Positions 1 through 64,000 of a stretch of 64,000 bases of DNA are shown piece by piece. Under the pieces are notes generated by a model, which worked only from the letters and a program-made list of their open reading frames with translations, was not told the DNA's origin and did no database searches. Positions within the stretch are counted from its first letter, which is position 1. Each line of letters starts with the position of its first letter. The stretch comes from Cellulosimicrobium terreum (GTDB lineage Bacteria > Actinomycetota > Actinomycetes > Actinomycetales > Cellulomonadaceae), in assembly GCA_014803435.1 (NCBI GenBank), contig JACYFD010000006.1:62001-126000 (forward strand), in the 5' to 3' direction. The position numbers and the translations under genes are program-made.

Positions 1-623
1 TCGCCGAGCGTCGCGGACATCAGCAGGAACTGCGTGCCGGTGAGCTCGAGCAGCGGCACCTGCCAGGCCCAGCCGCGCTGCGGGTCGGCGTAGAAGTGGA
101 ACTCGTCCATGACGACCTGGGAGATGGCGTCCTCGGCCGTGTCGGTCGAACCGATCGGCCCGCTGCCCGCCTCGCCGCGCCGCAGCGCGAGGTTGGCGAG
201 GATCTCGGCCGTGCAGCAGATGATCGGGGCGTCGGCGTTGACCGCGGAGTCGCCCGTCATCATGCCGACGTTCTTCGACCCGAACGCGGCGACCAGCGCG
301 AAGAACTTCTCGCTCACCAGGGCCTTGAGCGGCGCCGTGTAGTACGTGCGGCCCCCGCGACCGGACCGGTGCGCAGCGAGCGCCGCGAACTGCGCGCCCA
401 TCGCGACGAGCGACTTCCCGGATCCGGTGGGTGTGGCGAGGACGACGTGGGACCCGGAGACCAGCTCGATGAGGGCCTCGCTCTGGTGCGGGTAGAGGTC
501 GAGACCCTGCTCGGTGGCCCACGTGGTGAACCCCTCGTACAGCGCGTCCGGGTCCGGGGCCGCGCCCGTGGGTGCGGGGACGTGGGCGAGCAGCGTGGCG
601 GTCCGGCCGGTCGTGGTGGTCAC
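1..623 (-). CDS. DEAD/DEAH-box helicase, 3' end outside window
   Basis: This is the first ~207 residues of an ATP-dependent superfamily 2 helicase, read on the minus strand from a GTG at 621-623 and still open at the window edge. Seen directly: the Walker A/motif I string ATPTGSGKS at residues 63-71, a TAPLKALVSEKF segment (motif Ia region), a DEFH motif II at 173-176 and a SAT motif III at 203-205, in the correct order and spacing. The DEFH box and early sequence resemble the large actinobacterial helicases that carry a C-terminal DUF3516 region, but that region would lie outside the window. It probably remodels RNA or DNA in the cytoplasm; the substrate cannot be told. It is divergent from the mannosidase locus, with 162 bases between the two start codons. 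Confidence 0.85.
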   Translation of the reverse strand, partial: MTTTTGRTATLLAHVPAPTGAAPDPDALYEGFTTWATEQGLDLYPHQSEALIELVSGSHVVLATPTGSGKSLVAMGAQFAALAAHRSGRGGRTYYTAPLKALVSEKFFALVAAFGSKNVGMMTGDSAVNADAPIICCTAEILANLALRRGEAGSGPIGSTDTAEDAISQVVMDEFHFYADPQRGWAWQVPLLELTGTQFLLMSATLG

Positions 624-683
624 GCCCCGAGTCTCTCAGGTCCGGCCTCCCGCAGGTTCGCTCAGATTCCACCCGTCGCGGGC

Positions 684-699
684 TTGATAGCGCTGTCAA
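684..699. promoter_or_regulatory. LacI-family type operator upstream of the mannosidase locus
   Basis: TTGATAGCGCTGTCAA is a 16-base palindrome with one mismatched pair (T/G at positions 5 and 12). It has a central CG step, the layout of LacI/GalR-family operators. It lies 86 bases before the ATG of the first GH92 gene and in the gap between divergent genes. No LacI-family gene is in the window, so the regulator is unknown. Inference: it mediates induction by a mannan-derived sugar. Confidence 0.6.
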
Positions 700-785
700 C
701 GTATGTCAGGGTGAGCGGTGGTCGGCACAGCCGCCGGCCCCCGGGCGATTCCCACGAGGTCGTGGAGCACGAAGGAGTGACCTGA

Positions 786-3700
786 ATGCGGGTACAGAGC
801 GTCGTACGGACGTCGATCGATCGAGCACAGCCACCCGGCGCGAGAGCGCCGCGACGCGCCGTCGGTGCGGCGGTCGCCGCGCTCACGATCGTCGGCTTGA
901 CCGTCCCCGGGCTGGCCACCTCGGCGACGGCGGCCCCCTCCGACCCGGCAGCGACGGAGTCCGACGCCGCCGCTGCCGCCGTCGAGGGCCCGCTGGTCGA
1001 CTACGTGAACCCGTTCATCGGCACCAAGGACGACGGGAACACGTACCCGGGCGCAGCCGTGCCGTTCGGCATGGTCCAGCTCTCACCCGACAACGGGCAC
1101 AACGTCGGCTACGACTACGACCGCACGGCCGTGCGCGGCTTCTCGCTCGTGCACCTCTCCGGCGTCGGCTGCGGCCTCGGCGGCCCGCTCCCCGTCCTGC
1201 CGACGACCGGTGACATCACGTCGACCGACTACGCGCAGTACGAGCTCGGGTTCTCGCACGACGACGAGGACGCCTCGCCCGGCTACTACCGCGTCGGTCT
1301 CCAGGGCGACGACGGCACGATCGACGCCGAGCTCACCGCGACCGAGCACGCCGGTGTCCAGCGCTACACGTTCCCCGAGACCGAGCAGGCCAACGTCCTG
1401 CTCAACGCCGGCCAGGCGCTCAACCGGGTCACCGGATCGACCGTCCACGTCGTCGACGACCACACGGTCGAGACCGAGATCACCGTGCGCGGGTTCTGTC
1501 AGGACACCGAGCCGCAGACCATCTGGACCCGTACGACGTTCGACCGCCCCTTCACCGCCCACGGCACGTGGGACGGTGACACCGTCACCGCGGGGTCCGA
1601 CGAGTCGACCGGCGGCGAGGGTCGTCGCGGCGCGTACGTCACGTTCGACACCACGGGCGGCGACCTCGACGTCGAGGCCGTCACCGCGATGAGCTACGTC
1701 GGCCCCGACGGTGCCGCGGCGAACCTCGCCGCGGAGACGGGCACGTTCGACGACCTGCACGACGCCGCGCGCGGGGCCTGGGAGGAGCGCCTCGGCCTCG
1801 TCCAGGTGGCCGACGGAGCCGAGGACGACCTGCGGACGTTCTACTCCTCGCTCTACCGCAGCTTCCTCGCGCCGAACGTCGGCTCGGACGTCGACGGGCG
1901 CTACCGCGGCTGGGACCAGGAGGTCCACACCGCTGGCGTCGAGGGCGAGCCGGGCACGTACTACCAGAACTACTCGCTGTGGGACACCTACCGGACGCAG
2001 CAGCAGCTGCTGTACCTGCTGGCTCCGCAGGAGTCCGCGGACATGGCGCTGTCGCTCGTGCGGCAGGGCGAGCAGAACGGCTGGCTCCCCCGTTGGGGCT
2101 ACGGCACGGTCGAGACGAACATCATGACCGGTGACCCGGGCACGGTGTTCCTCGTCAGCGCCTGGAAGCAGGGGCTGCTGGCCGGTCACGAGGACGAGGC
2201 GTACGCGGTCCTGCAGCAGAACGCCGATGGGGTGCCGCCGGCCGACTCGCCGGACAACGGGCGGGCGGGCAACGTCGAGTACATCCGCGACGGGTTCGTC
2301 CCGCACGAGCCGTCGCGTCGCGGAGACCCGGGCGACTACGACCTGCAGCACGGCGGAGGCGCGACCATGGAGTACGCGCTGTCCGACGCGATGCTCTCGA
2401 CGATGGCCCGTGGTCTCGGCCACGACGAGGACGCGGACCGCTACGCGGCACGCGGCCAGAGCTTCCGCAACGTGTTCGACCCGCGCACCGGCAACTTCCG
2501 GGCCCGCAACGCCGACGGGTTCTTCGTGGGAGACCCCGACCCGGCGCAGTCCGACGGGTTCCACGAGGGCACGGCCGTGCAGTACCAGTGGCTCGCGCCG
2601 CAGGACTTCCCGGGCCTGTTCGACCTCATGGGCGGGGTGGAGGCCGCGGACGACCGTCTGGACGACTTCTTCGCCTACGACCAGCTCCTCGAGGACCCGG
2701 CGCACGTCGCGAGCGAGGTCTGGGTCAACGGCACGTACGACTACTACGGCTGGAAGACCTACAACCCGAACAACGAGCCGAACCTGCACGCGCCGTACAC
2801 GTACCTGTGGACGGGGCAGCCGTGGAAGACGACGGACGTCGTGCGCGCTGCGTCGACGCTCTTCACCGACGGCCCTGACGGCGTGACCGGCAACGACGAC
2901 CTCGGCACCATGTCGGCGTGGCACGTCCTGTCCTCGCTCGGGGTGTACCCGATCGTCCCGGGTACCGACATGTGGGGTCTGACGACGCCGCTGTTCGACG
3001 ACGTGACGATCACGCTCGACCCGGACGTCTTCGGCACCGACACGCTGCACGTCACCGCGGACGGCGTCTCCTCCGACACGCACTACACGCAGTCGGTCTC
3101 GCTCGGTGGCGACGACCTCGACCGCGCGTGGGTCACCGGTGACGAGCTCACCTCGGCCGGCACGCTCGACGTGACCGTCGGCTCCGAGCCGTCCGACTGG
3201 GCCACCGACCCGGCCGCGTCCCCGGGCGCTGTCGTGCCCGCGGACGGGACCGCGGAGCGCCTGTTCGTGGGTGCCTCGCCGCGCCAGCCGGTCGTCGCAC
3301 CGGGTGGCGAGACGCAGATGTCGGTCCAGGTCGTCGCCCAGGGCGAGGGCACCAAGGAGGGCACGCTCGAGGTGTCGTCCGACGACGCCGTCCAGGCCAC
3401 CACGGACCTCGCGGACTGGACCGCGGTGTCCGACGGCCTCCCGGCGACGGTCGAGGGCACGATCACGCTCGCCGCACCTGCGGACGCCGAGCCGGGTCTG
3501 CACACCGTGCAGCTCGTCGTGCGTGACGACGCCGGGATCGAGACCACCCGTGAGGTGAAGGTCGTGGTCTCGGGCGAGTCGTGGATCGCGGAGACGTTCG
3601 ACAACGTCGGCATCGGCGACGAGGGCGTGGGCAACGCGGACCTCGACGGCCTCGGCTACTACCTGCTGCGCGGAGCGCTCGCGGACGCGGGTGCCGTGCA

Positions 3701-4430
3701 GGGCCTGGAGCTCACCGTGCCCGGGACGGACCTGACCTACACCCTCGGCGCTCCCGCCGCGGGCGAGCCGGACAACACCCTGGCGAACGGCCAGGTCCTG
3801 GAGGTCCCCGAGGAGCTGCGCTCCGCGCGTCACGTCTCGGTGGTGGGGACCGCCACGAACGGCACCCACGGCGGCGACCTGGTGCTCGGGTACGCGGACG
3901 GCACGACGTCCACGGCCTCCGCGCGCCTGAGCGACTGGTGCACCGGCTCCCCGGAGAAGGACAACATCCTCGTCGCCAAGGCGGGCGCACGCGGTGACGG
4001 CACGGGCACCCAGAACATCGGGTGCGGCCTCTACGCCACGTCGCCGATCGCGATCCCCGAGGGCAAGGCACTCACGTCGATCACGCTGCCCAGGGACAAG
4101 CAGCTGCACGTGTTCGCGATCGCGACCGACGCGACGGGTGCGGAGCCTGCGCCGCAGGTCGAGGTGACCGCGCAGGCGCGCTGCCTGGCCGGCAAGGCCT
4201 TCGTGGCCGTGCGGGCGACGAACACGGGCGAGGAGACCGCCGCCATCGACCTGGCCACGGCCTACGGTGCCAGGTCGTTCGCGCAGGTCGAGCCGGGCAA
4301 GAGCGCCTACCAGTCGTTCGCCGCGCGGGCGACGGAGGTCGCGGCGGGCGAGGTGACCGTCACGGTGACCGCAGACGGGGCCGAGCCCCAGCAGGTCACG
4401 GCCGCCTACGACGGGGCGAGCTGCTCCTGA
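786..4430 (+). CDS. Secreted GH92 alpha-mannosidase with NEW3-like and shared C-terminal modules
   Basis: Family GH92 enzymes are calcium-dependent inverting exo-alpha-mannosidases. This 1214-residue protein has an Arg-rich signal peptide (cleavage near residue 50, ATSATAA), then the GH92 domain from about residue 70 (NPFIGT, GNTYPGA, PFG) to about 800. The expected catalytic acid Glu664 (NNEPNLHAPY) and the base region GNDDLGTMSAW with Asp704/Asp705 are present, so it should be active as an ordinary mannosidase. About 832-930 resembles the NEW3 domain of bacterial glycosidases. About 932-1120 looks like a beta-sandwich I cannot name. Residues 1125-1214 form a module shared with the next two genes, with Cys1133 and Cys1213. 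The ATG at 786 has an AAGGAG site eight bases upstream. It is likely exported and acts on alpha-mannan or N-glycan; linkage preference cannot be read from sequence. Confidence 0.93.
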   Translation: MRVQSVVRTSIDRAQPPGARAPRRAVGAAVAALTIVGLTVPGLATSATAAPSDPAATESDAAAAAVEGPLVDYVNPFIGTKDDGNTYPGAAVPFGMVQLSPDNGHNVGYDYDRTAVRGFSLVHLSGVGCGLGGPLPVLPTTGDITSTDYAQYELGFSHDDEDASPGYYRVGLQGDDGTIDAELTATEHAGVQRYTFPETEQANVLLNAGQALNRVTGSTVHVVDDHTVETEITVRGFCQDTEPQTIWTRTTFDRPFTAHGTWDGDTVTAGSDESTGGEGRRGAYVTFDTTGGDLDVEAVTAMSYVGPDGAAANLAAETGTFDDLHDAARGAWEERLGLVQVADGAEDDLRTFYSSLYRSFLAPNVGSDVDGRYRGWDQEVHTAGVEGEPGTYYQNYSLWDTYRTQQQLLYLLAPQESADMALSLVRQGEQNGWLPRWGYGTVETNIMTGDPGTVFLVSAWKQGLLAGHEDEAYAVLQQNADGVPPADSPDNGRAGNVEYIRDGFVPHEPSRRGDPGDYDLQHGGGATMEYALSDAMLSTMARGLGHDEDADRYAARGQSFRNVFDPRTGNFRARNADGFFVGDPDPAQSDGFHEGTAVQYQWLAPQDFPGLFDLMGGVEAADDRLDDFFAYDQLLEDPAHVASEVWVNGTYDYYGWKTYNPNNEPNLHAPYTYLWTGQPWKTTDVVRAASTLFTDGPDGVTGNDDLGTMSAWHVLSSLGVYPIVPGTDMWGLTTPLFDDVTITLDPDVFGTDTLHVTADGVSSDTHYTQSVSLGGDDLDRAWVTGDELTSAGTLDVTVGSEPSDWATDPAASPGAVVPADGTAERLFVGASPRQPVVAPGGETQMSVQVVAQGEGTKEGTLEVSSDDAVQATTDLADWTAVSDGLPATVEGTITLAAPADAEPGLHTVQLVVRDDAGIETTREVKVVVSGESWIAETFDNVGIGDEGVGNADLDGLGYYLLRGALADAGAVQGLELTVPGTDLTYTLGAPAAGEPDNTLANGQVLEVPEELRSARHVSVVGTATNGTHGGDLVLGYADGTTSTASARLSDWCTGSPEKDNILVAKAGARGDGTGTQNIGCGLYATSPIAIPEGKALTSITLPRDKQLHVFAIATDATGAEPAPQVEVTAQARCLAGKAFVAVRATNTGEETAAIDLATAYGARSFAQVEPGKSAYQSFAARATEVAAGEVTVTVTADGAEPQQVTAAYDGASCS

Positions 4431-4438
4431 TTCACCCA

Positions 4439-4470
4439 TGACGGTGCGGGCCGACCGGCCCGCACCGTCA
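4439..4470 (+). terminator. 14-bp stem-loop after the first GH92 gene
   Basis: TGACGGTGCGGGCC and GGCCCGCACCGTCA are perfect complements around a GACC loop, starting eight bases after the stop codon. No T-run follows, so it is either a GC-type actinobacterial terminator or an RNA-stabilising processing stem between two genes of one transcript. Confidence 0.6.
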
Positions 4471-4592
4471 CGTCCGGTCCGTGCCGTCCACGCAGGGATC
4501 ACCTGCTCGTCACCCGACGCTGGCAAGGTCGCCGTGACGGAGCGCGACCAGCACGACCCGCACGATCAGCACCCACCGAGCACGAGGACGAC

Positions 4593-7500
4593 ATGAACCA
4601 CATCTCTACCGGGACCCGACGCCTGCGTGGCGGCGGGCTCGTCGCCGGGACCCTCGCGGCCGCGCTCGCGGTCGTCGGGCTCGCGCCTGCGGCCTCAGCG
4701 GCGCCCGAGGCGCCGACGACCACGGCCGAGGACCAGGACCTCGCCTCTCTCGTCGACGTGTTCGTCGGCACGGAGGGCGACTTCGGCAACGACATGCCGG
4801 CCGCGCAGGCGCCGAACGGCCTGGCGAAGGTCAACCCGCGCACGATGCCTGGACGCAACAACACCGGCTACGACTACGCGCAGCCGCAGATCTCGGGGTT
4901 CACGCACACGAACCTCGACGCGGTCGGCGGGTCCGGTGCCGGTGGTGACATCCTGGTCGTCCCCACGTCGGGCTCCTACACCGCGCGCCCGGACACGAGC
5001 ACGTACGCGCACACGTTCTCCCACGACGACGAGGACGCCGGCCCGGGCTACTACTCCGTCGGGCTGGGCAACATCGCGGGCACCGACGGGGCGATCAAGG
5101 CCGCGAGCGGCACGATCGACGCCGAGGTGGCGGCGACGACGCGCTCGGGCGTGCACCGGTACGACTTCCCCGACGGTTCGACGCCGAGCCTGGTCCTCGA
5201 CCTGTCGACGAACAACACGAGCCGCATCGCGTCGTCTCTCGACGTCTCGACGCTCCAGGACGGCCGCACCGCGATCAGCGGGAGCTTCACCGGCCACTTC
5301 TACAACGCCGACTACCAGATGTACTACTACGCGACGACGACGCAGCCCGTCGCCCGGGTCCAGACCTGGGGCGACGACAAGGCGCTGACCGACGCGAGCG
5401 CCCAGGACGGCACGGACACCGGCGCGATCCTCACGTTCGACGCGGACGATGCGGACGACGTCGGGCTCGAGGTGACGATCTCCCCGGTGAGCGCCGCGCA
5501 GGCGAAGGTCGACCAGGCGAACGAGCTCGGCGACCTCGGGTTCGACGAGGTCCGGGACCGCACGCGTGCCGAGTGGAACGCGCAGCTCGGCAAGGTCGAG
5601 GTCTCGGCCTCGGTCGCGACCGACCCGACGGGTGACCTGAAGAAGCTCTTCTACACGCACCTGTACCGGATGTTCGCGATGCCGATGAACGCCACGAGCA
5701 CCTCGGGCACGTACCGGGGTGTCGACGGCGTCGTCCACCGCGCACAGGGCTTCACGTACTACGACTCGTGGACCACGTGGGACGACTTCCGCAAGTTCTC
5801 GGTCATCGCGTACATCGATCCCGAGACGTACCGCGACATGGTGCAGTCCCTGATCTACCTGTACGCGGACGCGGAGGCCGAGGGCTCCGGCAGCGGTATC
5901 GGCAAGCTCCTGCACACCGTCCCGACGGTGCGGTGGGAGCGGTCGTCCGTGGTGATCGCCGACGCGCTCGGCAAGGGCTACACCGGCTTCGACCGCCTCG
6001 ACGAGGCGTACCCGGCACTCCAGCGCCTCGTGGGCGGGTACAGCGACGCGGACCGCGAGCGCGGCTACATCCCCGGGAACCCGGGATCCTCGGTCCAGCT
6101 GGGCTACGACCAGTGGGGCCTGTCGCTCGTCGCCGACGAGCTGGGCCTCACGGACGACGCGCAGGAGCTGCGTGAGCAGGCCGCACTGCCGATCGAGAAC
6201 CTCATCAAGCCCGGCGCGTGGACGGCCGGCGACGGCACCGAGGTCGGCGTGCTCATGCCGCGAGCGGCGGACGGCTCCTGGCAGAGCGCGAACCTCGAGA
6301 AGTTCGAGACCGCGGGCCTCTACCAGGGCACGCTGTGGCAGTACAACTGGTACGACGCCTACGACATGGCCGGCCTGATGGACGCGATGGGCGGCACCGA
6401 GGCGGCACGCCTCGCGATGCGGCACATGTTCGGCGAGGACTCGGCCGTCGACGACGGCTCGAGGATGCTGCACTCGAACGCGAACGAGATCGACCTCCAG
6501 GCCCCGTACCTCTTCAACTACGTGGGTGAGCCCGCGCTGACGCAGAAGTGGACGCGCGCGATCTACACGAAGGAGACCTGGAACCGGTACATCGGCACCG
6601 GCTCCACGAGCTTCTTCCCGAGCGGCGGCGGCGAGTTCACGCCGCCGATCAGGACGAAGGTCTACCAGCTCGACCCGCGGGGCATGCTCGCGACGATGGA
6701 CAACGACGCGGGCACCATGTCCACGATGTTCGTCGGCGCGGCGATCGGCCTGTTCCCCGTGACAGCAGGCTCGGACGAGTACCAGATCGGCTCGCCGATC
6801 TTCGACACGGCGACCATCCGCCACGACGACGGCACGGCGTTCCGCGTGACCGCGCAGGGCGTGTCGGAGGACGCCTTCTACATCCAGTCGGCCACGCTCG
6901 ACGGCGCCGACCTCGACAACACCTTCGTCGACTACGCCACGGTCGTGGGCGACGGCGACCTCACGTTCGCCATGGGCGAGGAGCCCAGCGACTGGGGCAC
7001 CGACACCGAGCCCGCCTACTCGGCGAGCACGGCAGCCGAGGGCCCGGACTCCGACGCCTACCCGGTGTCCGCGGACCCGGCCACGGTGCAGGCCGCCGCG
7101 GACGGCGACGTCGACGCCTCCGTGACCCTCACCCTCGGTGGCGGCGCGGCCCTCGCGGCCGAGCCTGGCACCGAGCTCGTCGAGGAGGGCGACGCGAGCG
7201 TCGAGGGCCTTCCGGCGGGCGTGGACGCGACCGTCACCGTCGTGTCCCCGACGACGCTCACCGTCGCCCTCGCCGGCACGGCTGCCGAGGAGGCCCGCTT
7301 CCACGTCCGCCTCGGCGACGCGGCCCTCGCGGACGGTGTCGCCGCGAAGGCGCTGAGCGGCCAGGGCGTCTCGCTGCGCTCGCCCCTGCGGCTGTCGGTC
7401 GCCGGTGCCGAGCGCGCCGACCTCGCCGACCTCGTGAAGGACGCCGCCGCCGTGCGCAAGGGGAACTACTCCTCGGTGTCGTTCGCGCGTCTGACGGCCG

Positions 7501-9476
7501 CGCTCGACCGTGCGCAGGACCTGCTCGCGGACGACGCGTCGTCGAGCGTCGACCTGCGGTTCGCCACGGACCGCCTGTCGGCCGCGATCGACAGGCTCGA
7601 CATCACCGGTGGCGGATACCGGGTCCTGGAGGGCGAGAGGTCCGAGGGCTGGTCCGGCGGCGAGCTGTCGAACGAGGCGAACAGCTCGTCCGGCAACCTG
7701 GGCGGTGTGCGGTCGGGGTCGTGGATCCAGTACCAGGACATGACGTTCGACGGCGACGCCCTCCCCGGGTACGTGACGGTGGACTACGCGACGAGCTTCG
7801 GGTCCGGTGAGGAGCCGAGCACCGTCGTCGTGCACGCTGGCGACGTCGACGGTCCGGTCGTCGCGACCGTCGACCTGCCCGGCACGGGTGGCTGGGGGAA
7901 CTACCAGGAGGTCACGACCGAGCTGGACGACGCGCAGGCGCTGGCCGACGCGGGCGCGGTGACGTTCGAGTTCCTCGCCCCGGACGGTCGGAGCTGGGTC
8001 GGCAACTTCGACCTGTTCCGCTTCAGCGAGGACGACCCGGCGCAGAACCCGGACCCGGGCGCCTCTGCCGCGGTCACGGTCGAGTCGGAGGACTGGACCG
8101 AGAACTCCGGTGGCGGGCTCAAGAAGGAGTCGTCCACGTGGTCGAGCGGCCCGGTCACCAACGTCGGCGGCACCGCGGACGGCGACTGGCTCGCCTACGG
8201 GCAGGTCGACCTCGGTGACCTTCCGCTCGGTGAGCTGTCCGTGCACTACGTGCACAACTCCGGCCGGTGCGGGACGGACTCGGCGCTCGAGGTCTACCTC
8301 GACGAGTTCGACCCGGAGAACCCGGGCGAGCCGTTCGCCCGCGTGCCGCTCGCGACGACCGGCTCGAGCTGGACGACGGACGGTACCGCGACCGTCGCCC
8401 TGCCCGAGACCGTCTCGGGGACGCACGAGGTGTTCGTCCGTCTGATGACCACGCCGGACGCCGCGCACCCGTACGTCGCCAACCTCGACAGCATGACGTT
8501 CGCACCGGGCGGGCCCACCGACGTCCTCGTCGAGTCGGAGGACTGGACCGAGAACTCCGGTGGCGGGCTCAAGAACGAGAGCTCCACGTGGTCGAGCGGC
8601 CCGGTCACCAACGTCGGTGGCACCGCCGACGGCGACTGGCTCGCGTACGGGGAGATCGACCTCGGGTCGGCGGCGCTCGACCAGCTGTCGGTGCACTACG
8701 TGCACAACTCCGGTCGCTCCGGCAACGCCTCGGCGCTCTCGGTGTACCTCGACGAGTTCGATCCCCAGAACCCGGGCGAGCCGTTCGCCACGGTGCCGTT
8801 GCCCACGACGGGCTCGAGCTGGACGACCGACGGCGTCGCGACGATCGACCTGCCCAGCCCGGTGCGCGGCTCCCACGAGGTGTTCGTGCGCCTGTCGACG
8901 CAGGCGTACGCGAACCACCCGTACGTCGCGAACCTCGACAGCATGACCTTCTTCACCGACGCCTACGACGTGGAGGTCCCGGAGACGGACACCGCCGCGC
9001 TGGCGGCGGCGGTCGCCGACGTCGAACACCTCGAGGGCGAGGGCGATCGGTACGGTCGCATCGACTTCGGCGTGTTCGTGCGGGAGCTCGACGCGGCGCG
9101 CGCGCTGCTGGAGGCGGGCGACGCCACCCAGGAGCAGGTCGACGACCAGGCGCGTCGTCTGGCGCTCGCGGCCGGGCAGCTCGTGCCGGTCGAGGAGGAA
9201 GTGGAGCTGGTCTCCGTCGAGGTCAGCGCGCGCTGCCTCGCCGGCAAGCCCTACGTCGGCATCCGGGCGACGAACGTCTCGGACGGGCCGGTGGCGATCG
9301 AGCTGTCGAGCGAGCTGGGCTCGCGGTCGTACGAGGCCGTGAAGGCTGGCGCGAACGCGTACCAGTCGTTCGCAGCGCGCTCGGTCACCGGTGACATCGA
9401 GGTCACCGTGACCGCGGCAGGAGCCGACGGGGAGCAGACGGTCGAGCAGACCGTCACGGTTCCCCGCTGCTCCTGA
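4593..9476 (+). CDS. Secreted multimodular GH92 alpha-mannosidase with carbohydrate-binding repeats
   Basis: A 1627-residue secreted relative of the preceding gene. Signal peptide to about residue 36 (AASA). GH92 domain about 50-820, with the acid Glu632 in NANEIDLQAPY and the base pair Asp703/Asp705 in MDNDAGTMS. The motif after the acid differs from the NEP form of the first enzyme, so it belongs to a different branch of the family. Then follow a FIVAR-like helical segment (about 943-1005), a CBM6/35-like beta-sandwich (about 1006-1148), two near-identical 150-residue CBM6-like repeats (from 1163 and from 1313), a second FIVAR-like segment (about 1466-1532) and the shared two-Cys C-terminal module (about 1540-1627, Cys1548 and Cys1626). 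It probably binds a polymeric mannan and trims alpha-mannose from it outside the cell. It lies 162 bases after the first GH92 gene on the same strand. GH92 phosphomannosidases are reported with Gln at the acid position; this protein keeps Glu. Confidence 0.92.
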   Translation: MNHISTGTRRLRGGGLVAGTLAAALAVVGLAPAASAAPEAPTTTAEDQDLASLVDVFVGTEGDFGNDMPAAQAPNGLAKVNPRTMPGRNNTGYDYAQPQISGFTHTNLDAVGGSGAGGDILVVPTSGSYTARPDTSTYAHTFSHDDEDAGPGYYSVGLGNIAGTDGAIKAASGTIDAEVAATTRSGVHRYDFPDGSTPSLVLDLSTNNTSRIASSLDVSTLQDGRTAISGSFTGHFYNADYQMYYYATTTQPVARVQTWGDDKALTDASAQDGTDTGAILTFDADDADDVGLEVTISPVSAAQAKVDQANELGDLGFDEVRDRTRAEWNAQLGKVEVSASVATDPTGDLKKLFYTHLYRMFAMPMNATSTSGTYRGVDGVVHRAQGFTYYDSWTTWDDFRKFSVIAYIDPETYRDMVQSLIYLYADAEAEGSGSGIGKLLHTVPTVRWERSSVVIADALGKGYTGFDRLDEAYPALQRLVGGYSDADRERGYIPGNPGSSVQLGYDQWGLSLVADELGLTDDAQELREQAALPIENLIKPGAWTAGDGTEVGVLMPRAADGSWQSANLEKFETAGLYQGTLWQYNWYDAYDMAGLMDAMGGTEAARLAMRHMFGEDSAVDDGSRMLHSNANEIDLQAPYLFNYVGEPALTQKWTRAIYTKETWNRYIGTGSTSFFPSGGGEFTPPIRTKVYQLDPRGMLATMDNDAGTMSTMFVGAAIGLFPVTAGSDEYQIGSPIFDTATIRHDDGTAFRVTAQGVSEDAFYIQSATLDGADLDNTFVDYATVVGDGDLTFAMGEEPSDWGTDTEPAYSASTAAEGPDSDAYPVSADPATVQAAADGDVDASVTLTLGGGAALAAEPGTELVEEGDASVEGLPAGVDATVTVVSPTTLTVALAGTAAEEARFHVRLGDAALADGVAAKALSGQGVSLRSPLRLSVAGAERADLADLVKDAAAVRKGNYSSVSFARLTAALDRAQDLLADDASSSVDLRFATDRLSAAIDRLDITGGGYRVLEGERSEGWSGGELSNEANSSSGNLGGVRSGSWIQYQDMTFDGDALPGYVTVDYATSFGSGEEPSTVVVHAGDVDGPVVATVDLPGTGGWGNYQEVTTELDDAQALADAGAVTFEFLAPDGRSWVGNFDLFRFSEDDPAQNPDPGASAAVTVESEDWTENSGGGLKKESSTWSSGPVTNVGGTADGDWLAYGQVDLGDLPLGELSVHYVHNSGRCGTDSALEVYLDEFDPENPGEPFARVPLATTGSSWTTDGTATVALPETVSGTHEVFVRLMTTPDAAHPYVANLDSMTFAPGGPTDVLVESEDWTENSGGGLKNESSTWSSGPVTNVGGTADGDWLAYGEIDLGSAALDQLSVHYVHNSGRSGNASALSVYLDEFDPQNPGEPFATVPLPTTGSSWTTDGVATIDLPSPVRGSHEVFVRLSTQAYANHPYVANLDSMTFFTDAYDVEVPETDTAALAAAVADVEHLEGEGDRYGRIDFGVFVRELDAARALLEAGDATQEQVDDQARRLALAAGQLVPVEEEVELVSVEVSARCLAGKPYVGIRATNVSDGPVAIELSSELGSRSYEAVKAGANAYQSFAARSVTGDIEVTVTAAGADGEQTVEQTVTVPRCS
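8079..8965 (+). repeat. Tandem 450-bp in-frame repeat encoding two CBM6-like modules
   Basis: The segment starting GTCGAGTCGGAGGACTGGAC at 8079 recurs at 8529, exactly 450 bases (150 codons) later. The first ~60 codons are almost identical at DNA level, including synonymous positions, while the later parts have drifted. This indicates a fairly recent internal duplication or ongoing homogenisation of a carbohydrate-binding module within the second GH92 gene. Confidence 0.9.
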
Positions 9477-9480
9477 CCTG

Positions 9481-9534
9481 ACGGGCCCGCCTCACGGCGG
9501 CGTCGTTCGCGACGCCGCCGTGGCGCGGGCCCGT
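9481..9534 (+). terminator. Long two-part stem-loop with TTCG tetraloop after the second GH92 gene
   Basis: Outer arms ACGGGCCCGC (9481-9490) and GCGGGCCCGT (9525-9534) enclose a CT/GC internal loop and an inner 13-bp perfect stem (9493-9505 with 9510-9522) closed by a TTCG tetraloop. It starts five bases after the stop codon. No T-tract follows. Terminator or mRNA-processing element separating mannosidase from phosphatase. Confidence 0.65.
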
Positions 9535-9583
9535 CGAACGTCACGACAGGTAGGAACACGCACGACGACTCGAAGGGGACGAC

Positions 9584-11725
9584 ATGACAGGGACGACGAT
9601 GTTCCGAGGGCGCGGCGACGCTGCCGCGCCGATCGACCGGCGGAGGCCGGTCGTCGCGACGCTCGCCGCGCTCACCACGCTCGCGCTCCTCCTCGTGGGA
9701 GCGCTGCAGGCGCCCGGTGCACGCGCGGACGAGGGGTTCACCCCGACCGCAGTGGTCGGCACGGACACCACCTGGCGCTACCTCGACGACAACACCGACC
9801 CTGCGGCAGGTCTGAGCGACCGCACCGCCTGGACCGACCCGGGCTTCGACGACGCGGCCTGGAACACCGGGACCCCGGGCTTCGGCGCGGTCAACGGCAC
9901 GGCGTCGGGCATCGGCGGCGGCAACACCATCGAGACGCTGCTGGGCTACTGGATCACGCAGGCACCCAAGAAGGTCGTGCCGGCGTACTTCTTCCGCACC
10001 ACGGTCACACTCGACGCGGCGGCGCTCGACGGGGCCACCGGCCTCGCCGGGACGCTCGTGTACGACGACGCGGCGACGGTCTACGTCAACGGCGAGCGGG
10101 TCTCCGGGTGGGGCGACTCGATGATCACGCGGAACCTGCAGTACCAGGACAGGGCGGGGGCGACCGCGCCGTTGCGCACGGCCGTCATGATCCCGGCGGG
10201 GCTGCTGGTCGCGGGCGAGAACACGATCGCCGTCGAGATCCACCAGTGCAACGAGACCAGCTCGGACGTCTTCTTCGCGCTCGACCTCGCGACGACCGAC
10301 AACCCGTCGATGCCCTTCCCGTCCGACGTCCTCGACCGCGAGTACGCGTCCGACTCCACGCCTGACGCCCCGGGCGGCGGCGACTGGTTCACGTGGATGC
10401 TGCGCGGGTTCGACGACCTGCGGGAGAACCACCCCGAGGTCTTGTCGCCCAACGAGCCGGGCGAGCCGACGAGCGCGAACGACCTCGGCTCGCTCGCGCG
10501 CAACAACGCCTACTCGGCAGGTGACGCCCAGGTGCGGCGCGCCCTGACGGACGGCGCCGGCTCGCCGTACGTGACGATGGCGGACGGGCTCGGCAGCCAG
10601 CTCGGGCCGATCTACCGCACCGCGCTGGACGCCGGCGAGCTGCCCAAGACGAAGGCCCTGCTCGCGGGGCGCGTCGAGGAGTCCGTGGGCAACCACGAGC
10701 CCGCGAAGGCGGCCTACAGCTACAAGCGTCCGTTCGTCCGGCTCGGCTTCACGGCCGACGGCGGTCACGTCAATCCGTTCGACTCGTCCGGAAGCTACGA
10801 GGGCCTGCGGAACAACGGCTCCTTCCCGAGCGGGCACACCAACCACGGCTACTCGCAGGGGACCGTCCTCGCGACGCTCCTGCCCGAGCTCGGCCCGCAG
10901 ATCCTCGCCCGCGCGTCCGAGTACGGCGACAACCGCCTCGTCCTCGGGTTCCACTACCCGCTCGACGTCATGGGCGGCCGTATGACCGGGCAGAACATCG
11001 CGCAGCTGCGCTGGTCCGACCCCGAGTTCCGCGACCTCCTCGAGCAGGCGCGCGCCGAGCTCGTCAGGGTCCTCGAGGACGGGTGCGGCGACGTCCTCGC
11101 GGCCTGCGTGGCCGGACAGGAGCAGTACCTGCCGACCGACGAGGCGCTCGACGTGTACGCCGGTCGCATGACGTACGGCTTCCCGCTCGTCGGGGACACC
11201 GGGCGCGAGGTCGAGGTGCCCGACGGCGCCGAGGACCTCCTGCGCACGACCTTCCCCGACCTCACCGGCGACCAGCGTCGCCTCGTCCTCGCCTCGACGT
11301 CGATCGACTCGGGCTACGCGCTCGACGTCGAGGGCCCGGGGGAGTGGCAGCGGATCGACCTCGCCGCGGCGATGGCCGCAGACGTCAGCGTGAACGACGA
11401 CGGCACGCTCACCGTGGACGGCGAGGTCGTGGGCGATCCCACGACCCCCACCGACCCGCTGGTCGAGGTCCAGGCCTCCGGTCGGTGCCTCGCCGGCGAA
11501 CCGTACGTCGCGGTCCGCGCGCTCAACGTGTCGGACGGCGCGGTGCGCGTGGTGCTCGACACGGGCGCCGGGTCGCGCACGTTCGACGCCGTCGCGGCGG
11601 GCGCGAGCGCGTACCAGTCGTTCAAGGTGCGCGACGTCGCGGGCGACGTGCCCGTGTCCGTGACCGCCGACGCCGGGCAGGAGACACGGACGCAGACGCA
11701 GGAGGTGGCCGTACCGGTCTGCTGA
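9584..11725 (+). CDS. Secreted PAP2/vanadium-haloperoxidase-fold phosphatase with sugar-binding-like N-domain
   Basis: A 713-residue exported protein. The signal peptide ends near residue 48 (GARA). About 49-240 resembles a galactose-binding-like beta-sandwich (WRYLDDNTDP start). The middle holds the three PAP2 phosphatase motifs in order: KX6RP at Lys375-Arg382-Pro383, PSGHT with His418, and RX5HX3D as Arg451, His457 and Asp461. These residues bind phosphate and form the phosphohistidine intermediate in this family, so phosphatase activity is well supported; the substrate is not. Residues about 627-713 are the same two-Cys module found at the end of both upstream GH92 proteins (Cys635 and Cys713, here without the final Ser). 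The start ATG at 9584 has a GAAGGGGACGAC site. Context suggests removal of phosphate from mannose-6-phosphate groups of phosphomannan, or general phosphate scavenging. Confidence 0.88.
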   Translation: MTGTTMFRGRGDAAAPIDRRRPVVATLAALTTLALLLVGALQAPGARADEGFTPTAVVGTDTTWRYLDDNTDPAAGLSDRTAWTDPGFDDAAWNTGTPGFGAVNGTASGIGGGNTIETLLGYWITQAPKKVVPAYFFRTTVTLDAAALDGATGLAGTLVYDDAATVYVNGERVSGWGDSMITRNLQYQDRAGATAPLRTAVMIPAGLLVAGENTIAVEIHQCNETSSDVFFALDLATTDNPSMPFPSDVLDREYASDSTPDAPGGGDWFTWMLRGFDDLRENHPEVLSPNEPGEPTSANDLGSLARNNAYSAGDAQVRRALTDGAGSPYVTMADGLGSQLGPIYRTALDAGELPKTKALLAGRVEESVGNHEPAKAAYSYKRPFVRLGFTADGGHVNPFDSSGSYEGLRNNGSFPSGHTNHGYSQGTVLATLLPELGPQILARASEYGDNRLVLGFHYPLDVMGGRMTGQNIAQLRWSDPEFRDLLEQARAELVRVLEDGCGDVLAACVAGQEQYLPTDEALDVYAGRMTYGFPLVGDTGREVEVPDGAEDLLRTTFPDLTGDQRRLVLASTSIDSGYALDVEGPGEWQRIDLAAAMAADVSVNDDGTLTVDGEVVGDPTTPTDPLVEVQASGRCLAGEPYVAVRALNVSDGAVRVVLDTGAGSRTFDAVAAGASAYQSFKVRDVAGDVPVSVTADAGQETRTQTQEVAVPVC

Positions 11726-11767
11726 CCGCTACCGTCCCAGAAGGACCGAGCAGGAGGCACGAGCGGC

Positions 11768-12385
11768 ATGGACGGCGACCAGGACGGCGAACGACTCACG
11801 AGCTACCAGGACAGGCCGGCGTTCCACGCGCAGGACCCGGAGCGGTGGCGGTCCTGGCTCGCCGCGCACCACGACGACGCCGAACCGGGCGTCTGGCTCG
11901 TGACGTGGCGCCGGGGGAGCGGTCACGAGGTCCACGGGTACGAGCCGTGGATCGAGGAGGCTCTCGCGTTCGGGTGGATCGACGGCCAGGCGTCGACCGT
12001 CGACGACGCACGGCACGCCCTGTGGTTCACGCGCCGCCGACGGGGCAGCCGCTGGACCCGGCTCAGCAAGGAACGGGTCGCGCGCATCGAGGTCGACGGC
12101 CGCATGACCGACGCCGGTCGCGCGGTCGTCGACGCCGCGAAGGCCGACGGGTCGTGGACCCGGCACGACGACGCCGAGGCGCTCGTCGTGCCGGACGACC
12201 TCGCCGCGGCGCTCGCATCCTCAGCGGGCGCGCGCGAGCGGTTCGAGGCCTTCGCCCCCGGGGTCCGACGCTCGATCCTCGGCTGGATCGTCGAGGCGCG
12301 CAGGCCCGAGACCCGCGCACGGCGCATCGCCGAGACCGCGGCTGACGCCGCGCGCGGCGTCCCGGCGCACCAGCCGAGGCGTTAG
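11768..12385 (+). CDS. YdeI/OmpD-associated family protein
   Basis: A 205-residue cytoplasmic protein of the YdeI/OmpD-associated family (often labelled bacteriocin-protection protein), recognised from the pattern FGWIDGQ, WFTRRRRGSRWTRLSKERV and a C-terminal RRSILGWIVEARRPETRARRI segment. The biochemical role of the family is not established. An AGGAGG site lies upstream of the ATG. It follows the phosphatase gene by 42 bases on the same strand, but nothing links it to mannan use. A paralogue of nearly equal length is at 22926. Confidence 0.75.
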   Translation: MDGDQDGERLTSYQDRPAFHAQDPERWRSWLAAHHDDAEPGVWLVTWRRGSGHEVHGYEPWIEEALAFGWIDGQASTVDDARHALWFTRRRRGSRWTRLSKERVARIEVDGRMTDAGRAVVDAAKADGSWTRHDDAEALVVPDDLAAALASSAGARERFEAFAPGVRRSILGWIVEARRPETRARRIAETAADAARGVPAHQPRR

Positions 12386-12407
12386 CGGTCCAGCTCGTCG
12401 GACCGGT

Positions 12408-13226
12408 TCAGCCGAGGTCCCACAGGAGCCGGTAGAACGCGATGCGCTCGGCGTCGGGGGCGATGCCGTACCCCTCGTAGACCAGGTGGTCGAACCCCGG
12501 GCCGTAGTTCCACTCCGTGCTCCATGCGGCGACGACGAGGTCGGCCCAGCGGTCCGCCACCCCGAGCGAACCCAGGTCGACGTGCGCGGCGAACGTGCCG
12601 TCGTCGTGCAGGAGCGTGTTGGGGGCGCACGCGTCCCCGTGGCACACGACGAGGCTGTCGACGGCGGGCGGGTCGTCCAGGCGGGACCGTGCCTCGGCGG
12701 CGGTCAGGTCGCGGTGCTCGGGGAACCACTCGTGCGGGCCGCCGCCGCGGGCAAGGCGCGCGTCGGCGTTCTCGACCCGGTCGGCGACCGCCCAGGTGAA
12801 CGGGCACTCGTCGACGGGCAGCGCGTCGTGCAGGACGCGCAGCCCGCGGCCGATCGCGACGGCGGCCGTCGCCGGCTCGGCGACCCATCGCGCGTCGACC
12901 GCCGACGTGCCCTGAAGCGCCTCGGTGACGAGCCAGTCGCCGTCGGCGTCCGTGCCCTGGTCGACGACGCGAGGGACCGCGGCCCGCCCGCCCGCCCAGG
13001 CGAGGCGCGTCGCCTCTGCGACGAGGTCGAGCTCGGGCGTCCCGGCGGCCACCCACTTGACGAAGCGCGTCGGCCCGGACGTGTCGACGGGACCGAGGCG
13101 GAACGTCAGTCCGCCGAGCTGGTTGCGCCACACGGGGGTCACGACGTCGCCGCCCGCGAGCGCGCGCACCGCGTCCGGGACGGTGACGGCACCGGTCGGT
13201 GCGGCGGCGACAGGCAGGTGGGTCAC
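12408..13226 (-). CDS. APH(3')-like aminoglycoside phosphotransferase family kinase
   Basis: A 272-residue small-molecule kinase of the aminoglycoside 3'-phosphotransferase fold. Seen directly: a nucleotide-lobe lysine in RFVKWVA (Lys57), the Brenner-type catalytic motif CHGDACAPN with Asp198 and Asn203, and the metal-binding motif HVDLGSLGVADRWADL with Asp217. The order and spacing match APH(3') enzymes, including the LGVADR segment. Such genes are common in soil actinobacteria. Sequence alone does not show whether aminoglycosides or another hydroxyl compound are the substrate, nor whether resistance results. The GTG start at 13226 is the first in frame that precedes the conserved core. It is convergent with the YdeI-like gene and is not associated with any mobile element here. 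Confidence 0.82.
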   Translation of the reverse strand: MTHLPVAAAPTGAVTVPDAVRALAGGDVVTPVWRNQLGGLTFRLGPVDTSGPTRFVKWVAAGTPELDLVAEATRLAWAGGRAAVPRVVDQGTDADGDWLVTEALQGTSAVDARWVAEPATAAVAIGRGLRVLHDALPVDECPFTWAVADRVENADARLARGGGPHEWFPEHRDLTAAEARSRLDDPPAVDSLVVCHGDACAPNTLLHDDGTFAAHVDLGSLGVADRWADLVVAAWSTEWNYGPGFDHLVYEGYGIAPDAERIAFYRLLWDLG

Positions 13227-13354
13227 GCGAGAGATCCTCGCACGACAGGGGCGGGCCGCATCAGGGTGCCGGGTGCGCCCTCTCTCCGGACGGGGCGCGG
13301 GCGTCCCACGGCGGGACGGACCGCCACGCCCGCGACCGCGGAAGGGGAAGAACG

Positions 13355-13825
13355 ATGACGACCGTCATCACGACTCTGCCGTCGTGGCCGCGCGTGCGGC
13401 GCGGTGCGAACGGGCACCCCGTCCAGTCGCTCCAGCACCTCCTGCGGCACCGGGGTCACGACCTCGCCGTCGACGGCGTGCTCGGGCCGCTCACCGAGGC
13501 TGCGGTGCGCGCGTTCCAGGAGTCTGCGGGCGTCGACGTCGACGGCGTCGTCGGGGCCGACACGTGGACCGCGCTCGTCGTGGAGGTGCGTCGCGGGAGC
13601 GTCGGTCAGGCGGTCCGCGCGGTCCAGCGCGAGGCCGTCGCGCGCGACCTGTCGGGTGGCCTCGAACCGGTGCTCGTCGTGGACGGGCAGTCCGGACCGG
13701 CGACGCAGGAGTGGGTGCGCGGGTTCCAGGGCTCGCTCAACGCCGGGTTCCCGGAGGTGCTCGTCGACGCCGTCGTCGGCCCGGTCACGTGGCGCTGCCT
13801 CGTCAGCGGGATGCTGTCCCGCTGA
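13355..13825 (+). CDS. Two-domain peptidoglycan-binding protein without signal peptide
   Basis: A 156-residue protein made almost only of two PG_binding_1-like helical domains: about residues 14-72 (GANGHPVQSLQHLL, VDGVLGPLTEAAVRAFQ, VDGVVGADTWTALV) and about 73-156 (GSVGQAVRAVQREA, VDGQSGPATQEWVRGFQ, VVGPVTWRCLV). These domains normally anchor cell-wall hydrolases to peptidoglycan, but no catalytic domain, signal peptide or membrane segment is present. The ATG at 13355 was chosen because it follows GGAAGGGGAAGAAC and precedes all conserved sequence; an upstream extension is possible in the open frame but is low-complexity. Its 3' end overlaps the convergent downstream gene by 23 bases. Confidence 0.75.
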   Translation: MTTVITTLPSWPRVRRGANGHPVQSLQHLLRHRGHDLAVDGVLGPLTEAAVRAFQESAGVDVDGVVGADTWTALVVEVRRGSVGQAVRAVQREAVARDLSGGLEPVLVVDGQSGPATQEWVRGFQGSLNAGFPEVLVDAVVGPVTWRCLVSGMLSR

Positions 13826-14786
13826 GCGTCTCGCACACCGTGAGCAGGCGGGCGCGCAGACCGGCGCCACGCTCGGCGAACACGCGCTGGTGGCGCACGT
13901 ACTCGGCCTTGCCCTCGGGCGTCTCGATCGCGATCGGCGCGAGGCCGTAGGTGGACACGTCGTAGGGGGACGCCTGCATGTCCACGACGCGCACGTCGCG
14001 CGCGAGCTCGAACGCGTCGAGCAGCACGTCCCCTGGTGCGGCGGGACCGAGCTTGAGCGCCCACTTGTACAGGTCCATCGTCGCGTGCAGGCAGCCGGGC
14101 TGCTCCATGGCCGCCTGCGTCTCGCGCGTCGGGACCGACCGGTTGAGGGGGACGGCCTCGGGCGTGAAGAAGCGGAACGCGTCGAAGTGCGAGCACTGCA
14201 CGGGGTGGTCCTCGACGACCCGGTCGGTGCCCTCGTGGCCGAGGCGCAGCGGCAGCGGGTGCCGGTGGTCGCGACCCGCGGCACGGTCGCGGTAGACCAT
14301 CGCCCACTCGTGCAGGCCGAAGCAGCCGAACCGGCCCGCTCGCGACGCGGTCGCCGAGAGCAGGCCGTGCAGGTAGCGCACGGTGTCGCCGCGGTCGGCG
14401 AGGAACGCGGGGACGTCGAGCGTGACCCCGTCCTGCGTCTCGCGGTACCAGCGCCACGAGGTGCGCTCGTCGTACGGGTCGGGGACGGCGCCGTCGGGCG
14501 CGCCCGTCCGTGCGACCGGGGGAGCGAGCACGACGCCGGCCCCGGGGTGCCAGCGTCGCAGCTGTGCGGGCCGGGTCGGGTAGTAGGTGAAGAGGAAGTC
14601 CTCGATCGCGTGCTTCGCCCCGGACTGCCGCCGCTGCGTCCACCCGGCCGTCGCCGCGTCGGCTCGCGCGGTGTGCGCGTCGGAGAGCGCGCGCCACGTC
14701 GGCGCGGCCAGGAGCGCGGGGAGAACTGCCCATTCGGCGGGGGACCGTGACCGGCTAGGATCAGGCGCCGTCGGGAGTTGAGTCAC
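13803..14786 (-). CDS. 3-methyladenine DNA glycosylase-like protein
   Basis: A 327-residue protein matching a set of actinobacterial proteins usually annotated as 3-methyladenine DNA glycosylase, recognised by the GAKHAIEDFLFTYYPTRP segment near residue 60 and FGCFGLHEWAMVYR further on. I see no helix-hairpin-helix motif of classical AlkA enzymes, so the enzymatic label rests on family naming and not on active-site residues. A GTG start at 14786 sits six bases after a TAGCCT hexamer, which fits a leaderless promoter. It is convergent with the peptidoglycan-binding gene, with a 23-base tail overlap. Confidence 0.6.
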   Translation of the reverse strand: MTQLPTAPDPSRSRSPAEWAVLPALLAAPTWRALSDAHTARADAATAGWTQRRQSGAKHAIEDFLFTYYPTRPAQLRRWHPGAGVVLAPPVARTGAPDGAVPDPYDERTSWRWYRETQDGVTLDVPAFLADRGDTVRYLHGLLSATASRAGRFGCFGLHEWAMVYRDRAAGRDHRHPLPLRLGHEGTDRVVEDHPVQCSHFDAFRFFTPEAVPLNRSVPTRETQAAMEQPGCLHATMDLYKWALKLGPAAPGDVLLDAFELARDVRVVDMQASPYDVSTYGLAPIAIETPEGKAEYVRHQRVFAERGAGLRARLLTVCETLSGTASR

Positions 14787-14888
14787 CCTCCCAGGCTACA
14801 AGCGGGGTGACGTGGTCTTCGGCAGACAGTATCTTCGTGCCGCCGACCGCGGCACGTCCGAGCATGCGGCGTGGCCGCGGAGGAGATC

Positions 14889-15818
14889 ATGACGCAGCCC
14901 CCGGCGGGTCACGACCCGTACCAGTACGACCCGTACCGTTCGCCCGACGGTCCCCCGCAGGGTGGCGCACCGGACTCCTATGGTCAGCCGCCGGCGCCCG
15001 GTGGCTACGAGCCCCAGCAGCAGCCGTACGGCTCGCAGGACCCGTACGGGCAGCAGCCCTACCCCTCGCAGGGGCAGTACGGGTCCCAGCAGCAGCCGCA
15101 GCAGCCGTACGGATCCCCGCAGGGATACGGGACGCAGCAGCAGTACGACCCGTACGGATCGACGGGCGCCGCGCAGCAGTCCCCCTACGGCTACGCGGCG
15201 TACACGGCGCCGACGTCGACGACGAACGCTCTCGCGATCACCGGGTTCGTCCTGGCGTTGATCGGCGTCCTCGGCTGCTGGATCCCGGGTGTCAACATCG
15301 TCACCGCGCTGCTCGCCGTCGCCGGCCTCGTGCTGGGCATCGTGGGCCTCGCCCAGGTCAAGAAGGGGAAGTCCGGCAAGGGCTTCGCGATCAGCGCGAT
15401 CATCATCGCCGTCATCGCGGTGCTGGGCACCATCCTCACCTGGGTCCTGCTCGCCGTGTGGGCCAACAGCGTCTCCGACAACTACGAGGCCGCGACGGGC
15501 GGCGCGAGCGACGAGATCGTGGCGAACGACCTCGGCGTCGAGTACGGCGCTTTCGAGGCGGTGGAGGAGTTCGAGGGCTACTACGAGACCTCGCTGCCGG
15601 TCACGGTGACCAACAACTCGGACGAGTCCAGCTCGTTCGACTTCGACGTCCAGGCCCTGGACGCGAACGGCGAGCTGATCGAGTCGGACTTCGTCTACAC
15701 GGACACGCTCTCGCCCGGGCAGTCGCAGACGTTCCAGATCTTCGAGTTCGTCGACGCCGACAACGTGGAGGCGATGCAGTCCGCCACGTTCGAGGTCGTC
15801 GACGCGAGCAAGTACTGA
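14889..15818 (+). CDS. DUF4190-type membrane protein with Gln/Pro/Tyr-rich N-terminus
   Basis: A 309-residue membrane protein. The first ~110 residues are a disordered, repetitive Q/P/Y/G-rich tail with repeated QQPYGS and DPYG units. Two hydrophobic helices with the DUF4190 pattern follow (ALAITGFVLALIGVLGCW, then VLGIVGLAQVKKGKSGKG and a third hydrophobic stretch), and the C-terminal ~110 residues form an acidic, probably extracytoplasmic domain with a TNNSDE beta-sandwich look (DUF4352-like). The ATG at 14889 is preferred over the upstream GTG at 14871 because GGAGG lies at a normal distance before it. Function unknown; such proteins are common in actinobacterial envelopes. Confidence 0.75.
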   Translation: MTQPPAGHDPYQYDPYRSPDGPPQGGAPDSYGQPPAPGGYEPQQQPYGSQDPYGQQPYPSQGQYGSQQQPQQPYGSPQGYGTQQQYDPYGSTGAAQQSPYGYAAYTAPTSTTNALAITGFVLALIGVLGCWIPGVNIVTALLAVAGLVLGIVGLAQVKKGKSGKGFAISAIIIAVIAVLGTILTWVLLAVWANSVSDNYEAATGGASDEIVANDLGVEYGAFEAVEEFEGYYETSLPVTVTNNSDESSSFDFDVQALDANGELIESDFVYTDTLSPGQSQTFQIFEFVDADNVEAMQSATFEVVDASKY

Positions 15819-15822
15819 CCGC

Positions 15823-16200
15823 TCACTCCGAGCGGGCGAGGTACTCCTTCGCGAGCCGCCTCGGTGCCCGCGCCAGCCACGCGTCCTGCACGAGCTCCTC
15901 GAGCTCCGGCACCTCGATCAGATCGAGCCGGCCGAGCACGATCGGGTAGCCGTCGAAGTGCGCGGTCGTGAAGAACGTGGCCGGGTCGTCGCCGACGAGA
16001 GCGAGCTTCTCGCCCTCGTCGGCGACGCGGAACGCGACCGGCGGCTCGTCCGGTGCGGCGTCGCCCAGCTCGTCGTGGTCCCTGGCCCGCAGCGGCCGCT
16101 CCCACACGAACAGCACGCCGTGCACGCGCCACGTGCGTCCGTCGGCAGCGGTGTCGGGCAGGACCGCGGCGATGCGGTCGACGTCGTCCCAGGTGGCCAT
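15823..16200 (-). CDS. MmcQ/YjbR family protein
   Basis: A 125-residue protein of the MmcQ/YjbR (CyaY-like fold) family. Seen: a start MATWDDVDRIAAVLPDT, a conserved GRTWRVHGVLFVWERPL segment, FRVADEGEKLALVGDDP and FFTTAHFDGYPIVLGRL, then a C-terminal YLARSE. These are the usual landmarks of the family, whose members are small cytoplasmic proteins of uncertain role, sometimes called DNA-binding. The ATG at 16200 follows a TACGGT hexamer by five bases, so transcription may begin at or next to the start codon. Confidence 0.78.
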   Translation of the reverse strand: MATWDDVDRIAAVLPDTAADGRTWRVHGVLFVWERPLRARDHDELGDAAPDEPPVAFRVADEGEKLALVGDDPATFFTTAHFDGYPIVLGRLDLIEVPELEELVQDAWLARAPRRLAKEYLARSE

Positions 16201-16235
16201 GCTCCACCGTACGACTGCCGTGCCCGACCGACAGG

Positions 16236-17252
16236 TCAGAAGGGTGCGACCTTGCGCGCCGGCGGGAAGATCTCGTCGAGCTCTGCGAGGTCCTCGGGCG
16301 ACGGGCTCCACGCGCCTGCCGCGGCGTTCTGACGCACCTGCTCGGGCGTCGTCGCGCCCGCGATCACGCTCGACACCTGCGGCCGTGCGAGCAGCCAGCC
16401 GAACGCGACCTGCACCTCGGTGATCCCGCGCACCTCGCAGAACGCGTGCAACCGGTCGAGCGCCTCCCACGGGGCCGACTCGAGAAGGTGCGGCTTGGCG
16501 CGGACGAGGCGGCCGTCGTCGGGCCGCGCGCCCGCGGCGTACTTGCCGGTGAGCAGCCCGTTGGCGAGCGGGAAGTACGGCAGGACCCCGAGGCCGTAGG
16601 CCGCCGCGGCGGGCAGCACCTCGAGCTCGGCCCCGCGGTCGATCAGGTTGTACTGGTTCTGCGCCGAGACGAACCGCGTGGTCCCCGCCGCGCGCGCCGT
16701 GAACTCGGCCTCCGCGACCTGCCAGCCGGCCCGGTTCGAGTGGCCCACGTACCGGACCTTGCCCTGGTGCACGAGGTCGTCGAGCGCGGACAGGGTCTCG
16801 TCGATCGGGGTGAGCGGGTCCGGCGTGTGGAGCTGGTACAGGTCGAGGTAGTCCGTGCCGAGCCGCCGCAGCGACCCCTCGACCGCCTTCATGACGTAGC
16901 GGCGCGAGCCGCGGGCGCCGAGGTCCGGGCCGTTGAGGCCGCGCACGTCCATGCCGAACTTCGTGGCCACGACGACGTCCTCGCGGCGCGAGCCGAGCGC
17001 CCGGCCGAGGAACTGCTCGCTCAGGCCCGGCTCGGCACCGTAGTTGTCCGCCGTGTCGAAGAACGTGATCCCCGCGTCCAGTGCTGCGTGCACGACGTCG
17101 CGGCTGCCCTCGAACGTCGTCGTCGCCGCGTTCGTCCGGCCCAGGTTGTTGCACCCCAGCCCGACGGCGGACACAGCCAGACCCGACCGCCCGAGGCGAC
17201 GCGTGGCAGGGCGGGGAACGGCGGCGTCGGGTGCGGAGGTCGAGCTCGTCAT
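16236..17252 (-). CDS. Aldo/keto reductase
   Basis: A 338-residue NADPH-dependent aldo/keto reductase (TIM barrel). Landmarks: LGLGCNNLGR near the N-terminus, FFDTADNYG with the catalytic Asp-Tyr pair, VVATKFGM containing the active-site Lys, DLYQLHTPDP with the His, and a C-terminal VIAGATTPEQVRQNAAA that binds the cofactor phosphate. It reduces carbonyl groups on small molecules; the physiological substrate is not evident. The ATG at 17252 follows a TAGCCT hexamer by seven bases, suggesting a leaderless transcript. It lies 35 bases upstream of the MmcQ-like gene on the same strand. Confidence 0.88.
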   Translation of the reverse strand: MTSSTSAPDAAVPRPATRRLGRSGLAVSAVGLGCNNLGRTNAATTTFEGSRDVVHAALDAGITFFDTADNYGAEPGLSEQFLGRALGSRREDVVVATKFGMDVRGLNGPDLGARGSRRYVMKAVEGSLRRLGTDYLDLYQLHTPDPLTPIDETLSALDDLVHQGKVRYVGHSNRAGWQVAEAEFTARAAGTTRFVSAQNQYNLIDRGAELEVLPAAAAYGLGVLPYFPLANGLLTGKYAAGARPDDGRLVRAKPHLLESAPWEALDRLHAFCEVRGITEVQVAFGWLLARPQVSSVIAGATTPEQVRQNAAAGAWSPSPEDLAELDEIFPPARKVAPF

Positions 17253-17262
17253 GCGTCGAAGG

Positions 17263-17820
17263 CTACCGGCGACGAGTCGGAGCCGACTCGCTCCGCCACA
17301 CCCCGGACCACTGCTCGGCGCCGTACTGCTCGAACCGTCCCACCTCCGTGAAGCCGAGCGTCGCCGCGAGTCGCATCGAGCGTTCGTTGGCGGACTGCGT
17401 GCGGAGCGTGACCGGCACGCCGGGGTGCGCGTCGGCGAACCAGCCGAGCACCGCTGCGCACGCCTCGGAGGCGTACCCGTGTCCCCAGAACTCCGGGAGG
17501 AACAGATAGCCGAGATCGACCGAACCGCCGTCCGGGCGTCGGGGGCCCGGGCCGTCGTCGTCTCCGTGGTCGAGCGTGACGATGCCGACCATCGACCCGT
17601 CGAGGTCGACCACGAGAAGGCCGGGACGCCGTGGAGGTACCTCCGGCAGGGCGTCCTCGAACTCGTTCCGTGATCGATGGCCGCCGATGTAGGTACCCAC
17701 CTCTGGCGCGGTGAACAGGTCGACGACCGCCTCGCGATCCCGGGCTTCGGGCTCGCGGAGCACGAGCCGCTCGGTCCTGATCTCCGGCGGCGGCCACACG
17801 AGGGTTGTCCGGTCGCCCAT
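17263..17820 (-). CDS. GNAT family N-acetyltransferase (RimJ/RimL type)
   Basis: A 185-residue acetyl-CoA-dependent acetyltransferase. It opens with IRTERLVLREPEARD, typical of the RimJ/RimL subgroup, and has the DLGYLFLPEFWGHGYASEA segment that forms the acetyl-CoA pyrophosphate loop, followed by SANERSMRLAATLGF. These proteins acetylate protein N-termini, amino sugars or antibiotics; the substrate here is unknown. The ATG at 17820 follows a TAGTCT hexamer by six bases, a leaderless arrangement. It is followed after ten bases by the aldo/keto reductase gene, so the two may be cotranscribed. Confidence 0.85.
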   Translation of the reverse strand: MGDRTTLVWPPPEIRTERLVLREPEARDREAVVDLFTAPEVGTYIGGHRSRNEFEDALPEVPPRRPGLLVVDLDGSMVGIVTLDHGDDDGPGPRRPDGGSVDLGYLFLPEFWGHGYASEACAAVLGWFADAHPGVPVTLRTQSANERSMRLAATLGFTEVGRFEQYGAEQWSGVWRSESAPTRRR

Positions 17821-17829
17821 CCGCGCAGA

Positions 17830-19041
17830 CTATCGAGGGTCGTCGGAGGACGGGGAGCCTGGGGTGCCCGTAGCGGTCGTCCACCGCGCGACGTCGGTGA
17901 ACAGGCGCTCGAGCGGCCCGCGGCCGAACGCCCAGCGCCACGCCGTGGCGACCACGAGCGTCACGAGGACGAGGACGAGGAGCGGACCGTTCGTCGTCTG
18001 CTCGTAGGCCGCCTCGCCCCAGAGCCACAGGACGACGATCTGCGCGGAGTACACGGTGAGCGCCATCGCGCCGACGGCGGCGACGGGTGCGAGGGCCCAC
18101 CGTCCGATCCGTCCGGCGAACAGGCACAGCCCGAGCACGGCGACGGCGAAGCCGCCCGACCCGACGACCTCGGGCAGGGTGTCGGTGTGCGGCCCGGCGA
18201 GCCAGAGGTACGCCGTCGTGGGCCACGGGTCGGTCCATGCGAGCGCGTCGGGCCGGAACGAGCTCGACCACGCGGACGCGGCGTCCTCCACCGCCTGGGC
18301 GCCGCCGAGCGGGGCGACGACCGCCGCCGACACCCCGTACCCGAGCACGGTGGCGAGGAGCCCGCCTCCCACCATCCCCAGGCGCACGAGCGACGAGGAC
18401 AGGTCGAGACGGCCGATCGCCATCCCCGCGAAGACGTACGCCATCCAGACGACGGCGGGGTAGTGCCCCGACAGGAGGAAGTCGGTGAAGGCTCCGGACC
18501 CGTCGTCGGGCAGGTGCAGCCCGGCCCGGGCGAGGGCCTCCGGCCCGTAGTACGCGAGCACCGGCCCGACCACCGCGACCGTCCCCGCAAGGATCGCGAG
18601 GCGGCCGGAAGACCAGCGCAGGAACGGCAGCGCGAGGACGAAGTAGGCGGCGTAGAACCCGAGGATGAGCAGCACGCGCGTCCCCAGCAGGTCCAGCAGG
18701 CCGACGAGCGCGAGCAGCAGGACGGCGCGCACGAGGATGCGCGTGCGGACCCGGGCGAGGGCAGCCCCCGCCACCGGCGTCCGACCGCCCGAGACGAGCG
18801 CGAGCGACACCCCGGCGACGAGCGCGAACAGGATCGACGAGCGCCCGTGGGACACGTCCAGGAAAGCGGCCATGCCGCCTGCGTCGACGCTCGTGAAGCC
18901 CACGTGCGCGGTGAACATGCCGAGCACGGCGAGGCCGCGCGCGACGTCGACCCCGGTGACCCGGCCCGGCCCGCCGACGAGCAGCTCGGCATGGCGGGTC
19001 CAGGACGACGGCGCGGCGGGTGCGGTGACGTCGGCTGCCAT
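17830..19041 (-). CDS. DUF418/acyltransferase-like polytopic membrane protein
   Basis: A 403-residue integral membrane protein with about ten hydrophobic segments. It opens with GRVTGVDVARGLAVLGMFTAH, the signature of the DUF418 / heparan-glucosaminide acetyltransferase-like family, and keeps HGRSSILFALVAGVSLAL. A cell-envelope acyl-transfer role is suggested by the family but is not proven. The ATG at 19041 is used because the protein then begins just before the conserved region; an in-frame upstream ATG at 19104 would add 21 polar residues. Nothing in the neighbours indicates a substrate. Confidence 0.75.
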   Translation of the reverse strand: MAADVTAPAAPSSWTRHAELLVGGPGRVTGVDVARGLAVLGMFTAHVGFTSVDAGGMAAFLDVSHGRSSILFALVAGVSLALVSGGRTPVAGAALARVRTRILVRAVLLLALVGLLDLLGTRVLLILGFYAAYFVLALPFLRWSSGRLAILAGTVAVVGPVLAYYGPEALARAGLHLPDDGSGAFTDFLLSGHYPAVVWMAYVFAGMAIGRLDLSSSLVRLGMVGGGLLATVLGYGVSAAVVAPLGGAQAVEDAASAWSSSFRPDALAWTDPWPTTAYLWLAGPHTDTLPEVVGSGGFAVAVLGLCLFAGRIGRWALAPVAAVGAMALTVYSAQIVVLWLWGEAAYEQTTNGPLLVLVLVTLVVATAWRWAFGRGPLERLFTDVARWTTATGTPGSPSSDDPR

Positions 19042-19151
19042 GCGTGCGATTCTCCGGTGCCACGGCCCTGAGCGCGACGTCCGCCACGCCCTTCTCGCGA
19101 CCACGGCGCCCAGAGTGTGAGAACGGGGTCGAGAACGTGCGGTGTCCGGCC

Positions 19152-19157
19152 TACCGT
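19152..19157 (+). promoter_or_regulatory. -10 hexamer for a leaderless transcript (methyltransferase)
   Basis: TACCGT fits the actinobacterial TANNNT -10 pattern and is six bases before the ATG, so the start codon would be at or next to the transcription start. Confidence 0.5.
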
Positions 19158-19163
19158 GCGGGT

Positions 19164-20054
19164 ATGACGCACACTCCCATCCACGGCGACGAGGCCGGAC
19201 CCCGCAGCGACGCCCCCACCGGGGCGACCGGGTCCAACCCGTCCAAGGAGTCCGAGTCCTACACGCACGGGCACCACGAGTCCGTGCTGCGCTCCCACCG
19301 GTGGCGCACCGCGGAGAACTCCGCCGGCTTTCTCCTGCCGCACCTGCGCGAGGACATGGCAGTGCTCGACGTCGGCTGCGGACCCGCGACGGTCACCATC
19401 GACCTCGCGGCCCGGGTCCCCTCCGGTCGGGTCGTGGGCGTGGACGCGTCCGCGGCCGTGCTCGACAGCGCGCGCGAGCTCGCCGCGCAGCGCAGCACGC
19501 CGAACATCGCGTTCCAGCAGGCCAACGCCTACGAGCTGCCGTTCGCGGACGACACGTTCGACGTCGTCTACGCCCACCAGCTCCTGCAGCACCTCTCGGA
19601 CCCGATCGCGGCGCTGCGCGAGATGCACCGGGTCGCGAAGCCGGGCGGTCTCGTCGCCGTGCGGGACGCCGACTACGCGGCCATGACCTGGTACCCCGAG
19701 TCCCCGGGCCTGACCGAGTGGAACACGCTGTACCACGAGGTCACGCACGCCTACGGGTTCGAGGCCGACGCGGGTCGTCGCCTCTTCGCGTGGGTGCAGG
19801 AGGCCGGGTTCGACCCCGCGGGCATCGTCCCGACCGCGAGCACCTGGTGCTACGCGACGCCCGAGGACCGCACGTGGTGGGGCGGGCTGTGGGCCGAGCG
19901 CTGCGTCGCGTCGAACTTCGCGGTCCAGGCCCAGGAGTCGGCGCTCGCCGACGACGTCGCGCTCGAGCAGCTCGCGCAGGACTGGCTGCGGTGGGCCGAG
20001 GAGCCCGCCGGCTGGTTCGCGGTCCTCAACGGCGAGGTCATCGCCCGCGCCTGA
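19164..20054 (+). CDS. Class I SAM-dependent methyltransferase
   Basis: A 296-residue cytoplasmic methyltransferase of the UbiE/COQ5-like kind. Motif I VLDVGCGPATVTIDLA at about residue 70 binds S-adenosylmethionine; VVGVDASAAVLDSAREL is motif II and ELPFADDTFDVVYAHQLLQH is motif III/post-motif. The N-terminal ~30 residues are acidic and low-complexity. The acceptor is unknown. The ATG at 19164 lies six bases after TACCGT, so a leaderless transcript is likely and the longer open frame upstream is not coding. It is followed after 25 bases by the FAH-family gene on the same strand. Confidence 0.87.
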   Translation: MTHTPIHGDEAGPRSDAPTGATGSNPSKESESYTHGHHESVLRSHRWRTAENSAGFLLPHLREDMAVLDVGCGPATVTIDLAARVPSGRVVGVDASAAVLDSARELAAQRSTPNIAFQQANAYELPFADDTFDVVYAHQLLQHLSDPIAALREMHRVAKPGGLVAVRDADYAAMTWYPESPGLTEWNTLYHEVTHAYGFEADAGRRLFAWVQEAGFDPAGIVPTASTWCYATPEDRTWWGGLWAERCVASNFAVQAQESALADDVALEQLAQDWLRWAEEPAGWFAVLNGEVIARA

Positions 20055-20067
20055 CGGCGGGCGCGGA

Positions 20068-20073
20068 TAGTCT
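20068..20073 (+). promoter_or_regulatory. -10 hexamer for a leaderless transcript (FAH-family gene)
   Basis: TAGTCT ends six bases before the GTG at 20080. No Shine-Dalgarno sequence is seen, which supports leaderless translation. Confidence 0.5.
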
Positions 20074-20079
20074 GGGCCC

Positions 20080-20862
20080 GTGCGCATCGCGAGATTCACC
20101 ACCGGAGACGACCCCCGCTACGCCCTCGTCCAGCAGGAGGGGGACCGCACGTATCTCGCGGTCCTCTCGGGTGACCCGCTGTACATGCCGGTCACGCCGA
20201 CGGGGGAGCGGGTCGAGCTGGGCGACGGCGTCCGCCTCCTCGCGCCGGTCATCCCGCGGTCCAAGGTGGTCGCCGTCGGCCGCAACTACGCCGACCACGC
20301 GAAGGAGATGGGCACCGAGGTGCCCTCGCGCCCGCTGATCTTCCTCAAGCCCAACACGTCCGTCGTCGGGCCGGACGACCCGATCGTCCTGCCCGACTTC
20401 TCGCAGGAGGTCTCCTACGAGGCCGAGCTCGCCGTCGTCATCGGCCGGCTCGCGAAGGACGTGTCTCCCGACGCCGCGTCGTCGTACATCCTCGGGTACA
20501 CGGTCGCCAACGACGTCACCGCGCGCGACGCGCAGCGCACCGACGGGCAGTGGGCCCGAGCCAAGGGGTTCGACTCGTCCTGCCCGCTCGGTCCCTGGAT
20601 CGACACGGACCTCAACCCCGAGGACATCGGCGTGCGCAGCCGCGTCAACGGCGAGGTCAAGCAGGACGGCCGCACCCGCGACATGGTGTTCGACGTCGCG
20701 TACCTCGTCTCGTACATCTCCGAGGCGATGACGCTCCTGCCGGGAGACGTCATCCTCACGGGCACGCCTGCGGGCGTGGGGCGCATCGACGTCGGCGACC
20801 GCGTCGAGTGCGAGGTCGAGGGCATCGGCGTCCTCGCCAACCCGGTCCTGCGTCGCTCCTGA
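20080..20862 (+). CDS. Fumarylacetoacetate hydrolase family protein
   Basis: A 260-residue enzyme of the FAH superfamily. The metal-binding region is seen as VGRNYADHAKEMG, followed by FLKPNTSVVGPDDPI, a glutamate pair in VSYEAELAVVIG, TVANDVTARDAQ and a C-terminal GDVILTGTPAGVG. Members hydrolyse or decarboxylate 2-oxo acids and their relatives in aromatic degradation; many single-gene actinobacterial copies act on oxaloacetate or acylpyruvate-like compounds. It stands alone, without aromatic-pathway genes, so an acylpyruvase or oxaloacetate decarboxylase role is as likely as ring-fission product hydrolysis. The GTG start follows a -10-like hexamer. Confidence 0.88.
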   Translation: MRIARFTTGDDPRYALVQQEGDRTYLAVLSGDPLYMPVTPTGERVELGDGVRLLAPVIPRSKVVAVGRNYADHAKEMGTEVPSRPLIFLKPNTSVVGPDDPIVLPDFSQEVSYEAELAVVIGRLAKDVSPDAASSYILGYTVANDVTARDAQRTDGQWARAKGFDSSCPLGPWIDTDLNPEDIGVRSRVNGEVKQDGRTRDMVFDVAYLVSYISEAMTLLPGDVILTGTPAGVGRIDVGDRVECEVEGIGVLANPVLRRS

Positions 20863-20898
20863 GCTCCCGCGCCTCGCCCCCGCACCGGACGAGATCCA

Positions 20899-21843
20899 CT
20901 ACAGCGACTTGTCCTGCGTCGCCAACCAGGTCACGATCGCCCGGTTCGTCTCCTGCGCGCGCTCCTGCTGGATCCAGTGCCCGCTGTCGAGCATGACGAC
21001 CTCGACGTTCGGCACGAAGTCCGTGAGGCGCTCCGCCGGCCGCACGTCGTCACGGACGCCGTGGATCATCAGGGACCGGTGGTGGACGATCGGATCCACC
21101 TCGGCCAGAGCGTGCCAGTTGCGGTCGAGGTTGCGGTACCAGTTGATACCGCCGGTGAATCCCGAGCTCGTGAACGCGGCGACGAAGACCTCGAGCTCGG
21201 AGTTGCTCATGACCGGTTCGCCCGTCGCAGTCTCCGCGAGGGCGAGCTCGATCATCGCCATCCCCGGCGCAGGAGGGGCGGGGATCCGGTGCGTTCGGTA
21301 GAGGTTGCGGATGAACCGTTCGGTGTTGGCGTCGAGCACGGCGTCGGCCACGCCTTGATGTCGGGCGAAATGGACCATGTAGAAGTCGCTGCCGAGCACG
21401 GCCTCCATCGTGTCGAGCCAGGGCGCGTCCCCGCGCGCCTGGTACGGCAGGCTCAGGTTGACGAGCCGGTCGACGCGCTCCGGATGCAGCAGAGCGAGTC
21501 CCCACACGACCATGGCGCCCCAGTCGTGGCCGACGAAGTCCGCCGAGTCGTATCCGTAGTGGTCGAGCAGCGCGACGAGGTCCCCCGTGAGGTGCTCGAG
21601 ATCGTAGTCGGTCACCTCGGTCGGTCGGGACGAGCTCCCGAAGCCCCGCTGGTTCGGAACGATCACGTGGTGGCCTGCGGCGACGAGCGCCGGCACCTGC
21701 TCACGCCAGGACTGCGCGAGCCCCGGCCAGCCATGGCACAGCACGACGGGCCGACCAGCGTGCTCACGACCAGCCTCGAACACCTCCAGCTCGATGCCGT
21801 TGACGGGGATCATGACGGACTCGGGAAAGCTGGACAGGGTCAT
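20899..21843 (-). CDS. Alpha/beta hydrolase, epoxide-hydrolase-like
   Basis: A 314-residue alpha/beta-fold hydrolase. It has the oxyanion-hole string LCHGWPG near residue 36 and a nucleophile elbow VGHDWGAMV with Asp107, which points to the epoxide hydrolase / haloalkane dehalogenase branch and not to a serine esterase. Two lid tyrosines expected of epoxide hydrolases are plausible (Tyr in the NLYRTHR and NWYRN segments). The late acid lies in GVRDDVRP and the catalytic His in DSGHWIQQE. It is divergent from the WYL-domain regulator gene, with 108 bases between starts, and is probably its target. Confidence 0.85.
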   Translation of the reverse strand: MTLSSFPESVMIPVNGIELEVFEAGREHAGRPVVLCHGWPGLAQSWREQVPALVAAGHHVIVPNQRGFGSSSRPTEVTDYDLEHLTGDLVALLDHYGYDSADFVGHDWGAMVVWGLALLHPERVDRLVNLSLPYQARGDAPWLDTMEAVLGSDFYMVHFARHQGVADAVLDANTERFIRNLYRTHRIPAPPAPGMAMIELALAETATGEPVMSNSELEVFVAAFTSSGFTGGINWYRNLDRNWHALAEVDPIVHHRSLMIHGVRDDVRPAERLTDFVPNVEVVMLDSGHWIQQERAQETNRAIVTWLATQDKSL

Positions 21844-21951
21844 CTGGGGCTCCTTCGGTCAGGCCGACCGCAGAGACGGATCGGTCGGTGTTCTCGACCC
21901 TAGGGAGAAACGTGGACAGTATCCGTCCGCGTTGGCTGGCAGACTCGAGGC

Positions 21952-22929
21952 GTGCGAGACGATCCGACCGGGCGGGCGCTGAAGCTGCTCTCGCGGCTGC
22001 AGACCCTTCGGCTCCAGCAGGCCGGCGAGCTCGCGGCGACCCTCGGAGTCACGGAACGCACGGTGCGTCGCGATCTCGATCGACTCCGCGCCCTCGGGTA
22101 TCCGGTCGATGCCGTCGCGGGACGCTACGGGGGCTATCGGCTGGCAGCCGGGGCGCATCTGCCGCCGCTGGTGCTCGATGACGAGGAGGCCGTCGCGGTC
22201 GCCGTCGGGCTGCGTTACGCGGCGGAGGCGGCGATCGACGGCATGGCGGAGACGTCCCTTTGCGCGCTGACGAAGATCGAGTCGCTCCTGCCGCAGCGGC
22301 TGCGCGGCCGGGTGTCCGCGCTGAGGTCCGGTGTCGCGTCGATGCCGCAGACCGAGGGCGACCTCGTCGATCCGGAGGCGCTCAGCGTGCTTCCCGCCGC
22401 GTGCCGCGACCACGAACAGGTGCGCTTCGGCTATCGGCGAGGTGACGGCGAGGACGGTGAACGAGTCGTCGAGCCGCACCGGCTCGTCACCGCAGGCCGT
22501 CGCTGGTACCTCGTCGCGTGGGACCGGGACCGCGACGACTGGCGCACGTTCCGGCTGGACCGCCTGCGTGAGCCCCGGACGACGGGTCGTCGGTTCGCGC
22601 CGCGCGAGATCCCCGGTGGCGACGCCGCACGCTTCGTCGCGCGCGCGATCGGTTCGGCGCCTCGCGACACGGAGGCGACGCTCGTCGTCCGGGCCACGTC
22701 GGCCGAGCTGGAGGGAGTGCTCCGGTGGGTCGAGCACACCCACGTCGAGCACCGGGCCGGGTCGACCGTGATCCGGGTCTGCGGCGAAGACCTCGGCCGG
22801 CTCGCACTGACCGTCGCCCGCATCGCCCTCGCCGCGCCCCTGACCGTCGTCGACCCGCCGGAGCTCGAGAGCCTCGTCGGGCGGCTCGCCGTCCACCTCT
22901 CCGCACCACCCACCCAGGAGGAGCGATGA
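21952..22929 (+). CDS. YafY-type HTH/WYL-domain transcriptional regulator
   Basis: A 325-residue regulator. Residues about 8-60 form the winged HTH_11 domain (LLSRLQTLRLQQAGELAATLGVTERTVRRDLDRLR), followed by the YafY linker (GGYRLAAGAHLPPLVLDDEEAVAVAVGL) and a WYL ligand-sensing domain about 140-220 (EPHRLVTAGRRWYLVAWDRDRDDWRTFRLDRL). The GTG at 21952 was chosen because the HTH begins right after it. It is divergent from an alpha/beta hydrolase and overlaps the following YdeI-like gene by four bases (ATGA), so regulator and YdeI-like protein are translationally coupled. Ligand unknown. Confidence 0.88.
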   Translation: MRDDPTGRALKLLSRLQTLRLQQAGELAATLGVTERTVRRDLDRLRALGYPVDAVAGRYGGYRLAAGAHLPPLVLDDEEAVAVAVGLRYAAEAAIDGMAETSLCALTKIESLLPQRLRGRVSALRSGVASMPQTEGDLVDPEALSVLPAACRDHEQVRFGYRRGDGEDGERVVEPHRLVTAGRRWYLVAWDRDRDDWRTFRLDRLREPRTTGRRFAPREIPGGDAARFVARAIGSAPRDTEATLVVRATSAELEGVLRWVEHTHVEHRAGSTVIRVCGEDLGRLALTVARIALAAPLTVVDPPELESLVGRLAVHLSAPPTQEER

Positions 22930-23546
22930 CCGCCTCGGATGCACAGCCACCCGTCTCCGACCACCCCGCGACGTGGAGGTTCGACTACCCGGTCGTCCAC
23001 GCCGAGAGCCGGGCGCAGTGGCGCGCCTGGCTGGCGGACCACACCGGGTCGACCCGGGGCGTCTGGCTCTGTTCCTGGCGCAGACCCACCGGTCGGCCGC
23101 GCTGCCCGTACCCCGATGCGGTCGAGGAGGCCATCTGCTTCGGATGGATCGATTCGACGAACACCGTCCTCGACGAGGACCGAAGTCTCCAGCTCTTCAC
23201 GCCCCGGCGGCCCAAGAGCGCCTGGACCCGGCTGAACCGCGAGCGTGCCGCCGGGATGGAACAGCGGGGCCTCATGACCGAGGGCGGAAGGCTGGCGATC
23301 GCCGCCGCGGTCGCCAACGGCTGGTGGACCATCTCTGACCAGGTCGAGGACCTGGTGGAGCCGCCGGAGCTCACGGCGGCTCTCGACGAGGACCCCGGGG
23401 CTCGACAGCACTGGGACCGTTTTCCGCCGAGCGCTCGCAAGCAGATGCTCTGGTGGATCGCCAGCGCCGCCCGCGACGCGACGCGAGACCAGCGGATCGC
23501 GCAGGTGGTCGCTGACGCCGTCGACGGTCGACGTGCGCGGGGTTGA
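22926..23546 (+). CDS. YdeI/OmpD-associated family protein, second copy
   Basis: A 206-residue paralogue of the protein at 11768. Shared landmarks: [57 protein letters not shown] and a C-terminal [23 protein letters not shown] segment. The ATG overlaps the stop of the WYL regulator and has an AGGAGGAGCG site, so the two genes form one operon. The role of the family is unproven; the link to an inducible regulator suggests a stress or detoxification function. Confidence 0.78.
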
Positions 23547-23558
23547 CCGACGGGGTCT

Positions 23559-23564
23559 TAGGCT
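23559..23564 (+). promoter_or_regulatory. -10 hexamer for a leaderless gltX transcript
   Basis: TAGGCT ends seven bases before the GTG at 23572. No ribosome-binding site is present between them. Confidence 0.5.
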
Positions 23565-23571
23565 TGAGCGC

Positions 23572-25068
23572 GTGATCCCCGCACCTGGTTCCTCGCCCGT
23601 CCGTGTCCGCTTCTGCCCGTCACCGACGGGGACCCCGCACGTCGGGCTGATCCGGACGGCGTTGTTCAACTGGGCGTACGCGCGGCACACGGGCGGGACG
23701 TTCGTGTTCCGCATCGAGGACACCGACGCGGCACGCGACTCGCAGGAGAGCTACGACCAGCTCCTCGACGCGCTGCGCTGGCTGGGGCTCGACTGGGACG
23801 AGGGCCCCGAGGTCGGTGGCCCGCACGAGCCGTACCGGCAGTCGCAGCGCGCAGACCTCTACCAGGACGTCGTCGCGCGCCTGGTCGCGGGCGGGTACGT
23901 GTACGAGTCGTTCTCCACCCCGGAGGAGTCCGACGCGCGCAACGCCGCCGCCGGGATCAAGACCAAGGGCTACGACAACTTCGACCGCACGCTCACGGAC
24001 GAGCAGAAGGCCGCCTTCCGCGCCGAGGGGCGCGAGCCCGTGCTGCGCCTGCGCATGCCGGACGAGGACATCACCTTCACCGACCTCGTCCGCGGGGAGA
24101 TCACGTTCAAGGCGGGCTCGGTGCCGGACTACGCGCTCGTGCGCGCCAACGGCCAGCCGCTCTACACGCTCGTCAACCCCGTCGACGACGCGCTCATGGG
24201 GATCACCCACGTGCTGCGCGGCGAGGACCTGCTGTCCTCGACCCCGCGGCAGATCGCGCTGTACCAGGCGCTGCTGGAGATCGGCGTCGCGACCGTGATG
24301 CCGGAGTTCGGCCACCTGCCGTACGTCATGGGCGAGGGCAACAAGAAGCTGTCCAAGCGCGACCCCGAGTCCAACCTGTTCCTGCACCGCGAGCGCGGGT
24401 TCACGCCCGAGGGCCTGCTCAACTACCTCGCGCTGCTCGGCTGGTCCATCTCGCCGGACAACGACATCTTCTCCCTCGACGAGATGGTCGCCGCGTTCGA
24501 CGTGCACGACGTGCTGCCCAACCCCGCCCGGTTCGACCTCAAGAAGGCCGAGGCGATCAACGCGACGCACGTGCGCATGCTCGCGCCCGAGGACTTCCGC
24601 GACCGCCTGGTGCCCTACCTGCACGCCGCGGGTCTGGTCCCGGCCGACTCGTTCGCCGACCTCTCCCCGCGCGACCGCGACCTGCTCACGGCCGCCGCAC
24701 CGCTCACCCAGGAGCGCATGGTCCTGCTCGGCGAGGTCGTGGGGATGCTCGGCTTCCTCTTCACCGCCGACGACGCGCTGGAGGTCGAGGAGGACGCGCG
24801 CAAGGGCCTCAAGGAGTCCGCGGCTCAGGTGGTCGACGCCGCGATCGCCGCGCTCACCCCGCTGGACGACTTCACCGCCGAGCCCCTCCAGGCCGCGCTC
24901 AACACCGCGATCGTCGAGGACCTCGAGATCAAGCCGCGCCTCGCGTTCACGCCGCTGCGCGCCGCCGTGAGCGGACGCCGCGTCTCTCCGCCGCTGTTCG
25001 AGTCCATGGAGCTGCTCGGCAAGGAGTCGACGCTCGCGCGCCTCGCGCGGCTGCGGGCCACCCTGTGA
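23572..25068 (+). CDS. gltX: Glutamyl-tRNA synthetase
   Basis: A 498-residue class I aminoacyl-tRNA synthetase that charges tRNA-Glu. In actinobacteria the discriminating or nondiscriminating nature depends on whether GatCAB is present, which the window does not show. The HIGH signature is [12 protein letters not shown] (His23), followed by the Glu-binding segment [12 protein letters not shown], and the KMSKS-equivalent is KLSKR at 259-263. The C-terminal anticodon-binding region is complete. The GTG at 23572 gives an N-terminus of normal length and follows a TAGGCT hexamer, consistent with leaderless transcription. It overlaps the next gene by four bases. A tRNA-Glu gene lies 8 kb downstream in the window. 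Confidence 0.95.
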
Positions 25069-25823
25069 CGGCGGTGACCACCGCGACGGTGGAGGGTGTC
25101 CTGTTCGACGTCGACGACACCCTCGTCGACACGCGCGCCGCCTTCGCCGAGGCGATCGCGGCGTCGTCGCGCGTCTGGCTGCCGCGCCTGCCCGCCGCAC
25201 GCTACGACGAGGTCCTCGCCCTGTGGCGCGCGGACCCGAACGGCCACTACCGCGCCTACACGCGCGGCGAGGTCGACTTCGAGGCCCAGCGGATGGCCCG
25301 CGCGAACGAGCTGCAGGCGACGTTCGGGGGCGAGCTGCTCGACGACGTCACGTACCTGGCCTGGAGGGACGTGTTCTGGGGTGCGTTCGAGACGGCCTGG
25401 ACGGCGTTCGACGACGCCCGCTCGGTGGTCGACGAGCTCGCCGCGGCCGGTGTGCGCGTCGGGTCCCTGTCCAACGCGCGGGTCGACCTGCAGACCCGCA
25501 AGCTCGCCGCCGCCGGGCTCGCCGACGTGCCGCTCCTCGTCGGGGTCGACACGCTCGGCTTCGGCAAGCCCGACCCGCGCGTGTTCGCCGAGGCGTGCCG
25601 CCTGCTCGGCACCGACCCGGCGCGCACCGCCTACGTGGGCGACGAGCTCGACGTCGACGCCCGCGCTGCGCTCGCGGCCGGTCTCGTCGGCGTGTGGCTC
25701 GACCGGCCCGGGACCCGCCGCGGCGGGCCGCACCCCGAGGACCCGGCTGCGGCCCGCGCGTCGGGCGTCGTGGTGATCTCCGGGCTGGCCGAGCTGACCG
25801 GGTCGCTCGTGCCGACCCGCTGA
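25065..25823 (+). CDS. HAD-family hydrolase
   Basis: A 252-residue haloacid-dehalogenase superfamily phosphatase. Motif [12 protein letters not shown] starts at about residue 10 with the nucleophile Asp and acid/base Asp; motif II is in VGSLSNA; the motif III Lys lies in [10 protein letters not shown]; and motif IV is [15 protein letters not shown]. The helical cap follows motif I, as in subfamily IA. Substrate unknown; a housekeeping phosphatase is likely. The GTG start overlaps the gltX stop (GTGA), so it is translationally coupled to gltX. Confidence 0.87.
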
Positions 25824-25832
25824 CCCGCCGGC

Positions 25833-28800
25833 CTACCCGCGGACCGTCCGGCACGGGGCGCCGTCGAGCCAGAACTGCTCGGGGACGGGGGACGCGAGCG
25901 ACCCCGGGCTGCCGATGAACCCGATCGTCACGGGGCTGCCCGCGCGCGCGTTCCATCGCATGGCGCCAGCGGTCACGGTCTCGCCGTCCTGGGACCAGCC
26001 CGCGCTCCACGCCTGTGCGGTCACGCGCTGGTCGCCGACCCACGACCACGTGAGCTCGGACCACTCGAGCGGTCCGTGGGTCGGGCGGATCCAGATCTGG
26101 CTGGTGAAGCCGCCCGGCCACGACCCGTGCTCCGTGTACGACACCTCGCACGTCGGCGCCACGACCTCGCCCTGGCCCTGGTCGGCGAGGAACGACGCGA
26201 CCCACGTCAGGGCCGAGTTCCAGTTGACCGTGATCTCGTTGCTCGCCCACGAGGTGATGTCGTCGACGTAGCAGGTCTGGGGCGCGCACCCGTCCGGGAA
26301 CAGGCCCTGCATGGTTGGGTCCCAGGTCGGCGCGTCCGAGTTGGGACCGCCGGCCACGGAACCCGCAGGCGGGTGCGGCAGGTCCGGGTTGAGCTGCGCC
26401 GCGAACCAGCGCGAGTGCTGGTTCTGCGAGGACACGTCGCCGTAGCCGGTCACGTAGGACAGGTTCAGGGCGTTGCGGCCGAGCAGGTGGTCCATCGACT
26501 CCACGACGGCGTCCCGGTACGCGACGTCGCCCGTGAGGTCGAACGCCGCGCCCAGCACCACCTGCGCGTTGAGCACCGAGCTGTTGGAGCCCCACACATA
26601 CGTGCCGTCGTCCTCGCCCGCGTACGCGGCGCCCCACGGGCCACCCTGCTGCACGGCGAGGATCGTGTCCGCGCCGTCCGTCACGAGGTCGCGGGCCGCG
26701 GCACGGACCGGGTGCGCGTTCGGCACCGACGCGAGGTCGATCAGCCCGAGCGGGCCGACCTGCCCCCAGCTGAACCCGCCGGGCCCGATCGTGTCCGCCG
26801 CGTCGTCGAGGTGGTCGCCCACGTAGTCCGCGAAGCTCGCCTCGTCCGTCGTCAGGTACAGCTCGACCGCCGCCCAGAAGAACTCGTCGGTGACGTCCGC
26901 GTCGTCGTACGGGCCGCCACCGTCGGCGCCGTCCGCCGCGGGGGCGTACAGGTCCGGGGTGGCGAGGGCCGCGTCCCAGGCGGTGCGGGCGTCGGCCAGG
27001 AGCTCGTCCGCGTAGTCCGCGTCGTAGGACGCGAACAGGCGCGCACCCTGCGCGGCGGTCGCGGCGAGGTTGAGCGTCGCGGCCGTGGACGGGCGGTGCA
27101 GGTAGCGCGTCTGCGCGTCCTGGTGGGGTAGGAGCGGCAGGCCGGTCCAGCCCTTGTCGTGGATCTTGTGGTGGGCCATCCCGGCAAGCGGCTCGCCGGC
27201 CGGGACCATCATCGACTGCATGAACTCGAGCTCCCAGCGCGCCTCGTCGAGCACGTCGGGCACGCCGTTGTCCGCCTCCGGGATGGCGAGCGTCCCGTCG
27301 GCGAGAGCGCCCGCGTCGCGGGTCGGGGCGTGCAGCGAGCGCTCGTAGGTGGCGAGCAGCTGGGCGGTGGCGATCCCGCCGTTGACCACGTACTTGCCGT
27401 GGTCGCCCGCGTCGTACCAGCCGCCGACGACGTCGAGCGTGTAGTCGCACGTCCACGGCTCGTCGTACGGCTGGACCGGGTCGTCCGCGGGCTGGCACGG
27501 CACGTCGCGGTCTCCCTGGTTCGTCGCGCCGTCGGCGGGGGAGACCACGTGCCCGGCGGGGCGGGCGTAGTCCTCGCCGACGAGGTCGGCGTCGATCTCG
27601 GTGCCTGACCGTGCGAGGTAGAAGTAGTCCAGCGCGTCGTACCGCAGGTCGGCGTAGGCGGCGGTGCCGACGTCGAACGCGTGGGACGTCTCGCCGTCGG
27701 TCACGAGGGTGTAGGTACCCGCCGGCAGCGACCCGAGGTCGATCGTGTGGACGTTCTCGCCGGAGGCGTCGTCCGTGCCCGACGGCGCGGTGGTCCCCTC
27801 CGCGACGACCGCGTCCCCGTCCCGGACCTCCCAGGCGACGGGGTCGACCGCGTCCGTCACCAGCGTCGCGCGCTGCGGGCCGTCGGTGAGGTACCCGACC
27901 TGGTTGACGCGCACGCGCGGGCCCGTGTCCGGGGCGTAGGGCGGCAGGCTGCTGCCCGAGACGAGCGAGACGGTCTCGAGGCAGAAGGTCCACGCCTGCG
28001 CCGCGCCGCCGAGCTGGAACGCCATCTGCGTCTGCGGGTAGGACGCGGCGCCGCCGTCGTCCGGGCCGGGGAGGGTGAACGCGAGCTCGCCGCTCGTCCC
28101 CGACGCCTCGCCGTACGCGGTGTACGGGTCGACCTGGAGCCCGACGACGGCCCGGACCGGCCCGCTGCCCGTCCCCGTGTACGTCGCGACGTAGTCGCCG
28201 GCCGGTAGCTCGAGATCGTTGATCCCGAGGATCGCGTCGTAGGTGCCGACCCCACCGGGCACGGCCACGCACGCCGCGCCGGTCGCGACGTCGATCCCGG
28301 TGTCGCGCGAGTACCACCACGGGTCGGAGCCGTCGGTGAACTCCGTGCGGGGCAGGTGCTCGGTCCCCGCAGGGACGAGCGAGACGTCGTCGAGGCAGAA
28401 CGTCCACGCGGCGTCGTGCCCGCCGAGCTGGAACGCGACCTGGGCCTGCGGCTCGTCGGCCGCGACGTCGAACGTCAGGGTGTGGGTGCCCGCGGCCTCG
28501 CCGGGGGCGAGCGCGAGCGTGCCGTACGCGTCGTAGGGCGCGTAGTCCTGCGCGACGTTCGCGCGCACGGGACCGGCGCCGGACGTGGTGAAGGTCAGGG
28601 ACCACTCGCCGGCGGGCAGCTCGACGCTGCCCTGGCCGACGATGTGCGTCCACGGGTCGCCGCCTGCGGGGACGTCGGCGCACAGGACGCCGTCCTCGAC
28701 GCTCGTCGTGACGTCGGGCGTCGACCACCAGGCCCCGCCGCCGTCGTCGAAGTCGCCATCGACGACGTCCGCGCCGGCCGGTGCGGCGAGCGGGATCAGC

Positions 28801-28853
28801 AGGGCGGTGGTGGCGGCGGTCGCCAGCAGTCGCAGGAGTCGGGTGCTGTGCAC
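25833..28853 (-). CDS. Secreted GH9 cellulase with tandem CBM4, Ig-like domain and CBM2
   Basis: A 1006-residue secreted cellulase with the layout of the CenC family. A signal peptide to residue 28 is followed by two CBM4/9-like modules (about 29-165 and 170-313), a CelD_N Ig-like domain (about 318-403) and a GH9 (alpha/alpha)6 catalytic domain (about 405-890). The catalytic base region DAGDHGKY has Asp481 and Asp484; the PROSITE-type second GH9 signature YVDDITSWASNE ends with the proton donor Glu873; QNQHSRWFA carries the substrate-binding His. The last ~100 residues are a CBM2 with two cysteines. It should cleave beta-1,4-glucan, with CBM4 favouring amorphous and CBM2 crystalline cellulose. 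It is probably controlled by the CebR/CelR-like boxes upstream. Confidence 0.95.
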   Translation of the reverse strand: MHSTRLLRLLATAATTALLIPLAAPAGADVVDGDFDDGGGAWWSTPDVTTSVEDGVLCADVPAGGDPWTHIVGQGSVELPAGEWSLTFTTSGAGPVRANVAQDYAPYDAYGTLALAPGEAAGTHTLTFDVAADEPQAQVAFQLGGHDAAWTFCLDDVSLVPAGTEHLPRTEFTDGSDPWWYSRDTGIDVATGAACVAVPGGVGTYDAILGINDLELPAGDYVATYTGTGSGPVRAVVGLQVDPYTAYGEASGTSGELAFTLPGPDDGGAASYPQTQMAFQLGGAAQAWTFCLETVSLVSGSSLPPYAPDTGPRVRVNQVGYLTDGPQRATLVTDAVDPVAWEVRDGDAVVAEGTTAPSGTDDASGENVHTIDLGSLPAGTYTLVTDGETSHAFDVGTAAYADLRYDALDYFYLARSGTEIDADLVGEDYARPAGHVVSPADGATNQGDRDVPCQPADDPVQPYDEPWTCDYTLDVVGGWYDAGDHGKYVVNGGIATAQLLATYERSLHAPTRDAGALADGTLAIPEADNGVPDVLDEARWELEFMQSMMVPAGEPLAGMAHHKIHDKGWTGLPLLPHQDAQTRYLHRPSTAATLNLAATAAQGARLFASYDADYADELLADARTAWDAALATPDLYAPAADGADGGGPYDDADVTDEFFWAAVELYLTTDEASFADYVGDHLDDAADTIGPGGFSWGQVGPLGLIDLASVPNAHPVRAAARDLVTDGADTILAVQQGGPWGAAYAGEDDGTYVWGSNSSVLNAQVVLGAAFDLTGDVAYRDAVVESMDHLLGRNALNLSYVTGYGDVSSQNQHSRWFAAQLNPDLPHPPAGSVAGGPNSDAPTWDPTMQGLFPDGCAPQTCYVDDITSWASNEITVNWNSALTWVASFLADQGQGEVVAPTCEVSYTEHGSWPGGFTSQIWIRPTHGPLEWSELTWSWVGDQRVTAQAWSAGWSQDGETVTAGAMRWNARAGSPVTIGFIGSPGSLASPVPEQFWLDGAPCRTVRG

Positions 28854-28898
28854 GAGGGAGTCCCTTCGTCGTCGTTGACGAGGCCGTGGAGGAGGATG

Positions 28899-28912
28899 TG
28901 GAAGCGCTCCCA
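28899..28912. promoter_or_regulatory. CebR/CelR-like operator 1 upstream of GH9
   Basis: TGGAAGCGCTCCCA differs by one base from the TGGGAGCGCTCCCA operator established for the LacI-family cellulose-utilisation repressors CebR and CelR of actinobacteria. It lies 46 bases upstream of the GH9 start codon. Confidence 0.82.
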
Positions 28913-28956
28913 GGGCCGGTTCGTCGAACGTAGCACGGCGCTGGCGGCCGGTCGGG

Positions 28957-28970
28957 GGGGAGCGCTCTCG
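28957..28970. promoter_or_regulatory. CebR/CelR-like operator 2, degenerate
   Basis: GGGGAGCGCTCTCG keeps the GGGAGCGCTC core of the cellulose-regulon operator with three mismatches in the outer positions. Its centre is 58 bases from that of operator 1, so two repressor dimers could bind in the gap before the cellulase gene. Confidence 0.55.
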
Positions 28971-28991
28971 GATTCGTGCTGGCGGGTGGGC

Positions 28992-30170
28992 TCAGGTGAG
29001 GAGGAGGACCCCGACCAGGGCCGTCCCCGTGACGACGAGCGCAGAGGCAGCGCCCAGGACGAGGGTGCGGCGGCCCGTGCGGAGCAGGCGCGGGAGGTCG
29101 ACGCCCAGGCCCATCGCGAACATGGCCGCGACGAACGCGACGGTCGTGACGGTCGCCGCGGCGTCGAGCACCGGGGCGGGCAGCAGCCCGAGGCTGCGCA
29201 CCGCGACGGCGACGACGAACCCGACCACGAACCACGGGACCGGGGCCACGCGCCGCCTGCGGTCGGCCTCGGGCGAGTTGCCTGCGATGCCCGACGTCGC
29301 GCCACCGCCCGACCCGCTCGTCCCCCGGGCTGCGGCGCGAGCCGAGACGATGCCCGCGACCATGACGATCGGCGCGAGGAGCGCGACCCGGGCGAGCTTG
29401 GCGACGGTCGCGGTAGCGAGGGCCGTGGCGGACACCGCACCGGCGGCGGTGACCACCTGCGCCACCTCCTGGACGCTCGCGCCGATCCAGAGCCCGGCGC
29501 GGTCGCCGTCGAGGCCGATGACTCCTGCGAGCCAGGGCAGGACCACGATCGCGAGCGTGCCGTAGACGGTGACCAGCGCGAGGGCTCCCGCCACGGCGTC
29601 GTCGTCCTCGCGCACCTGGCGCGGCGAGCGTCCTGGCCGCGCGACCACGCTCTGCATCGCGGAGATCGCGGCGGCACCGCAGATCGAGAACCCGGTCGCG
29701 ACCAGCAGGCCGGTCGTGCGCGGTACCCGCAGGAGCCGTGCGAGCGCGAGCGTCGCGGAGAACGTCACGGCGAGCGTCGTCGTGACCACGACCAGGCCCT
29801 GCCACCCCAGCGCGAGCACCTCCGGGATCGACAGCTGCAGGCCCAGGAGCACGACGCCGGTGCGCAGCACGTTCGACGACGTCCACGCGATCCCCGGCCG
29901 CAGTGCCGCGACCGCCGCCGTGCTGCGCGCGCCGCGGACCCGACCGATGACGAACGAGCCGACCACCGCTCCCAGCGCGAGGGCCACGACGAGCGGCGAG
30001 ACGGTCGGGACGGTCCGGGACGCGAGCAGCACCGCGAGGGTCGCGAGCGTGACCACGGCGAGGCCGGGCAGCACCCGGCGGACGCGTGCGGTCCGCGACG
30101 GGTGCGTCGCGACGGACGGGCCGGCGGCGGGTGTCGCGGCCGGCGTCGTCCGGGTGCTGGTGCTGGTCAT
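28992..30170 (-). CDS. YeiH/UPF0324 family putative sulfate/sulfite exporter
   Basis: A 392-residue polytopic membrane protein of the YeiH family, with about ten hydrophobic helices. Recognisable segments are GVVLLGLQLS, TGFSICGAAAISAM and SVQEVAQVVTAAGA, which are conserved in this family. A ~35-residue polar, Gly/Ser-rich cytoplasmic loop sits near the middle. Export of sulfite or a related anion is proposed from family context but is not shown. The ATG at 30170 directly precedes a Thr-rich tail. It is divergent from a LysR regulator (69 bases between starts), the same arrangement as yeiH with yeiE in enterobacteria. Confidence 0.85.
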   Translation of the reverse strand: MTSTSTRTTPAATPAAGPSVATHPSRTARVRRVLPGLAVVTLATLAVLLASRTVPTVSPLVVALALGAVVGSFVIGRVRGARSTAAVAALRPGIAWTSSNVLRTGVVLLGLQLSIPEVLALGWQGLVVVTTTLAVTFSATLALARLLRVPRTTGLLVATGFSICGAAAISAMQSVVARPGRSPRQVREDDDAVAGALALVTVYGTLAIVVLPWLAGVIGLDGDRAGLWIGASVQEVAQVVTAAGAVSATALATATVAKLARVALLAPIVMVAGIVSARAAARGTSGSGGGATSGIAGNSPEADRRRRVAPVPWFVVGFVVAVAVRSLGLLPAPVLDAAATVTTVAFVAAMFAMGLGVDLPRLLRTGRRTLVLGAASALVVTGTALVGVLLLT

Positions 30171-30227
30171 GCTCCCAGCGTGCTCGGCGTCTCGTCGTCG
30201 CGGAAGGCCGAGTCCCTTGGCGAGCCA

Positions 30228-30233
30228 TAGGAT
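30228..30233 (+). promoter_or_regulatory. -10 hexamer for a leaderless LysR transcript
   Basis: TAGGAT followed by six bases and then the ATG at 30240. No Shine-Dalgarno sequence is visible. Confidence 0.5.
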
Positions 30234-30239
30234 CTGCCT

Positions 30240-31181
30240 ATGGCAGACACCGGCCGGCTGGACCGGACCGCGATCCGTGCGCTCGAGCTGCTCGTCGCGA
30301 CCGACTCCCACGGATCGATCAGCGCGGCGGCACGTGCCCTCGGCGTCTCCCAGCCGACGGCGTCCGCGGGGCTGCGGTCGCTCGAGCGCAGGCTCGGGCT
30401 GGAGCTGCTCGAGCGCACGACGCGCGGCGCACGCCTCACCGAGACCGGCCGCGCGACGGCCGCCTGGGCGCGCGAGGTGGTCGAGGCCTCCGACCGGTTC
30501 GAGCGAGCGGCCAGGGCGCTGCGGGAGGCGCCCACGGCCCGCGTGCGGGTCGCCGCGAGCCTCACGGTCGCCGAGTACCTCGCGCCGCGCTGGCTCGCCC
30601 GGCTCGCCCTCGCCGCGCCCCGGGGCAGGACCGTCGGGACCGGCGTCACCGGGACACCTGACGTCGAGCTCCTGGTGCGCAACTCGAGCGACGTGACGGA
30701 TCTCGTCCTGGCTGGCGACGTCGAGCTCGGCTTCGTGGAGAGCGCGACGCTGCGGCGCGGCCTGCGGAGCCGGACCGTCGCGCACGACGAGCTCGTCGTC
30801 GTGGTGGGGCCAGGGCACCCGTGGGCCCGCCGCAGTGCGTTGCGGGTGGACGAGCTCGCCGCCGGAGGGCTCGTGGTGCGCGAGCGCGGCTCGGGGACGC
30901 GCGAGACCCTCGAACGGGCGCTCGACGCGCACGGGACGCGGCTGCCCGACCACCTGCCCCACCTGGGGTCCACCGCCGCGCTCAAGACGGCGGCGCAGCA
31001 CGGGGGAGCGGTCGCGGTCCTGTCGAGCCTCGCGGTGGCCGACGACGTCGCGCACGGCACGCTCGTCACCGTCGCCGTACCCGGGCTCTCGCTCAGCCGG
31101 CGGCTCCGGATGGTCTGGAAGGACGGCGTCGCCCTCTCCGCCGGCGCTCGGCAGGTCGCCGGGGCGGCGACGAACGCGTAG
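30240..31181 (+). CDS. LysR-family transcriptional regulator
   Basis: A 313-residue LysR-type regulator. The N-terminal winged helix-turn-helix (about residues 8-66) reads IRALELLVATDSHGSISAAARALGVSQPTASAGLRSLERRLG; the rest is a periplasmic-binding-like effector domain (LRVRVAASLTVAEYLAPRWL onward). By position it most likely controls the divergent YeiH-type transporter and itself. Family knowledge suggests a sulfur-oxyanion effector (compare CysB/YeiE), which is an inference only. The ATG at 30240 lies six bases after a TAGGAT hexamer. Confidence 0.9.
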   Translation: MADTGRLDRTAIRALELLVATDSHGSISAAARALGVSQPTASAGLRSLERRLGLELLERTTRGARLTETGRATAAWAREVVEASDRFERAARALREAPTARVRVAASLTVAEYLAPRWLARLALAAPRGRTVGTGVTGTPDVELLVRNSSDVTDLVLAGDVELGFVESATLRRGLRSRTVAHDELVVVVGPGHPWARRSALRVDELAAGGLVVRERGSGTRETLERALDAHGTRLPDHLPHLGSTAALKTAAQHGGAVAVLSSLAVADDVAHGTLVTVAVPGLSLSRRLRMVWKDGVALSAGARQVAGAATNA

Positions 31182-31240
31182 CTCGGGGCGCGACCCCGGC
31201 ACAGGTTGCCGGCGGCTGGAGCACCGCGCAGGGTGGGCCG

Positions 31241-32215
31241 ATGCGCACCCTCGACATCGGCACCCACGTGCCGGCCTCCGTGATCGGCCTCGGCACCTGG
31301 CAGTTCGGCTCGAAGGAGTGGGGGTACGGCGACGACTTCGCCGAACGGGCGGCCCAGATCGTGCGCCGGGCGCTGGACCTCGGGGTGACGTTCTTCGACT
31401 CCGCCGAGCTCTACGGGTTCGGCCGCAGCGAGCGGATCCTCGGCGAGGCGCTGGGCGAGCGCCGCGAGGACGTCGTCGTCGCGACGAAGATCTTCCCGCT
31501 GCTCCCGGTGGCGCGCGTGGTCCAGCAGCGCGCTGTCGCGTCCGCTGACCGGCTCGGGGTGCGCCGTCTGGACCTCTACCAGGTGCACGCGGCGAACCCG
31601 GTGGTCCGCGACGGGACGACGATGCGCGGGATGGGGTCGCTGCAGCGCACCGGCCTGGTGGACCAGGTCGGGGTCTCCAACTACTCGCTCCAGCGCTGGC
31701 ACGAGGCGGAGGCTGCGCTCGGCGGACCGGTGGCGACCAACCAGGTGCAGTACTCGCTGGTGCACCGCGAGCCGGAGGACGAGCTGCTGCCGTGGGCGCG
31801 GGAGCAGGGTCGCGCGGTGATCGCGTACAGCCCCCTGGGGCAGGGGGTGCTCTCCGGTCGCTACACGCCCGAGCACCGTCCGCAGAACGCCGTCCGGCGG
31901 GCGAACCCGCTCTTCACGCCAGAGAACCTCGAGCGGCTCGTGCCGCTGCTCGACGTGCAGCGGGAGGTCGGCCGTGCGCACGGCCTGACGGCGTCGCAGG
32001 TCGCGCTCGCGTGGGTCGTGGCACGCCCCGGGGTGCTCGCCATCCCTGGGGCGTCGAGCGTCGAACAGCTCGAGAAGAACGTGGAGGCGGGTTCCGTCCG
32101 GCTCGCCGACGACGAGATGGCCGCGCTCGACGACGCCTCGGCCGCGTTCCGGCCCGTGACCGCACGGTCGAGGGTGCGCGGGTCCGTGCGCCGCCTGCTC
32201 GGCCGGGCTGCCTGA
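31241..32215 (+). CDS. Aldo/keto reductase, second
   Basis: A 324-residue aldo/keto reductase. Landmarks: VIGLGTWQFG, FFDSAELYG with catalytic Asp/Tyr, VVATKIFP with the Lys, DLYQVHAANP with the His, and VLAIPGASSVEQLEKN for NADPH binding. It differs clearly from the paralogue at 16236 and has a basic C-terminal tail (RSRVRGSVRRLLGR). The ATG at 31241 follows a G-rich stretch that could serve as ribosome-binding site. It is transcribed in the same direction as the LysR gene, 59 bases downstream. Confidence 0.87.
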   Translation: MRTLDIGTHVPASVIGLGTWQFGSKEWGYGDDFAERAAQIVRRALDLGVTFFDSAELYGFGRSERILGEALGERREDVVVATKIFPLLPVARVVQQRAVASADRLGVRRLDLYQVHAANPVVRDGTTMRGMGSLQRTGLVDQVGVSNYSLQRWHEAEAALGGPVATNQVQYSLVHREPEDELLPWAREQGRAVIAYSPLGQGVLSGRYTPEHRPQNAVRRANPLFTPENLERLVPLLDVQREVGRAHGLTASQVALAWVVARPGVLAIPGASSVEQLEKNVEAGSVRLADDEMAALDDASAAFRPVTARSRVRGSVRRLLGRAA

Positions 32216-32218
32216 GCC

Positions 32219-32929
32219 TCATCGCACGCTCGAGTCCCAGCGCCATCGCGTACGCAGCGGGCGTCCGGGGAGCTCGACCCGTCCCGTCGCCCAGAGCAGG
32301 AGGTCGTCGGCCGCTCTCCCGGCGGGTGGGTCCGCGGCGGCGTCGGCGACGGCCACGACGTCGGGGAACAGGCGGTCGAGGACGCGCTCGGCCAGGCCGT
32401 CCGGGAACGACGGCGCGACGCCCGTGAGCCCGAGCGCGATGTCGTGACCGTGCACCAGGACCTCGACGACGCCCATCGCGGCGAACCCCTCGGGGTCCGA
32501 GAGCCCGTGCGGGTGGTGGGCGCGCACGTGCGCGGGCCGCGTCTCGGCGAGCGTGGCGAGAAGCTCGGCCCCGCCGAGCAGCGACTCGGTGAGCCCGGCG
32601 GTCCCCGCCGCGTGGTCGACGTGGACGAACTCCGACTCGCCCCTCGGCCCGACGAGCGGGACGTAGGCCAGGCGGGGGAGCGCCGCGAGCTGGAGCGCGT
32701 AGGCGACGAGGTCGTCGACCACGTGCTCGGCCGTCGTCCAGCACGACCATCGCACCGGACCGGCCTGCGCGTCGAACGCGTCGGGGGGATGGGGGGCGAG
32801 GAGCCCGGCGAGCCACGACGCTGCCGACCGGACGTCGTCGCCGGTGACGGGGGACGCCGTCCGGACGGTGGCGTCGCCGACGCGGCCCTCAGGGCCGTCG
32901 GTGTCGTGCTGTCCGGTTCGTCTCACCAT
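32219..32929 (-). CDS. DinB/mycothiol-dependent maleylpyruvate isomerase-fold protein
   Basis: A 236-residue protein of the actinobacterial DinB-like / maleylpyruvate isomerase N-terminal (TIGR03083-type) group. Visible landmarks are SCWTTAEHVVDDLVAYALQLAAL near residue 65, a central AMGVVEVLVHGHDIALGL motif with the conserved HGHD, and a C-terminal LLLWATGRVELPGRP. Metal-binding histidines are His at AEHV and the HGHD pair. Such proteins use mycothiol in thiol transfer or isomerisation; the substrate is unknown. The start was placed at the ATG at 32929, because the longer frame runs into the tRNA promoter region. Confidence 0.72.
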   Translation of the reverse strand: MVRRTGQHDTDGPEGRVGDATVRTASPVTGDDVRSAASWLAGLLAPHPPDAFDAQAGPVRWSCWTTAEHVVDDLVAYALQLAALPRLAYVPLVGPRGESEFVHVDHAAGTAGLTESLLGGAELLATLAETRPAHVRAHHPHGLSDPEGFAAMGVVEVLVHGHDIALGLTGVAPSFPDGLAERVLDRLFPDVVAVADAAADPPAGRAADDLLLWATGRVELPGRPLRTRWRWDSSVR

Positions 32930-32978
32930 GGGTCGACCGTGCCAGATGTCGCGCGCGCTCGCCGACCGTCCGGTGAAT

Positions 32979-33007
32979 TTGGCGTCAGGGTGCTCGTCGG
33001 GTAACGT
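32979..33007 (+). promoter_or_regulatory. Promoter of the tRNA-Gln/tRNA-Glu operon
   Basis: TTGGCG (32979-32984) and TAACGT (33002-33007) are separated by 17 bases, the ideal housekeeping sigma-70 spacing. A transcript from about 33014 would carry an ~85-base leader before tRNA-Gln. Confidence 0.6.
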
Positions 33008-33098
33008 TCTCTGCCGGTAAGACCTCCGCAGGAGGGTGCAAGGGGACGGGTCTCGATCGGTCCTCAAGCCCCGCAGATCCTGGGCGGTCATACCCCCT

Positions 33099-33170
33099 TG
33101 GGGTATGGTGTAATTGGCAGCACGAGTGGTTCTGATCCACTTAGTCTAGGTTCGAGTCCTGGTACCCCAG
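33099..33170 (+). tRNA. tRNA-Gln(CTG)
   Basis: A 72-base cloverleaf. The acceptor TGGGGTA pairs with TACCCCA, the anticodon stem AGTGG/CCACT encloses TTCTGAT with anticodon CTG, and the T-loop TTCGAGT is present. The discriminator is G and the 3' CCA is not encoded. It reads the CAG codon. Confidence 0.95.
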
Positions 33171-33270
33171 CGAGGAGCTTCGGCTCGTGCACCGAGCGGT
33201 GAGAACCGCGAGGAGCATGAGGTAGAGTTCTCACCGGTGAAAGGCCCGGCAACGGGCCGAGAACCACCAG

Positions 33271-33343
33271 GCCCCCATCGTCTAGCGGCCTAGGACGTCG
33301 CCCTCTCACGGCGGTAACACGGGTTCAAATCCCGTTGGGGGTA
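33271..33343 (+). tRNA. tRNA-Glu(CTC)
   Basis: A 73-base cloverleaf. The acceptor GCCCCCA pairs with TGGGGGT, the D-arm contains TCTAGCGGCCTAGGA, the anticodon loop CTCTCAC gives anticodon CTC, and the T-arm is CGGGTTCAAATCCCG. Discriminator A, no encoded CCA. It reads GAG and probably shares a transcript with tRNA-Gln 100 bases upstream. Confidence 0.95.
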
Positions 33344-33350
33344 CATCAGG

Positions 33351-33380
33351 AGGCCCGGTCATCTCACGATGACCGGGCCT
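33351..33380 (+). terminator. Intrinsic terminator of the tRNA operon
   Basis: AGGCCCGGTCATC and GATGACCGGGCCT form a perfect 13-bp stem around a TCAC loop, followed by a T-rich TCGTCGTTCT. It starts eight bases after tRNA-Glu. Confidence 0.85.
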
Positions 33381-33441
33381 TCGTCGTTCTCCGGCCACCC
33401 TGGTGCCACCGGGTGCACATGCCGGGTGTGACGTACGTCGC

Positions 33442-33447
33442 TATGCT
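33442..33447 (+). promoter_or_regulatory. -10 hexamer for a leaderless transcript (holin-like gene)
   Basis: TATGCT ends seven bases before the ATG at 33455. Confidence 0.45.
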
Positions 33448-33454
33448 CGCGACC

Positions 33455-33880
33455 ATGGTCCGCCTCATCATTCGCCTCCTCATCCTGCTGGCCTCCGCTG
33501 CGCTGGGGCTGCTCGTCGCGTCATGGATCATCGACGGGGTGGAGGTGACCGCGTCGGGGTTCATCATCGTCATCGTCGTGTTCACGATCGCCCAAGCGAT
33601 CCTGTCGCCGTTCATCGCCAAGACGGCGGCCCGCTACGCGCCGGCCTTCCTCGGCGGGATCGGCCTCGTCTCCACCTTCGTCGCGCTCCTCGTGGCCTCG
33701 CTCATCGGCGACGGGCTCGTGATCTCGGGCGTGGTGAGCTGGATCCTCGCCACCCTCGTCGTCTGGCTCGTCACGGCGCTCGCGACGTTCCTCCTCCCGA
33801 TGTTCTTCCTGAAGGAGAAGGCCGAGGAGCGGCGCAAGGGTGACGGCGCGGGCCCGGCCGCTCGCGCCGTCGGCGGCTGA
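33455..33880 (+). CDS. Phage-holin-family-like (Mycobacterium 4-TMS type) membrane protein
   Basis: A 141-residue membrane protein with four hydrophobic helices (LIIRLLILLASAALGLLVASW, the GFIIVIVVFTIAQAILS segment, LGGIGLVSTFVALLVASLI and VSWILATLVVWLVTALATFL). It ends in a charged cytoplasmic tail EKAEERRKGD. Similar proteins are annotated as phage holin family or membrane proteins of unknown function in actinobacteria; no phage genes are nearby, so lysis is not implied. The ATG at 33455 follows TATGCT by seven bases, indicating a leaderless start; upstream ATGs in frame give unlikely polar extensions. Confidence 0.75.
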   Translation: MVRLIIRLLILLASAALGLLVASWIIDGVEVTASGFIIVIVVFTIAQAILSPFIAKTAARYAPAFLGGIGLVSTFVALLVASLIGDGLVISGVVSWILATLVVWLVTALATFLLPMFFLKEKAEERRKGDGAGPAARAVGG

Positions 33881-33902
33881 CCCACCTCGAGGTGCGACGC
33901 CG

Positions 33903-34907
33903 TCAGGGTGCCTCGTCGCGCCCCGGGCCCGGCTCGTAGGGCTTGGGCAGAGGAGGTGTCAGGCGCTGCGGCGGGTGCACGACGGGCACGTAGGTCGCCC
34001 GGTGCTCACCGGAGACGGCCCACCCGCGCTCCTCGTCCTCGTCCTCGTCGGCGCGTCCCCGCACGGGGATCGGCTGGGTCTGGCCGCTCCCCCTGCGACC
34101 GGGTCGGGGCGAGGCCTGACCGGGTGCCTCTCCGGTCGCCTGTCCGGGCACCACGACCACGGGGGGCGCGCTGCGCGAGGACGCGGTTCCGGGTGCCGCC
34201 TGGTCGGTCGGCGGGTGCTCCCACGCGTCGGCCGGGTCGACCGGCGGCCGGTCCCAGGCATCACCTGACGGGGGGCCGTCGTACACCACCGGCTCGGACG
34301 GGACGGCGGGTTCGCGTGACGTCCTGCCCGGTGCGGCGGCCGCGGCACGGTCGGGGGCGACCGGGACCGTGGCGGGAGCCGTACCCGGTCGTGCGCTGGG
34401 TCCGCCGGGGCCGAAGAGGGTGTCGCAGATCCGGCGGTACGTCGCCTCGGGCCGCGCCACCCAGTCGATCCTGCGCAGCGCCTGGTCCTGGCCCGCAGAC
34501 TCCAGCAGGAACTGGCCGTAGCCGAGCACCCGTCCGACGAGCGAGCGTCCGTAGTTCATGTCGGTGACCTTGGTCAGCGGCATCATCGCGACCTTGTGGG
34601 TGATCAGCCCGTACAGGAGGAGCAGGCGCTTGTCCGTGGCGACGAACCACTCGTTGCGCCACTCGAGGACCTTCCACACCAGGCGCGCGACGAGGAGCAG
34701 CCAGAGCCACCACAGGACGAGCACGCCGTCACCGACCGAGGCTCCCGCCCGCACCACCAGCCAGGCCACGAGGAGCATGGCGACGAAGGTCGTGAGGAAG
34801 GGCTCGACGAGCATCCCCCAGTGGTGGCGCGTCGCGACGACCACGCGCTCGCCGTCGAGCACGTAGCGGTCGAGGATGCGGCCACGCGGACCGCTGCGCC
34901 CGGCCAC
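33903..34907 (-). CDS. PH-domain (bPH2/DUF304) membrane protein with disordered C-terminus
   Basis: A 334-residue protein. Two hydrophobic helices (about residues 32-80, FLTTFVAMLLVAWLVV and VLVLWWLWLLLVARLV) are followed by a bacterial pleckstrin-like bPH2 domain (NEWFVATDKRLLLLYGLITHKVAMMPL, then GYGQFLLESAGQDQALRRIDW). The last ~150 residues are Pro/Ala/Asp-rich and disordered, with many short repeats of basic and acidic patches. Membrane-anchored, function unknown. The downstream position of the small membrane protein gene at 34911-35078 (upstream in transcription) suggests the pair is coexpressed. The GTG/ATG start choice does not affect the domain content. Confidence 0.78.
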   Translation of the reverse strand: MAGRSGPRGRILDRYVLDGERVVVATRHHWGMLVEPFLTTFVAMLLVAWLVVRAGASVGDGVLVLWWLWLLLVARLVWKVLEWRNEWFVATDKRLLLLYGLITHKVAMMPLTKVTDMNYGRSLVGRVLGYGQFLLESAGQDQALRRIDWVARPEATYRRICDTLFGPGGPSARPGTAPATVPVAPDRAAAAAPGRTSREPAVPSEPVVYDGPPSGDAWDRPPVDPADAWEHPPTDQAAPGTASSRSAPPVVVVPGQATGEAPGQASPRPGRRGSGQTQPIPVRGRADEDEDEERGWAVSGEHRATYVPVVHPPQRLTPPLPKPYEPGPGRDEAP

Positions 34908-34910
34908 GGC

Positions 34911-35078
34911 TCAGTCCAGCAGCGAGCTGAAGAACTGTCCGATGGCACTGAACGCGCCGACGATGACGTCCCAGACGCCTTCCAGGATGTCGGCCGCCCG
35001 CTCGGGGCTCGTGATGATCGCGTAGACGGCGAAGATCACCAGCGCCCAGATCAGGATCGCCTTCACCTTCGGATGCAT
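34911..35078 (-). CDS. Small conserved membrane protein
   Basis: A 55-residue protein starting MHPKVKAILIWALV, with one N-terminal hydrophobic helix and an amphipathic second half (AADILEGVWDVIVGAFSAIGQFF). The ATG at 35078 has a GAGGAG site eight bases upstream and removes a polar extension of the open frame. The spacing of three bases to the PH-domain gene supports an operon. I recognise similar short proteins in other actinobacteria but no function is known. Confidence 0.72.
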   Translation of the reverse strand: MHPKVKAILIWALVIFAVYAIITSPERAADILEGVWDVIVGAFSAIGQFFSSLLD

Positions 35079-35280
35079 CGGGGACTCCTCGCAGGTCGAC
35101 GGACGGTGCTTCTCACGTGCCCCCCGCACCTGCCGCGCCACCTGGTTCGCACCCGACGGCACGGCCGGCAGCGTTCAGCATGACAGCAGACGGTGCCATT
35201 TTGACAGGGCGCGTCCCGTTTGCGGCCCACGGCGCGCCGGGAGCCGGGCAGGCGGGACACGCGCGCGTCGAGCAGGCCTC

Positions 35281-36000
35281 TCACTCCCCGGCGCGGCGCA
35301 GGACCTCCGTCAGGCGGTTCGCCGCGGCGACCACGGAGCCCGAGTGCAGCCGCCCGGGCTGGCGCGTGAGGCGCTCGACCGGACCGGAGATGGACACCGC
35401 CGCGACGACGCGGCCCGACGGTCCGCGCACCGGCGCCGACACCGAGGCGACCCCGAGCTCGCGCTCCGAGACCGACTGGGCCCAGCCGCGGCGTCGGACG
35501 CCGGAGAGGATCGTCGCGGTGAACTTGGCCTCGCGCAGCCCGCGGTGCAGGCGGTCGGGCTCCTCCCACGCGAGGAGGATCTGCGCGGCGGACCCGGCGT
35601 GCATGGTCAACGTCGCCCCGACGGGGATGGAGTCGCGCAGGCCCACGGGGCGCTCGGCGGCGGCGACGCAGATCCGGTGGTCGCCCTGGCGGCGGTAGAG
35701 CTGCGCGCTCTCGCCGGTGTGGTCACGCAGGGCGGTGAGCACGGGGTTCGCGGCGGCCAGGAGCCGGTCCTCGCCGGCGGCGGTCGCGAGCTCGTTCAGG
35801 CGCGGGCCGAGGACGAACCGGCCCTGCATGTCGCGCGCGACCATGCGGTGGTGCTCGAGCGCGACGGCGAGCCGGTGCGCCGTCGGACGGGCGAGTCCGG
35901 TGGCCGTGACGAGCTGGGCGAGGGTGGCCGGTCCGGACTCCAGGGCGCCGAGGACGGAGGCCGCCTTGTCCAGGACGCCGACTCCGCTAGTATTGTCCAT
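35281..36000 (-). CDS. IclR-family regulator divergent from leuCD (LtbR/NdgR type)
   Basis: A 239-residue IclR-family regulator. The N-terminal winged HTH (about 5-60) includes GPATLAQLVTATGLARPTAHRLAVAL; the effector domain holds the conserved SERELGVASVSAPVRGPSGRVVAAVSISGP segment. Its divergence from leuC and leuD matches LtbR of Corynebacterium and NdgR of Streptomyces, which control leucine and other amino-acid genes, so it most likely represses leuCD. The ATG at 36000 is the only start that gives a normal IclR N-terminus. The 162-base gap to leuC contains the operator region. Confidence 0.9.
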   Translation of the reverse strand: MDNTSGVGVLDKAASVLGALESGPATLAQLVTATGLARPTAHRLAVALEHHRMVARDMQGRFVLGPRLNELATAAGEDRLLAAANPVLTALRDHTGESAQLYRRQGDHRICVAAAERPVGLRDSIPVGATLTMHAGSAAQILLAWEEPDRLHRGLREAKFTATILSGVRRRGWAQSVSERELGVASVSAPVRGPSGRVVAAVSISGPVERLTRQPGRLHSGSVVAAANRLTEVLRRAGE

Positions 36001-36015
36001 AGGTCGATATTGACG

Positions 36016-36030
36016 TCTCACGCACTGAGA
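36016..36030. promoter_or_regulatory. Inverted repeat in the IclR-leuC intergenic region
   Basis: TCTCA-CGCAC-TGAGA is a 5-bp inverted repeat 16 bases from the IclR start. An AT-richer stretch (TATTGTCCATAGGTCGATAT, 35991-36010) overlaps the IclR start. Both are candidate binding or promoter elements for control of leuCD; neither matches a consensus I can verify. Confidence 0.35.
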
Positions 36031-36162
36031 TGCAAGTCCGCGCGAGATGTTCCACCCGCTGGACGGTTCCGCCACCGGGTGAACAAAGGGCGGACGATCG
36101 ACCCCTACGGCTCCTCGTGCCCCCGCGAGAGCAGCCGGGTCTGACGACAGGAGATGAGCAAC

Positions 36163-37644
36163 ATGGCCGGCACGCTGGCGGAGAAGGTCTGGGACGCGCA
36201 CCTGGTGCGACGCGGCACCGACGGGTCGCCCGACCTCCTCTACATCGACCTCCACCTCGTGCACGAGGTCACGAGCCCGCAGGCGTTCGAGGGCCTCCGC
36301 CTCGCCGGTCGCCCCGTGCGTCGCCCGGACCTCACCATCGCCACGGAGGACCACAACACGCCGACGCTCGACATCGACCTGCCGATCGCGGACCTCACGA
36401 GCCGCACGCAGATCGACACGCTGCGCACCAACGCGCGCGAGTTCGGCGTCCGGATCCACTCGCTCGGCGACGCGGACCAGGGGATCGTGCACCAGGTCGG
36501 CCCGCAGCTCGGGCTGACCATGCCGGGCCTGACGGTCGTGTGCGGCGACTCGCACACCTCGACGCACGGGGCCTTCGGCGCCCTGGCGTTCGGCATCGGC
36601 ACCTCCGAGGTCGAGCACGTGCTCGCCACGCAGACGCTGCCCCTCGCGCCCTTCAAGACGATGGCGATCAACGTCGACGGCGAGCTGCCCCCGGGCGCGA
36701 CGAGCAAGGACATCATCCTCGCGATCATCGCCAAGATCGGTACCGGCGGCGGTCAGGGCTACGTGCTCGAGTACCGCGGCGAGGCCATCCGCTCGCTCTC
36801 CATGGAGGCGCGGATGACGGTCTGCAACATGTCGATCGAGGCCGGCGCCCGCGCCGGGATGATCGCGCCCGACGACACGACCTTCGAGTACCTCGCGGGA
36901 CGCCCGCACGCTCCCGAGGGCGCCGACTGGGACGCCGCCGTCGACTACTGGCGCACGCTGCGCTCCGACGACGACGCCGTCTTCGACACCGAGGTCACCC
37001 TCCGCGCGTCCGACCTCGAGCCGTTCGTCACCTGGGGCACCAACCCCGGGCAGGGCCTGCCCATCTCGGCGAACGTGCCCGTCCCGGAGGAGATCGCGGA
37101 CGAGAACGAGCGCGTCGCCGCCGAGCGCGCCATCGAGTACATGGGTCTGACCCCGGGGCGGCCGCTGCGCGAGCTGGCGGTCGACACGGTCTTCATCGGG
37201 TCCTGCACCAACGGCCGCATCGAGGACCTGCGCTCGGTCGCCAAGGTGGTGCAGGGCAAGCAGAAGGCCGAGAGCGTGCGCGTCCTGGTCGTCCCGGCGT
37301 CCGCCCGCGTGCGCCTGCAGGCCGAGGCCGAGGGCCTGGACAAGATCTTCCTGGACTTCGGCGCCGAGTGGCGCAACGCCGGGTGCTCGATGTGTCTCGG
37401 CATGAACCCCGACCAGCTCACCCCGGGCGAGCGTGCGGCGTCCACGTCGAACCGCAACTTCGAGGGCCGCCAGGGCAAGGGCGGGCGCACCCACCTGGTG
37501 TCGCCGCTCGTCGCCGCCGCGACCGCCCTGCGCGGCACGCTGTCCTCGCTCTCCGACCTCGACCTCCCGGCCGACGTCGACATCACGTCCTTCGACGGCA
37601 CGCCGCTCGCGCCGCTCGACCCGCACGTCCTCGTGCAGGTCTGA
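36163..37644 (+). CDS. leuC: 3-isopropylmalate dehydratase large subunit
   Basis: A 493-residue aconitase-family large subunit that interconverts 2- and 3-isopropylmalate with LeuD in leucine synthesis. It opens [13 protein letters not shown] and [18 protein letters not shown]. It has the [4Fe-4S] ligands in [13 protein letters not shown] and [14 protein letters not shown], and [13 protein letters not shown] upstream. There is an alternative ATG at 36154, but AGGAG (36149-36153) touches it with zero spacing, whereas the ATG at 36163 has nine bases, so 36163 is preferred. leuD follows after 59 bases. Confidence 0.96.
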
Positions 37645-37703
37645 CCGACCGACGCCAGCCTGAGCCCGCCGCTGCCCCCGAAGCTCCCGAAGAGGTTTCC
37701 ATC

Positions 37704-38342
37704 ATGGAGAAGTTCACGACCCACACCGGCGTCGGCGTCCCGCTGCGCCGCAGCAACGTCGACACCGACCAGATCATCCCCGCCGTCTACCTCAAGCGCG
37801 TGACCCGCACGGGCTTCGAGGACGCGCTGTTCGCGGCGTGGCGCGGCGACCCGTCGTTCATCCTCAACCAGGACGCCTACAGGTCCGGCTCCGTGCTTGT
37901 CGCCGGCCCCGACTTCGGCACCGGCTCGTCGCGCGAGCACGCCGTGTGGGCGCTCAAGGACTACGGCTTCCGCGTCGTCCTCGCCTCCCGGTTCGCGGAC
38001 ATCTTCCGTGGCAACTCCGGCAAGCAGGGTCTGGTCGCGGGGATCGTCGCGCAGGAGGACATCGAGCTCCTCTGGAAGATCCTGGAGACCAACCCGGGCA
38101 CGGAGGTGACCGTCGACCTCGTCGCGCGCACCGCCTCCGCGCAGGACGTCACCGTGCCCTTCCAGATCGACGACTACACGCGCTGGCGCCTCATGGAGGG
38201 CCTCGACGACATCGGTCTGACCCTCAAGCACGAGGAGGAGATCTCCGCGTTCGAGGCGACGCGCGCGTCGTGGCGGCCGAAGACCCTGCCGGCGAAGACG
38301 CTGCCGAAGGTCGAGATCGAGGCTGCTCGGCCCGTCGGCTGA
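37704..38342 (+). CDS. leuD: 3-isopropylmalate dehydratase small subunit
   Basis: A 212-residue swivelling subunit of isopropylmalate isomerase, partner of LeuC. Landmarks: [55 protein letters not shown] and [15 protein letters not shown]. The C-terminal helix region ([14 protein letters not shown]) is normal. It is in an operon with leuC and is convergent with the flavin-dependent oxidoreductase gene, whose stop codon adjoins without a gap. Confidence 0.96.
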
Positions 38343-39236
38343 TCAGCGCGGCGGGGTCTGGCGGATCGAGTCCAGGAGCGACGCCGGGGTCGCGGTCTCC
38401 GGGTTCCAGCGGGACTCGACCCACCAGGTAGCGCCTGCTTCCGCGAGCGCGGCCAGCTGGTCGGCCGCCGCTGTGCGGTCGGTGGGCAGGACCCCCTGGA
38501 CGACGACCTCGTACGGGCGGTCCGCGATGCCCAGCTCGGCGCGGCGAGCGGTGAGCCACGCGACGAGGGACGTGACGTCGTCGGGCGTGGGGACGTCGAA
38601 GCCGCGCTCGCCGCGCAGCTGCAGGACGATCCCGTCGTGGCGCAGCGTGCGGTCGAGGGAACGCACGGGCGGGCGGTCGGCGTCCCAGACGCCGACCGGC
38701 CACACCGGTAGGTGGCGACCGACGTGGGGACGGTCGACCGGGCGGGGGAGGAACTGCATCTCGCCCGTCTCCAGTCGGGTGCCGGAGAACGCGAACGGTT
38801 CACCCGTCCACGCGCGGTCGAGGAACGCGAGCGCGTCGTCGAGCAGCTCGGCCCGCTCGCGCAGCGGCTGCGGCTGGTCCGGGACGGCGGAGAACCCGCC
38901 GTCGTCCAGGACGCCCACGCCGACCGGCAGGACGAGCCGTCCAGCTGACAGGTGGTCGACGGTGAGAGCCTGCCGCACGACCTCCCACGGCTTGCGGCGG
39001 GGGAGCGCGAACACCATCGCGCCCAGCGTGATCCGCTCGGTCCGGACCGCGGCGGCGGCCAGGACCGCCCACGGGTCGAACGTGTCGACCGCCATGATGC
39101 TCATGCCGTCCCACGAGAAGAACCCGTCCCAGCCGTGCTCCTCCGCGGCGACAGCCATGGCGACCACCTCGGTCGCCGTGCCGAAGCTGCCGACGACCCC
39201 GACCTTGATCCCCGTCTCCTGCTCGTTGCCCGCCAT
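38343..39236 (-). CDS. LLM-class flavin-dependent oxidoreductase
   Basis: A 297-residue luciferase-like monooxygenase (F420- or FMN-dependent TIM barrel). Landmarks: KVGVVGSFGTATEVVAMAVAAEEHGWDGFF, FDPWAVLAAAAVRTERITLGAMVFALPRRKPW, and DHLSAGRLVLPVGVG. The N-terminal alanine-rich segment before ATG 39236 is not needed for the fold, so this start is preferred; it is also seven bases after a TAGCGT hexamer. Cofactor and substrate are unknown. It is convergent with leuD, with no gap. Confidence 0.83.
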   Translation of the reverse strand: MAGNEQETGIKVGVVGSFGTATEVVAMAVAAEEHGWDGFFSWDGMSIMAVDTFDPWAVLAAAAVRTERITLGAMVFALPRRKPWEVVRQALTVDHLSAGRLVLPVGVGVLDDGGFSAVPDQPQPLRERAELLDDALAFLDRAWTGEPFAFSGTRLETGEMQFLPRPVDRPHVGRHLPVWPVGVWDADRPPVRSLDRTLRHDGIVLQLRGERGFDVPTPDDVTSLVAWLTARRAELGIADRPYEVVVQGVLPTDRTAAADQLAALAEAGATWWVESRWNPETATPASLLDSIRQTPPR

Positions 39237-39266
39237 GGACCCGACGCTAGCGGGCGGCACCGACGC

Positions 39267-40628
39267 TCACGCCGTCGGGCTCTGGTCCGGCGCGGGACCG
39301 TCGGGCGGGACCGGCGGTTCGTCGGGCGCGGCCGAGAGGTCGAGGCGCCGGATCCGCCTGTTCGCGACGTCGGTCACGGTGAGGCGGTGCCCGGCGACGT
39401 CGACGTGGTCGCCCACCACCGCGAGACGTCCGAGCTCGGCGATGACGAAGCCCGCGACGGTCTCGTACGGCCCGTCCGGCAGGTCGATGCCCGTGCGGCG
39501 CCCGAGCTCCTCGATGGTCTGCCCCGCGTCGAGGCCCGTCGTACCGCCCTGCTCGTCGGTCGTGACCGGCTCGGCCGGGTCGTACTCGTCCCGGATGTCG
39601 CCGACGAGCTCCTCCACGAGGTCCTCGAGAGTGACGATCCCGTCGGTGCCGCCGTACTCGTCGACCACCACGGCGATGTGGACGCCCTCGCTGCGCATGC
39701 GGGACATCGCGGGCAGGACGGTGTTCGTGGCCGGCAGCTCGAGGATGGGGCGCAGGACGTCGCGCACGCGCAGCACGGCACCTGTCGCCGGGTCGGTCGC
39801 GGGACGGTCGGGGTGGTCGCGACCCAGCAGGTCGCGCACGTGGAGGAACCCCACGACGTCGTCGAAGTCCTCGCCGGTGACCGGGTAGCGCGAGTACGGG
39901 CCGGACGCGACGATGCGCACGGCGTCAGCGAGCGTGGCGTCCGCGGCCAGGAACGCGACGTCGCCCCGCGGCGTCATCGCCTCCGCGAGGGAGCGCCCGC
40001 CGGCGTCGAACACGTCGTCCAGGATGCGGCGCTCGTCCTCGGGCAGCGCCTCGTGGTCGAGCACGAGCTGGCGCAGCTCCTCCTCGCTCATCTCCTCGCT
40101 GCGCGCCGACGGGTCGCCGCCGAGCAGCCGCACGACGCCGTCCGTCGAGCGGGACAGCAGCCAGATCACCGGTCGCATGGCGGTCGCGAACCGGTCGAGC
40201 GGGGGAGCGACGACGAGCGCGACCCCGGCCGAGCGCTGCAGCGCGATGCGCTTGGGCACGAGCTCGCCCAGCACGAGGGAGAGGTACGCGACGAGCAGCG
40301 TGAGCACCACCAGCGCGACCGTCGAGGCGAGCGACTCGGGCAGCCCGAGGCCCTCGAGCACGGGCGCGAGGTCCGGGGCGAGCGTCGACGCGCCGTACGC
40401 GGCGGAGAAGAACCCGGCGACGGTCACGCCGATCTGCACCGCGGCGAGGAACCGGTTGGGGTCGCGCGCGACCGCCGCGACGCGCGCCCCGCGGGCCGAC
40501 TCCTTCTCCATCTGCGAGACCTGGCTCTCGCGCAGCGAGACGAGGGCGATCTCGGTGCCCGCGAAGACGCCGCCGACGAGGACGAAGAACAGGACGAGTG
40601 CGATGTTGGTCCAGGTGCCGGAGTCCAT
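39267..40628 (-). CDS. CorC/HlyC-family (CNNM-like) membrane protein with CBS pair
   Basis: A 453-residue protein. The first ~180 residues form a DUF21/CNNM transmembrane domain (about three helices and the FAGTEIALVSLRESQVSQME segment), then a CBS-domain pair (about 210-330) with VVVDEYGGTDGIVTLEDLVEELVGDI, and a C-terminal CorC_HlyC domain (about 345-425). This layout is that of magnesium/cobalt efflux or divalent-cation homeostasis proteins; direct transport is not proven for bacterial members. The ATG at 40628 is used; a GTG three bases upstream and a TTG are alternatives. Downstream of it is the DUF808 gene on the same strand. Confidence 0.88.
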   Translation of the reverse strand: MDSGTWTNIALVLFFVLVGGVFAGTEIALVSLRESQVSQMEKESARGARVAAVARDPNRFLAAVQIGVTVAGFFSAAYGASTLAPDLAPVLEGLGLPESLASTVALVVLTLLVAYLSLVLGELVPKRIALQRSAGVALVVAPPLDRFATAMRPVIWLLSRSTDGVVRLLGGDPSARSEEMSEEELRQLVLDHEALPEDERRILDDVFDAGGRSLAEAMTPRGDVAFLAADATLADAVRIVASGPYSRYPVTGEDFDDVVGFLHVRDLLGRDHPDRPATDPATGAVLRVRDVLRPILELPATNTVLPAMSRMRSEGVHIAVVVDEYGGTDGIVTLEDLVEELVGDIRDEYDPAEPVTTDEQGGTTGLDAGQTIEELGRRTGIDLPDGPYETVAGFVIAELGRLAVVGDHVDVAGHRLTVTDVANRRIRRLDLSAAPDEPPVPPDGPAPDQSPTA

Positions 40629-40656
40629 CACCCCATCCAATCAGCCGTCCTGGACC

Positions 40657-41601
40657 TCACGCGTGCGCGCGACGGTGGCGCAGCACGTGCACCAGGTGGA
40701 CGACGGCGACGACGACCGCCCCGACGACGGCCCCGACGACCGCCGAGCCGAGGGTGTCGACGAGCCATGCGAGGAACCCACCGACGCCGGGCACGCCGTG
40801 CACGCCCTCCTCCAGGTGGTGCAGGAGGTCGTACGGCGCGTGCCAGCCGAGGTCGTCGGCGCCCTGGAGCAGGATGTGACCGCCGACCCACAGCATGGCG
40901 GCGATCCCGACCGTCGAGATGACCGACATGACCTTCGGCATCGCCGTGACGAGGCCGCGGCCGAACGACTGGACCCAGGACGTCTCGCGCCTCGCGAGGT
41001 GCAGGCCGATGTCGTCCATCTTCACGATGAGGGCGACGACCCCGTAGACGAGCAGCGTGATGAGCAGCGCCACGACCACGAGGATGATCGCGCGCGACCA
41101 GAAGCCCTCGCTCGCGACCTCGTTGAGCGAGATCACCATGATCTCGGCGCTGAGGATGAAGTCGGTGCGCACCGCGCTCGACACGACGGTGTCCTCGTCG
41201 ACGGCCTTCTTCGCCGCCTTGTCGTCGACGACCTCGGCGTGCCGGCCGGAGATCAGCTCCCACACCTTCTCCGCACCCTCGAACGCGAGGTACGTCCCGC
41301 CCAGCATGAGCAGCGGGGTGAGGAGCCACGGGAGGAACTGGCTGAGCAGCAGGATCGCCGGGAGGATGAACAGCAGCTTGTTGCGCAGGGAGCCCGTCGC
41401 GATGCGCTTGATGACGGGGAGCTCGCGCTTCGCGGCCAGGCCCTCGACGTACCGGGGCGTGACGGCCGTGTCGTCGATGACGACGCCGGTCGCCTTCACG
41501 CTCGCGCGACCCGCCGCGGCGCCGATGTCGTCGACGGAGGCGGCGGCGAGCTTCGCGAACGCCGCGATGTCGTCGAGCAGGGCGGCGAGGCCGATTGCCA
41601 T
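40657..41601 (-). CDS. DUF808 (YedI) family membrane protein
   Basis: A 314-residue multi-spanning membrane protein of the DUF808/YedI family. The N-terminus MAIGLAALLDDIAAFAKLAAASVDDIGAAAGRASVKATGVVIDDTAVTPRYV is highly typical, followed by REL (PVIKRIATGSLRNKLLFILP) and GGTYLAFEGAEKVWELI. It ends with a Val/Ala-rich helix and a His/Arg-rich tail. Function unknown. It precedes the CorC-like gene by 28 bases in the same direction, so both could be on one transcript. Confidence 0.9.
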   Translation of the reverse strand: MAIGLAALLDDIAAFAKLAAASVDDIGAAAGRASVKATGVVIDDTAVTPRYVEGLAAKRELPVIKRIATGSLRNKLLFILPAILLLSQFLPWLLTPLLMLGGTYLAFEGAEKVWELISGRHAEVVDDKAAKKAVDEDTVVSSAVRTDFILSAEIMVISLNEVASEGFWSRAIILVVVALLITLLVYGVVALIVKMDDIGLHLARRETSWVQSFGRGLVTAMPKVMSVISTVGIAAMLWVGGHILLQGADDLGWHAPYDLLHHLEEGVHGVPGVGGFLAWLVDTLGSAVVGAVVGAVVVAVVHLVHVLRHRRAHA

Positions 41602-41707
41602 GGATGCTCCGTCGTGTCGTGTCTGTGCGGACCGGCCGGCGTGGCCGTCCGCGAGCCGCGATGTCGTGCGTCGACGCGGCTGCACGGCATCGTAGCGACT
41701 CGGCGGC

Positions 41708-44185
41708 TCAGCGATGGTGGGCGATCACGACGTTGACGAGGCGGGGTGGGCGGACGACGACGCGGGCCACGTCCCGGCCGTCGACCGCGCGGTCCACGGC
41801 GGGCAGGGCGAGCGCGCGCTCGCGCAGGGTGACCTCGTCGACGTCCACGGGCACGACGACGCGCCCGCGCACCTTCCCGTCGACCTGCACCACCGCCTCG
41901 ACCGTGTCGTCGACCAGCAGCGTGGCGTCGACGGTGGGCCAGGCGGCGTGCGCGACGGACGGCGCGTGGCCGAGCCGTTCCCACGCCTCCTCGGCCGTGA
42001 ACGGGGCGAACATCCCGAGCAGCACCGTGACGGTCTCGGCCGCCTCGCGGACGGCCGCCGCGTGCGCTCCCGGGTCCTCCCCGGGCAGGGGTCCGTCCGT
42101 CGCGGCACGACGCGCCGCCGTGACCAGCTCCATGAGCCGGGCCACCACGACGTTGAACCTCGACCGGTCGAGGAGGCCCTCGGCGTCGTGCACCGTGCGA
42201 TGGGTCGCGCGTCGCAGGGCGTGCGTACGCGTCCCCAGCAGTGCGGCCTCCGGCCGTGCAGGCTCCGGAGGTACGGCCCTCGCCGGACCCACGCCGTCGA
42301 CCAGCCGCAGGACGCGCTCGCAGAACCGGCGCATCGCGGCCGGGTCGACGTCCGCCCAGTCGACGTCGTCCTCGGGCGGCCCGGCGAACACCATCGCGAG
42401 GCGCACCGCGTCGACACCCCACCGGTCGAGCTGCGCGCCCAGGTCGACGCCGTTGCCCAGCGACTTGCTCATCGCCCGGCCGCCGTTGGTCACCTGCCCC
42501 TGGTTGAGCAGTGTCGCGAACGGCTCGACGACGTCGACCATGCCCAGGTCGTGCAGGAACTTCGTGACGAACCTGCTGTACAGCAGGTGCAGGATCGCGT
42601 GCTCGACCCCACCGACGTACCGCGCGGCCGGCATCCACCGGCGCGTGTCGTCGGGGCGGAACGGGAGATCGTCCGACGTCCCGGACGCGCCCGACGAGCC
42701 GAGCGAGCAGTACCGCAGGAAGTACCACGACGAGTCCACGAACGTGTCGAGCGTGTCCGGGTCGCGCTCCGCGTCCTGCCCGCACCGCGGGCACGGCACG
42801 CGACGCCAGGCTTCCGCGGCCGGTGAGGCGAGCGGCGACCGCCCGTGGGGCAGCAGGTCCCCGCCCGCCAGGTCGGGCAGCCGGACGGGCAGCTCGTCGT
42901 CGGGCACGGGGACGACGCCGCACGTCGCGCAGTGCACGACCGGGACCGGGGCGCCCCAGTACCGCTGGCGGCTGACCAGCCAGTCGCGCAGGCGGTACGA
43001 CGTCGCGGGCTCTCCCGAACCCTCGGCCTCCAGGAGCGCGATCGCGTCCTCGACGGACCCCCACGTCTCGCCCGGGCCCGATGGCAGGCCGTGGGCCGCG
43101 GCGAACCGGGCGTCTCGCTCGTCGTGCGCCGGAACACCCATGACGACACCCGTCCCGTACCCCGGCAGGACGTGCGACCCCGCCCACACCGGCAGTCGTA
43201 CGCCCGTGACCGGGTGGCGCGCCCACGCGCCGAGGAAGACGCCGCGGGCGCTCGCGGTCGACGCCGAGCGCGCGATGTCCCCGGCGTCCTGGGCCTCCTG
43301 GCGCAGCTGCGCGAGGTCGTCGCCGCGGTCCGGCGCGCACAGCGCGGTCGCGACCGGGCTCTCGGGCGCGACGGCGAGGAACGTCACGCCCGGCAGGGTG
43401 TCGGGCCGGGTGGTGAAGGTGGTGAGCACGGTGGCCGCGGCGTCGGGCGAGTCCTCGTGGCCGTCGACGACGAACCGGACCTCCGCCCCCTCGCTGCGGC
43501 CGATCCAGTTCCGCTGCATCGTCAGCACGCGCTCCGGCCACGCGTCCTCGAGCCCGGTCATGTCGTCGAGCAGCCGGTCGGCGTACGCCGTGACGCGCAC
43601 GAACCACTGCGTGAGCTCGCGCCGGACCACGACGGCGCCGCAACGCTCGCACCGGCCGCCCACGACCTGCTCGTTCGCGAGCACCGTGTGGTCCGTCGGG
43701 CACCAGTTGACGGGCGCCGTCGCCCGGTAGGCGAGGTCGTGCTCCAGCAGCCGCAGGAACAGCCACTGCGTCCAGCGGTAGTACTCCGGCCGGTGCGTCT
43801 CCAGGCGCCGCGACCAGTCGAACGAGACGCCGTAGCGGCGGGCGGCCGCGGCCTGGACCTCGATGTTGGCCTCGGTGAACACGGCCGGGTTCTCGCCGCG
43901 CCGGATCGCGGCGTTCTCCGCGGGCAGTCCGAACGAGTCCCACCCGATCGGGTTGAGCACGTCGAAGCCGCGCAGCCGCCAGTACCGCGCGACGACGTCC
44001 TCCAGCGCGAACACCTCGGCGTGGCCCATGTGCAGGTCCCCGGAGGGGTAGGGAAACATCGTCAGCAGGTACCGGCGCGGGCGGGCGCCGTCGTCTCGGG
44101 CACGGAACGTGCCGTGGGTGTCCCAGTACTGCCGCCACCGTTCCTCGGCAGCGGCGGGCGGGGTCGGGATCGGGGTCGTGCGCAT
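41708..44185 (-). CDS. leuS: Leucyl-tRNA synthetase, compact form
   Basis: An 825-residue class I synthetase that charges tRNA-Leu. The HIGH signature is DLHMGH within MFPYPSGDLHMGHAEVF; KMSKS is RAMSKSLGNGVD. The editing (CP1) domain is present, with TTFTTRPDTLPGVTF and GTGVVMGVPAHDERD, so proofreading residues (Thr-rich patch and Asp) are intact. Zinc-type cysteines occur in CERCG and CATCG/CPRCG. Length is near 800-860 of E. coli and B. subtilis enzymes and shorter than the ~950-970 residues usual in actinobacteria, hinting at a second copy. AGGAG precedes the ATG by eight bases, and a leucine-codon leader lies upstream. Confidence 0.93.
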   Translation of the reverse strand: MRTTPIPTPPAAAEERWRQYWDTHGTFRARDDGARPRRYLLTMFPYPSGDLHMGHAEVFALEDVVARYWRLRGFDVLNPIGWDSFGLPAENAAIRRGENPAVFTEANIEVQAAAARRYGVSFDWSRRLETHRPEYYRWTQWLFLRLLEHDLAYRATAPVNWCPTDHTVLANEQVVGGRCERCGAVVVRRELTQWFVRVTAYADRLLDDMTGLEDAWPERVLTMQRNWIGRSEGAEVRFVVDGHEDSPDAAATVLTTFTTRPDTLPGVTFLAVAPESPVATALCAPDRGDDLAQLRQEAQDAGDIARSASTASARGVFLGAWARHPVTGVRLPVWAGSHVLPGYGTGVVMGVPAHDERDARFAAAHGLPSGPGETWGSVEDAIALLEAEGSGEPATSYRLRDWLVSRQRYWGAPVPVVHCATCGVVPVPDDELPVRLPDLAGGDLLPHGRSPLASPAAEAWRRVPCPRCGQDAERDPDTLDTFVDSSWYFLRYCSLGSSGASGTSDDLPFRPDDTRRWMPAARYVGGVEHAILHLLYSRFVTKFLHDLGMVDVVEPFATLLNQGQVTNGGRAMSKSLGNGVDLGAQLDRWGVDAVRLAMVFAGPPEDDVDWADVDPAAMRRFCERVLRLVDGVGPARAVPPEPARPEAALLGTRTHALRRATHRTVHDAEGLLDRSRFNVVVARLMELVTAARRAATDGPLPGEDPGAHAAAVREAAETVTVLLGMFAPFTAEEAWERLGHAPSVAHAAWPTVDATLLVDDTVEAVVQVDGKVRGRVVVPVDVDEVTLRERALALPAVDRAVDGRDVARVVVRPPRLVNVVIAHHR

Positions 44186-44220
44186 GGCGGGTTCTCCTGG
44201 GGACGGTGGGCTCGTCGTCG

Positions 44221-44305
44221 GGCACTCGCCGTGCCACCGGGAACCGTCACCGGGACGCGCGACGTCCGCCGCGCTGAGCGTGCCCGCCCGGCGGGCTCAG
44301 CGCGG
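44221..44305 (-). promoter_or_regulatory. leuS leader with competing stem-loops
   Basis: Between the leader peptide stop and the leuS ribosome-binding site are an 11-bp stem (CCGCGCTGAGC with GCTCAGCGCGG, 44269-44305) that overlaps the last leader codons, a GGACG/CGTCC stem (44253-44267) and a GGCAC/GTGCC stem (44221-44235). GACGGT near 44245 can also pair with ACCGTC next to the leuS Shine-Dalgarno site. No T-run is present, so translational control or GC-type attenuation are both possible. Confidence 0.55.
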
Positions 44306-44344
44306 CCGGAGAAGGAGGAGCCGCATGCGTCGCATCACGGCCAT
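44297..44344 (-). CDS. Candidate leucine-rich leader peptide of leuS
   Basis: A short frame ending in TGA (44299-44297) encodes MRRMRLLLLRPR from ATG 44335, with further in-frame ATGs at 44344 and 44326. The four consecutive Leu codons CTC CTC CTT CTC (44320-44309) sit just before a stem-loop in the leuS leader, the layout of classical amino-acid attenuators. Weak ribosome-binding site; a TTGACC hexamer lies upstream. Expression is not demonstrated. Confidence 0.6.
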   Translation of the reverse strand: MAVMRRMRLLLLRPR

Positions 44345-44450
44345 CGTCACCCCGCCGAGACGCCCGGTCAACCCTCCGATGTCCAGAACGTCACGTTCGG
44401 GTGTGGCGGACGTCGCGCTGTCCCGAGGATGTTCACGTGCCGTGCGCCAG

Positions 44451-44456
44451 TAGGCT
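44451..44456 (+). promoter_or_regulatory. -10 hexamer for a leaderless lpdA transcript
   Basis: TAGGCT ends six bases before the lpdA ATG; no Shine-Dalgarno sequence intervenes. Confidence 0.55.
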
Positions 44457-44462
44457 GGCCCC

Positions 44463-45866
44463 ATGGCATCCCACTACGACGTCGTCGTCCTCGGTGCAGG
44501 TCCCGGTGGTTACGTGGCCGCGATCCGTGCAGCCCAGCTGGGCCTGCAGGTCGCGGTCGTGGAGGAGAAGTACTGGGGCGGGGTGTGCCTCAACGTGGGC
44601 TGCATCCCCTCCAAGGCGCTCCTGCGCAACGCCGAGCTCGCGCACATCTTCCAGCACGACGCCACGACATTCGGCATCTCCGGTGAGGTCAGCTTCGACT
44701 TCGGTGCGGCGTTCGACCGCTCGCGCCAGGTCGCAGAGGGGCGCGTCAAGGGCGTGCACTTCCTCATGAAGAAGAACAAGATCACGGAGTACGACGGCCG
44801 CGGCACGTTCCGCGACGCGCACACCATCGACGTCGCGCTGTCCGACGGCTCGACCGACCAGGTCACGTTCGACAACGTGATCATCGCGACCGGCTCCAAG
44901 GTCCGCCTGCTCCCGGGCGTCGAGCTGTCCGAGAACGTCGTCACGTACGAGAAGCAGATCCTCACGCGCGACCTGCCGAAGTCGATCGCCATCGTCGGCG
45001 CCGGCGCCATCGGCATGGAGTTCGGTTACGTCCTCAAGAACTACGGCGTCGACGTCACGATCATCGAGTTCCTCGACCGTGCGCTGCCCAACGAGGACGC
45101 GGACGTCTCCAAGGAGATCGCCAAGCAGTACAAGAAGCTCGGCGTGAAGCTCCTGACCTCGACGGCGGTGCAGACGGTGCAGGACAACGGGTCCTCCGTC
45201 ACCGTCTCCTACAAGGGCGTCAAGGACGACAAGCCGGGCTCGATCGAGGTCGACAAGGTCCTCATGGCCGTCGGGTTCGCCCCGAACGTCGAGAACTTCG
45301 GCCTCGAGAACACCGGCGTCCAGCTCACCGAGCGCGGCGCCATCGCGATCGACGACGTCATGCGCACCAACGTCGAGAACATCTACGCGATCGGTGACGT
45401 CACCGCGAAGCTGATGCTCGCGCACGTCGCCGAGGCCCAGGGCGTCGTCGCGGCGGAGACCATCGGCGGCGCCGAGACTCTCACGCTCGGCGACTACCGG
45501 ATGATGCCGCGCGCGACGTTCTGCCAGCCGCAGGTCGCCAGCTTCGGCCTCACCGAGCAGCAGGCGCGCGACGAGGGCTACAAGGTCAAGGTCGCGAACT
45601 TCCCGTTCATGGCGAACGGCAAGGCGCACGGGCTCGGCGACCCGACGGGCTTCGTCAAGCTCATCTCCGACGAGACCTACGGCGAGCTCCTCGGCGGCCA
45701 CCTCATCGGCCCCGACGCGTCCGAGCTGCTGCCCGAGCTCACCCTCGCGCAGAAGTGGGACCTCACCGTGCACGACGTCGCGCGCAACGTCCACACGCAC
45801 CCCACCCTCTCCGAGGCGGTCCAGGAGTCCATCCACGGGCTCGCGGGGCACATGATCAACTTCTGA
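44463..45866 (+). CDS. lpdA: Dihydrolipoamide dehydrogenase
   Basis: A 467-residue flavoprotein (E3) of 2-oxoacid dehydrogenase complexes that reoxidises dihydrolipoamide with NAD+. FAD binding [10 protein letters not shown] near residue 11; redox disulfide Cys42-Cys47 in [19 protein letters not shown]-binding [14 protein letters not shown]; and the His-Glu catalytic dyad of the partner subunit in HTHPTLSE at the C-terminus. All key residues are present. It stands alone, divergent from leuS, with no E1/E2 genes beside it, as is common in actinobacteria where one E3 serves several complexes. Confidence 0.96.
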
Positions 45867-45898
45867 TCGATCGTCCGGCTGCCCGACGGCGGCCGGCC

Positions 45899-45938
45899 AG
45901 AGGCCCGGTTCCGCGGAGTCCCGCGTGTCCGGGCCTCT
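45899..45938 (+). terminator. Terminator-like stem-loop downstream of lpdA
   Basis: AGAGGCCCGG and CCGGGCCTCT form a 10-bp stem around a 20-base loop that itself contains CCGCGG, starting 33 bases after the lpdA stop. No T-run follows. Confidence 0.55.
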
Positions 45939-46046
45939 CGGCGTTCACCCGGAACGGCTGTCTCGTGCTGCCGCCGCTGATCGAGACGCGAGACGCCGTG
46001 GGTGGGCGGCCGACGGTGTGGCGGTTCTCCTCGAGAAGTGCGGTGT

Positions 46047-46091
46047 CTCCTTACCGTATACAGGTCGAGTCTTGCTGTAGACGGTAAGGAG
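46047..46091 (+). promoter_or_regulatory. 17-bp inverted repeat covering the RBS of the AbiEi-like gene
   Basis: CTCCTTACCGTATACAG (46047-46063) and CTGTAGACGGTAAGGAG (46075-46091) are complementary at 16 of 17 positions, with an 11-base spacer. The right arm overlaps the AAGGAGGTGA ribosome-binding site. AbiEi antitoxins are known to bind inverted repeats upstream of their own operon, so this is a candidate autoregulatory operator; an RNA hairpin hiding the ribosome-binding site is an alternative. Confidence 0.75.
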
Positions 46092-46101
46092 GTGATCTGG
46101 T

Positions 46102-46656
46102 GTGCCGGTCCTGACGCTGGAGACCGCTCGCGCTGCTGGCCTGCGCACGGACGAGGTCTATCGCATGGCTCGGAACGGTGAGCTCGAGCGGATCGGGCGT
46201 GGGGTATACGTCCGGCCGGGCGAGCTGGACCCTGTCGTGGAGTCGCTCGCGGGCGTGACGGCGGTCAAGCCCGCCGCGACGACGTGCCTCACCAGCGCTC
46301 TGGTACTGCACGGGTTGAGTGACGAGATCCCTCTGGCGACGGACATCGCTCTGCCGCGCGGCACCCGGTTCCCCGCGGGCTTCGAGCACGTGGCGTGGCA
46401 CGCCTTCGACGTCGCGACGTTCGAGGTCGGGCGCGTCTCCATGGCCGAGCATCCGGACCTGTGGGTGTACTCCACCGAGCGGACCATCGTGGACGCGTTC
46501 CGGCTCGCGCATCTCGAGGGTATCGACCAGGCCAACGAGGCGTGACGACGCTGGGTTCGGCGTCCGGGCAGCTCGCCTGCTGAGCTGCTTCGTACCGCGG
46601 AGCGCTTTCCGCGAGCCGTCGCTGCCCTCCGGCAGACACTCCAGGTGGTGCTGTGA
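46102..46656 (+). pseudogene. AbiEi-type antitoxin, interrupted by an in-frame stop
   Basis: A GTG start with a perfect AAGGAGGTGA site begins a protein of the type IV toxin-antitoxin AbiEi antitoxin / transcriptional regulator family (N-terminal winged-helix start TLETARAAGLRTDEVYRMARNGELERIGRGVYV, then LVLHGLSDEIPLATDIALPRG). Translation stops at a TGA at 46543 after 147 residues. The same frame then continues with the expected C-terminus (RRWVRR, then AELLRTAERFPRAVAALRQTL, to a TGA at 46654). The full length would be ~184 residues. The N-terminal DNA-binding part could still be made. It overlaps the toxin start by four bases, as in intact AbiE pairs. Confidence 0.8.
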
Positions 46657-47485
46657 GCCCCAACCCGCCACGCGAGACGCCGGCAGGTCGTGCCTACAAC
46701 GACTTGCGCAACCTCGCCAAGTCACAGGGCCGCGACCCGGCCGAGTACCTCGCGCCGTACGCGCTCGAGGGCTTCCTGACCCGCCTCGCTGCCTCAGATC
46801 GCACGGACGACTTCGTGCTCAACGGTGGGTGCTGCTCGCGGCCTTCGCCGCGCCTCGGCCCACCCGGGACATCGACCTGGCGGCGTCAGGACTCCCGAAC
46901 GACGTCGACGACGTCGAGCGTCGGGTGCGCGAGATCGTGACCATCGACGTGGTCGACGGACTGGAGTTCGTCACCGACGGGGATCCGCAGCGAGATCATC
47001 CGCGACGACGCGGACTACAGCGGTGTGCGCGTCCATCTCCTCGCCGCGGTGTCGAAGGCGCGGATCCCGATCCACGTCGACGTCAACTTCGGCGACCCGA
47101 CCTGGCCCGAGCCGCAAGCGACGTCCGTGCCGCTCCTCCTCGGCGGCGACGTTCAGTGCTGGGCTACCCAGCTGCGATCAAGGTGGTCGCCGACCACCGG
47201 CACGTCGCGCTACGCAGCCTGGCGGAGACCCTCGAGGGCATGAGTGAGATTGCCCAAGTGCGATGGGTTGCATGGCGTCGCAAGCAGCGCTCGGCGGACA
47301 GCACACCGGAGCGTTTTCACACCTTGCTCGACGAGGTGGAGGCCTTCGCCGACCCGATCTTGGGACGCGGCATCGACGGACTCACCTGGCATCCCCGTCG
47401 TGGACCGGCACGACGGCGCGCCGACGGGGACGACCCCCGCCGGCGCGCCGGCGCCGAGCACGTCAGCCGCAGGCGACCCCGTTGA
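46653..47485 (+). pseudogene. AbiEii nucleotidyltransferase-type toxin, frameshifted
   Basis: Reading starts at GTG 46653 (GTGA overlap with the antitoxin stop) with a typical AbiEii start (YNDLRNLAKSQGRDPAEYL, LEGFLTRLA, DDFVLNGG). It then continues only across three frame changes: near 46829 (one G lost from a G-run), near 46981 (one G gained) and near 47156 (one base lost). The nucleotidyltransferase core GG-x-LLAAFAAxRPTRDIDLA is split by the first. The remainder, PAAIKVVADHRHVALRSLAETLEG to a TGA at 47483, is recognisable. A working toxin is unlikely unless these are sequencing errors. Its end overlaps the LPMO gene on the other strand by 23 bases. Confidence 0.8.
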
Positions 47486-48827
47486 GCGTGAACCCAGCCG
47501 GAGCGGGATGGGAGCCCGCTGTCGCTGTCGCGCCGTTGTAGCCGAACGTGACGGACTCACCCGGGGCGATGCTGGACTTCCAGGCCGGGTGGGTGGCCGT
47601 GACCATGGTTCCCACCTGGTCGACCGTCGCGCTCCAGCCGGGCTCGTCGACGGTCTGGCCGCCCGGGTAGGTGAACGTCACCGACCAGCCGTTGACCGCG
47701 GCCAGGGACGTGTTGGTCACGGTCACCGCCGCGGTGAATCCGGTGCTGTTGCCACCCCAGGACGAGGGTGCGTAGTCGACCGTGCAGCCGCCGGTGGGGA
47801 CCGGCGTCTCGTCGTCGTCCAGGGTCGTGAACGTGACGGACCTGGTGCCCGAGACGGCGCCGGTGCGGTCGTTGCGCGACCGGACGTCCACCGTGTGCTC
47901 CGTGCCGGGTTCCAGCCCGGTCAGATCGACCATCGGTGACCCGTCGGTGCTCGCGATCACCGCACCGGTCCCGGGGTCGAGGACGTCGTACCCCGTGACG
48001 CACCCGGACTGCGCGGCACCCCACATCACGTGCGCGCTGGTGGCGGTGATGCTCATGGCCATCGGGGCGCCCGGCGACCCCGGTGCCTCGTCCGGGCAGA
48101 CGGGATCCGTCGGTTCGCCGCCGCCGTCGTCCCCGATACCCGTGATCTCCCCGTCACCGCCGTCGAACGCGACGTCGGAGCAGCTGTAGAAGTTCTCGTT
48201 GCTGTCCGACCGGACCCAGTGGGTGAAGATCATGTGGTCGCCGGAGCGGTCGGCGGGGAGCGTGACGTCCCAGTAGTAGTAGTTCAGGGCACCCGGCCCG
48301 CCGGTGTCGGGCGGGTTGGTCACCGAGTCGACCAGCTCGAGGTCGCTCCACGCGAGCGGTCCCGACGGGTCCCAGCCCTCCTCGGTGACGTACACGTCGA
48401 AGCGACCAGGGTGCTCGGCCCAGTTGTTGTGCTGGAACTGGTACGTCTCGCCAGCGGTCAGGTGCGTCGTCGGCCAGTCGTCCCGCACGGCGTTGAACCC
48501 GGTGAAGTCGTACGGTCCGCGACCGCCGCCGTCGCAGATCTGTCCGTCGGGGATGTACCCCGCGGTCCGACCCGCGCCGTTCGAGTCGAGGTTGCCGAAC
48601 CAGTTGTAGAACGCCGAGCTCCCGCTCACGGCGTAGGCGTTCGCGCACGCCGGGTTCTGCGGGTCGACCTGGCCGTTCCCCGTCTGGCCGTCGACCCAGC
48701 ACAGGTACTGGCGGCTGCCGGGGAACACCTCGGCGCCGTGCGCCTCGGCTGGGGCGGGCGGGCCGGCCGCCACGAGGCCCGTCGCGCCGAGGACCACGGC
48801 TGCGGCCCAGGCTGCTGTGCGTCGCAT
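47463..48827 (-). CDS. AA10 lytic polysaccharide monooxygenase with FnIII and CBM2
   Basis: A 454-residue secreted copper enzyme. The signal peptide ends in AEA so that His30 becomes the N-terminal copper ligand (HGAEVFPGSRQYLCW). The second histidine and cellulose-type surface lie in FQHNNWAEHPGRFDVYVT, and the axial Phe in NENFYSCSDVAF. About 255-345 is a fibronectin type III-like linker domain (MSITATSAHVMWG, VRSRNDRTGAVSGTRSVTF) and about 355-454 a CBM2 (CTVDYAPSSWGGNSTGFTAAVTVTN, GWSVTFTYPGGQTV). Oxidative cleavage of crystalline cellulose is likely; chitin cannot be excluded. It complements the GH9 enzyme. AAGGAG precedes the ATG. Confidence 0.94.
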   Translation of the reverse strand: MRRTAAWAAAVVLGATGLVAAGPPAPAEAHGAEVFPGSRQYLCWVDGQTGNGQVDPQNPACANAYAVSGSSAFYNWFGNLDSNGAGRTAGYIPDGQICDGGGRGPYDFTGFNAVRDDWPTTHLTAGETYQFQHNNWAEHPGRFDVYVTEEGWDPSGPLAWSDLELVDSVTNPPDTGGPGALNYYYWDVTLPADRSGDHMIFTHWVRSDSNENFYSCSDVAFDGGDGEITGIGDDGGGEPTDPVCPDEAPGSPGAPMAMSITATSAHVMWGAAQSGCVTGYDVLDPGTGAVIASTDGSPMVDLTGLEPGTEHTVDVRSRNDRTGAVSGTRSVTFTTLDDDETPVPTGGCTVDYAPSSWGGNSTGFTAAVTVTNTSLAAVNGWSVTFTYPGGQTVDEPGWSATVDQVGTMVTATHPAWKSSIAPGESVTFGYNGATATAGSHPAPAGFTLNGVACG

Positions 48828-48898
48828 GTCAAGCTCCTTCGCTCGCGGACGTCGAACACGACGACGATGGCCGACGCCGGCCCCGCGGGGTACCGCCT

Positions 48899-48906
48899 AA
48901 TCGATT
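48899..48906. promoter_or_regulatory. Short AATCGATT palindrome upstream of the LPMO gene
   Basis: AATCGATT is an 8-base palindrome with a central CG, 72 bases from the LPMO start. It could be the core of a LacI-type operator, but the flanks are not symmetric and no CebR-like box was found there. Confidence 0.25.
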
Positions 48907-48963
48907 CAGCCCGGGGTTGCGAGGTTCGACGAGCGGTGGGCGTGGGGGAGAGACGCCGCCGTC

Positions 48964-48969
48964 TAGGGT
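48964..48969 (+). promoter_or_regulatory. -10 hexamer for a leaderless rnhA transcript
   Basis: TAGGGT ends six bases before the GTG at 48976. Confidence 0.45.
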
Positions 48970-48975
48970 GGGCTC

Positions 48976-49494
48976 GTGCCTGACTCCGAACCCGACCTCG
49001 TGACCTTGCCCCGCCCCGACGTCGCCACGGCGTCGGACGCACTGACCGCCGTCGAGATGTGGACCGACGGCGCGTGCAAGGGCAACCCCGGCGTCGGCGG
49101 GTGGGGCGTGCTCATGCGCTCGAAGGGTCGCGAGAAGGAGCTCTTCGGCGGCGACCCCCTGACGACCAACAACAAGATGGAGCTGACCGCTGTCATCGAA
49201 GGGCTGCGTGCGCTCACCCGGCCGTGCGACGTCACGCTCCACGTCGACTCGACGTACGTCATGAACGGGATGAAGTCCTGGATCGTCGGCTGGAAGCGCA
49301 ACGGCTGGCGCACCAAGGACAAGAAGCCGGTCAAGAACGTCGAGCTCTGGCAGGCGCTCGACGTCGAGGTGGCGCGCCACGAGGTGCGCTGGGTCTGGGT
49401 CAAGGGGCACGCCGGCGACCCGGGCAACGAGCGCGCCGACCAGCTCGCCAACCGCGGCGTCGTCCTCGCACGGGAGGGCGCGGAGTCCGCGTGA
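48976..49494 (+). CDS. rnhA: Ribonuclease HI
   Basis: A 172-residue RNase H that cleaves RNA in RNA-DNA hybrids. The four catalytic carboxylates are present: Asp31 ([16 protein letters not shown]), Glu69 ([13 protein letters not shown]), Asp91 ([12 protein letters not shown]) and Asp155 (NERADQLAN), with His at KGHAGDPGN. The ~25-residue acidic N-terminal extension before the fold is unusual but common in actinobacterial copies. A GTG start after a TAGGGT hexamer fits a leaderless transcript. It is divergent from the LPMO gene and is followed by the deaminase gene after 79 bases. Confidence 0.93.
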
Positions 49495-49573
49495 CCTCGA
49501 GGCTCACGCGGCGTCGTCGGGCCTGACCGGGGAGGATGGCCCGAGGGGACGACCCGACCCGAGGAGGAGACCC

Positions 49574-50611
49574 ATGACGCTGCCTGCCACGCCCACGCGC
49601 GAGTTCATCACCGGCCTGCCGAAGGCCGAGCTGCACCTGCACCTGGAGGGGACGCTCGAGCCGGACCTCAAGCTGCGCCTCGCACAGCGCAACGGCATCG
49701 ACATCGGCCAGACGACGGTCGAGGACGTCCGTGCGACGTACGCCTTCGACTCGCTGACGAGCTTCCTCGCCGTGTACTACCCGGCGATGGAGGTGCTGCA
49801 GACGGCCGACGACTTCTTCGAGCTCGCCGACGCGTACCTCGCGCGTGCCGCCGCGGACGGCGTGCGGCACGTCGAGATGTTCTTCGACCCGCAGGCGCAC
49901 ACGTCCCGCGGCGTGCCGTTCGAGGCGGTCGTGACCGGCTACCACCGCGCGGCTGCCGAGGCGCCCGCCAAGCACGGCGTCGACGCGCACCTGATCCTGT
50001 GCTTCCTGCGCGACATGCCGGCCGAGAGCGCGGCCGAGACGCTCGAGGCCTCGGTGCCGTTCCGGGACCGGATACTCGGAGTCGGGCTCGACTCGGACGA
50101 GCGGGGCAACCCGCCCCAGAAGTTCGCGGGCGTGTTCGCGCGGGCGCGCGAGCTCGGCTACCGCCTGACGATGCACTGCGACATCGACCAGGTGGGCAGC
50201 GTCGACAACATCCGGACGGTGCTCGAGGACATCGGCGTCGACCGGGTCGACCACGGGACGAACGTCGTGGAGGACCCGGCGCTCGTCGACGTCGTGCGCG
50301 AGCGCGGCCTCGGGCTGACGTGCTGCCCGGTCTCGAACTCGTTCGTGACCGACGACATGAAGGCGACCGAGATCGCCGGGCTGCTGCGCGCGGGCGTGCG
50401 GGTCACGGTGAACTCCGACGACCCGGCGTACTTCGGCGGGTACGTCGTCGACAACTACGTGGCGCTCGCCGACGCGGCCGGGCTCACGGCGGCCGAGGTG
50501 GTGCAGCTCGCGCGCAACTCGTTCGAGGCGTCCTGGCTGGGAGCCGCCCAGCGTGCCGCGTTCCTCGCCGACGTCGACAGCTACGTCGCCGGGTACGGCA
50601 CGACCGCCTGA
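49574..50611 (+). CDS. Adenine deaminase-like member of the adenosine deaminase family
   Basis: A 345-residue zinc-dependent purine deaminase. Zinc ligands His21 and His23 are in AELHLHLEGTLEPDL, a further His lies in MHCDIDQVG, and the late Asp pair in VTVNSDDPAYFGGYVVDNY. HLHLEG together with DPAYFGGY resembles the adenine deaminase branch of this family (bacterial ADE / yeast Aah1 type) more than true adenosine deaminase, which usually has HLDG, so adenine is the preferred substrate call. It converts adenine to hypoxanthine for salvage. AGGAGGAGACCC precedes the ATG, a strong ribosome-binding site. Confidence 0.86.
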   Translation: MTLPATPTREFITGLPKAELHLHLEGTLEPDLKLRLAQRNGIDIGQTTVEDVRATYAFDSLTSFLAVYYPAMEVLQTADDFFELADAYLARAAADGVRHVEMFFDPQAHTSRGVPFEAVVTGYHRAAAEAPAKHGVDAHLILCFLRDMPAESAAETLEASVPFRDRILGVGLDSDERGNPPQKFAGVFARARELGYRLTMHCDIDQVGSVDNIRTVLEDIGVDRVDHGTNVVEDPALVDVVRERGLGLTCCPVSNSFVTDDMKATEIAGLLRAGVRVTVNSDDPAYFGGYVVDNYVALADAAGLTAAEVVQLARNSFEASWLGAAQRAAFLADVDSYVAGYGTTA

Positions 50612-50772
50612 GCGTCCGTCCCGACCGTGCGGCGCGGTGGTGGTCACGAGGGAAATCCTGCAGACGCGTACCGGCGGGTAACGTGGCATCCACGGTCGAG
50701 CCTGGTGCAACGCGGATGGCTGTCTCACGATGCGACCGCACCGGGTCGGGCGAGTCGGCGATCACGACCCCT

Positions 50773-50791
50773 CGGGTGAATAATCCACCCG
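50773..50791 (+). promoter_or_regulatory. Small stem-loop upstream of murA
   Basis: CGGGTG-AATAATC-CACCCG forms a 6-bp stem with an AT-rich loop, 36 bases before the murA ATG. It may be part of the promoter or 5' untranslated region; no known consensus applies. The 216-base gap otherwise shows only a TAACGT hexamer near 50679. Confidence 0.3.
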
Positions 50792-50827
50792 GACCACCAA
50801 CTGCTGTCGAGAGGGCGATCTGAGCTC

Positions 50828-52144
50828 ATGAACGATGTGCTGTACGTGAACGGCGGGACGCCGCTGGACGGGACCATCACCGTGCGGGGCGCGAAGAACT
50901 TCGTGTCCAAGGCGATGGTGGCGTCGCTGCTCGGTGAGTCGCCGAGCGTCCTGCGCAACGTCCCGCAGATCCGCGACGTCGGCGTCGTCACCGGCCTCCT
51001 CGAGCTGCACGGCGTGTCCGTGAAGTCCGACCCCGACGCCGGGATCCTCGATCTCGACCCGTCGAACGTCGAGTCGGCGCACGTCGCGGACATCGACGCG
51101 CACGCCGGTTCCAGCCGCATCCCCATCCTGTTCTGCGGTCCGCTCCTGCACCGGCTGGGAGAGGCGTTCATCCCCGACCTCGGCGGTTGCCGGATCGGCG
51201 ACCGGCCGATCAACTACCACCTCGACATCCTGCGCCAGTTCGGCGCCGTCGTCGACAAGCGCGAGAGCGGCATCCACATCCGTGCGCCGCGCCGCCTGCA
51301 GGGCACCAAGATCGCGCTGCCCTACCCGTCCGTCGGGGCGACCGAGCAGACCCTGCTCACCGCCGTGCGCGCCGAGGGGATCACCGAGCTCGCGAACGCC
51401 GCGATCGAGCCCGAGATCATGGACCTCATCGCCGTCCTGCAGAAGATGGGCGCGATCATCTCGGTCGACACCGACCGCGTCATCCGGATCGAGGGCGTCG
51501 ACCGACTCGACGGGTACAACCACACCGCGCTCGGCGACCGCATCGAGGCGGCCTCCTGGGCCTCCGCGGCGCTCGCCACGGGCGGCGACATCACCGTCAA
51601 GGGTGCGACGCAGCCCGAGATGATGACCTTCCTCAACACCTTCCGCAAGGTCGGCGGACGCTTCGACGTGCAGGACGACGGCATCCGGTTCTGGCACCCG
51701 GGCGGCGACCTGACCTCGATCGTGCTCGAGACCGACGTGCACCCCGGGTTCATGACCGACTGGCAGCAGCCGCTCGTCGTCGCGCTCACCCAGGCCAAGG
51801 GGCTGTCGATCGTCCACGAGACGGTCTACGAGAACCGGTTCGGCTTCACCGAGGCGCTGCGCGGGATGGGCGCCACGATCCAGGTCTACAAGGAGTGCCT
51901 GGGCGGGCGCGCGTGCCGGTTCGGGCAGCGCAACTTCCACCACTCCGCCGTCGTCTCCGGCCCGACGCCGCTCTCCGCTGCCGACATCGAGGTCCCCGAC
52001 CTGCGGGGCGGGTTCTCCCACCTCATCGCCGCGCTCGCCGCGAAGGGCACCTCCACGGTGCGGGGCATCAGCCTCATCGACCGGGGCTACGAGAACTTCC
52101 AGGACAAGCTCGTCGCGCTCGGGGCGGACGTCAGCCGCGACTGA
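50828..52144 (+). CDS. murA: UDP-N-acetylglucosamine 1-carboxyvinyltransferase
   Basis: A 438-residue enzyme that transfers enolpyruvate from PEP to UDP-GlcNAc, the first committed step of peptidoglycan synthesis. Lys23-Asn24 in RGAKNFVSKAMVASLLG match the conserved substrate-binding start, the PEP-adduct Cys is Cys121 in GGCRIGDRPINYHL, and the C-terminal GGFSHLIAALAAKGTSTV is normal. The inside-out alpha/beta fold repeat is complete. Having Cys (not Asp) at 121 predicts fosfomycin sensitivity of the enzyme. It lies 216 bases after the deaminase gene. Confidence 0.95.
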   Translation: MNDVLYVNGGTPLDGTITVRGAKNFVSKAMVASLLGESPSVLRNVPQIRDVGVVTGLLELHGVSVKSDPDAGILDLDPSNVESAHVADIDAHAGSSRIPILFCGPLLHRLGEAFIPDLGGCRIGDRPINYHLDILRQFGAVVDKRESGIHIRAPRRLQGTKIALPYPSVGATEQTLLTAVRAEGITELANAAIEPEIMDLIAVLQKMGAIISVDTDRVIRIEGVDRLDGYNHTALGDRIEAASWASAALATGGDITVKGATQPEMMTFLNTFRKVGGRFDVQDDGIRFWHPGGDLTSIVLETDVHPGFMTDWQQPLVVALTQAKGLSIVHETVYENRFGFTEALRGMGATIQVYKECLGGRACRFGQRNFHHSAVVSGPTPLSAADIEVPDLRGGFSHLIAALAAKGTSTVRGISLIDRGYENFQDKLVALGADVSRD

Positions 52145-52149
52145 CCGAC

Positions 52150-52181
52150 CGGGACGGGGAGCCGGACCGGTCACCGTCCCG
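52150..52181 (+). terminator. Terminator-like stem-loop after murA
   Basis: CGGGACGG and CCGTCCCG form an 8-bp stem around a 16-base loop that includes CCGGACCGG, eight bases after the murA stop. No T-run. Confidence 0.45.
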
Positions 52182-52203
52182 CACGTCGTCGGCACGTCGT
52201 GAC

Positions 52204-52240
52204 GCCTGTCACGAGGCGGCGACCGGTGCCCGTGACAGGC
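52204..52240. promoter_or_regulatory. 10-bp inverted repeat upstream of the histidine kinase
   Basis: GCCTGTCACG (52204-52213) and CGTGACAGGC (52231-52240) are perfect complements with a 17-base spacer, ending eight bases before the GTG at 52249. The spacing suits a dimeric regulator, possibly the response regulator encoded downstream, or an RNA stem near the start codon. Confidence 0.5.
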
Positions 52241-52248
52241 TGGTACCC

Positions 52249-53559
52249 GTGCGCAGCAGACCCCGGACCTTCCTCGACGTGTGGTCCCGGCGGACCGCGC
52301 CCGAGCGGTTCGACGCCTACACGCGCTGGTCGCTGTACCTGATCTCGGCCACCGAGCCGCTGGCTGCCCTGGTCCTCGTCGGGACCTCGCCGGACTTCTC
52401 GGTCGTGCCGTTGCGGGTCTGGCTGGTCCTCGTGCTCGCGCACACGGTGGTGTGCGTCGCGATGCTGCGCGTCGGGATCGCCCACTTCCTCGGCGGACCG
52501 GTCGTGCGGCGAGGCCTCCTGGCGGCGCTCGCGGTGCTGTCCGTCGCGGTGGGCGTGGCCGGGTTCCTCACCTTCCCGGTGACCGGTCCCGGCGATGCTG
52601 CGGTCGCGACCCGGTACTACGCGTTCCTCCTCGGGGTCGGGTTCGGTGCGCTGGCGGTGGTCCCGCTCCTCACGTTCCTGCGTCTCGCGCTGATCGGGGT
52701 CGCGCTCTCCGTCGTGGCGGGGTGCTCCGTCTGGGTCGGGACCGGGCCCATCAGCCCGACGACCGCCGGCATGGCGTTCGGCCTCTTCCTCGCGACGGTG
52801 CTCATGCTCGTCGCGATCCTCGGCTCCTACCGCATCTCGGTCTGGATGCTCGGCGTCGTGTGGGAGCAGGAGCGCAACCGCGTCGTGCACGCCCGCCTCG
52901 CGGTCGCCGAGGAACGGCTGCGCTTCTCCCGGGACCTGCACGACGTGTTCGGTCGCACCCTGTCCGTCGTCGCGGTGAAGAGCGAGCTCGCGGCCGAGCT
53001 CGCCGCACGGGGGCGGCCGGGCGCCGAGGAACAGATGCTCGAGGTGCGTCGCATCGCCCAGGACGCATTGCGCGAGGTGCGCGCCGTCGTCGTCGGATAC
53101 CGGTCTGCCGACCTCGCGGCCGAGCTCGCCGGCGCACGCAGCGTGCTGCGCTCCGCCGGGATCGACACCACGGTGCACGGTGAGCAGACGCCGGTCGGCG
53201 AGCACGCGCAGGAGGCGCTCGCGTGGGTCGTGCGGGAGGCCGTGACGAACGTCGTGCGGCACTCGGACGCGTCGTCGTGCACGATCACGCTGCACCGCGA
53301 CAGCACGACCAGTGTCGTGGAGGTCGTGAACGACGGCGTCCCGGCGACCGCGGTCGTCGGGCGCGGATCGGGCCTCGCGGGACTAGCAGAACGGCTCGAC
53401 GGCGCGCGCGGCACGCTCAAGACCTGGACGGACGGGGACCGGTTCGGCCTCGTCGCCCGGATCCCCGACCCGCAGGCGCGCCCGGGCCCGGTGCCTGGCC
53501 CTGCACCCGCCGCCCCCCGCCTGCCACGCGACCGCACCACCACCGAGGACCGCCCGTGA
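52249..53559 (+). CDS. DesK-like sensor histidine kinase
   Basis: A 436-residue membrane kinase. About six hydrophobic helices occupy residues ~35-200, then the HisKA_3 dimerisation/phosphoacceptor helix with RDLHDVFGRTLSVVAVKSELA (phosphoacceptor His231), and an HATPase domain to about 400 (AWVVREAVTNVVRHSDASSCTITL, and GSGLAGLAERLDGARGTL for the G-box). A Pro/Ala-rich tail closes the protein. The GTG at 52249 gives a normal N-terminus. Its stop overlaps the response regulator start by four bases. The layout resembles DesK and related actinobacterial kinases that respond to membrane or envelope state; the signal is unknown. Confidence 0.88.
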   Translation: MRSRPRTFLDVWSRRTAPERFDAYTRWSLYLISATEPLAALVLVGTSPDFSVVPLRVWLVLVLAHTVVCVAMLRVGIAHFLGGPVVRRGLLAALAVLSVAVGVAGFLTFPVTGPGDAAVATRYYAFLLGVGFGALAVVPLLTFLRLALIGVALSVVAGCSVWVGTGPISPTTAGMAFGLFLATVLMLVAILGSYRISVWMLGVVWEQERNRVVHARLAVAEERLRFSRDLHDVFGRTLSVVAVKSELAAELAARGRPGAEEQMLEVRRIAQDALREVRAVVVGYRSADLAAELAGARSVLRSAGIDTTVHGEQTPVGEHAQEALAWVVREAVTNVVRHSDASSCTITLHRDSTTSVVEVVNDGVPATAVVGRGSGLAGLAERLDGARGTLKTWTDGDRFGLVARIPDPQARPGPVPGPAPAAPRLPRDRTTTEDRP

Positions 53560-54161
53560 TCCGCATCCTGCTCGCCGACGACGAGAACCTCATCCGCGAC
53601 GCCGTCGCCACGCTGCTCGACCTCGAGGACGACCTCGAGGTCGTCGCCCAGGCGGCCTCCGGTCCCGAGGCCGTCGCCGCGGCGACCAAGCTCGAGCCTG
53701 ACGTCGCGGTGCTCGACCTGCAGATGCCCGGCCTCGACGGCATCGAGGTGGCCCGCCGCCTCGCCCACGACCTGCCCGGCTGCGGCGTCGTGATCGTGAC
53801 GAGCCACGGCCGTCCCGGCTACCTCAAGCGCGCTCTCGAGGCCGGCGCACGTGGCTTCCTGCCCAAGTCGGTCTCCGCCCGCGTGCTCGCACGCGTCGTG
53901 CGGCAGGTGCACGACGGCGGCCGGTACGTCGACCCGGAGCTGGCGGCGGAGGCCGTCGCTGCGGGGGAGAGCCCGCTGACCGAGCGCGAGGCCGACGTGC
54001 TGGAGCTCGCCGCGGGCGGCGCGCCGGTCGAGGAGATCGCGCAGCGTGCGCACCTCGCACCCGGCACGGTGCGCAACTACCTGTCCTCGGCCGCGTCCAA
54101 GCTCGGTGCGGCGAACCGGCACGAGGCCGTGCACGTCGCCCGTCGTCACGGCTGGATCTGA
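53556..54161 (+). CDS. NarL/DesR-type response regulator
   Basis: A 201-residue regulator. The receiver domain has the acidic pair Asp8-Asp9 (ILLADDENLIRDAV), the phosphoryl-accepting Asp54 (DVAVLDLQMPGLDG), Thr/Ser in VIVTSHGRPGY and Lys in GFLPKSVSA. Residues ~139-187 are a LuxR-type HTH (PLTEREADVLELAAGGAPVEEIAQRAHLAPGTVRNYLSSAASKLG). It is translated from a GTG overlapping the kinase stop codon, so the pair is coupled and probably partners. It is followed 22 bases later by plsC, which may hint at a membrane-lipid link. Confidence 0.92.
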   Translation: MIRILLADDENLIRDAVATLLDLEDDLEVVAQAASGPEAVAAATKLEPDVAVLDLQMPGLDGIEVARRLAHDLPGCGVVIVTSHGRPGYLKRALEAGARGFLPKSVSARVLARVVRQVHDGGRYVDPELAAEAVAAGESPLTEREADVLELAAGGAPVEEIAQRAHLAPGTVRNYLSSAASKLGAANRHEAVHVARRHGWI

Positions 54162-54169
54162 GGTCCCGG

Positions 54170-54175
54170 TAGGCT
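54170..54175 (+). promoter_or_regulatory. -10 hexamer for a leaderless plsC transcript
   Basis: TAGGCT ends eight bases before the GTG at 54184, just downstream of the response regulator stop. Confidence 0.4.
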
Positions 54176-54183
54176 CGGGTCTC

Positions 54184-54909
54184 GTGCCGAACCTGCCCGA
54201 GATCCCCCGTGCCTATCGAGGGGTGGCGTCCGTCCTCCGCCCGATCCTCTTCGCGATCACCCGGCGGGACTGGCAGGGCGCCGAGAAGCTGCCCGCGACC
54301 GGGTTCATCGCTGCCGCGAACCACGTCACCCAGGTCGACCCGGTCACGCTCGCGCACTTCCTCTACGACCAGGGCCGCGCGCCCAAGATCACCGCGAAGT
54401 CGTCGCTGTGGAAGGTCCCGGTGCTCGGCAAGATCCTGACGAGCACCGGCATGATCCCGGTCCACCGGGGGACCTCGGGCGCGGCCCAGTCGCTCGTCGA
54501 CTCCACGACGCAGCTCGACGCCGGCGAGTGCGTCGTGTTCTTCCCCGAGGGGACGCTCACCCGTGACCCCGGGCTGTGGCCGATGGTCGGCAAGACCGGC
54601 GTCGCGCGACTGGCGCTGAGCAGCCGGGCGCCCGTCGTGCCGATCGCGCAGTGGGGCGCGCAGGACCTGCTCGCGCCCTACGGCAAGCTGTTCAAGCCGA
54701 TCCCGCGCAAGCAGGTGCACGTCCACGTCGGCACTCCCGTCGACCTGTCCGACCTGTACGACCGGCCGCAGGACACCGCCACGCTGCGCGAGGCGACCAG
54801 CCGGATCATGGCGGCGATCACGTCGCAGCTCGAGGTGATCCGCGGGGAGCGTGCGCCCGCTGAGCCGTACGACCCCCGCAAGAACCGCGCGACGGAGGAG
54901 AACGCGTGA
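54184..54909 (+). CDS. plsC: 1-acyl-sn-glycerol-3-phosphate acyltransferase
   Basis: A 241-residue lysophosphatidic acid acyltransferase of phospholipid synthesis. The catalytic HX4D motif is NHVTQVD with His47 and Asp52, the glycerophosphate-binding motif FPEGT follows at about 120, and a PIAQWGAQ segment precedes the C-terminus. No obvious N-terminal membrane helix is seen beyond a hydrophobic 14-25 stretch, so membrane association is peripheral or by the fold. Its stop overlaps the gpsA start by four bases, coupling two steps of glycerophospholipid supply. Confidence 0.88.
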   Translation: MPNLPEIPRAYRGVASVLRPILFAITRRDWQGAEKLPATGFIAAANHVTQVDPVTLAHFLYDQGRAPKITAKSSLWKVPVLGKILTSTGMIPVHRGTSGAAQSLVDSTTQLDAGECVVFFPEGTLTRDPGLWPMVGKTGVARLALSSRAPVVPIAQWGAQDLLAPYGKLFKPIPRKQVHVHVGTPVDLSDLYDRPQDTATLREATSRIMAAITSQLEVIRGERAPAEPYDPRKNRATEENA

Positions 54910-55922
54910 GCGCCGTCGCAGCAGTCCTCGGCTCCGGGAGCTGGGGCACCACCTTCGCCGCCGTCCTGGCCGACGCCGGGTGCGAGGTCCGGCTCTGGGG
55001 CCGCGACCCGGAGGTCGCGGAACAGATCACCACGTCGCGGCGCAACGAGAAGCGACTGCCCGGGATCGAGCTGCCCGCCGGGATCCAGGCCACGACCGAC
55101 GCGGCGCAGGCCCTCGCCGGTGCCGACCTCGTCGTCGTCGCGATCCCGTCCCAGGTGGCCCGCGCGACGCTCACCGAGCTGCGGCCGCTCGTCGCACCCG
55201 ACGCCGACGTCGTCTCGCTCATGAAGGGCGTCGAGCTGGGTACCGACAGCCGGATGAGCGAGGTCGTCGTCGAGGCGCTCGGCATCGCGCCGGAACGCGT
55301 CGCCGTCGTGTCGGGACCGAACCTCGCGCGCGAGATCGCGCACCGGCAGCCGACCGCGACGGTCGTCTCGTGCGTCGACGAGGCCGTCGCCCGCCGTGTC
55401 GCAGCGGCCTGCTCATCGGCCTACTTCCGCCCGTACACCAACACGGACGTCATCGGTGTCGAGCTGTGCGGCGCGGTGAAGAACGTCATCGCGCTCGCGG
55501 TAGGGATCGCCCAGGGCCGGGGCTTCGGGTACAACACGACCGCCACCGTCATCACGCGGGGTCTCGTGGAGATCACGCGCCTCGGGCTCGCGCTGGGCGC
55601 GCAGGTCGAGACGTTCTCCGGCCTCGCCGGGATGGGCGACCTCGTCGCGACCTGCTCGTCGCCGCTCTCGCGCAACCACACGCTCGGCAAGCACATCGGC
55701 CAGGGGATGAGCCTGGACGAGGCGGTCGCCGCGACCGGTGGGACCGCGGAGGGCGTGAAGTCGTCGCGCTCCGTGCTCGAGCTCGCGCAGAAGGCCGGCG
55801 TCGAGATGCCGATCACGGCGGGAGTCGTCGCGGTCCTGCACGAGGGCATGCCCGTCGACGAGATGGCACGAGGGCTGCTGTCGAGGCCGCAGAAGTCCGA
55901 GGGCGTCGCCTCCGAGCGCTGA
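54906..55922 (+). CDS. gpsA: NAD(P)-dependent glycerol-3-phosphate dehydrogenase
   Basis: A 338-residue cytoplasmic enzyme that reduces dihydroxyacetone phosphate to sn-glycerol-3-phosphate. The nucleotide loop is VLGSGSWGTTFA at 7-18, followed by LWGRDPEVA, MKGVELGT, VVSGPNLAREI and ELCGAVKNVIALAVGIAQGRGFGYNT with the catalytic Lys, then GLAGMGDLVATCSSPLSRNHTLG. The GTG start overlaps plsC. Product and PlsC substrate lie in one pathway, which supports the operon assignment. Confidence 0.94.
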   Translation: MSAVAAVLGSGSWGTTFAAVLADAGCEVRLWGRDPEVAEQITTSRRNEKRLPGIELPAGIQATTDAAQALAGADLVVVAIPSQVARATLTELRPLVAPDADVVSLMKGVELGTDSRMSEVVVEALGIAPERVAVVSGPNLAREIAHRQPTATVVSCVDEAVARRVAAACSSAYFRPYTNTDVIGVELCGAVKNVIALAVGIAQGRGFGYNTTATVITRGLVEITRLGLALGAQVETFSGLAGMGDLVATCSSPLSRNHTLGKHIGQGMSLDEAVAATGGTAEGVKSSRSVLELAQKAGVEMPITAGVVAVLHEGMPVDEMARGLLSRPQKSEGVASER

Positions 55923-55962
55923 CGCGGCGAGGTCGGTCCGGGTCGTCGCCCGGCGGCGCGGC

Positions 55963-56598
55963 TCAGTCGTCGTCGCGCACGTCGACGACGACGCGGGCCG
56001 GGTCCTCGAGCGCGAAGGCCCGGAAGGGGCGCGGCTCGCCGTCGACACCGACGAACGCCTGGGTCAGGCCCTCGAAGACGCCCAGCAGCGTGACCTCCGC
56101 GACGACCCCGCCGTCCGGTCCGGGCACCGGGTCGGGGCCGGCGTACTCGTCGACACCGGTGTCCATCGGGTATCCCGTCCCGGAGACCATGACCTGCAGG
56201 TACGCGTCGCCGGCGACGTCGACCACGTCGCCCTTGCCGTCGCTCGTCGGGGAGCCGACGTACTCCACGCGCCACCCGGGCGAGCCGGTCCCGTCGAGCT
56301 CCAGGACGACGCGGTCGTAGCCGTCGTGGCGAGCGGTGCGCACGTCCGTGACCGTGAGCAGCGCGTCCGCGGACGGGTCCTGGGTGTCTGGGTCGGTGTT
56401 CGCAGGGAACGGGTCGGGCGTCTCCGCCTCGGCATCCCCGTCCGCATCTGAGCTGTCGGGGCCGTCTGAGCCGGTCGACCTGTCTGACGTCGAGGGCCCG
56501 TCGCCGGCGTCACCTCCCGCGCAGGCTCCGGCGAGCGCGAGCACCGCTGCGCACGCGGTAGCAGCCAGTGCGAACCGTGCCGCGCGCGTCGCTCCCAT
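55963..56598 (-). CDS. Lipoprotein with AMIN-like beta domain
   Basis: A 211-residue secreted lipoprotein. The signal peptide ends in a lipobox LAGAC (Cys26), a Ser/Asp-rich linker covers about 27-75, and the C-terminal ~135 residues (DVRTARHDGYDRVVLELDG, WRVEYVG, GDAYLQVMVSG, ARVVVDVRDD) match the AMIN-like domain of actinobacterial lipoproteins. It probably sits on the outer face of the membrane. Function unknown. The ATG at 56598 lies six bases after a TACGAT hexamer. It is convergent with gpsA. Confidence 0.8.
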   Translation of the reverse strand: MGATRAARFALAATACAAVLALAGACAGGDAGDGPSTSDRSTGSDGPDSSDADGDAEAETPDPFPANTDPDTQDPSADALLTVTDVRTARHDGYDRVVLELDGTGSPGWRVEYVGSPTSDGKGDVVDVAGDAYLQVMVSGTGYPMDTGVDEYAGPDPVPGPDGGVVAEVTLLGVFEGLTQAFVGVDGEPRPFRAFALEDPARVVVDVRDDD

Positions 56599-56627
56599 CC
56601 GTCGATCGTAGGTGCTACCTCGACGGC

Positions 56628-56633
56628 TACGCT
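56628..56633 (+). promoter_or_regulatory. -10 hexamer for a leaderless transcript (48-residue gene)
   Basis: TACGCT ends six bases before the ATG at 56640. Confidence 0.45.
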
Positions 56634-56639
56634 GGGTGG

Positions 56640-56786
56640 ATGTCGTGGTGGGGGACGGTCGCGGGGCCCGTGCTGGTGGTGCTGCTCGTCCTCGGGATCG
56701 AGCGGTTCGTCGCCGGCTCGGGGATGTTCGGCGAGCTGGTCGCGATCCCCGACCCCGACCCCGAGCGCCGGGACGTCACGGACTGA
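56640..56786 (+). CDS. 48-residue single-helix membrane protein
   Basis: A short protein MSWWGTVAGPVLVVLLVLGIERFVAG with one hydrophobic helix and a polar acidic C-terminus (IPDPDPERRDVTD). No function is known. A TACGCT hexamer six bases upstream supports a leaderless start at 56640 over the longer frame. It is divergent from the lipoprotein gene, with 41 bases between starts, and its 3' end overlaps the trans-sulfuration gene by 11 bases. Confidence 0.5.
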   Translation: MSWWGTVAGPVLVVLLVLGIERFVAGSGMFGELVAIPDPDPERRDVTD

Positions 56787-57960
56787 CCGTGCCCGCCCGG
56801 GCGCCACGCAGTGCCTGGTCCAGGTCGCGCCACAGGTCCTCGACGTCCTCGATCCCCACGGACACGCGCAGCAGGTCCTGCGGGACGGTGACCGACTCGG
56901 TCGCGAACCGGCGGCGGCGTTCCAGGCTGGACTCGACGCCGCCGAGGCTCGTGGCCGGCACCCACAGCCGCACCGCCGCGACGACGGCGTCGGCGGCTTC
57001 CGGTCCACCGTGCGGGCGCACCCCCAGGATCGAGCCGAACCCGTTCATGAGGCGGGCGGCGCGCTCGTGCCCGGGGTCGTCGGGCAGGCTCGGGTGTCGA
57101 ACCTCGAGGACGTCGGGGTGGTCGGCGAGCCGGCGTGCGAGCTCCGCGGCGCTCGCCTGCGAGCGTTCGACCCGGAGCGCGAGCGTGCGCAGACCGCGCA
57201 GGGCGAGCCAGACCTCGAAGGGTCCGGGGATCGCGCCGTGCAGCGTCCGGTACGCCTGCACGCGCCGCGCGAGGTCGTCCGTGGCCGCGACGACGGCGCC
57301 GAGCACGACGTCGGAGTGGCCTGCGAGGTACTTCGTCACCGAGTGCACGACGAGGTCGGCACCGAAGGTGAGCGGCTGCTGGCCGAGGGGCGTCGCGAAC
57401 GTGTTGTCGACGGCGGTCAGGACACCGCGCTCGCGGGCTGCGGCGAGCACCGCAGGCAGGTCGGCGACCTCGAGCATGGGGTTCGTGGGGGACTCGACCA
57501 GGAGCAGCGACGCCCCCTCGAGCGCCGCGACGACCTGGTCGGTGTCGGCGATGTCGACCCGGAGCACGGTGACCCCGGCGCGCTGGGCGAGGTCGTCCGC
57601 GAAGCCGAGAGTCACCTGGTAGGCGTGCCGGGGGACGACGACGGTACCCCCGGCGGGGACGAAGGAGAAGATCGCAGCGATCGCCGCCATGCCCGAGGAG
57701 AAGGCGACCGCTGGTCGGTCGGCGCCCTCGAGCGCGGCGAGCGCCTCCTCGAACGGGTGCCACGTCTCCATGTCGATCCGCCCGTACAGCATCTCGCCCG
57801 GCTGTTGTACGCCCTGGGAGACGTAGGTCGACGACAGCACGACAGGCGGGTTGACGGGTGCCCCCTGGGTGCGCGCCGGGCGTCCGGCGGCGACGGCCAC
57901 CGTCGCGGGGGAGAGGGTGTCGTCAGCCAGGTCCTGCCTGCTCATGTCGTGCGCGGTCAT
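56776..57960 (-). CDS. Cystathionine gamma-synthase / gamma-lyase family PLP enzyme
   Basis: A 394-residue fold-type I PLP enzyme of trans-sulfuration. PLP is held by Lys210 in VVHSVTKYLAGHSDVVLG and Asp185 in AVDNTFATP; FSSGMAAIAAI and PSLP are typical, as is the C-terminal VPATSLGGVESSLERR that separates synthase/lyase members. Whether it makes or breaks cystathionine cannot be told; no cys or met gene is adjacent. The ATG at 57960 lies six bases after TAGCCT, a leaderless arrangement. Confidence 0.88.
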   Translation of the reverse strand: MTAHDMSRQDLADDTLSPATVAVAAGRPARTQGAPVNPPVVLSSTYVSQGVQQPGEMLYGRIDMETWHPFEEALAALEGADRPAVAFSSGMAAIAAIFSFVPAGGTVVVPRHAYQVTLGFADDLAQRAGVTVLRVDIADTDQVVAALEGASLLLVESPTNPMLEVADLPAVLAAARERGVLTAVDNTFATPLGQQPLTFGADLVVHSVTKYLAGHSDVVLGAVVAATDDLARRVQAYRTLHGAIPGPFEVWLALRGLRTLALRVERSQASAAELARRLADHPDVLEVRHPSLPDDPGHERAARLMNGFGSILGVRPHGGPEAADAVVAAVRLWVPATSLGGVESSLERRRRFATESVTVPQDLLRVSVGIEDVEDLWRDLDQALRGARAGTVSP

Positions 57961-58018
57961 GGCCGCAGGCTACGCCCTCCGCCGACCAGGCGATCCGGAC
58001 CGCCCGGCAGCGGCAGGG

Positions 58019-59224
58019 CTACTCGAGAGGGCCCAGGAGCGACTGCGCGATCGTCGAGTGCGCGGACTCGTCGTCGGACGGGTGGAAGAGCCCGGCCAGC
58101 ACGTCGCGGTAGAGGCGGCCCAGCTCGTTGCCGGCGAAGTAGCTCGACCCGCCCGCGACGCGCACGGCCTGGTCGACGACCTGCTTCGCGGTCTCCGTGG
58201 CCCGCACCTTGAGACCGGCCGTCGCGCGGAACCAGCCTGCGCCGTGGTCGACGAGCGCGTCGAGCTCGCCGGCGACGGTGTCGATCTGGGGCCAGACGCC
58301 GTCGAGCGCGAGCGCGGCGTCGGCCAGGCGCCACCGGATGTCGGGGTCCTGGGCGAGCGACGCGCCGTCGTTCTTCATCGACGTCCGGCGACGCGCGGCC
58401 GCGACGGCGAGCTCGAGCGCGCGGTCGGCGATCCCCGTGTACACGGCGGCGAGCAGCGTCTCGAAGGTCGTGAAGATCCCGACGACGAGCGGGTCGAGCG
58501 TCGGGCCGGGCGCGATCCGCCGCACGACCCGGTCGGCCGGCGCCGGCGCCCCGTCGAGGACCGTCGAGCGTGACTGCGACGCGCGCATGCCCAGGGTGTC
58601 CCAGTCGTCGAGGATCTCGACCCCGCCCCCGTCCCGGGACACGAAAGCGTGCACGAGGAGCGGGCCGTCGTCGGGCCTGTCCTCGGACCCGGCGTCGAGG
58701 CCGAGGACGCCGAGGCGCGTCCACCCGGGGGAGTTGGACGTGAAGATCTTGCGGCCGTGGAACGTGTAGCCCCCAGCGCCGTCCGGGCGGGCCTCGGTCC
58801 GCGACCCGAGCAGGACGAGGTCGTTGCCCGCCTCGGAGTACCCGAAGCCGAACACCTCACCGCGCACGGCCTCCTCGAGCAGCCAGTCGAGCGAGGAGTC
58901 CCCGCGCTCGTGCAGGTACCGCGCGACGCCCGTCCACACGTGGTGCATGTTCACGGCGAGCGCCGTCGCGGGGGCGGCACCCGCGAGGCGTGCCTGCTCG
59001 CGTGCCGTCTCGCGCAGGCCGAGGCCGGCACCGCCGAAGGACTCGGGGACGAGCGCGCGCAGGTATCCGGACGCCGCGAGGTCCGCCATGTCGTCGGCGA
59101 ACCACGTGTTGTCGCGGTCGTGGCCCGCGGCGCGGGAGCGGACCGACGCGAGCAGCTCGTCGTCGAGGAGGCGGCGGGCTGTGGGGAAGGGGGCGACAGA
59201 GGCGACGGGGGCACGGTCGGGCAT
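58019..59224 (-). CDS. Acyl-CoA dehydrogenase-family flavoenzyme
   Basis: A 401-residue protein of the acyl-CoA dehydrogenase superfamily: an N-terminal helical domain (PESFGGAGLGLRETAREQARLAGA, TALAVNMHHVWTG), a middle beta domain (FGYSEAGNDLVLLGSRTEARPDG, YTFHGRKIFTSNSPG) and a C-terminal helical domain (GASLAQDPDIRWRLADAALALDG, AVRVAGGSSYFAGNELGRLYRD). I do not see an obvious catalytic Glu at the canonical place, and the sequence resembles the DszC/flavin monooxygenase branch as much as fatty-acid dehydrogenases. The ATG at 59224 follows GAGGATCCTCG and is preferred over an upstream frame extension. It lies 129 bases downstream of the Liv-type ABC operon in the same direction, so substrate import and oxidation may be linked. 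Confidence 0.75.
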   Translation of the reverse strand: MPDRAPVASVAPFPTARRLLDDELLASVRSRAAGHDRDNTWFADDMADLAASGYLRALVPESFGGAGLGLRETAREQARLAGAAPATALAVNMHHVWTGVARYLHERGDSSLDWLLEEAVRGEVFGFGYSEAGNDLVLLGSRTEARPDGAGGYTFHGRKIFTSNSPGWTRLGVLGLDAGSEDRPDDGPLLVHAFVSRDGGGVEILDDWDTLGMRASQSRSTVLDGAPAPADRVVRRIAPGPTLDPLVVGIFTTFETLLAAVYTGIADRALELAVAAARRRTSMKNDGASLAQDPDIRWRLADAALALDGVWPQIDTVAGELDALVDHGAGWFRATAGLKVRATETAKQVVDQAVRVAGGSSYFAGNELGRLYRDVLAGLFHPSDDESAHSTIAQSLLGPLE

Positions 59225-59353
59225 CGAGGATCCTCGGGTCGGCAGACGACGGTGGGCAGCCGGCGGGCCGCCCGGGACGATCGTCTCGTCCCCACGTGCC
59301 CGCCGTCTGCCCACCGTACGTCCGTGCTGGTCCCTCCTGGGTCAGCCCACTGG

Positions 59354-60136
59354 TCAGCCGTCCCGCGACGGTGCGGGCTCCGCCGGGCGCCCGCCCAGGT
59401 AGAGCTCGGAGAGCTGCGGGTCCGCGAGGAGCTCGGGCGCCGGCCCTGTGATGTGCACCCGTCCGAGGTCGAGCACGCAGCCGATGTCCGCAGTCTCCAG
59501 CGCCCGGCGCGCGTTCTGCTCGACGAGCAGCACCGCGACCCCGGCGTCCCGCATCCGCACCACCTGCTCGAACACGGTCGACGTCGTCTTGGGGTCCAGC
59601 CCCATCGACGGCTCGTCCAGGAGCACGACCTGCGGGCTCACCATGAGCGAGCGAGCGAACTCGACCTGCTTCTGCTGCCCGCCGGACAGCAGGCCGGCGA
59701 GCTGCTTCCACCGTTCCCCGACGATGGGGAACAGCTCCTGCACGAACGCGACGCGCTCCGCGATCAGCGCCTTGTCCTTGATCGTGTAGGCGCCGAGCAG
59801 GACGTTCTCCGCGACCGTCATCTCGCGGAAGACGGAGTGTCCCTGGAGCACGTGCGCGAGCCCGGACGTGAGCATCTCCTGGGGGCCCTGCCCGGTCACG
59901 TCCGCGCCGTTCACGCGGATCCGTCCCGAGCGCGGGACGAGCAGCCCGCTCGCGACCTTGAGCACGGTCGACTTGCCGGCTCCGTTCGGACCGACGAGGC
60001 ACACCACCGTGGCCGGGGGAACCTTGATCGTCAGGCCGCGCAGGACCATGGCGGCACGCCCGTAGCCGGCCTGGATGTCCTCGAGCTCGAGCAGGTACTC
60101 GGGCGCGCCGGGGCGGGCGGCGGACTGGTCAGACAC
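59354..60136 (-). CDS. livF: Branched-chain amino acid-type ABC transporter ATPase
   Basis: A 260-residue ATP-binding subunit. Walker A is GPNGAGKST, signature LSGGQQKQVEFARSL, Walker B VVLLDEPSMGLDP, and the H-loop VEQNARRALE. The short insert typical of LivF (PEYLLELEDIQAGYGRAAMVLRG) is present. A GTG at 60136 was preferred because it overlaps the livG stop by eight bases and has a normal LivF N-terminus. It is the last gene of the transporter operon. Confidence 0.9.
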   Translation of the reverse strand: MSDQSAARPGAPEYLLELEDIQAGYGRAAMVLRGLTIKVPPATVVCLVGPNGAGKSTVLKVASGLLVPRSGRIRVNGADVTGQGPQEMLTSGLAHVLQGHSVFREMTVAENVLLGAYTIKDKALIAERVAFVQELFPIVGERWKQLAGLLSGGQQKQVEFARSLMVSPQVVLLDEPSMGLDPKTTSTVFEQVVRMRDAGVAVLLVEQNARRALETADIGCVLDLGRVHITGPAPELLADPQLSELYLGGRPAEPAPSRDG

Positions 60137-60887
60137 CAAGGTAGGCCTCCAGGACTCGGGGGTCGGACTGCACGACGTCGGGGGTGCCCTCGGCGATCGG
60201 CCGACCACGGTCGAACACGATGACGTGGTGGGACAGGCTCATGACCAGGTCCATGTTGTGCTCGACGACGAGGAACGTCTTGCCCTCGGCGTTGAGCTCC
60301 TGCACCAGGGTCGCGATGCGGCCGATCAGCGCAGGGTTCACGCCACCGGCCGGTTCGTCGAGCATGATCGTGTCCGGGTCGCCCATGAGCACGCCGGCGA
60401 GCTCGAGCAGCTTCTGCTGCCCGTAGGAGAGGTTCCGTGCCTCGACGTCCTCCAGGTGGTCGATGCCGACCCGGACGAGCAGCGCGCGCGCCTTGTCGAT
60501 CTCCTCGGGGTTGCGCGCACCGGCGAGGAGCTCGCGCACGCCCGACCTGCGGACCGCGACGAGCAGGTTCTCCAGCACGGTCATCCGCGGGAAGACCCGG
60601 CACAGCTGGAAGCTGCGCCCGATCCCGGCCCGCGCGATCTTGTGCGGCGCCTTGCGCGTGATCTCCTCGCCCCGGAACGTGACCGTGCCGGCGTCCGGCT
60701 TGATCATGCCCGTGACGCAGTTGAAGAACGTCGTCTTGCCCGATCCGTTGGGGCCGATGAGCGCGTTGATCTTCCCCTCGTGGAACGTGACGTCCGCGTC
60801 GCGCACGGCGTGCACCCCGCCGAACGACTTGGTGAGTCCGACAGTCTCGAGGTTGCGCGTGGTCGGGGGTGCGTTCGTCGTCGTCAT
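60129..60887 (-). CDS. livG: Branched-chain amino acid-type ABC transporter ATPase
   Basis: A 252-residue ATP-binding subunit. Walker A GPNGSGKTT, signature LSYGQQKLLELAGVL, Walker B TIMLDEPAGGVNP and H-loop VVEHNMDLVMS, with the LivG-type GLTKSFGGVHAV start. Note the signature reads SYGQQ, as is usual in LivG. It overlaps livM at its start by four bases and livF at its end by eight. Acts with livF as a heterodimer on the cytoplasmic face. Confidence 0.9.
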   Translation of the reverse strand: MTTTNAPPTTRNLETVGLTKSFGGVHAVRDADVTFHEGKINALIGPNGSGKTTFFNCVTGMIKPDAGTVTFRGEEITRKAPHKIARAGIGRSFQLCRVFPRMTVLENLLVAVRRSGVRELLAGARNPEEIDKARALLVRVGIDHLEDVEARNLSYGQQKLLELAGVLMGDPDTIMLDEPAGGVNPALIGRIATLVQELNAEGKTFLVVEHNMDLVMSLSHHVIVFDRGRPIAEGTPDVVQSDPRVLEAYLGV

Positions 60888-62101
60888 CGGTCGCCCTCCT
60901 CGTCTCGGTGCGGACCCGTCCGAGGACGAGGGGCCTCGTCCTCTTCCGGCTCGGACGTCGTGCCCGACGCCGCGCGGTTGCGTTCCAGCAGATCGGCGGC
61001 GCTGATCTCGCGGATCGAGGACGCCTGCGGGCCGAAGCGCCGGACGAGCGCCTGGGCCGCCGGGATGATGCCGTCCGGCATGAACAGGACGACGAGGCCC
61101 AGGAGCAGGGCCGTGGCGACGAGGTGGAACTGGGTGTCGCCGAACTCGAGCTTGAAGTACTCCAGGCCGACTCCCACGACGGCGGCACCGAGGAGTGGGC
61201 CGTAGAGGTGGCGGACCCCGCCGAACAGGGCCATGAGCACCATGTAGGAGCCGAGCATGATGGAGAACTGGAAGATCGGGTCCAGGTCGCCGAACCAGAG
61301 GGCGTACATGCCGCCCGCCAGGCCGGTGAAGGTCGCCGAGACGACGTAGGCCACGAGCTTGTAGTTGCGGGTGGGGACACCGAGCGCCTGGGCCTTGTCC
61401 TCGTCCTCGCGCACGGCCTTGAGGCCGGTGCCGAAGCGTGAGCGGTCGATGACCCACCACACGAGCAGCATGACGGCGAGCAGTGCGGCGAACAGGTAGA
61501 AGAACACGCGGTGGTGCTCGGGCCGCAGCAGGTCGGGGAAGGGTCGAGGGACCACGAGGCCGTCGGACCCTCCGGTGAACGTCCCCCAGGCCTGGAAGAC
61601 GAGCAGGAGGATGAGCACGAACGAGATCGACACGATCACGAACGACGCCCCGCGCACGCGCAGGGCAGCGATGCCGAGCGGGATGGTGATGATCAGGACC
61701 ATCAGCCCCGCGAGGAGCCATGCGACGAAGCTCGGGAGGCCGAGGTCACGGATGAGGATGCCCGTGCCGTAGGCGCCGAGGCCGAAGAACGCGGCGTGGC
61801 CGAGGGAGACGTAGCCCGTGAACCCGCCCATGAAGTTCCAGGCGGTCGCGGTGCAGGCGTAGCTCGCGACGACGATGCCGGCCGACAGGATGTAGGCGTT
61901 GGGCGCGAGCGCCGGGAACGCGAGGACGAGGGCGACGCCGACGGCGAGCGCGACGAGCCGCGCGACGCGGCCCCACGGGCGGCGGGTCGCGGGCGAGCCG
62001 GACGTGGTGAGGGCACCGGCGTCGTCGGGCACGCTGCCCGGGCCTCCCGCGGACGTGCCTGCGGGCCGACCCGAGGGACGGGTGTCAGAAGCGTTGGGCA
62101 A
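60884..62101 (-). CDS. livM: Branched-chain amino acid-type ABC permease
   Basis: A 405-residue permease with about nine to ten hydrophobic helices and an extended N-terminal Arg/Gly-rich segment before the first helix. GHAAFFGLGAYGTGILIRDLGLP and the coupling-region GLKAVREDEDKAQALGVPTRNYK are standard LivM landmarks. The C-terminal ~45 residues are a polar, acidic-basic tail. The TTG at 62101 has GGAGG five bases upstream and is chosen for that reason; an internal GTG would remove the polar N-terminus only. Confidence 0.87.
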   Translation of the reverse strand: MPNASDTRPSGRPAGTSAGGPGSVPDDAGALTTSGSPATRRPWGRVARLVALAVGVALVLAFPALAPNAYILSAGIVVASYACTATAWNFMGGFTGYVSLGHAAFFGLGAYGTGILIRDLGLPSFVAWLLAGLMVLIITIPLGIAALRVRGASFVIVSISFVLILLLVFQAWGTFTGGSDGLVVPRPFPDLLRPEHHRVFFYLFAALLAVMLLVWWVIDRSRFGTGLKAVREDEDKAQALGVPTRNYKLVAYVVSATFTGLAGGMYALWFGDLDPIFQFSIMLGSYMVLMALFGGVRHLYGPLLGAAVVGVGLEYFKLEFGDTQFHLVATALLLGLVVLFMPDGIIPAAQALVRRFGPQASSIREISAADLLERNRAASGTTSEPEEDEAPRPRTGPHRDEEGDR

Positions 62102-62969
62102 GGCGACCTCCGAAGAATCCCTGGGGGCGCAGCATCAGCGTCGCGAAGAGGGCGACGTAGAAGATGGTCTGCGCCCACGTCGTGCCGAGCGGCACCTGGA
62201 GCAGGCTCTGCCCGATGCCCAGGACCATGGCCGCGATCGCGGCTCCCGGGATCGAGCCCAGGCCGCCGACGACGATGATGGCCATGAGCGGGCCGATCCA
62301 GTGCCAGTGCAGCGACGGGTAGATCGTCGCGTCGAGCGACAGCGCGGTACCGCCGATCGCCGCCGTCGCGAGGCCGAGGCCGAAGCCGAAGCCGGCGACC
62401 CGGTCGGTCTTGATCCCGACGAGCTGGGCGGCCTCCCGGTGCTGGATCGTCGCGCGCAGCGCCTGACCGAACTTGCTGTGCTTCATGATCAGGTACAGCA
62501 GGGCGAGCGAGATCGCGGCGAGCCCGAACGCGACGAGCTTGACGACGGCGATGTGCGCCCCGAAGAACTCGACGCTCTCCCCGGAGTAGGGGAGCTGGAT
62601 GCGTCGCTGCGTTCCGCTCCAGACGAACCCGATCATGCCCTCGATGAACAGCGCCACCGCGAAGGTGAGGAGCACCGACATCATGGTGAGCGTCGAGGGT
62701 CGCAGCCGCGTGATGAGCAGACGCTGCATGCCGACGCCCACGAGGAAGAACAGCGGGACGGTGACGACGAGCGACAGCAGCGGGTCCATCCCGGTCTGCT
62801 GGTTGAAGTACCAGGCGAGGTAGGCGGCCAGGATGAGGAACGCCGAGTGGGCGATCATCACGACGCGCATCACGCCGAAGTAGAGGGTGAGACCTGCTGC
62901 CAGGAGGGCGTAGAGCCCTCCCAGCAGCACGCCGAGCACGAGGCTCTGGAAGAGGAGCGATCCGGTCAC
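62085..62969 (-). CDS. livH: Branched-chain amino acid-type ABC permease
   Basis: A 294-residue permease with eight hydrophobic segments; landmarks are LLGGLYALLAAGLTLYFGVMRVV, the coupling loop GQALRATIQHREAAQLVGI, and GGLGSIPGAAIAAMVLGIGQSL. It starts from GTG 62969, seven bases after the binding-protein stop codon. Forms the membrane channel with LivM. Its last 17 bases overlap the livM start. Confidence 0.9.
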   Translation of the reverse strand: MTGSLLFQSLVLGVLLGGLYALLAAGLTLYFGVMRVVMIAHSAFLILAAYLAWYFNQQTGMDPLLSLVVTVPLFFLVGVGMQRLLITRLRPSTLTMMSVLLTFAVALFIEGMIGFVWSGTQRRIQLPYSGESVEFFGAHIAVVKLVAFGLAAISLALLYLIMKHSKFGQALRATIQHREAAQLVGIKTDRVAGFGFGLGLATAAIGGTALSLDATIYPSLHWHWIGPLMAIIVVGGLGSIPGAAIAAMVLGIGQSLLQVPLGTTWAQTIFYVALFATLMLRPQGFFGGRLAQRF

Positions 62970-62976
62970 GTGACGA

Positions 62977-64000
62977 TCACCAGGCCGGCTTGGGGTAGAT
63001 GAAGTCGGCCTCCTTGGCGTCCTGCGGCAGGACGATCTGGATCTCGCCGTCGACGTACTGCTGGATGAGGTGCGCGCCCTGCGGCTTGCCCGTCTCGTCC
63101 CAGGTGAGCGGGCCGACGACGGTCTCCACCTCGTTGGTCCGCAGCCACTCGATCAGCTCCTGCTGGCAGTCGCCCTGCTCGGCGCAGCCCGCGGCCTCGA
63201 CGGCTGCAGCCACGACCTGACCGGTCGTGTAGGCGTTGGCCTCGTCCTCGCCGGGCGGGTTGCCGTGGAGCTCGGTGTACCGCTCGACGAAGTCGACGTT
63301 GGACGGCCAGCTCGCGGTCTCGGTGTAGCCCGTGGGCGAGAGGATGCCCTCGGTCTTCGACCCGATCGCGGTGGAGAACTCCGGGTTGGTCGGCGCGGTG
63401 GAGAACGCGGCGAGCTGCGGCTGGTAGTCGAGCTGCTGGAGCGCGACGATCAGGTTGACCGCGTCCTGGTACTGCGTGCCGCCGATGACCATGTCCGCGT
63501 CGGAGTCGTCGATCTTCGCGGCGATCGAGGCGAAGTCGGTCGTGTTGGGCGGGTAGACCTCGTCGACCACGATCTCGAGGCCGCCGGCCTCGAGCTTGTC
63601 GCGGAGCCCGTAGGCGGTGCCCTGGGCGAACGGGTCGTCCATGGAGGCGACCGCCACCGTCTGGGGCCGCTCGCCCTCGGGCATGTCGAGGATGTGGTCC
63701 GCGAGGTAGTTGTAGTGGTCGTCCGCGATCGCGGGAGCGGCGTAGAAGAGGTTCTCGAAGCCCTGCTCGAACACCTCGTTGGCGGCGCCTGCCGGTTCGA
63801 CGAAGAGCATCCCGTACTCGTCGGCGACGCGTGCGCTCGGGACCACCAGGCGGGTGGAGAACGGCCCGAAGACGAGGTCCACCTCGTCCTGGGCGATGAG
63901 CGCCTCGTAGTCCTGCACCACACGGTCCGCGTTGGACTGGTCGTCGAGGATCTTCAGCTCGACCTGGCGCCCGAGCAAACCCCCGTCCTCGTTGACGAAC
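62977..64000 (-). CDS. Liv-type ABC transporter substrate-binding protein, 5' end outside window
   Basis: The C-terminal ~340 residues of a type I periplasmic-binding protein. The frame runs off the right edge at 64000 with FVNEDGGLLGRQVELKILDDQSNADRVVQDYEALI, the standard start of the mature domain after ~50 residues, so only the signal peptide and ~50 residues are missing. RTNEVETVVGPLTWDETGKPQGA and PTNPEFSTAIG are visible. The pocket residues do not identify a ligand: it may bind a branched-chain amino acid, an amide, a short-chain carboxylate or an aromatic acid. It is the first gene of the operon. Confidence 0.88.
   Translation of the reverse strand, partial: FVNEDGGLLGRQVELKILDDQSNADRVVQDYEALIAQDEVDLVFGPFSTRLVVPSARVADEYGMLFVEPAGAANEVFEQGFENLFYAAPAIADDHYNYLADHILDMPEGERPQTVAVASMDDPFAQGTAYGLRDKLEAGGLEIVVDEVYPPNTTDFASIAAKIDDSDADMVIGGTQYQDAVNLIVALQQLDYQPQLAAFSTAPTNPEFSTAIGSKTEGILSPTGYTETASWPSNVDFVERYTELHGNPPGEDEANAYTTGQVVAAAVEAAGCAEQGDCQQELIEWLRTNEVETVVGPLTWDETGKPQGAHLIQQYVDGEIQIVLPQDAKEADFIYPKPAW

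What the first reader, a model, noticed from the sequence alone, without database searches (positions are those of the whole stretch)
684..11725. Secreted mannosidase-mannosidase-phosphatase trio with a common C-terminal tag
Two GH92 alpha-mannosidases and a PAP2-fold phosphatase lie in a row on one strand, all exported, all ending in the same ~88-residue domain. Seen directly: intact GH92 catalytic residues and all three PAP2 motifs. Known: some GH92 enzymes from Cellulosimicrobium-type bacteria act on mannose phosphodiesters of yeast mannan, and phosphate is a common mannan substituent. Inference: the three form an extracellular system for phosphorylated alpha-mannan in which the phosphatase removes monoester phosphate that would block the mannosidases.
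Basis: partly seen in the sequence, partly recalled or inferred. Interest (0 to 1): 0.85.

Follow-up and report, generated by a model that had tools for sequence, protein, structure and literature searches.

The report
Enzymes stripping phosphate from fungal mannan
Three neighbouring genes in a Cellulosimicrobium-type bacterium encode exported enzymes that very probably act one after another: one removes the mannose cap from a mannose-phosphate-mannose link of yeast mannan, one removes the exposed phosphate, and one trims mannose; in other bacteria the first two are fused into one protein, and the cap-remover has lost its usual acid residue three separate times.

Summary
(1) The middle protein does NOT have intact GH92 residues. 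It is an ortholog of CcMan5 (77% identity), the GH92 reported to cleave mannose-phosphate-mannose, and has Gln578 where glycosidic GH92s have the general-acid Glu. (2) The third protein is a class A acid-phosphatase-like PAP2 enzyme (model Z 18-19 to PhoC/PhoN). (3) Relatives of this phosphatase are fused to CcMan5-type GH92 in single ~2,200-2,360-residue proteins in Streptomyces and Microbacteriaceae. A second Gln-type GH92 lineage is fused to the same PAP2 family or to unrelated purple-acid-type phosphatases. None of 50 Glu-type GH92s carries a phosphatase. (4) Glu-to-Gln arose three times in GH92 (one origin rejected, AU p = 5.6e-6). Best explanation: the middle enzyme uncaps, the PAP2 enzyme removes the exposed phosphate, and ordinary mannosidases then proceed. 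(5) The 'common tag' does not define the trio: it ends ~50 proteins in this genome, is absent from Pfam and NCBIfam, and has a generic Ig-like predicted fold. (6) The intact trio is conserved only in C. arenosum and, rearranged, Luteimicrobium. Activities remain untested.

The parts
786..4430 (+). Gene A: exported GH92 alpha-mannosidase, Glu-type (1214 aa)
   Evidence: GH92N and GH92 Pfam matches E 8e-67 and 3e-135; nearest solved structures are Bacteroides GH92s
2565..2567 (+). Gene A general-acid codon, Glu594 in FHEGTAVQYQW
   Evidence: alignment to BT3130
2760..2789 (+). Gene A '580-loop' YNPNNEPNLH, lacking the His-Glu pair of alpha-1,2-specific GH92s
   Evidence: alignment; motif described in PMC12858847
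4593..9476 (+). Gene B: exported CcMan5-type GH92 (Gln-type) with three CBM6-like stretches (1627 aa)
   Evidence: 77.2% identity to CcMan5 over 768 columns; Pfam
6324..6326 (+). Gene B Gln578 at the general-acid position (LYQGTLWQYNW)
7629..8990 (+). Gene B three CBM6-type repeats (starts at about 7629, 8082, 8532; end approximate)
   Evidence: Pfam CBM_6, 3 stretches; repeat starts
9584..11725 (+). Gene C: exported class A acid-phosphatase-like PAP2 enzyme with an N-terminal domain shared with purple-acid-type phosphatases (713 aa)
   Evidence: Pfam PAP2 E 4e-11; solved NSAPs E 3e-14; model Z 17.7-19.1 to NSAPs
10706..10966 (+). Gene C catalytic motifs K-x6-RP (10706-10732), GSFPSGHT (10817-10840), NR-x5-H-x3-D (10931-10966)
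4158..4427 (+). C-terminal tag domain of A
9210..9473 (+). C-terminal tag domain of B
11462..11722 (+). C-terminal tag domain of C

Best explanation
A secreted pathway for phosphorylated fungal alpha-mannan. Gene B (Gln-type GH92, CcMan5 ortholog, anchored by CBM6 modules) hydrolyses the Man-alpha-1-phosphate-6-Man cap, releasing mannose; the phosphate is a good leaving group, so the general acid is dispensable and has been lost. Gene C (class A acid-phosphatase-like PAP2) then hydrolyses the exposed 6-phosphomonoester. Gene A (Glu-type GH92) and other mannosidases encoded elsewhere trim the now neutral chains. Shown: sequences, residue changes, fusions, gene neighbourhoods, predicted fold. 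Inferred: substrates, order of action, and that fungal mannan is the natural substrate.
For: B is 77% identical to CcMan5 and shares its Gln; CcMan5 is reported to cleave Man-alpha-1,6-PO4-Man (PMC5930347), and Gln at this position in BT3990 strongly impairs ordinary mannosidase activity (PMC10167667). C-family PAP2 is fused to CcMan5-type GH92 in eight records (Streptomyces ISL-12, Streptomyces NBC_01558, G262, Leifsonia aquatica, Leifsonia 71-9, Schumannella soli, Mycetocola lacteus, an Actinomycetales MAG). Another, separately evolved Gln-type lineage is fused to PAP2 (Actinomyces polynesiensis) or to a purple-acid-type metallophosphatase (Streptomyces, G070). 0 of 50 Glu-type but 14 of 55 Gln-type GH92 ORFs carry a phosphatase. 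One origin of Gln is rejected, p 5.6e-6. C adjoins B in C. arenosum, Luteimicrobium xylanilyticum and Bifidobacterium psychraerophilum, and a metallophosphatase lies 17 bp or 1.7 kb from B-type genes in G646 and G006. In C. arenosum, C carries a ~640-aa tail 68-69% identical to B's non-catalytic half. C's fold is that of NSAPs. The genome also has a tagged GH76.
Against: No activity was measured. In C. cellulans/funkei-like genomes B lies away from C, and several Gln-type genes (G029, G044, G046, G704, G701, and 25 of 26 distinct Streptomyces Q2 sequences) have no PAP2 close by. The eight Q1 fusions may be one event, and seven of the eight records were found with a PAP2 query. C itself is not in the fused Q1 subclade of the PAP2 tree. 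A's linkage specificity is unknown.
Confidence: 0.78

Rival explanations
1. C is a general extracellular phosphate-scavenging acid phosphatase that happens to lie next to GH92 genes; there is no pathway.
For: Class A NSAPs are broad phosphomonoesterases (own knowledge); in Rarobacter, the G004 genome and several Streptomyces, C homologs have no GH92 within about 8-10 kb.
Against: Fusions to Gln-type GH92 in two lineages, adjacency in several genera, B's targeting tail on the C. arenosum phosphatase, and use of a second unrelated phosphatase fold for the same partnership.
Confidence: 0.12
2. The trio is a set of independent mannan and phosphate scavengers in a GH92 insertion hot spot; order and adjacency carry no meaning.
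For: The interval between the helicase-like and YdeI-like genes holds different GH92/PAP2 sets in each species: A-B-C, A-X-B-C, A-X-C, A-C, B, A, A-X.
Against: The same three families cluster at another locus in Luteimicrobium (A-B then C convergent), and fusions exist.
Confidence: 0.15
3. The natural substrate is another mannose-phosphate polymer (for example another microbe's phosphoglycan) rather than fungal phosphomannan.
For: Carriers span diverse Actinomycetota, including Bifidobacterium and Actinomyces as well as soil genera; no substrate was tested.
Against: CcMan5 acts on yeast-type mannosyl phosphate; C. cellulans is a yeast-wall lysing species (PMC1458353, abstract); the genome encodes GH76 and GH81.
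Confidence: 0.2
4. The Gln-type GH92s are inactive, binding-only proteins rather than phosphodiester enzymes.
For: Loss of the general acid would be expected to cripple ordinary glycosidase chemistry.
Against: CcMan5, with the same Gln, is reported active on the phosphodiester; the Asp residues of the base motif are kept; three origins, two of them with fused phosphatases, argue for a selected function.
Confidence: 0.07

Closest known systems
CcMan5 / CcGH92_5 of Cellulosimicrobium cellulans (PDB 2xsg, 4aq0)
   Same: Gene B: 77% identity over the catalytic region, the same Gln, the same D-N-D base motif
   Different: Known as a stand-alone enzyme; no dedicated phosphatase partner found in the literature held; in genomes whose copy is ~95% identical to CcMan5 the gene lies away from the phosphatase gene
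Bacteroides thetaiotaomicron yeast-mannan system (Cuskin 2015, as reviewed in PMC10154615)
   Same: Removes phosphate-linked mannose and then phosphate during alpha-mannan breakdown
   Different: Uses a GH38 for the phosphate-linked mannose and phosphatases after import into the cell; here a GH92 and exported enzymes, fused in some relatives
Class A non-specific acid phosphatases (PhoC/PhoN; PDB 1d2t, 2a96, 9htz)
   Same: Gene C: the three motifs, GS[FY]PSGHT signature, fold Z 17.7-19.1
   Different: Extra N-terminal domain, ~115-aa C-terminal extension and tag; below the PhoC equivalog cut-off (53 vs 430 bits); partnered with GH92
Glycosidic GH92 alpha-mannosidases (BT3990, BT3130, NnGH92)
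   Same: Gene A: fold family and Glu general acid
   Different: Lacks the His-Glu pair of alpha-1,2-specific enzymes; carries the tag

Membership tests
Glycoside hydrolase family 92 | GH92N plus GH92 catalytic domain | tested here: met
   A and B both far above Pfam cut-offs
GH92 acting as ordinary glycosidase (gene A) | Glu general acid (Glu533 of BT3990) | tested here: met
   Glu594
GH92 acting as ordinary glycosidase (gene B) | Glu general acid (Glu533 of BT3990) | tested here: not met
   Gln578 instead
alpha-1,2-specific GH92 (gene A) | His-Glu pair in the 580-loop | tested here: not met
   A has YNPNNEPNLH; motif from PMC12858847
CcMan5-type mannosyl-phosphate uncapping enzyme (gene B) | Orthology to CcMan5 | tested here: met
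   77% identity; same strongly supported clade with the acid column left out
CcMan5-type mannosyl-phosphate uncapping enzyme (gene B) | Gln at the general-acid position | tested here: met
   All clade members extracted, including CcMan5 and B
CcMan5-type mannosyl-phosphate uncapping enzyme (gene B) | Activity on Man-P-Man | not testable with these tools
   needs an enzyme assay
Class A non-specific acid phosphatase (gene C) | K-x6-RP, GSYPSGHT and SR-x5-H-x3-D motifs | tested here: met
   Present with Tyr to Phe and Ser to Asn changes
Class A non-specific acid phosphatase (gene C) | Fold of PhoC/PhoN rather than vanadium haloperoxidase or lipid phosphatase | tested here: met
   Z 17.7-19.1 to NSAPs; 12.0 or less to lipid phosphatases and haloperoxidases
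PhoC equivalog NF045654 (gene C) | Curated cut-off 430 bits | tested here: not met
   53.4 bits
Sortase or PEP-CTERM-type sorting tag (common tag) | Short recognition motif, transmembrane segment, basic tail at the C-terminus | tested here: not met
   The tag is an ~88-aa beta-sandwich ending at Cys or Cys plus one residue in 48 of 50 proteins, with no membrane segment after it
Named domain family (common tag) | Match to a Pfam or NCBIfam model | tested here: not met
   No model covers it in A, B or C
Known CBM or Ig-like family (common tag) | Structural match specific to one family | tested here: inconclusive
   Only generic Ig-like matches, best Foldseek E 3.4e-3, Z up to 9.9

The most novel reading that the evidence does not exclude
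GH92 has evolved mannosyl-phosphodiester hydrolases at least three times by the same Glu-to-Gln loss of the general acid. Two of the lineages have been joined, independently, to phosphatases of two unrelated folds (PAP2 acid phosphatase and purple-acid-type metallophosphatase), giving two-step 'uncap and dephosphorylate' megaenzymes for phosphomannan; the window's B-C pair is the unfused form.
Probability: 0.62. Interest if true: 0.8.

Novelty: new variant of a known kind. Interest (0 to 1): 0.7.

Why it matters
Mannosyl phosphate gives yeast mannan its negative charge and blocks ordinary mannosidases. A dedicated extracellular uncapping-plus-phosphatase pair, and single proteins that contain both, would explain how Actinomycetota clear that block. 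They would also provide enzymes for removing or tuning mannose-6-phosphate on yeast-made glycoproteins, and give a sequence rule (Gln at the general-acid position, phosphatase linkage) for finding phosphodiester-specific members among the many GH92 genes annotated as 'alpha-1,2-mannosidase'. The convergent loss of a catalytic acid is a clean natural experiment in enzyme mechanism.

Tried and rejected
Common tag as evidence for the trio: rejected, 50 proteins of the genome carry it. PAP2 domain as vanadium haloperoxidase: disfavoured by sequence and structure comparison. Single origin of Gln in GH92, and one origin for the second and third Gln lineages: rejected by AU tests. Tag function by fold: no informative match. 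Papers: Tiels 2012 was not looked up by id (CcMan5 facts were taken from papers that cite it), and Cuskin 2015 is not held; searches for GH92 with PAP2, acid phosphatase or phosphomannan degradation found no description of such fusions, but most subscription papers are missing from that library. Promoter and terminator scan: nothing above chance, and no terminator-like site on the + strand inside the trio.

Full report
What is there. The window (contig C11 62001-126000 of a 4.49 Mb genome in 14 contigs) holds three same-strand genes: A 786-4430, B 4593-9476, C 9584-11725. Gaps are 162 and 107 bp, and no terminator-like site was found on the + strand between them. Pfam gives GH92N+GH92 for A and B, CBM6 for B, and PAP2 for C.

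Correction 1: gene B is not a canonical mannosidase. It matches the solved CcMan5 structures end to end (77.2% identity over 768 columns), and at the general-acid position it has Gln578 (codon 6324-6326), as CcMan5 does. Gene A has Glu594. CcMan5 is described as cleaving Man-alpha-1,6-PO4-Man (PMC5930347). The Gln variant of the acid in BT3990 is strongly impaired on alpha-1,2-mannobiose (PMC10167667). That a phosphate leaving group needs no general acid is established chemistry, and is the reason I recall being given for the Gln of CcMan5 (own knowledge; the primary paper, Tiels 2012, was not read here).

Correction 2: the tag. The ~88-residue C-terminal domain occurs at the end of 50 distinct ORFs in this genome; 53 profile hits, against 25-63 in five other genomes of the genus, 29 and 19 in two related genera, few or none in the others tried, and hits in 6 of 396 genomes of the phylum. 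Carriers include GH92, GH43, GH76, GH127, GH95, GH97, GH81, GH3, pullulanase, subtilase, ThuA, glucose/sorbosone-dehydrogenase and metallophosphatase proteins. 48 of 50 end in Cys or Cys plus one residue. No Pfam or NCBIfam model covers it. AlphaFold2 gives a confident 7-strand sandwich (pLDDT 95) with only generic Ig-like matches. It looks like a house tag of the genus's exoproteins, function unknown; a surface-retention or general-adhesion role is a guess.

The phosphatase. C matches class A acid phosphatases (1d2t and others, E 3e-14). Its PAP2 model (pLDDT 92.5) superposes on NSAPs with Z 17.7-19.1, against 12.0 or less for lipid phosphatases and 11.2 or less for haloperoxidases. Relatives keep K-x6-RP, PSGH and NR-x5-H-x3-D. 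Its N-terminal ~190-aa domain also occurs on purple-acid-type phosphatases, including one tagged protein of the same genome.

Neighbourhoods. The interval between a helicase-like gene and a YdeI-like gene (both named by eye) is a variable GH92/PAP2 site: A-B-C here; A-X-B-C in C. arenosum; A-X-C or A-C in C. cellulans, C. funkei and C. composti; B alone in G032; A or A-X in a related genus. Luteimicrobium xylanilyticum has A and B together with C convergent, at another locus. Bifidobacterium psychraerophilum has C next to a CcMan5-type gene. G006 and G646 have a purple-acid-type phosphatase next to a CcMan5-type gene. In C. arenosum, C carries a ~640-aa tail 68-69% identical to B's non-catalytic half, so the phosphatase and the uncapping enzyme share a targeting module there.

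Fusions. Searching with C found single proteins of about 2,300-2,360 aa with CcMan5-type GH92 (acid = Gln), CBM6 modules and the C-type PAP2 domain: Streptomyces ISL-12, an Actinomycetales MAG, Schumannella soli, Leifsonia 71-9, Leifsonia aquatica, Mycetocola lacteus. A plasmid of Streptomyces NBC_01558 carries another, and G262, found by GH92 query alone, another of 2,218 aa. Actinomyces polynesiensis and a Propionibacterium MAG have a different GH92 fused to the N-terminal domain plus PAP2. The A. polynesiensis GH92 also has Gln at the acid position (FEQSTGKQYG); the MAG's GH92 part is incomplete. Its relatives in Streptomyces and G070, also Gln-type, are fused to a purple-acid-type metallophosphatase. 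A third Gln-type lineage (FAQGTSATYTW) is common in Streptomyces (30 of 30 fetched) without fused phosphatase, but in S. sulphureus it lies 450 bp from a C homolog.

Tests. On a GH92 tree built without the acid column, Gln needs three changes, all forced by well-supported branches. One clade of all Gln types is rejected (AU p = 5.6e-6), and so is one clade of the second and third lineages (p = 8.9e-5). In a tally of distinct ORFs with a closed C-terminal end, 0 of 50 Glu-type and 14 of 55 Gln-type GH92s contain a phosphatase domain (Fisher p 5.8e-5). This p-value ignores relatedness and the fact that several fusions were found with a PAP2 or C-derived query. Leaving those out gives 6 of 47 against 0 of 50 (one-sided p about 0.011, worked out by hand, same caveat on relatedness). 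On the PAP2 tree the Q1 fusions and the Q3 fusions are separate clades of one subfamily, so fusion of this phosphatase to another GH92 lineage happened at least twice. The metallophosphatase fusions add a third pairing. The Q3 motif has a Glu one residue before the Gln (FEQS), so a shifted acid cannot be excluded there.

Mechanism. B removes the mannose cap from Man-alpha-1-P-6-Man; C removes the exposed phosphate; A and other mannosidases trim the chain. Steps one and two rest on orthology, residue change, fold and fusions; their order and the fungal substrate are inferred. A's linkage is open: it lacks the His-Glu pair of alpha-1,2 enzymes.

Known or new. Mannosyl-phosphate uncapping by a GH92 is known, and phosphate removal during mannan breakdown is known in Bacteroides, where a GH38 and phosphatases act after import (PMC10154615). 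The dedicated PAP2 partner, the GH92-phosphatase fusions and the three independent Glu-to-Gln changes were not found in the papers searched; the library lacks most subscription papers. Rated a new variant of a known kind.

Noticed in passing
window 4158-4427, 9210-9473, 11462-11722; 50 copies genome-wide: An unnamed ~88-residue C-terminal Ig-like domain ending in Cys(-Gly) closes 25-63 proteins per genome of this genus and is nearly absent outside a few Micrococcales; it looks like a genus-level exoprotein tag of unknown function.
   Followed up: partly
L206-L235, L248-L255 (Streptomyces): A common Streptomyces GH92 lineage (motif FAQGTSATYTW) has lost the general-acid Glu to Gln in all 30 fetched copies, mostly without a linked phosphatase; a predicted further phosphodiester-type GH92 group.
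   Followed up: partly
L257, L259, L260, L261, L262 and L256: Gln-type GH92 fused to a purple-acid-type metallophosphatase in single proteins of about 1,450-2,165 aa.
   Followed up: partly
window:9722-10318 (C N-terminal domain); L094:8261-10477; L190-L193: The N-terminal ~190-aa domain of C recurs on purple-acid-type phosphatases and on large proteins of Hungatella and other Clostridia; an unnamed phosphatase-associated domain.
   Followed up: no
window 1-785 to 11768-12385 and the same interval in L053, L054, L087-L089, L096, L097: The interval between a helicase-like gene and a YdeI-like gene is a variable insertion site whose GH92/PAP2 cargo differs from species to species.
   Followed up: partly
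window 25833-28853 (-): A 1006-aa protein with a signal-peptide-like start (VHSTRLLRLLATAATTALLIPLAAPAGADVVDGDFDDGGGAWWSTPDVTTSVEDG...) that ends without the tag; not analysed.
   Followed up: no

Follow-up and report, generated by a model that had tools for sequence, protein, structure and literature searches.

Fifty-two proteins encoded by a single Cellulosimicrobium terreum genome end in the same module of about 90 residues, with the pattern RC(L/M)AGKxYVAVRATN ... GxRxF ... PGxxAYQSFxxR ... G ... YxAxxC(G/S). These host proteins have no substrate in common and share the trait of export. We consider it somewhat probable that the module serves throughout the genus as a C-terminal docking (localisation) tag with a putative partner. 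One unnamed domain marks a large set of exported enzymes in a biotechnologically used genus, and its definition is missing from current annotation.

A C-terminal module on exported proteins of many kinds

The window analysed here is a stretch of 64,000 nucleotides (contig C11:62001-126000) of the 4.49-Mb genome. Within it the module is confined to three adjacent plus-strand genes with exported products, namely two GH92 mannosidases (P1 and P2) and one PAP2-type phosphatase (P3). The P1 protein (1214 aa; 786..4430, plus strand) comprises a signal peptide, GH92 N-terminal and catalytic domains (Pfam PF17678 at residues 73-302; PF07971 at residues 309-799, E 3e-135), further beta-rich domains and the terminal module, and its nearest solved structures are GH92 mannosidases. 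Its module (4158..4427, plus strand; residues 1125-1214) has its first conserved Cys codon at 4182..4184 and its final one at 4422-4424, and extends one residue past the last Cys. The P2 protein (1627 aa; 4593..9476, plus strand) carries a signal peptide, GH92, three CBM6 domains and a module at 9210..9473 (plus strand; E 2.8e-15 against that of P1). It is an orthologue or close homologue of CcMan5 (PDB 2XSG/4AQ0, E 0), in an alignment that spans P2 residues 38-816 only, the crystal constructs lacking the tail. The P3 protein (713 aa; 9584..11725, plus strand) combines a signal peptide with a PAP2/PhoC-type acid phosphatase (PAP2 3.7e-11; APhasePhoC 2.5e-14, under that model's cut-off) and a module at 11462..11722 (plus strand; E 5.6e-11 against that of P1), the second Cys of which is the last residue. 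RC is encoded from 4179, 9231 and 11483 onwards, respectively. A fourth module is located 1.5 kb past the window end, on the minus strand at G000:C11:127563.

An earlier note on this DNA had placed the module at the ends of three proteins, from about 4158, 9209 and 11462, with one Cys at the RC start and another at the end. The starts are 4158, 9210 and 11462, and both cysteines are found in all three proteins. Its description of the catalytic parts as unrelated holds for P3, a PAP2 phosphatase, but not for P1 and P2, both of which are GH92, and its three-protein feature turns out to have 52 carriers in the same genome. As a separate observation, CcMan5, to which P2 is close, acts on yeast glycans by taking the capping mannose off mannose-6-phosphate; P2 and the next gene, P3 (window 4593-11725), could act as a pair that uncaps and then dephosphorylates phosphomannan.

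Copies were counted by a whole-genome search with the P1 module as query, followed by a profile search. The query matched 51 places at E <1e-7, plus weaker ones; those besides P1-P3 number 48, with E-values from 7e-23 to 8e-8, and the similarity among modules is far above chance. The profile identified the 52 proteins. A stop codon follows the module end by 0-4 residues in every one of them, the extreme C-terminus is Cys or Cys plus one residue in 50, and the first-Cys column is conserved in >90% of these paralogues. Two hosts contain an additional internal copy that scores weakly (L043_495_5288, residues 885-959, E 6e-8; L032_343_5007, residues 1101-1163, E 8e-5). The first of these (G000:C1:190494-195287) resembles a fusion of two tagged-type enzymes, in the order GSDH-PKD-CBM6, weak internal module copy, sugar-isomerase-like barrel and terminal tag.

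A signal peptide is recognisable on nearly all of the 52 hosts, with none seen in the reading frames inspected for L034 and L066. According to Pfam, the glycosidases among them belong to GH2, 3, 5, 13 (pullulanase), 26, 43, 81, 92, 95, 97 and 127, and further carbohydrate-active hosts include alpha-L-arabinofuranosidase, ThuA/GSDH and 3-keto-disaccharide hydrolase. Subtilase, M28 peptidase, GDSL lipase and alpha/beta hydrolase represent the protease and lipase types, and the remaining hosts comprise asparaginase, GDPD, calcineurin-like and purple acid phosphatase, and 5'-nucleotidase/nuclease. Binding of mannan or arabinan was rejected as a general role, since proteins, nucleotides, phosphate esters, lipids and asparagine are also among the substrates of the hosts. 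The mannan binding put forward in the earlier note lacks support as a general function because proteases, asparaginase, phosphatases, 5'-nucleotidase, lipase and pullulanase are among the hosts; surface retention (its cell-wall binding), secretion and sorting, which it had also listed, stay plausible.

Predicted fold, cysteine pair and known families

The fold was modelled with AlphaFold2 on the 52-row alignment, using P1 residues 1120-1214. The model has a mean pLDDT of 96.2 and seven strands (6-15, 18-27, 33-39, 42-49, 54-60, 69-77 and 83-89), from which the module is confidently predicted to be a seven-strand, two-sheet Ig-like sandwich. Structure comparison retrieved generic Ig-like sandwiches at Z 8-10 (maximum 10.4) over 83-95 residues, including transglutaminase C-terminal domains, a late domain of T. 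pyogenes lacto-N-biosidase (9FYN) and GH2 sandwiches, with no close relative and no match to a particular functional family. The module thus resembles generic bacterial Ig-like domains (NEW3/NPCBM_assoc, the transglutaminase C-terminal type and the 9FYN domain) in fold, but is not matched to them by sequence. To our knowledge, such domains do not carry an end-cysteine pair together with RCxAG and AYQSF motifs.

The two cysteines are kept or lost together. Among 277 full-length non-identical copies from many genomes, both are present in 258, neither in 16 and one in 3, and one of the latter (L088) is a counting-window artefact, its sequence ending ...VPACG. The Fisher value for co-occurrence is 3e-23, which overstates the significance because the copies are related. 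The Cys-less copies are spread over several genera and hosts. A twin-arginine (Tat) motif is present in four of the eight Cys-less hosts taken as having readable N-termini (L053, RRRFL; L305, SRRGFL; L306, TRRHFL; L309, SRRSLL), and in the window's own genome a convincing RRxFL motif is found in one host only, the GH127 protein L053, which is Cys-less. Tat substrates fold in the cytoplasm, where a disulfide would not form, so Cys-less copies are expected on such hosts. The association supports, short of proof, an extracytoplasmic disulfide, which is predicted to join Cys14 and Cys94 and close the ends of the module. The disulfide that the earlier note had thought possible gains support from the same counts, joint loss in 16/277 against single loss in 3/277.

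Scanned against Pfam and NCBIfam, the 52 copies gave scattered sub-threshold matches only, and a sequence-profile search of the PDB returned significant scores to designed Ig domains only, with no natural match. Identity with a named family was dropped because these searches give no meaningful match, in line with the earlier note, which had not recognised it as a named family; no carbohydrate-binding or sorting family emerged from them. We found no description of the module in the literature available without subscription.

These searches bear on a reading that we regard as rather doubtful, in which the module is a cell-wall or glycan-binding domain, i.e., a CBM for the bacterium's own wall or capsule polymer or for a common substrate, and keeps the enzymes at the surface. 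It would amount to a particular form of docking, to a sugar polymer instead of a protein partner. No known CBM profile matches the module, the sole hits among the 52 copies, at E 0.02-0.03, being CBM_35 in two and CBM_6 in one. The hosts often already possess CBM6, CBM11, CBM35 or F5/8C modules, and CBMs are seldom so strictly terminal. The reading nevertheless draws support from two conserved tyrosines (20 and 56) on one presumed exposed face, and genomes with a single copy would need no special partner protein.

The terminal sandwich also invites comparison with the type IX secretion C-terminal domain (TIGR04183/PF18962) of Bacteroidota, which is likewise a terminal beta-sandwich of about 80-100 residues, present dozens of times per genome on unrelated exported hosts. 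In Bacteroidota that domain is cut off by a PorU-like enzyme at the outer membrane and the protein is joined to the envelope. The strictly C-terminal place, the dozens of copies per genome, the Ig-like fold, the genus dialect described below and the existence of three sortases would suit a processed sorting signal, with a dedicated transpeptidase or protease that reads the tag once it has folded, cuts it off and attaches the enzyme to the envelope. We rate this as very improbable. The module differs from the type IX domain in having no sequence match to it and in bearing the end Cys pair, and its host is a monoderm (Cellulosimicrobium has no outer membrane). The Por secretion tail family is absent from the Pfam and NCBIfam matches of the 52 members at E<=0.1. 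All 52 proteins end in the sandwich and lack an LPXTG-like motif, a hydrophobic stretch or membrane helix, and a basic C-terminal tail. Moreover, no transpeptidase candidate lies beside the clustered copies in nine regions of four genomes, as judged from crude gene calls without profile annotation.

Exchange of the C-terminal slot and concerted change between genera

The best named relatives of the module are nearly all from Cellulosimicrobium. It was detected in 77 of 150 genomes of the family, representing 15 of 25 genera, which refutes confinement to the window's genome. Each of the 16 other genomes of the genus has at least 26-34 matches, with 34 candidates scored per genome, one g11 genome and some g23 genomes have at least 30, and many others have 1-5; fuller counts are 36 (G011), 32 (G023) and 19 (G044). 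The tag-rich genera are g1 (Cellulosimicrobium), g23 and g11. In a phylum-wide sample of 396 genomes, only five others bear the module, and these belong to a single additional family within the order; Nonomuraea jiangxiensis (L113) is an outlier carrier. The nine regions mentioned above contain recurrent regulator-like and transporter-like genes, by homology. The many genomes with 1-5 copies and the lack of dedicated machinery adjoining the clusters inspected in other genera suggest that a copy may work alone, a point against docking. In the other family of the same order, modules are clustered on neighbouring enzymes (L217-L222; G417, G465 and G406), and G417 has about ten copies within 60 kb, together with recurrent regulator-like and transporter-like genes. 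The gene content of these clusters suggests spread with arabinan-type utilisation loci, the arabinan substrate being a guess that rests on homology with the GH43/GH51/GH127 cluster in the window's own genome.

The module is terminal in 271 of the 277 full-length copies. The six exceptions are the artefact L088, two near-terminal copies (L193 and L275) followed by only ~25 residues, the last of them rich in Trp/Phe, and three truly internal ones (L189, L199 and L310), of which L189 lies before CBM5/12 and L310 is a multi-copy protein with an anti-sigma-like N-terminus. Copies that precede other domains (L189, L199 and L310), like the weak internal copies in two hosts of the window's own genome, speak against docking. 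L310 itself (G023:C8:85900-91600) is a 1539-codon frame in which an anti-sigma-like zinc-finger N-terminus and a hydrophobic segment are followed by three divergent module copies and a CBM5/12-like end; the protein may be a surface sensor that uses this domain as its building block.

Pullulanase orthologues illustrate what occupies the terminal slot in different lineages. At 79-90% identity, the tag is present in 8/8 Cellulosimicrobium, 6/6 g23 and 1/1 g11 genomes, and the protein stops before the tag slot in all 15 genomes of the low-copy genera g21, g3, g7 and g14. Remoter pullulanases have other ends, with motifs judged by eye: a sortase-type LxxTG-TM-Arg signal in g19, g20 and g8 (L286, L288, L289, L291, L292, L294 and L296), CBM5/12-like repeats in g24 (L303), and a Trp-rich end in g16 and g6 (L293, L295, L299 and L301). 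Nucleotidase orthologues similarly have either the tag or CBM5/12-like ends. Elsewhere, the slot is occupied by anchors, retention domains or nothing, and by this alternation the tag behaves like a detachable localisation element. The mobile two-cysteine C-terminal domain proposed in the earlier note is supported. Short stretches rich in Trp/Phe (e.g., WWDRVTDWWSDLFRR, FWGQVVTFLTTIFARWF) repeatedly form the extreme C-terminus of exported enzymes in other genera, both on the pullulanases L293, L295, L299 and L301 and after the tag in L193, L275, L343 and L349; they may be another undescribed C-terminal attachment element.

The occupants of the slot relate the tag to known retention elements while also setting it apart from them. 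WxL, LysM and CBM5/12 are non-covalent retention elements, and CBM5/12 fills the same slot in orthologous nucleotidases, but their folds and motifs differ from those of the tag and no profile matches. Sortase (LPXTG) signals take the same C-terminal place in pullulanase orthologues of related genera, whereas the tag has none of their elements. CBM5/12-like domains on nucleotidases and sortase-type anchors on pullulanases in this slot also count in favour of the glycan-binding reading.

The tags of g11, g23 and g24 carry genus-typical residues. Between g23 and the window's genome, 18 one-to-one hosts have a median identity of 71% in the host part and 48% in the tag. The counterpart's tag ranked first for 5/18 and within the first three for 9/18 (median rank 3 of 52). 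A label-swap within the 18 g1/g23 pairs gave p 0.0003 for the summed information, with weaker results for g11 (8 pairs, p 0.02) and g24 (4 pairs, p 0.11). From g1 to g23, the leading columns, each at p<=0.001, change from L/M to V/T (15), Y to S/A/H/Q (56), Y/F to T/Q (20), A to S (22), T to V (26), R to Q/K (13) and N to S (54). By strand alternation in the model, positions 20/22/24/26 and 54/56/58 probably lie on one exposed face and positions 21/23/25 and 55/57/59 inside the sandwich. One common partner, or contact between tags, would explain the joint change of many tags; tag swapping between genes could also contribute.

Exchange and concerted change weigh on a further possibility, that the module is a plain structural cap, an Ig-like end domain that protects secreted multidomain proteins from proteolysis without a specific partner. 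The Ig-like fold, the end-closing Cys pair and the presence across all enzyme classes would fit a cap, but the same pullulanase does without the tag in 15/15 low-copy-genus orthologues, the slot alternates with localisation elements, and conserved, presumably exposed positions shift in concert by genus. We therefore think a cap unlikely, even though the particle-bound enzyme considered below is far more stable than its truncated form, a point in favour of a cap.

A putative docking partner and the extracellular particle of C. cellulans F16

As a docking tag, the module would end exported enzymes of many kinds and fold outside the cytoplasm as an Ig-like sandwich with a disulfide between its ends. 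A single partner, shared by every tagged protein, would bind the exposed face of the module (positions 20/22/24/26 and 54/56/58) non-covalently. Enzymes that would otherwise be free would in this way stay gathered at the cell envelope and/or in the large extracellular enzyme particle shed by Cellulosimicrobium. We infer the existence and nature of this putative partner, as well as the link with the particle; our searches found no partner, receptor or dedicated machinery for the tag. A docking tag would explain how these bacteria keep enzymes on or near the cell, and the module offers a fusion tag of ~90 residues for tests of enzyme display or assembly.

The particle is the 17.9-MDa, 20-65-nm extracellular complex of C. 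cellulans F16, which contains 27 proteins including glucanases, xylanases, mannanases, peptidases and laccases (Dou et al., 2015; PMC4562250). No dockerin or cohesin was found in the F16 genome, and the assembly was left unexplained (PMC4562250). Docking by the tag may answer how 27 subunits assemble without dockerin-cohesin, the question left open by Dou et al. (PMC4562250). The key subunit M768_06655, with the Pfam order ThuA-GSDH-PKD-CBM6-PKD, is full length in the complex (~200 kDa on gel), and its free and protease-released forms, at 118.3-118.5 kDa, are missing ~500 residues from the C-terminus; in the particle the enzyme is far more stable than after truncation (PMC4562250). The tagged protein L035, likened to M768_06655 by the published domain order and mass of that subunit, shares this order of domains and weighs ~174 kDa when mature. 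A fragment of 118.4 kDa would stop 524 residues short of the L035 C-terminus, directly behind the second PKD. A cut at this point would remove two concanavalin-like domains plus the tag, which fits a C-terminal part that holds the enzyme in the particle. The cut in M768_06655 does not single out the tag, as two other domains are lost with it.

As a possibility of rather low probability, the tag may be the missing assembly module of the Cellulosimicrobium 'hemicellulosome', in which tagged enzymes gather by their C-terminal sandwiches into particles of ~18 MDa without dockerin-cohesin, the sandwiches either contacting each other or sitting on one scaffold. If true, bacteria would possess two kinds of multi-enzyme assembly with independent evolutionary origins. 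The F16 particle could instead be a membrane vesicle with bound enzymes. Of the free C. cellulans glucanases reviewed in PMC1458353, by contrast, two end in CBM13.

The proposed assembly is similar to the dockerin/cohesin cellulosome in that a small terminal module would gather many hydrolases into one particle. Dockerins differ in consisting of calcium-binding EF-hand repeats, compared with the predicted beta-sandwich of the module, and PF00404, the duplicated calcium-binding loop of dockerins, matches none of the 52 tags. The window's genome has a single cohesin and a single dockerin-like stretch, encoded by neighbouring minus-strand genes (G000:C10:150844-151859; L362 and L363), both without the tag; none was reported for strain F16. 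The cohesin gene is a 275-codon frame with a signal peptide, one cohesin (PF00963, 50.8 bits) and an LASTG-membrane-RRR sortase-type signal. Its neighbour codes for an amidase-like protein in which a dockerin-like double loop scores 20.7 bits with PF00404, slightly below the cut-off. The cohesin was dropped as a candidate partner of the tag, as this lone gene has its own dockerin-like neighbour.

Follow-up and report, generated by a model that had tools for sequence, protein, structure and literature searches.

A putative leucine-sensing leader upstream of an auxiliary leucyl-tRNA synthetase gene in Cellulosimicrobium

The window analysed here, a stretch of 64,000 nt from Cellulosimicrobium terreum, carries a leucyl-tRNA synthetase gene that is preceded by a short leucine-rich upstream ORF (uORF) and a hairpin. 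Transcription of the gene and its leader would run along the minus strand, and the features referred to below are as follows.

41708..44185, minus strand: leuS2, short-type leucyl-tRNA synthetase (LeuRS) of 825 aa (TIGR00396, 807 bits)
44194..44198, minus strand: Shine-Dalgarno (SD) sequence AGGAG preceding leuS2, in part complementary to the leader's Leu codons (over 8 bp in most Cellulosimicrobium species and 6 bp in the window)
44219..44225, minus strand: segment D (GTGCCCG), by sequence complementarity a candidate pseudoknot partner of L
44268..44306, minus strand: hairpin H1 of 12 bp, with the uORF stop codon in its 5' arm, assigned from folding energy and covariation
44280..44286, minus strand: conserved segment L (CGGGCAC) in the loop of H1, with D as its complement
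44297..44335, minus strand: leader peptide ORF encoding MRRMRLLLLRPR and ending in a stop codon, read from the sequence and conserved in the genus and in other actinobacteria
44309..44320, minus strand: putative regulatory Leu codons CTC CTC CTT CTC; the third of them, CTT (44314-44312), occupies the place 8 nt ahead of the hairpin where all relatives have a rare codon
44343..44348, minus strand: -10 hexamer GACGAT, at a spacing of 17 nt to the -35 hexamer and 7 nt upstream of the ATG of the uORF
44366..44371, minus strand: -35 hexamer of the putative promoter of the leader, TTGACC; this or a closely similar hexamer occupies the position in 15/15 leaders of the genus

The synthetase encoded in the window has intact HMGH, MSKS and CP1 editing motifs. 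A second leuS of the long actinobacterial type lies about 120 kb away in the same genome, with no leucine-rich uORF or leader of this type upstream of it. The window gene is therefore the second, auxiliary copy and is referred to as leuS2. It was found in 15 of 17 Cellulosimicrobium genomes, all 15 of which carry the leader in nearly invariant form, and one genome that lacks leuS2 retains a relic of promoter, uORF and hairpin beside lpdA (G002:C44:21290-21374, L040). Possession of both a long and a short LeuRS was also observed in a Propionibacteriaceae MAG (G620) and in Nocardia macrotermitis (G628), so that duplicated LeuRS is not confined to the family of the window species. Short LeuRS proteins of two groups, g19 and g3 (L077-L083), are otherwise intact but lack the CP1 editing domain, the region corresponding to residues ~236-390 of the window protein; the 637-aa LeuRS of Mycoplasma mobile (3ziu) may be comparable. 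In the literature searched, nothing was found on a leuS2 in Cellulosimicrobium or on a link to a LeuRS inhibitor. The presence of an auxiliary synthetase invites the question of which situation it is kept for. Elsewhere in the window (47466-48827, minus strand) a secreted protein is encoded whose N-terminal region resembles GbpA (possibly an LPMO) and whose C-terminal domain is cellulose-binding-like; it also has a fibronectin-like part.

Read on the minus strand from 44335 to 44297, the uORF consists of ATG CGA CGC ATG CGG CTC CTC CTT CTC CGG CCG CGC TGA, i.e. 12 codons and a stop codon that falls 112 nt before leuS. A leader peptide with the codons CTC CTC CTT CTC upstream of leuS had been reported in an earlier reading made from the sequence only, and the present sequence agrees with it to the base. 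Throughout both strands of the 64 kb window this is the sole ATG- or GTG-initiated ORF of at most 20 codons with a run of three or more Leu codons. Sequences simulated with the composition of the window yielded 0.17 such ORFs per strand and none with a hairpin. The peptides of the 15 Cellulosimicrobium leaders share the pattern MRxxRLLL(R/L/P)xPR, and elsewhere in actinobacteria the pattern M...LLLxxPR was found. Alignment of leuS leaders from related genera, which the sequence-only reading had proposed as a check, showed that both the Leu run and the reading frame are conserved across genera.

In all 65 leaders collected from the genus and beyond, a hexamer of the form NANNNT is located 6-7 nt upstream of the uORF start codon. 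A -10 element at this distance implies that transcription begins at the start codon or right next to it, and the window uORF is thus probably translated from a leaderless mRNA whose 5' end lies at or next to the ATG. A generic consensus promoter scan did not flag the site in the window because its -10 hexamer matches TATAAT at only three of six positions. For leuL2, the counterpart in Streptomyces lividans, a leaderless transcription start site has been mapped by RNA-seq (PMC8079986).

At the position starting 8 nt before H1, an in-frame Leu codon is present in 65/65 leaders, namely CTT in 62 and CTA in three, and in the genes of the window CTT makes up 1.05% of Leu codons and CTT and CTA together 1.3%. 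Of these leaders, 36 had been found with a covariance model, which favours CTT, but the 29 family leaders found via the leuS2 protein alone likewise all have CTT at the 8-nt position. A strict leader test applied to 59 distant leuS loci, likewise found by protein, was passed by seven, all with CTT at the same spacing: one from Cellulosimicrobium funkei and six from Microlunatus, Marmoricola, Thermoactinospora and others. In the leader encoding VASQQQRLIGPR, the only Leu codon left is the one 8 nt before the hairpin. A ribosome with CTT in its A site would touch the first base pairs of H1, and the spacing thus points to a defined stall position. With a rare Leu codon kept at a fixed 8 nt from the hairpin across families, the leader offers a precise and testable position for a stalled ribosome on a leaderless mRNA.

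H1 itself is formed by 12 perfect pairs between GCCGCGCTGAGC (44306-44295) and GCTCAGCGCGGC (44279-44268). The sequence-only reading had placed a stem-loop of 11 bp over the end of the leader ORF; its location is borne out, and the stem is one pair longer. Folded alone, H1 reaches -32 kcal/mol and is more stable than shuffled sequences (z -4.0), while the full leader of the window is not (z -0.3), so that the overall folding energy of the leader does not count among the arguments made here. Compensatory changes across genera occur at four of ten core pairs, and in the cross-genus alignment 99.2% of H1 cells are paired, compared to 25-57% after sliding the partners. The stop codon inside the stem is conserved in most groups. 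Between the loop segment L and segment D, complementarity is present in groups g8, g15, g19, g3 and g1, with a score in g1 that is not above shuffles. A covariation test of this pairing gave no signal, as its core pairs are conserved but invariant, and covariation therefore provides no evidence for a pseudoknot.

To follow the leader beyond the genus, a covariance model (CM R1) was built on 13 leaders related to that of the window. Matches were obtained in 18/396 genomes of the phylum and 54/297 genomes of the order. Of 35 classified loci, 33 lie directly upstream of leuS, be it long or short in type; of the other two, one precedes leuA and one (L208) precedes neither gene. Since both types of leuS are preceded by it, the leader goes with leuS as such and not with one orthologous gene. 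Eleven matches come from one genus (group g33), in which a uORF encoding MRAVRLLLSEPR or a close variant precedes a long leuS; based on the identity of this peptide with that of S. lividans, group g33 most likely represents Streptomyces. In one genome of the window's own family (G165, L185) a leader very similar to those of group g19 was seen before the long leuS, i.e. before the other paralogue. At another locus of group g19 (G185, L079), the end of an apparent transposase ORF abuts the leader hairpin just upstream of leuS2, where promoter and uORF appear to have been displaced by the insertion. Searches against Rfam at the gathering score revealed neither a T-box nor another family, the only hits being two tRNAs in the window and none in the loci of seven relatives. 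Occurring before two types of LeuRS, with a related element before leuA, the leader looks like a sensor of leucine charging that can serve more than one gene. What the sequences show is a conserved uORF with a -10 hexamer at constant spacing, a rare codon in a fixed position, covariation in H1 and an association with leuS across the phylum.

What follows H1 differs between Cellulosimicrobium and its relatives. Under a strict rule, a hairpin followed by a U-tract, as in an intrinsic terminator, was detected in 37/50 leaders outside Cellulosimicrobium; sister groups of the same family possess the same uORF and H1 together with such a canonical terminator, e.g. CCCCTCCTGCGCGAGGGGTTTTTT, and in sister genera segment D immediately follows the terminator U-tract. 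The U-tract after H1 is absent from 15/15 Cellulosimicrobium leaders. As it is present both in sister genera and in distant actinobacteria, it was presumably lost in Cellulosimicrobium rather than gained elsewhere. The absence of the terminator from one genus would offer an example, provided by nature, of an attenuator whose output has switched to another mode.

A candidate for the altered output is access to the SD sequence of leuS2. For most species of the genus, an 8-bp pairing between the Leu codons and the SD region is possible (GGCTCCTC with GAGGAGCC), a length that none of 20 other genes reached. In the window species the pairing comprises 6 bp, which is reached by 9/20 other genes and is therefore at chance level. 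The earlier proposal that the ribosome-binding site region pairs with an upstream segment consequently holds for the genus at large but is weak in the very species for which it was made. Folding predicted that the SD sequence is mostly paired in the ribosome-free leader and that masking of the Leu codons renders it more accessible in most leaders.

These complementarities are also the parts required by a translational switch like that proposed for the LEU element of leuA, in which the H1 loop would form a pseudoknot with segment D, and the Leu codons a base stem with the SD sequence. Such an arrangement is a real possibility, if a slightly doubtful one. The leuA leader of the same genome contains the parts in the same order, with a Leu run (CTCCTTCGT) facing the SD sequence ACGAAGG, a hairpin and a loop, AGCCGG, facing CCGGCT. 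CM R1 matches a leuA leader in another genome (G546), and the L:D complementarity recurs in the five groups named above. However, the match to leuA is weak (E 0.0099, a rough value as the calibration of the model was short), the L:D core is invariant with the g1 score not exceeding that of shuffles, and the pairing of SD and Leu codons is poor in the window species itself.

Alternatively, classical transcription attenuation could also operate in Cellulosimicrobium, with a second hairpin after H1 (hairpin B) serving as a terminator devoid of U residues that stalling at the Leu codons prevents from acting. Hairpin B is predicted in all Cellulosimicrobium leaders with stem sequences that vary, and in sister genera a clear hairpin with U-tract occupies the same place. 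Yet with a U-tract in 0/15 leaders of the genus, no terminator-like site in the leader region of the window and a hairpin B that in the window species is no stabler than shuffles (z +0.6), this explanation is somewhat unlikely. Even in the sister genera, neither masking by a ribosome footprint nor pairing of the Leu codons or the H1 loop with the terminator arms disclosed a consistent antiterminator exclusive of the terminator; when leaders of group g8 were folded with a ribosome stalled at the first Leu codon, the terminator was lost in two of three, an effect that was not general. In Cellulosimicrobium the switch is therefore not an attenuator of the textbook form, as neither a standard terminator with a U-tract nor a defined antiterminator is present. 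It is highly improbable that the hairpin serves the divergent lpdA, which starts 278 nt away on the opposite strand, or is a plain structural relic with an incidental Leu run, as might be thought from the genome that keeps the hairpin without leuS2 (G002), since in other genera the leader precedes leuS in different neighbourhoods and the rare Leu codon keeps both its place and its frame.

The features at this locus are thus most readily explained by a leucine-sensing 5' leader of the auxiliary leuS2 that would permit high expression when charging fails, a reading that we consider likely. Sensing of Leu-tRNA charging by a ribosome, as the sequence-only reading had suggested, is still the best account of the conserved Leu run, the spacing of the rare codon and the stop codon in the stem of most groups; that the ribosome stalls, that it does so in response to leucine and that expression rises as a result are inferences. 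Transcription would start at or next to the ATG of the uORF, and ribosomes would load on the leaderless 12-codon ORF. If Leu-tRNA, read at CTC and CTT, is scarce, the ribosome would wait in the Leu run, at the rare CTT 8 nt from the base of H1; if it is plentiful, the ribosome would continue to the stop codon, which lies in the 5' arm of H1. Each position would leave a different RNA structure and thereby set the expression of leuS2, so that the leader probably raises leuS2 when charged leucine tRNA is scarce. In the sister genera, with their hairpin and U-tract, the output looks like transcription termination. In Cellulosimicrobium access to the leuS2 SD sequence is the likeliest output, with the SD being masked by the Leu-codon segment when this is free of ribosomes and released by a ribosome sitting there, although this is the least certain step. 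Perhaps Cellulosimicrobium and related genera turn on a reserve LeuRS only when charging by the housekeeping LeuRS fails, be it through starvation or a LeuRS inhibitor, after the attenuator had become a translational switch by losing the U-tract and gaining the pairing of Leu codons and SD. This wider scenario is offered tentatively and is rather unlikely to hold in full.

Leader-peptide control of synthetase genes in actinobacteria has precedents, so that its use for such a gene, which the sequence-only reading had called notable, is not new. Attenuators were predicted in 2005 upstream of leuS in S. coelicolor and S. avermitilis, and upstream of trpS in Streptomyces, and the Streptomyces leuS attenuators were compared with that of pheST (PMC1262725); the leaderless leuL2 (MRAVRLLLSEPR) upstream of leuS in S. 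lividans TK24 was mapped in 2021 (PMC8079986). The window leader shares with leuL2 a leaderless 12-codon uORF with LLL that ends in LLLxxPR just upstream of leuS, a CTT codon 8 nt before GCCGC and a hairpin over the stop codon, and the covariance model built on relatives of the window leader finds the Streptomyces type. It differs in that Streptomyces uses a standard long leuS and a hairpin with a U-tract terminator, whereas the window has an auxiliary short leuS2, no U-tract and the additional complementarities of L with D and of the Leu codons with the SD.

The LEU element described for actinobacterial leuA (PMC1262725) is similar in its Leu-rich uORF, its hairpin, a loop complementary to a downstream segment and Leu codons complementary to the SD. 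It controls leuA, however, and has no terminator, and the pairing of Leu codons and SD is weak at leuS2 of the window species. The only mutational tests published on neighbouring systems speak against the leucine-sensing reading: according to the summary given in PMC1262725, codon changes in the ilvB leader of S. coelicolor were without effect, and results of mutations in the leuA leader were inconsistent with classical attenuation. A leader encoding MRQLLLRCRGEAL was observed about 190 nt upstream of leuA in the genome of the window (L084, G000:C11 near 261000). With its hairpin, loop complement and SD complementarity, this leader is, by its sequence features, a LEU element.

A synthetase operon under leader-peptide control is also found in Escherichia coli with pheST, the attenuator of which relies on Phe codons and a classical terminator/antiterminator. 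A further parallel is the auxiliary TrpRS1 of S. coelicolor, which Vecchione and Sello reportedly found in 2010 to be under ribosome-mediated attenuation (title cited in PMC4787780). In both cases a spare synthetase is preceded by a leader peptide with codons for its own amino acid, although TrpRS1 uses Trp and is tied to indolmycin resistance, whereas leuS2 is not known to be linked to any inhibitor or resistance. Judged by its uORF, rare codon, hairpin and downstream gene, the window leader belongs to the known leuS leader type; its lack of a terminator and its position before an auxiliary paralogue make it a variant of that type. What is new relative to these precedents, as far as the sequences indicate, is the placement of such a leader on a spare copy of leuS and its altered form without a U-tract.
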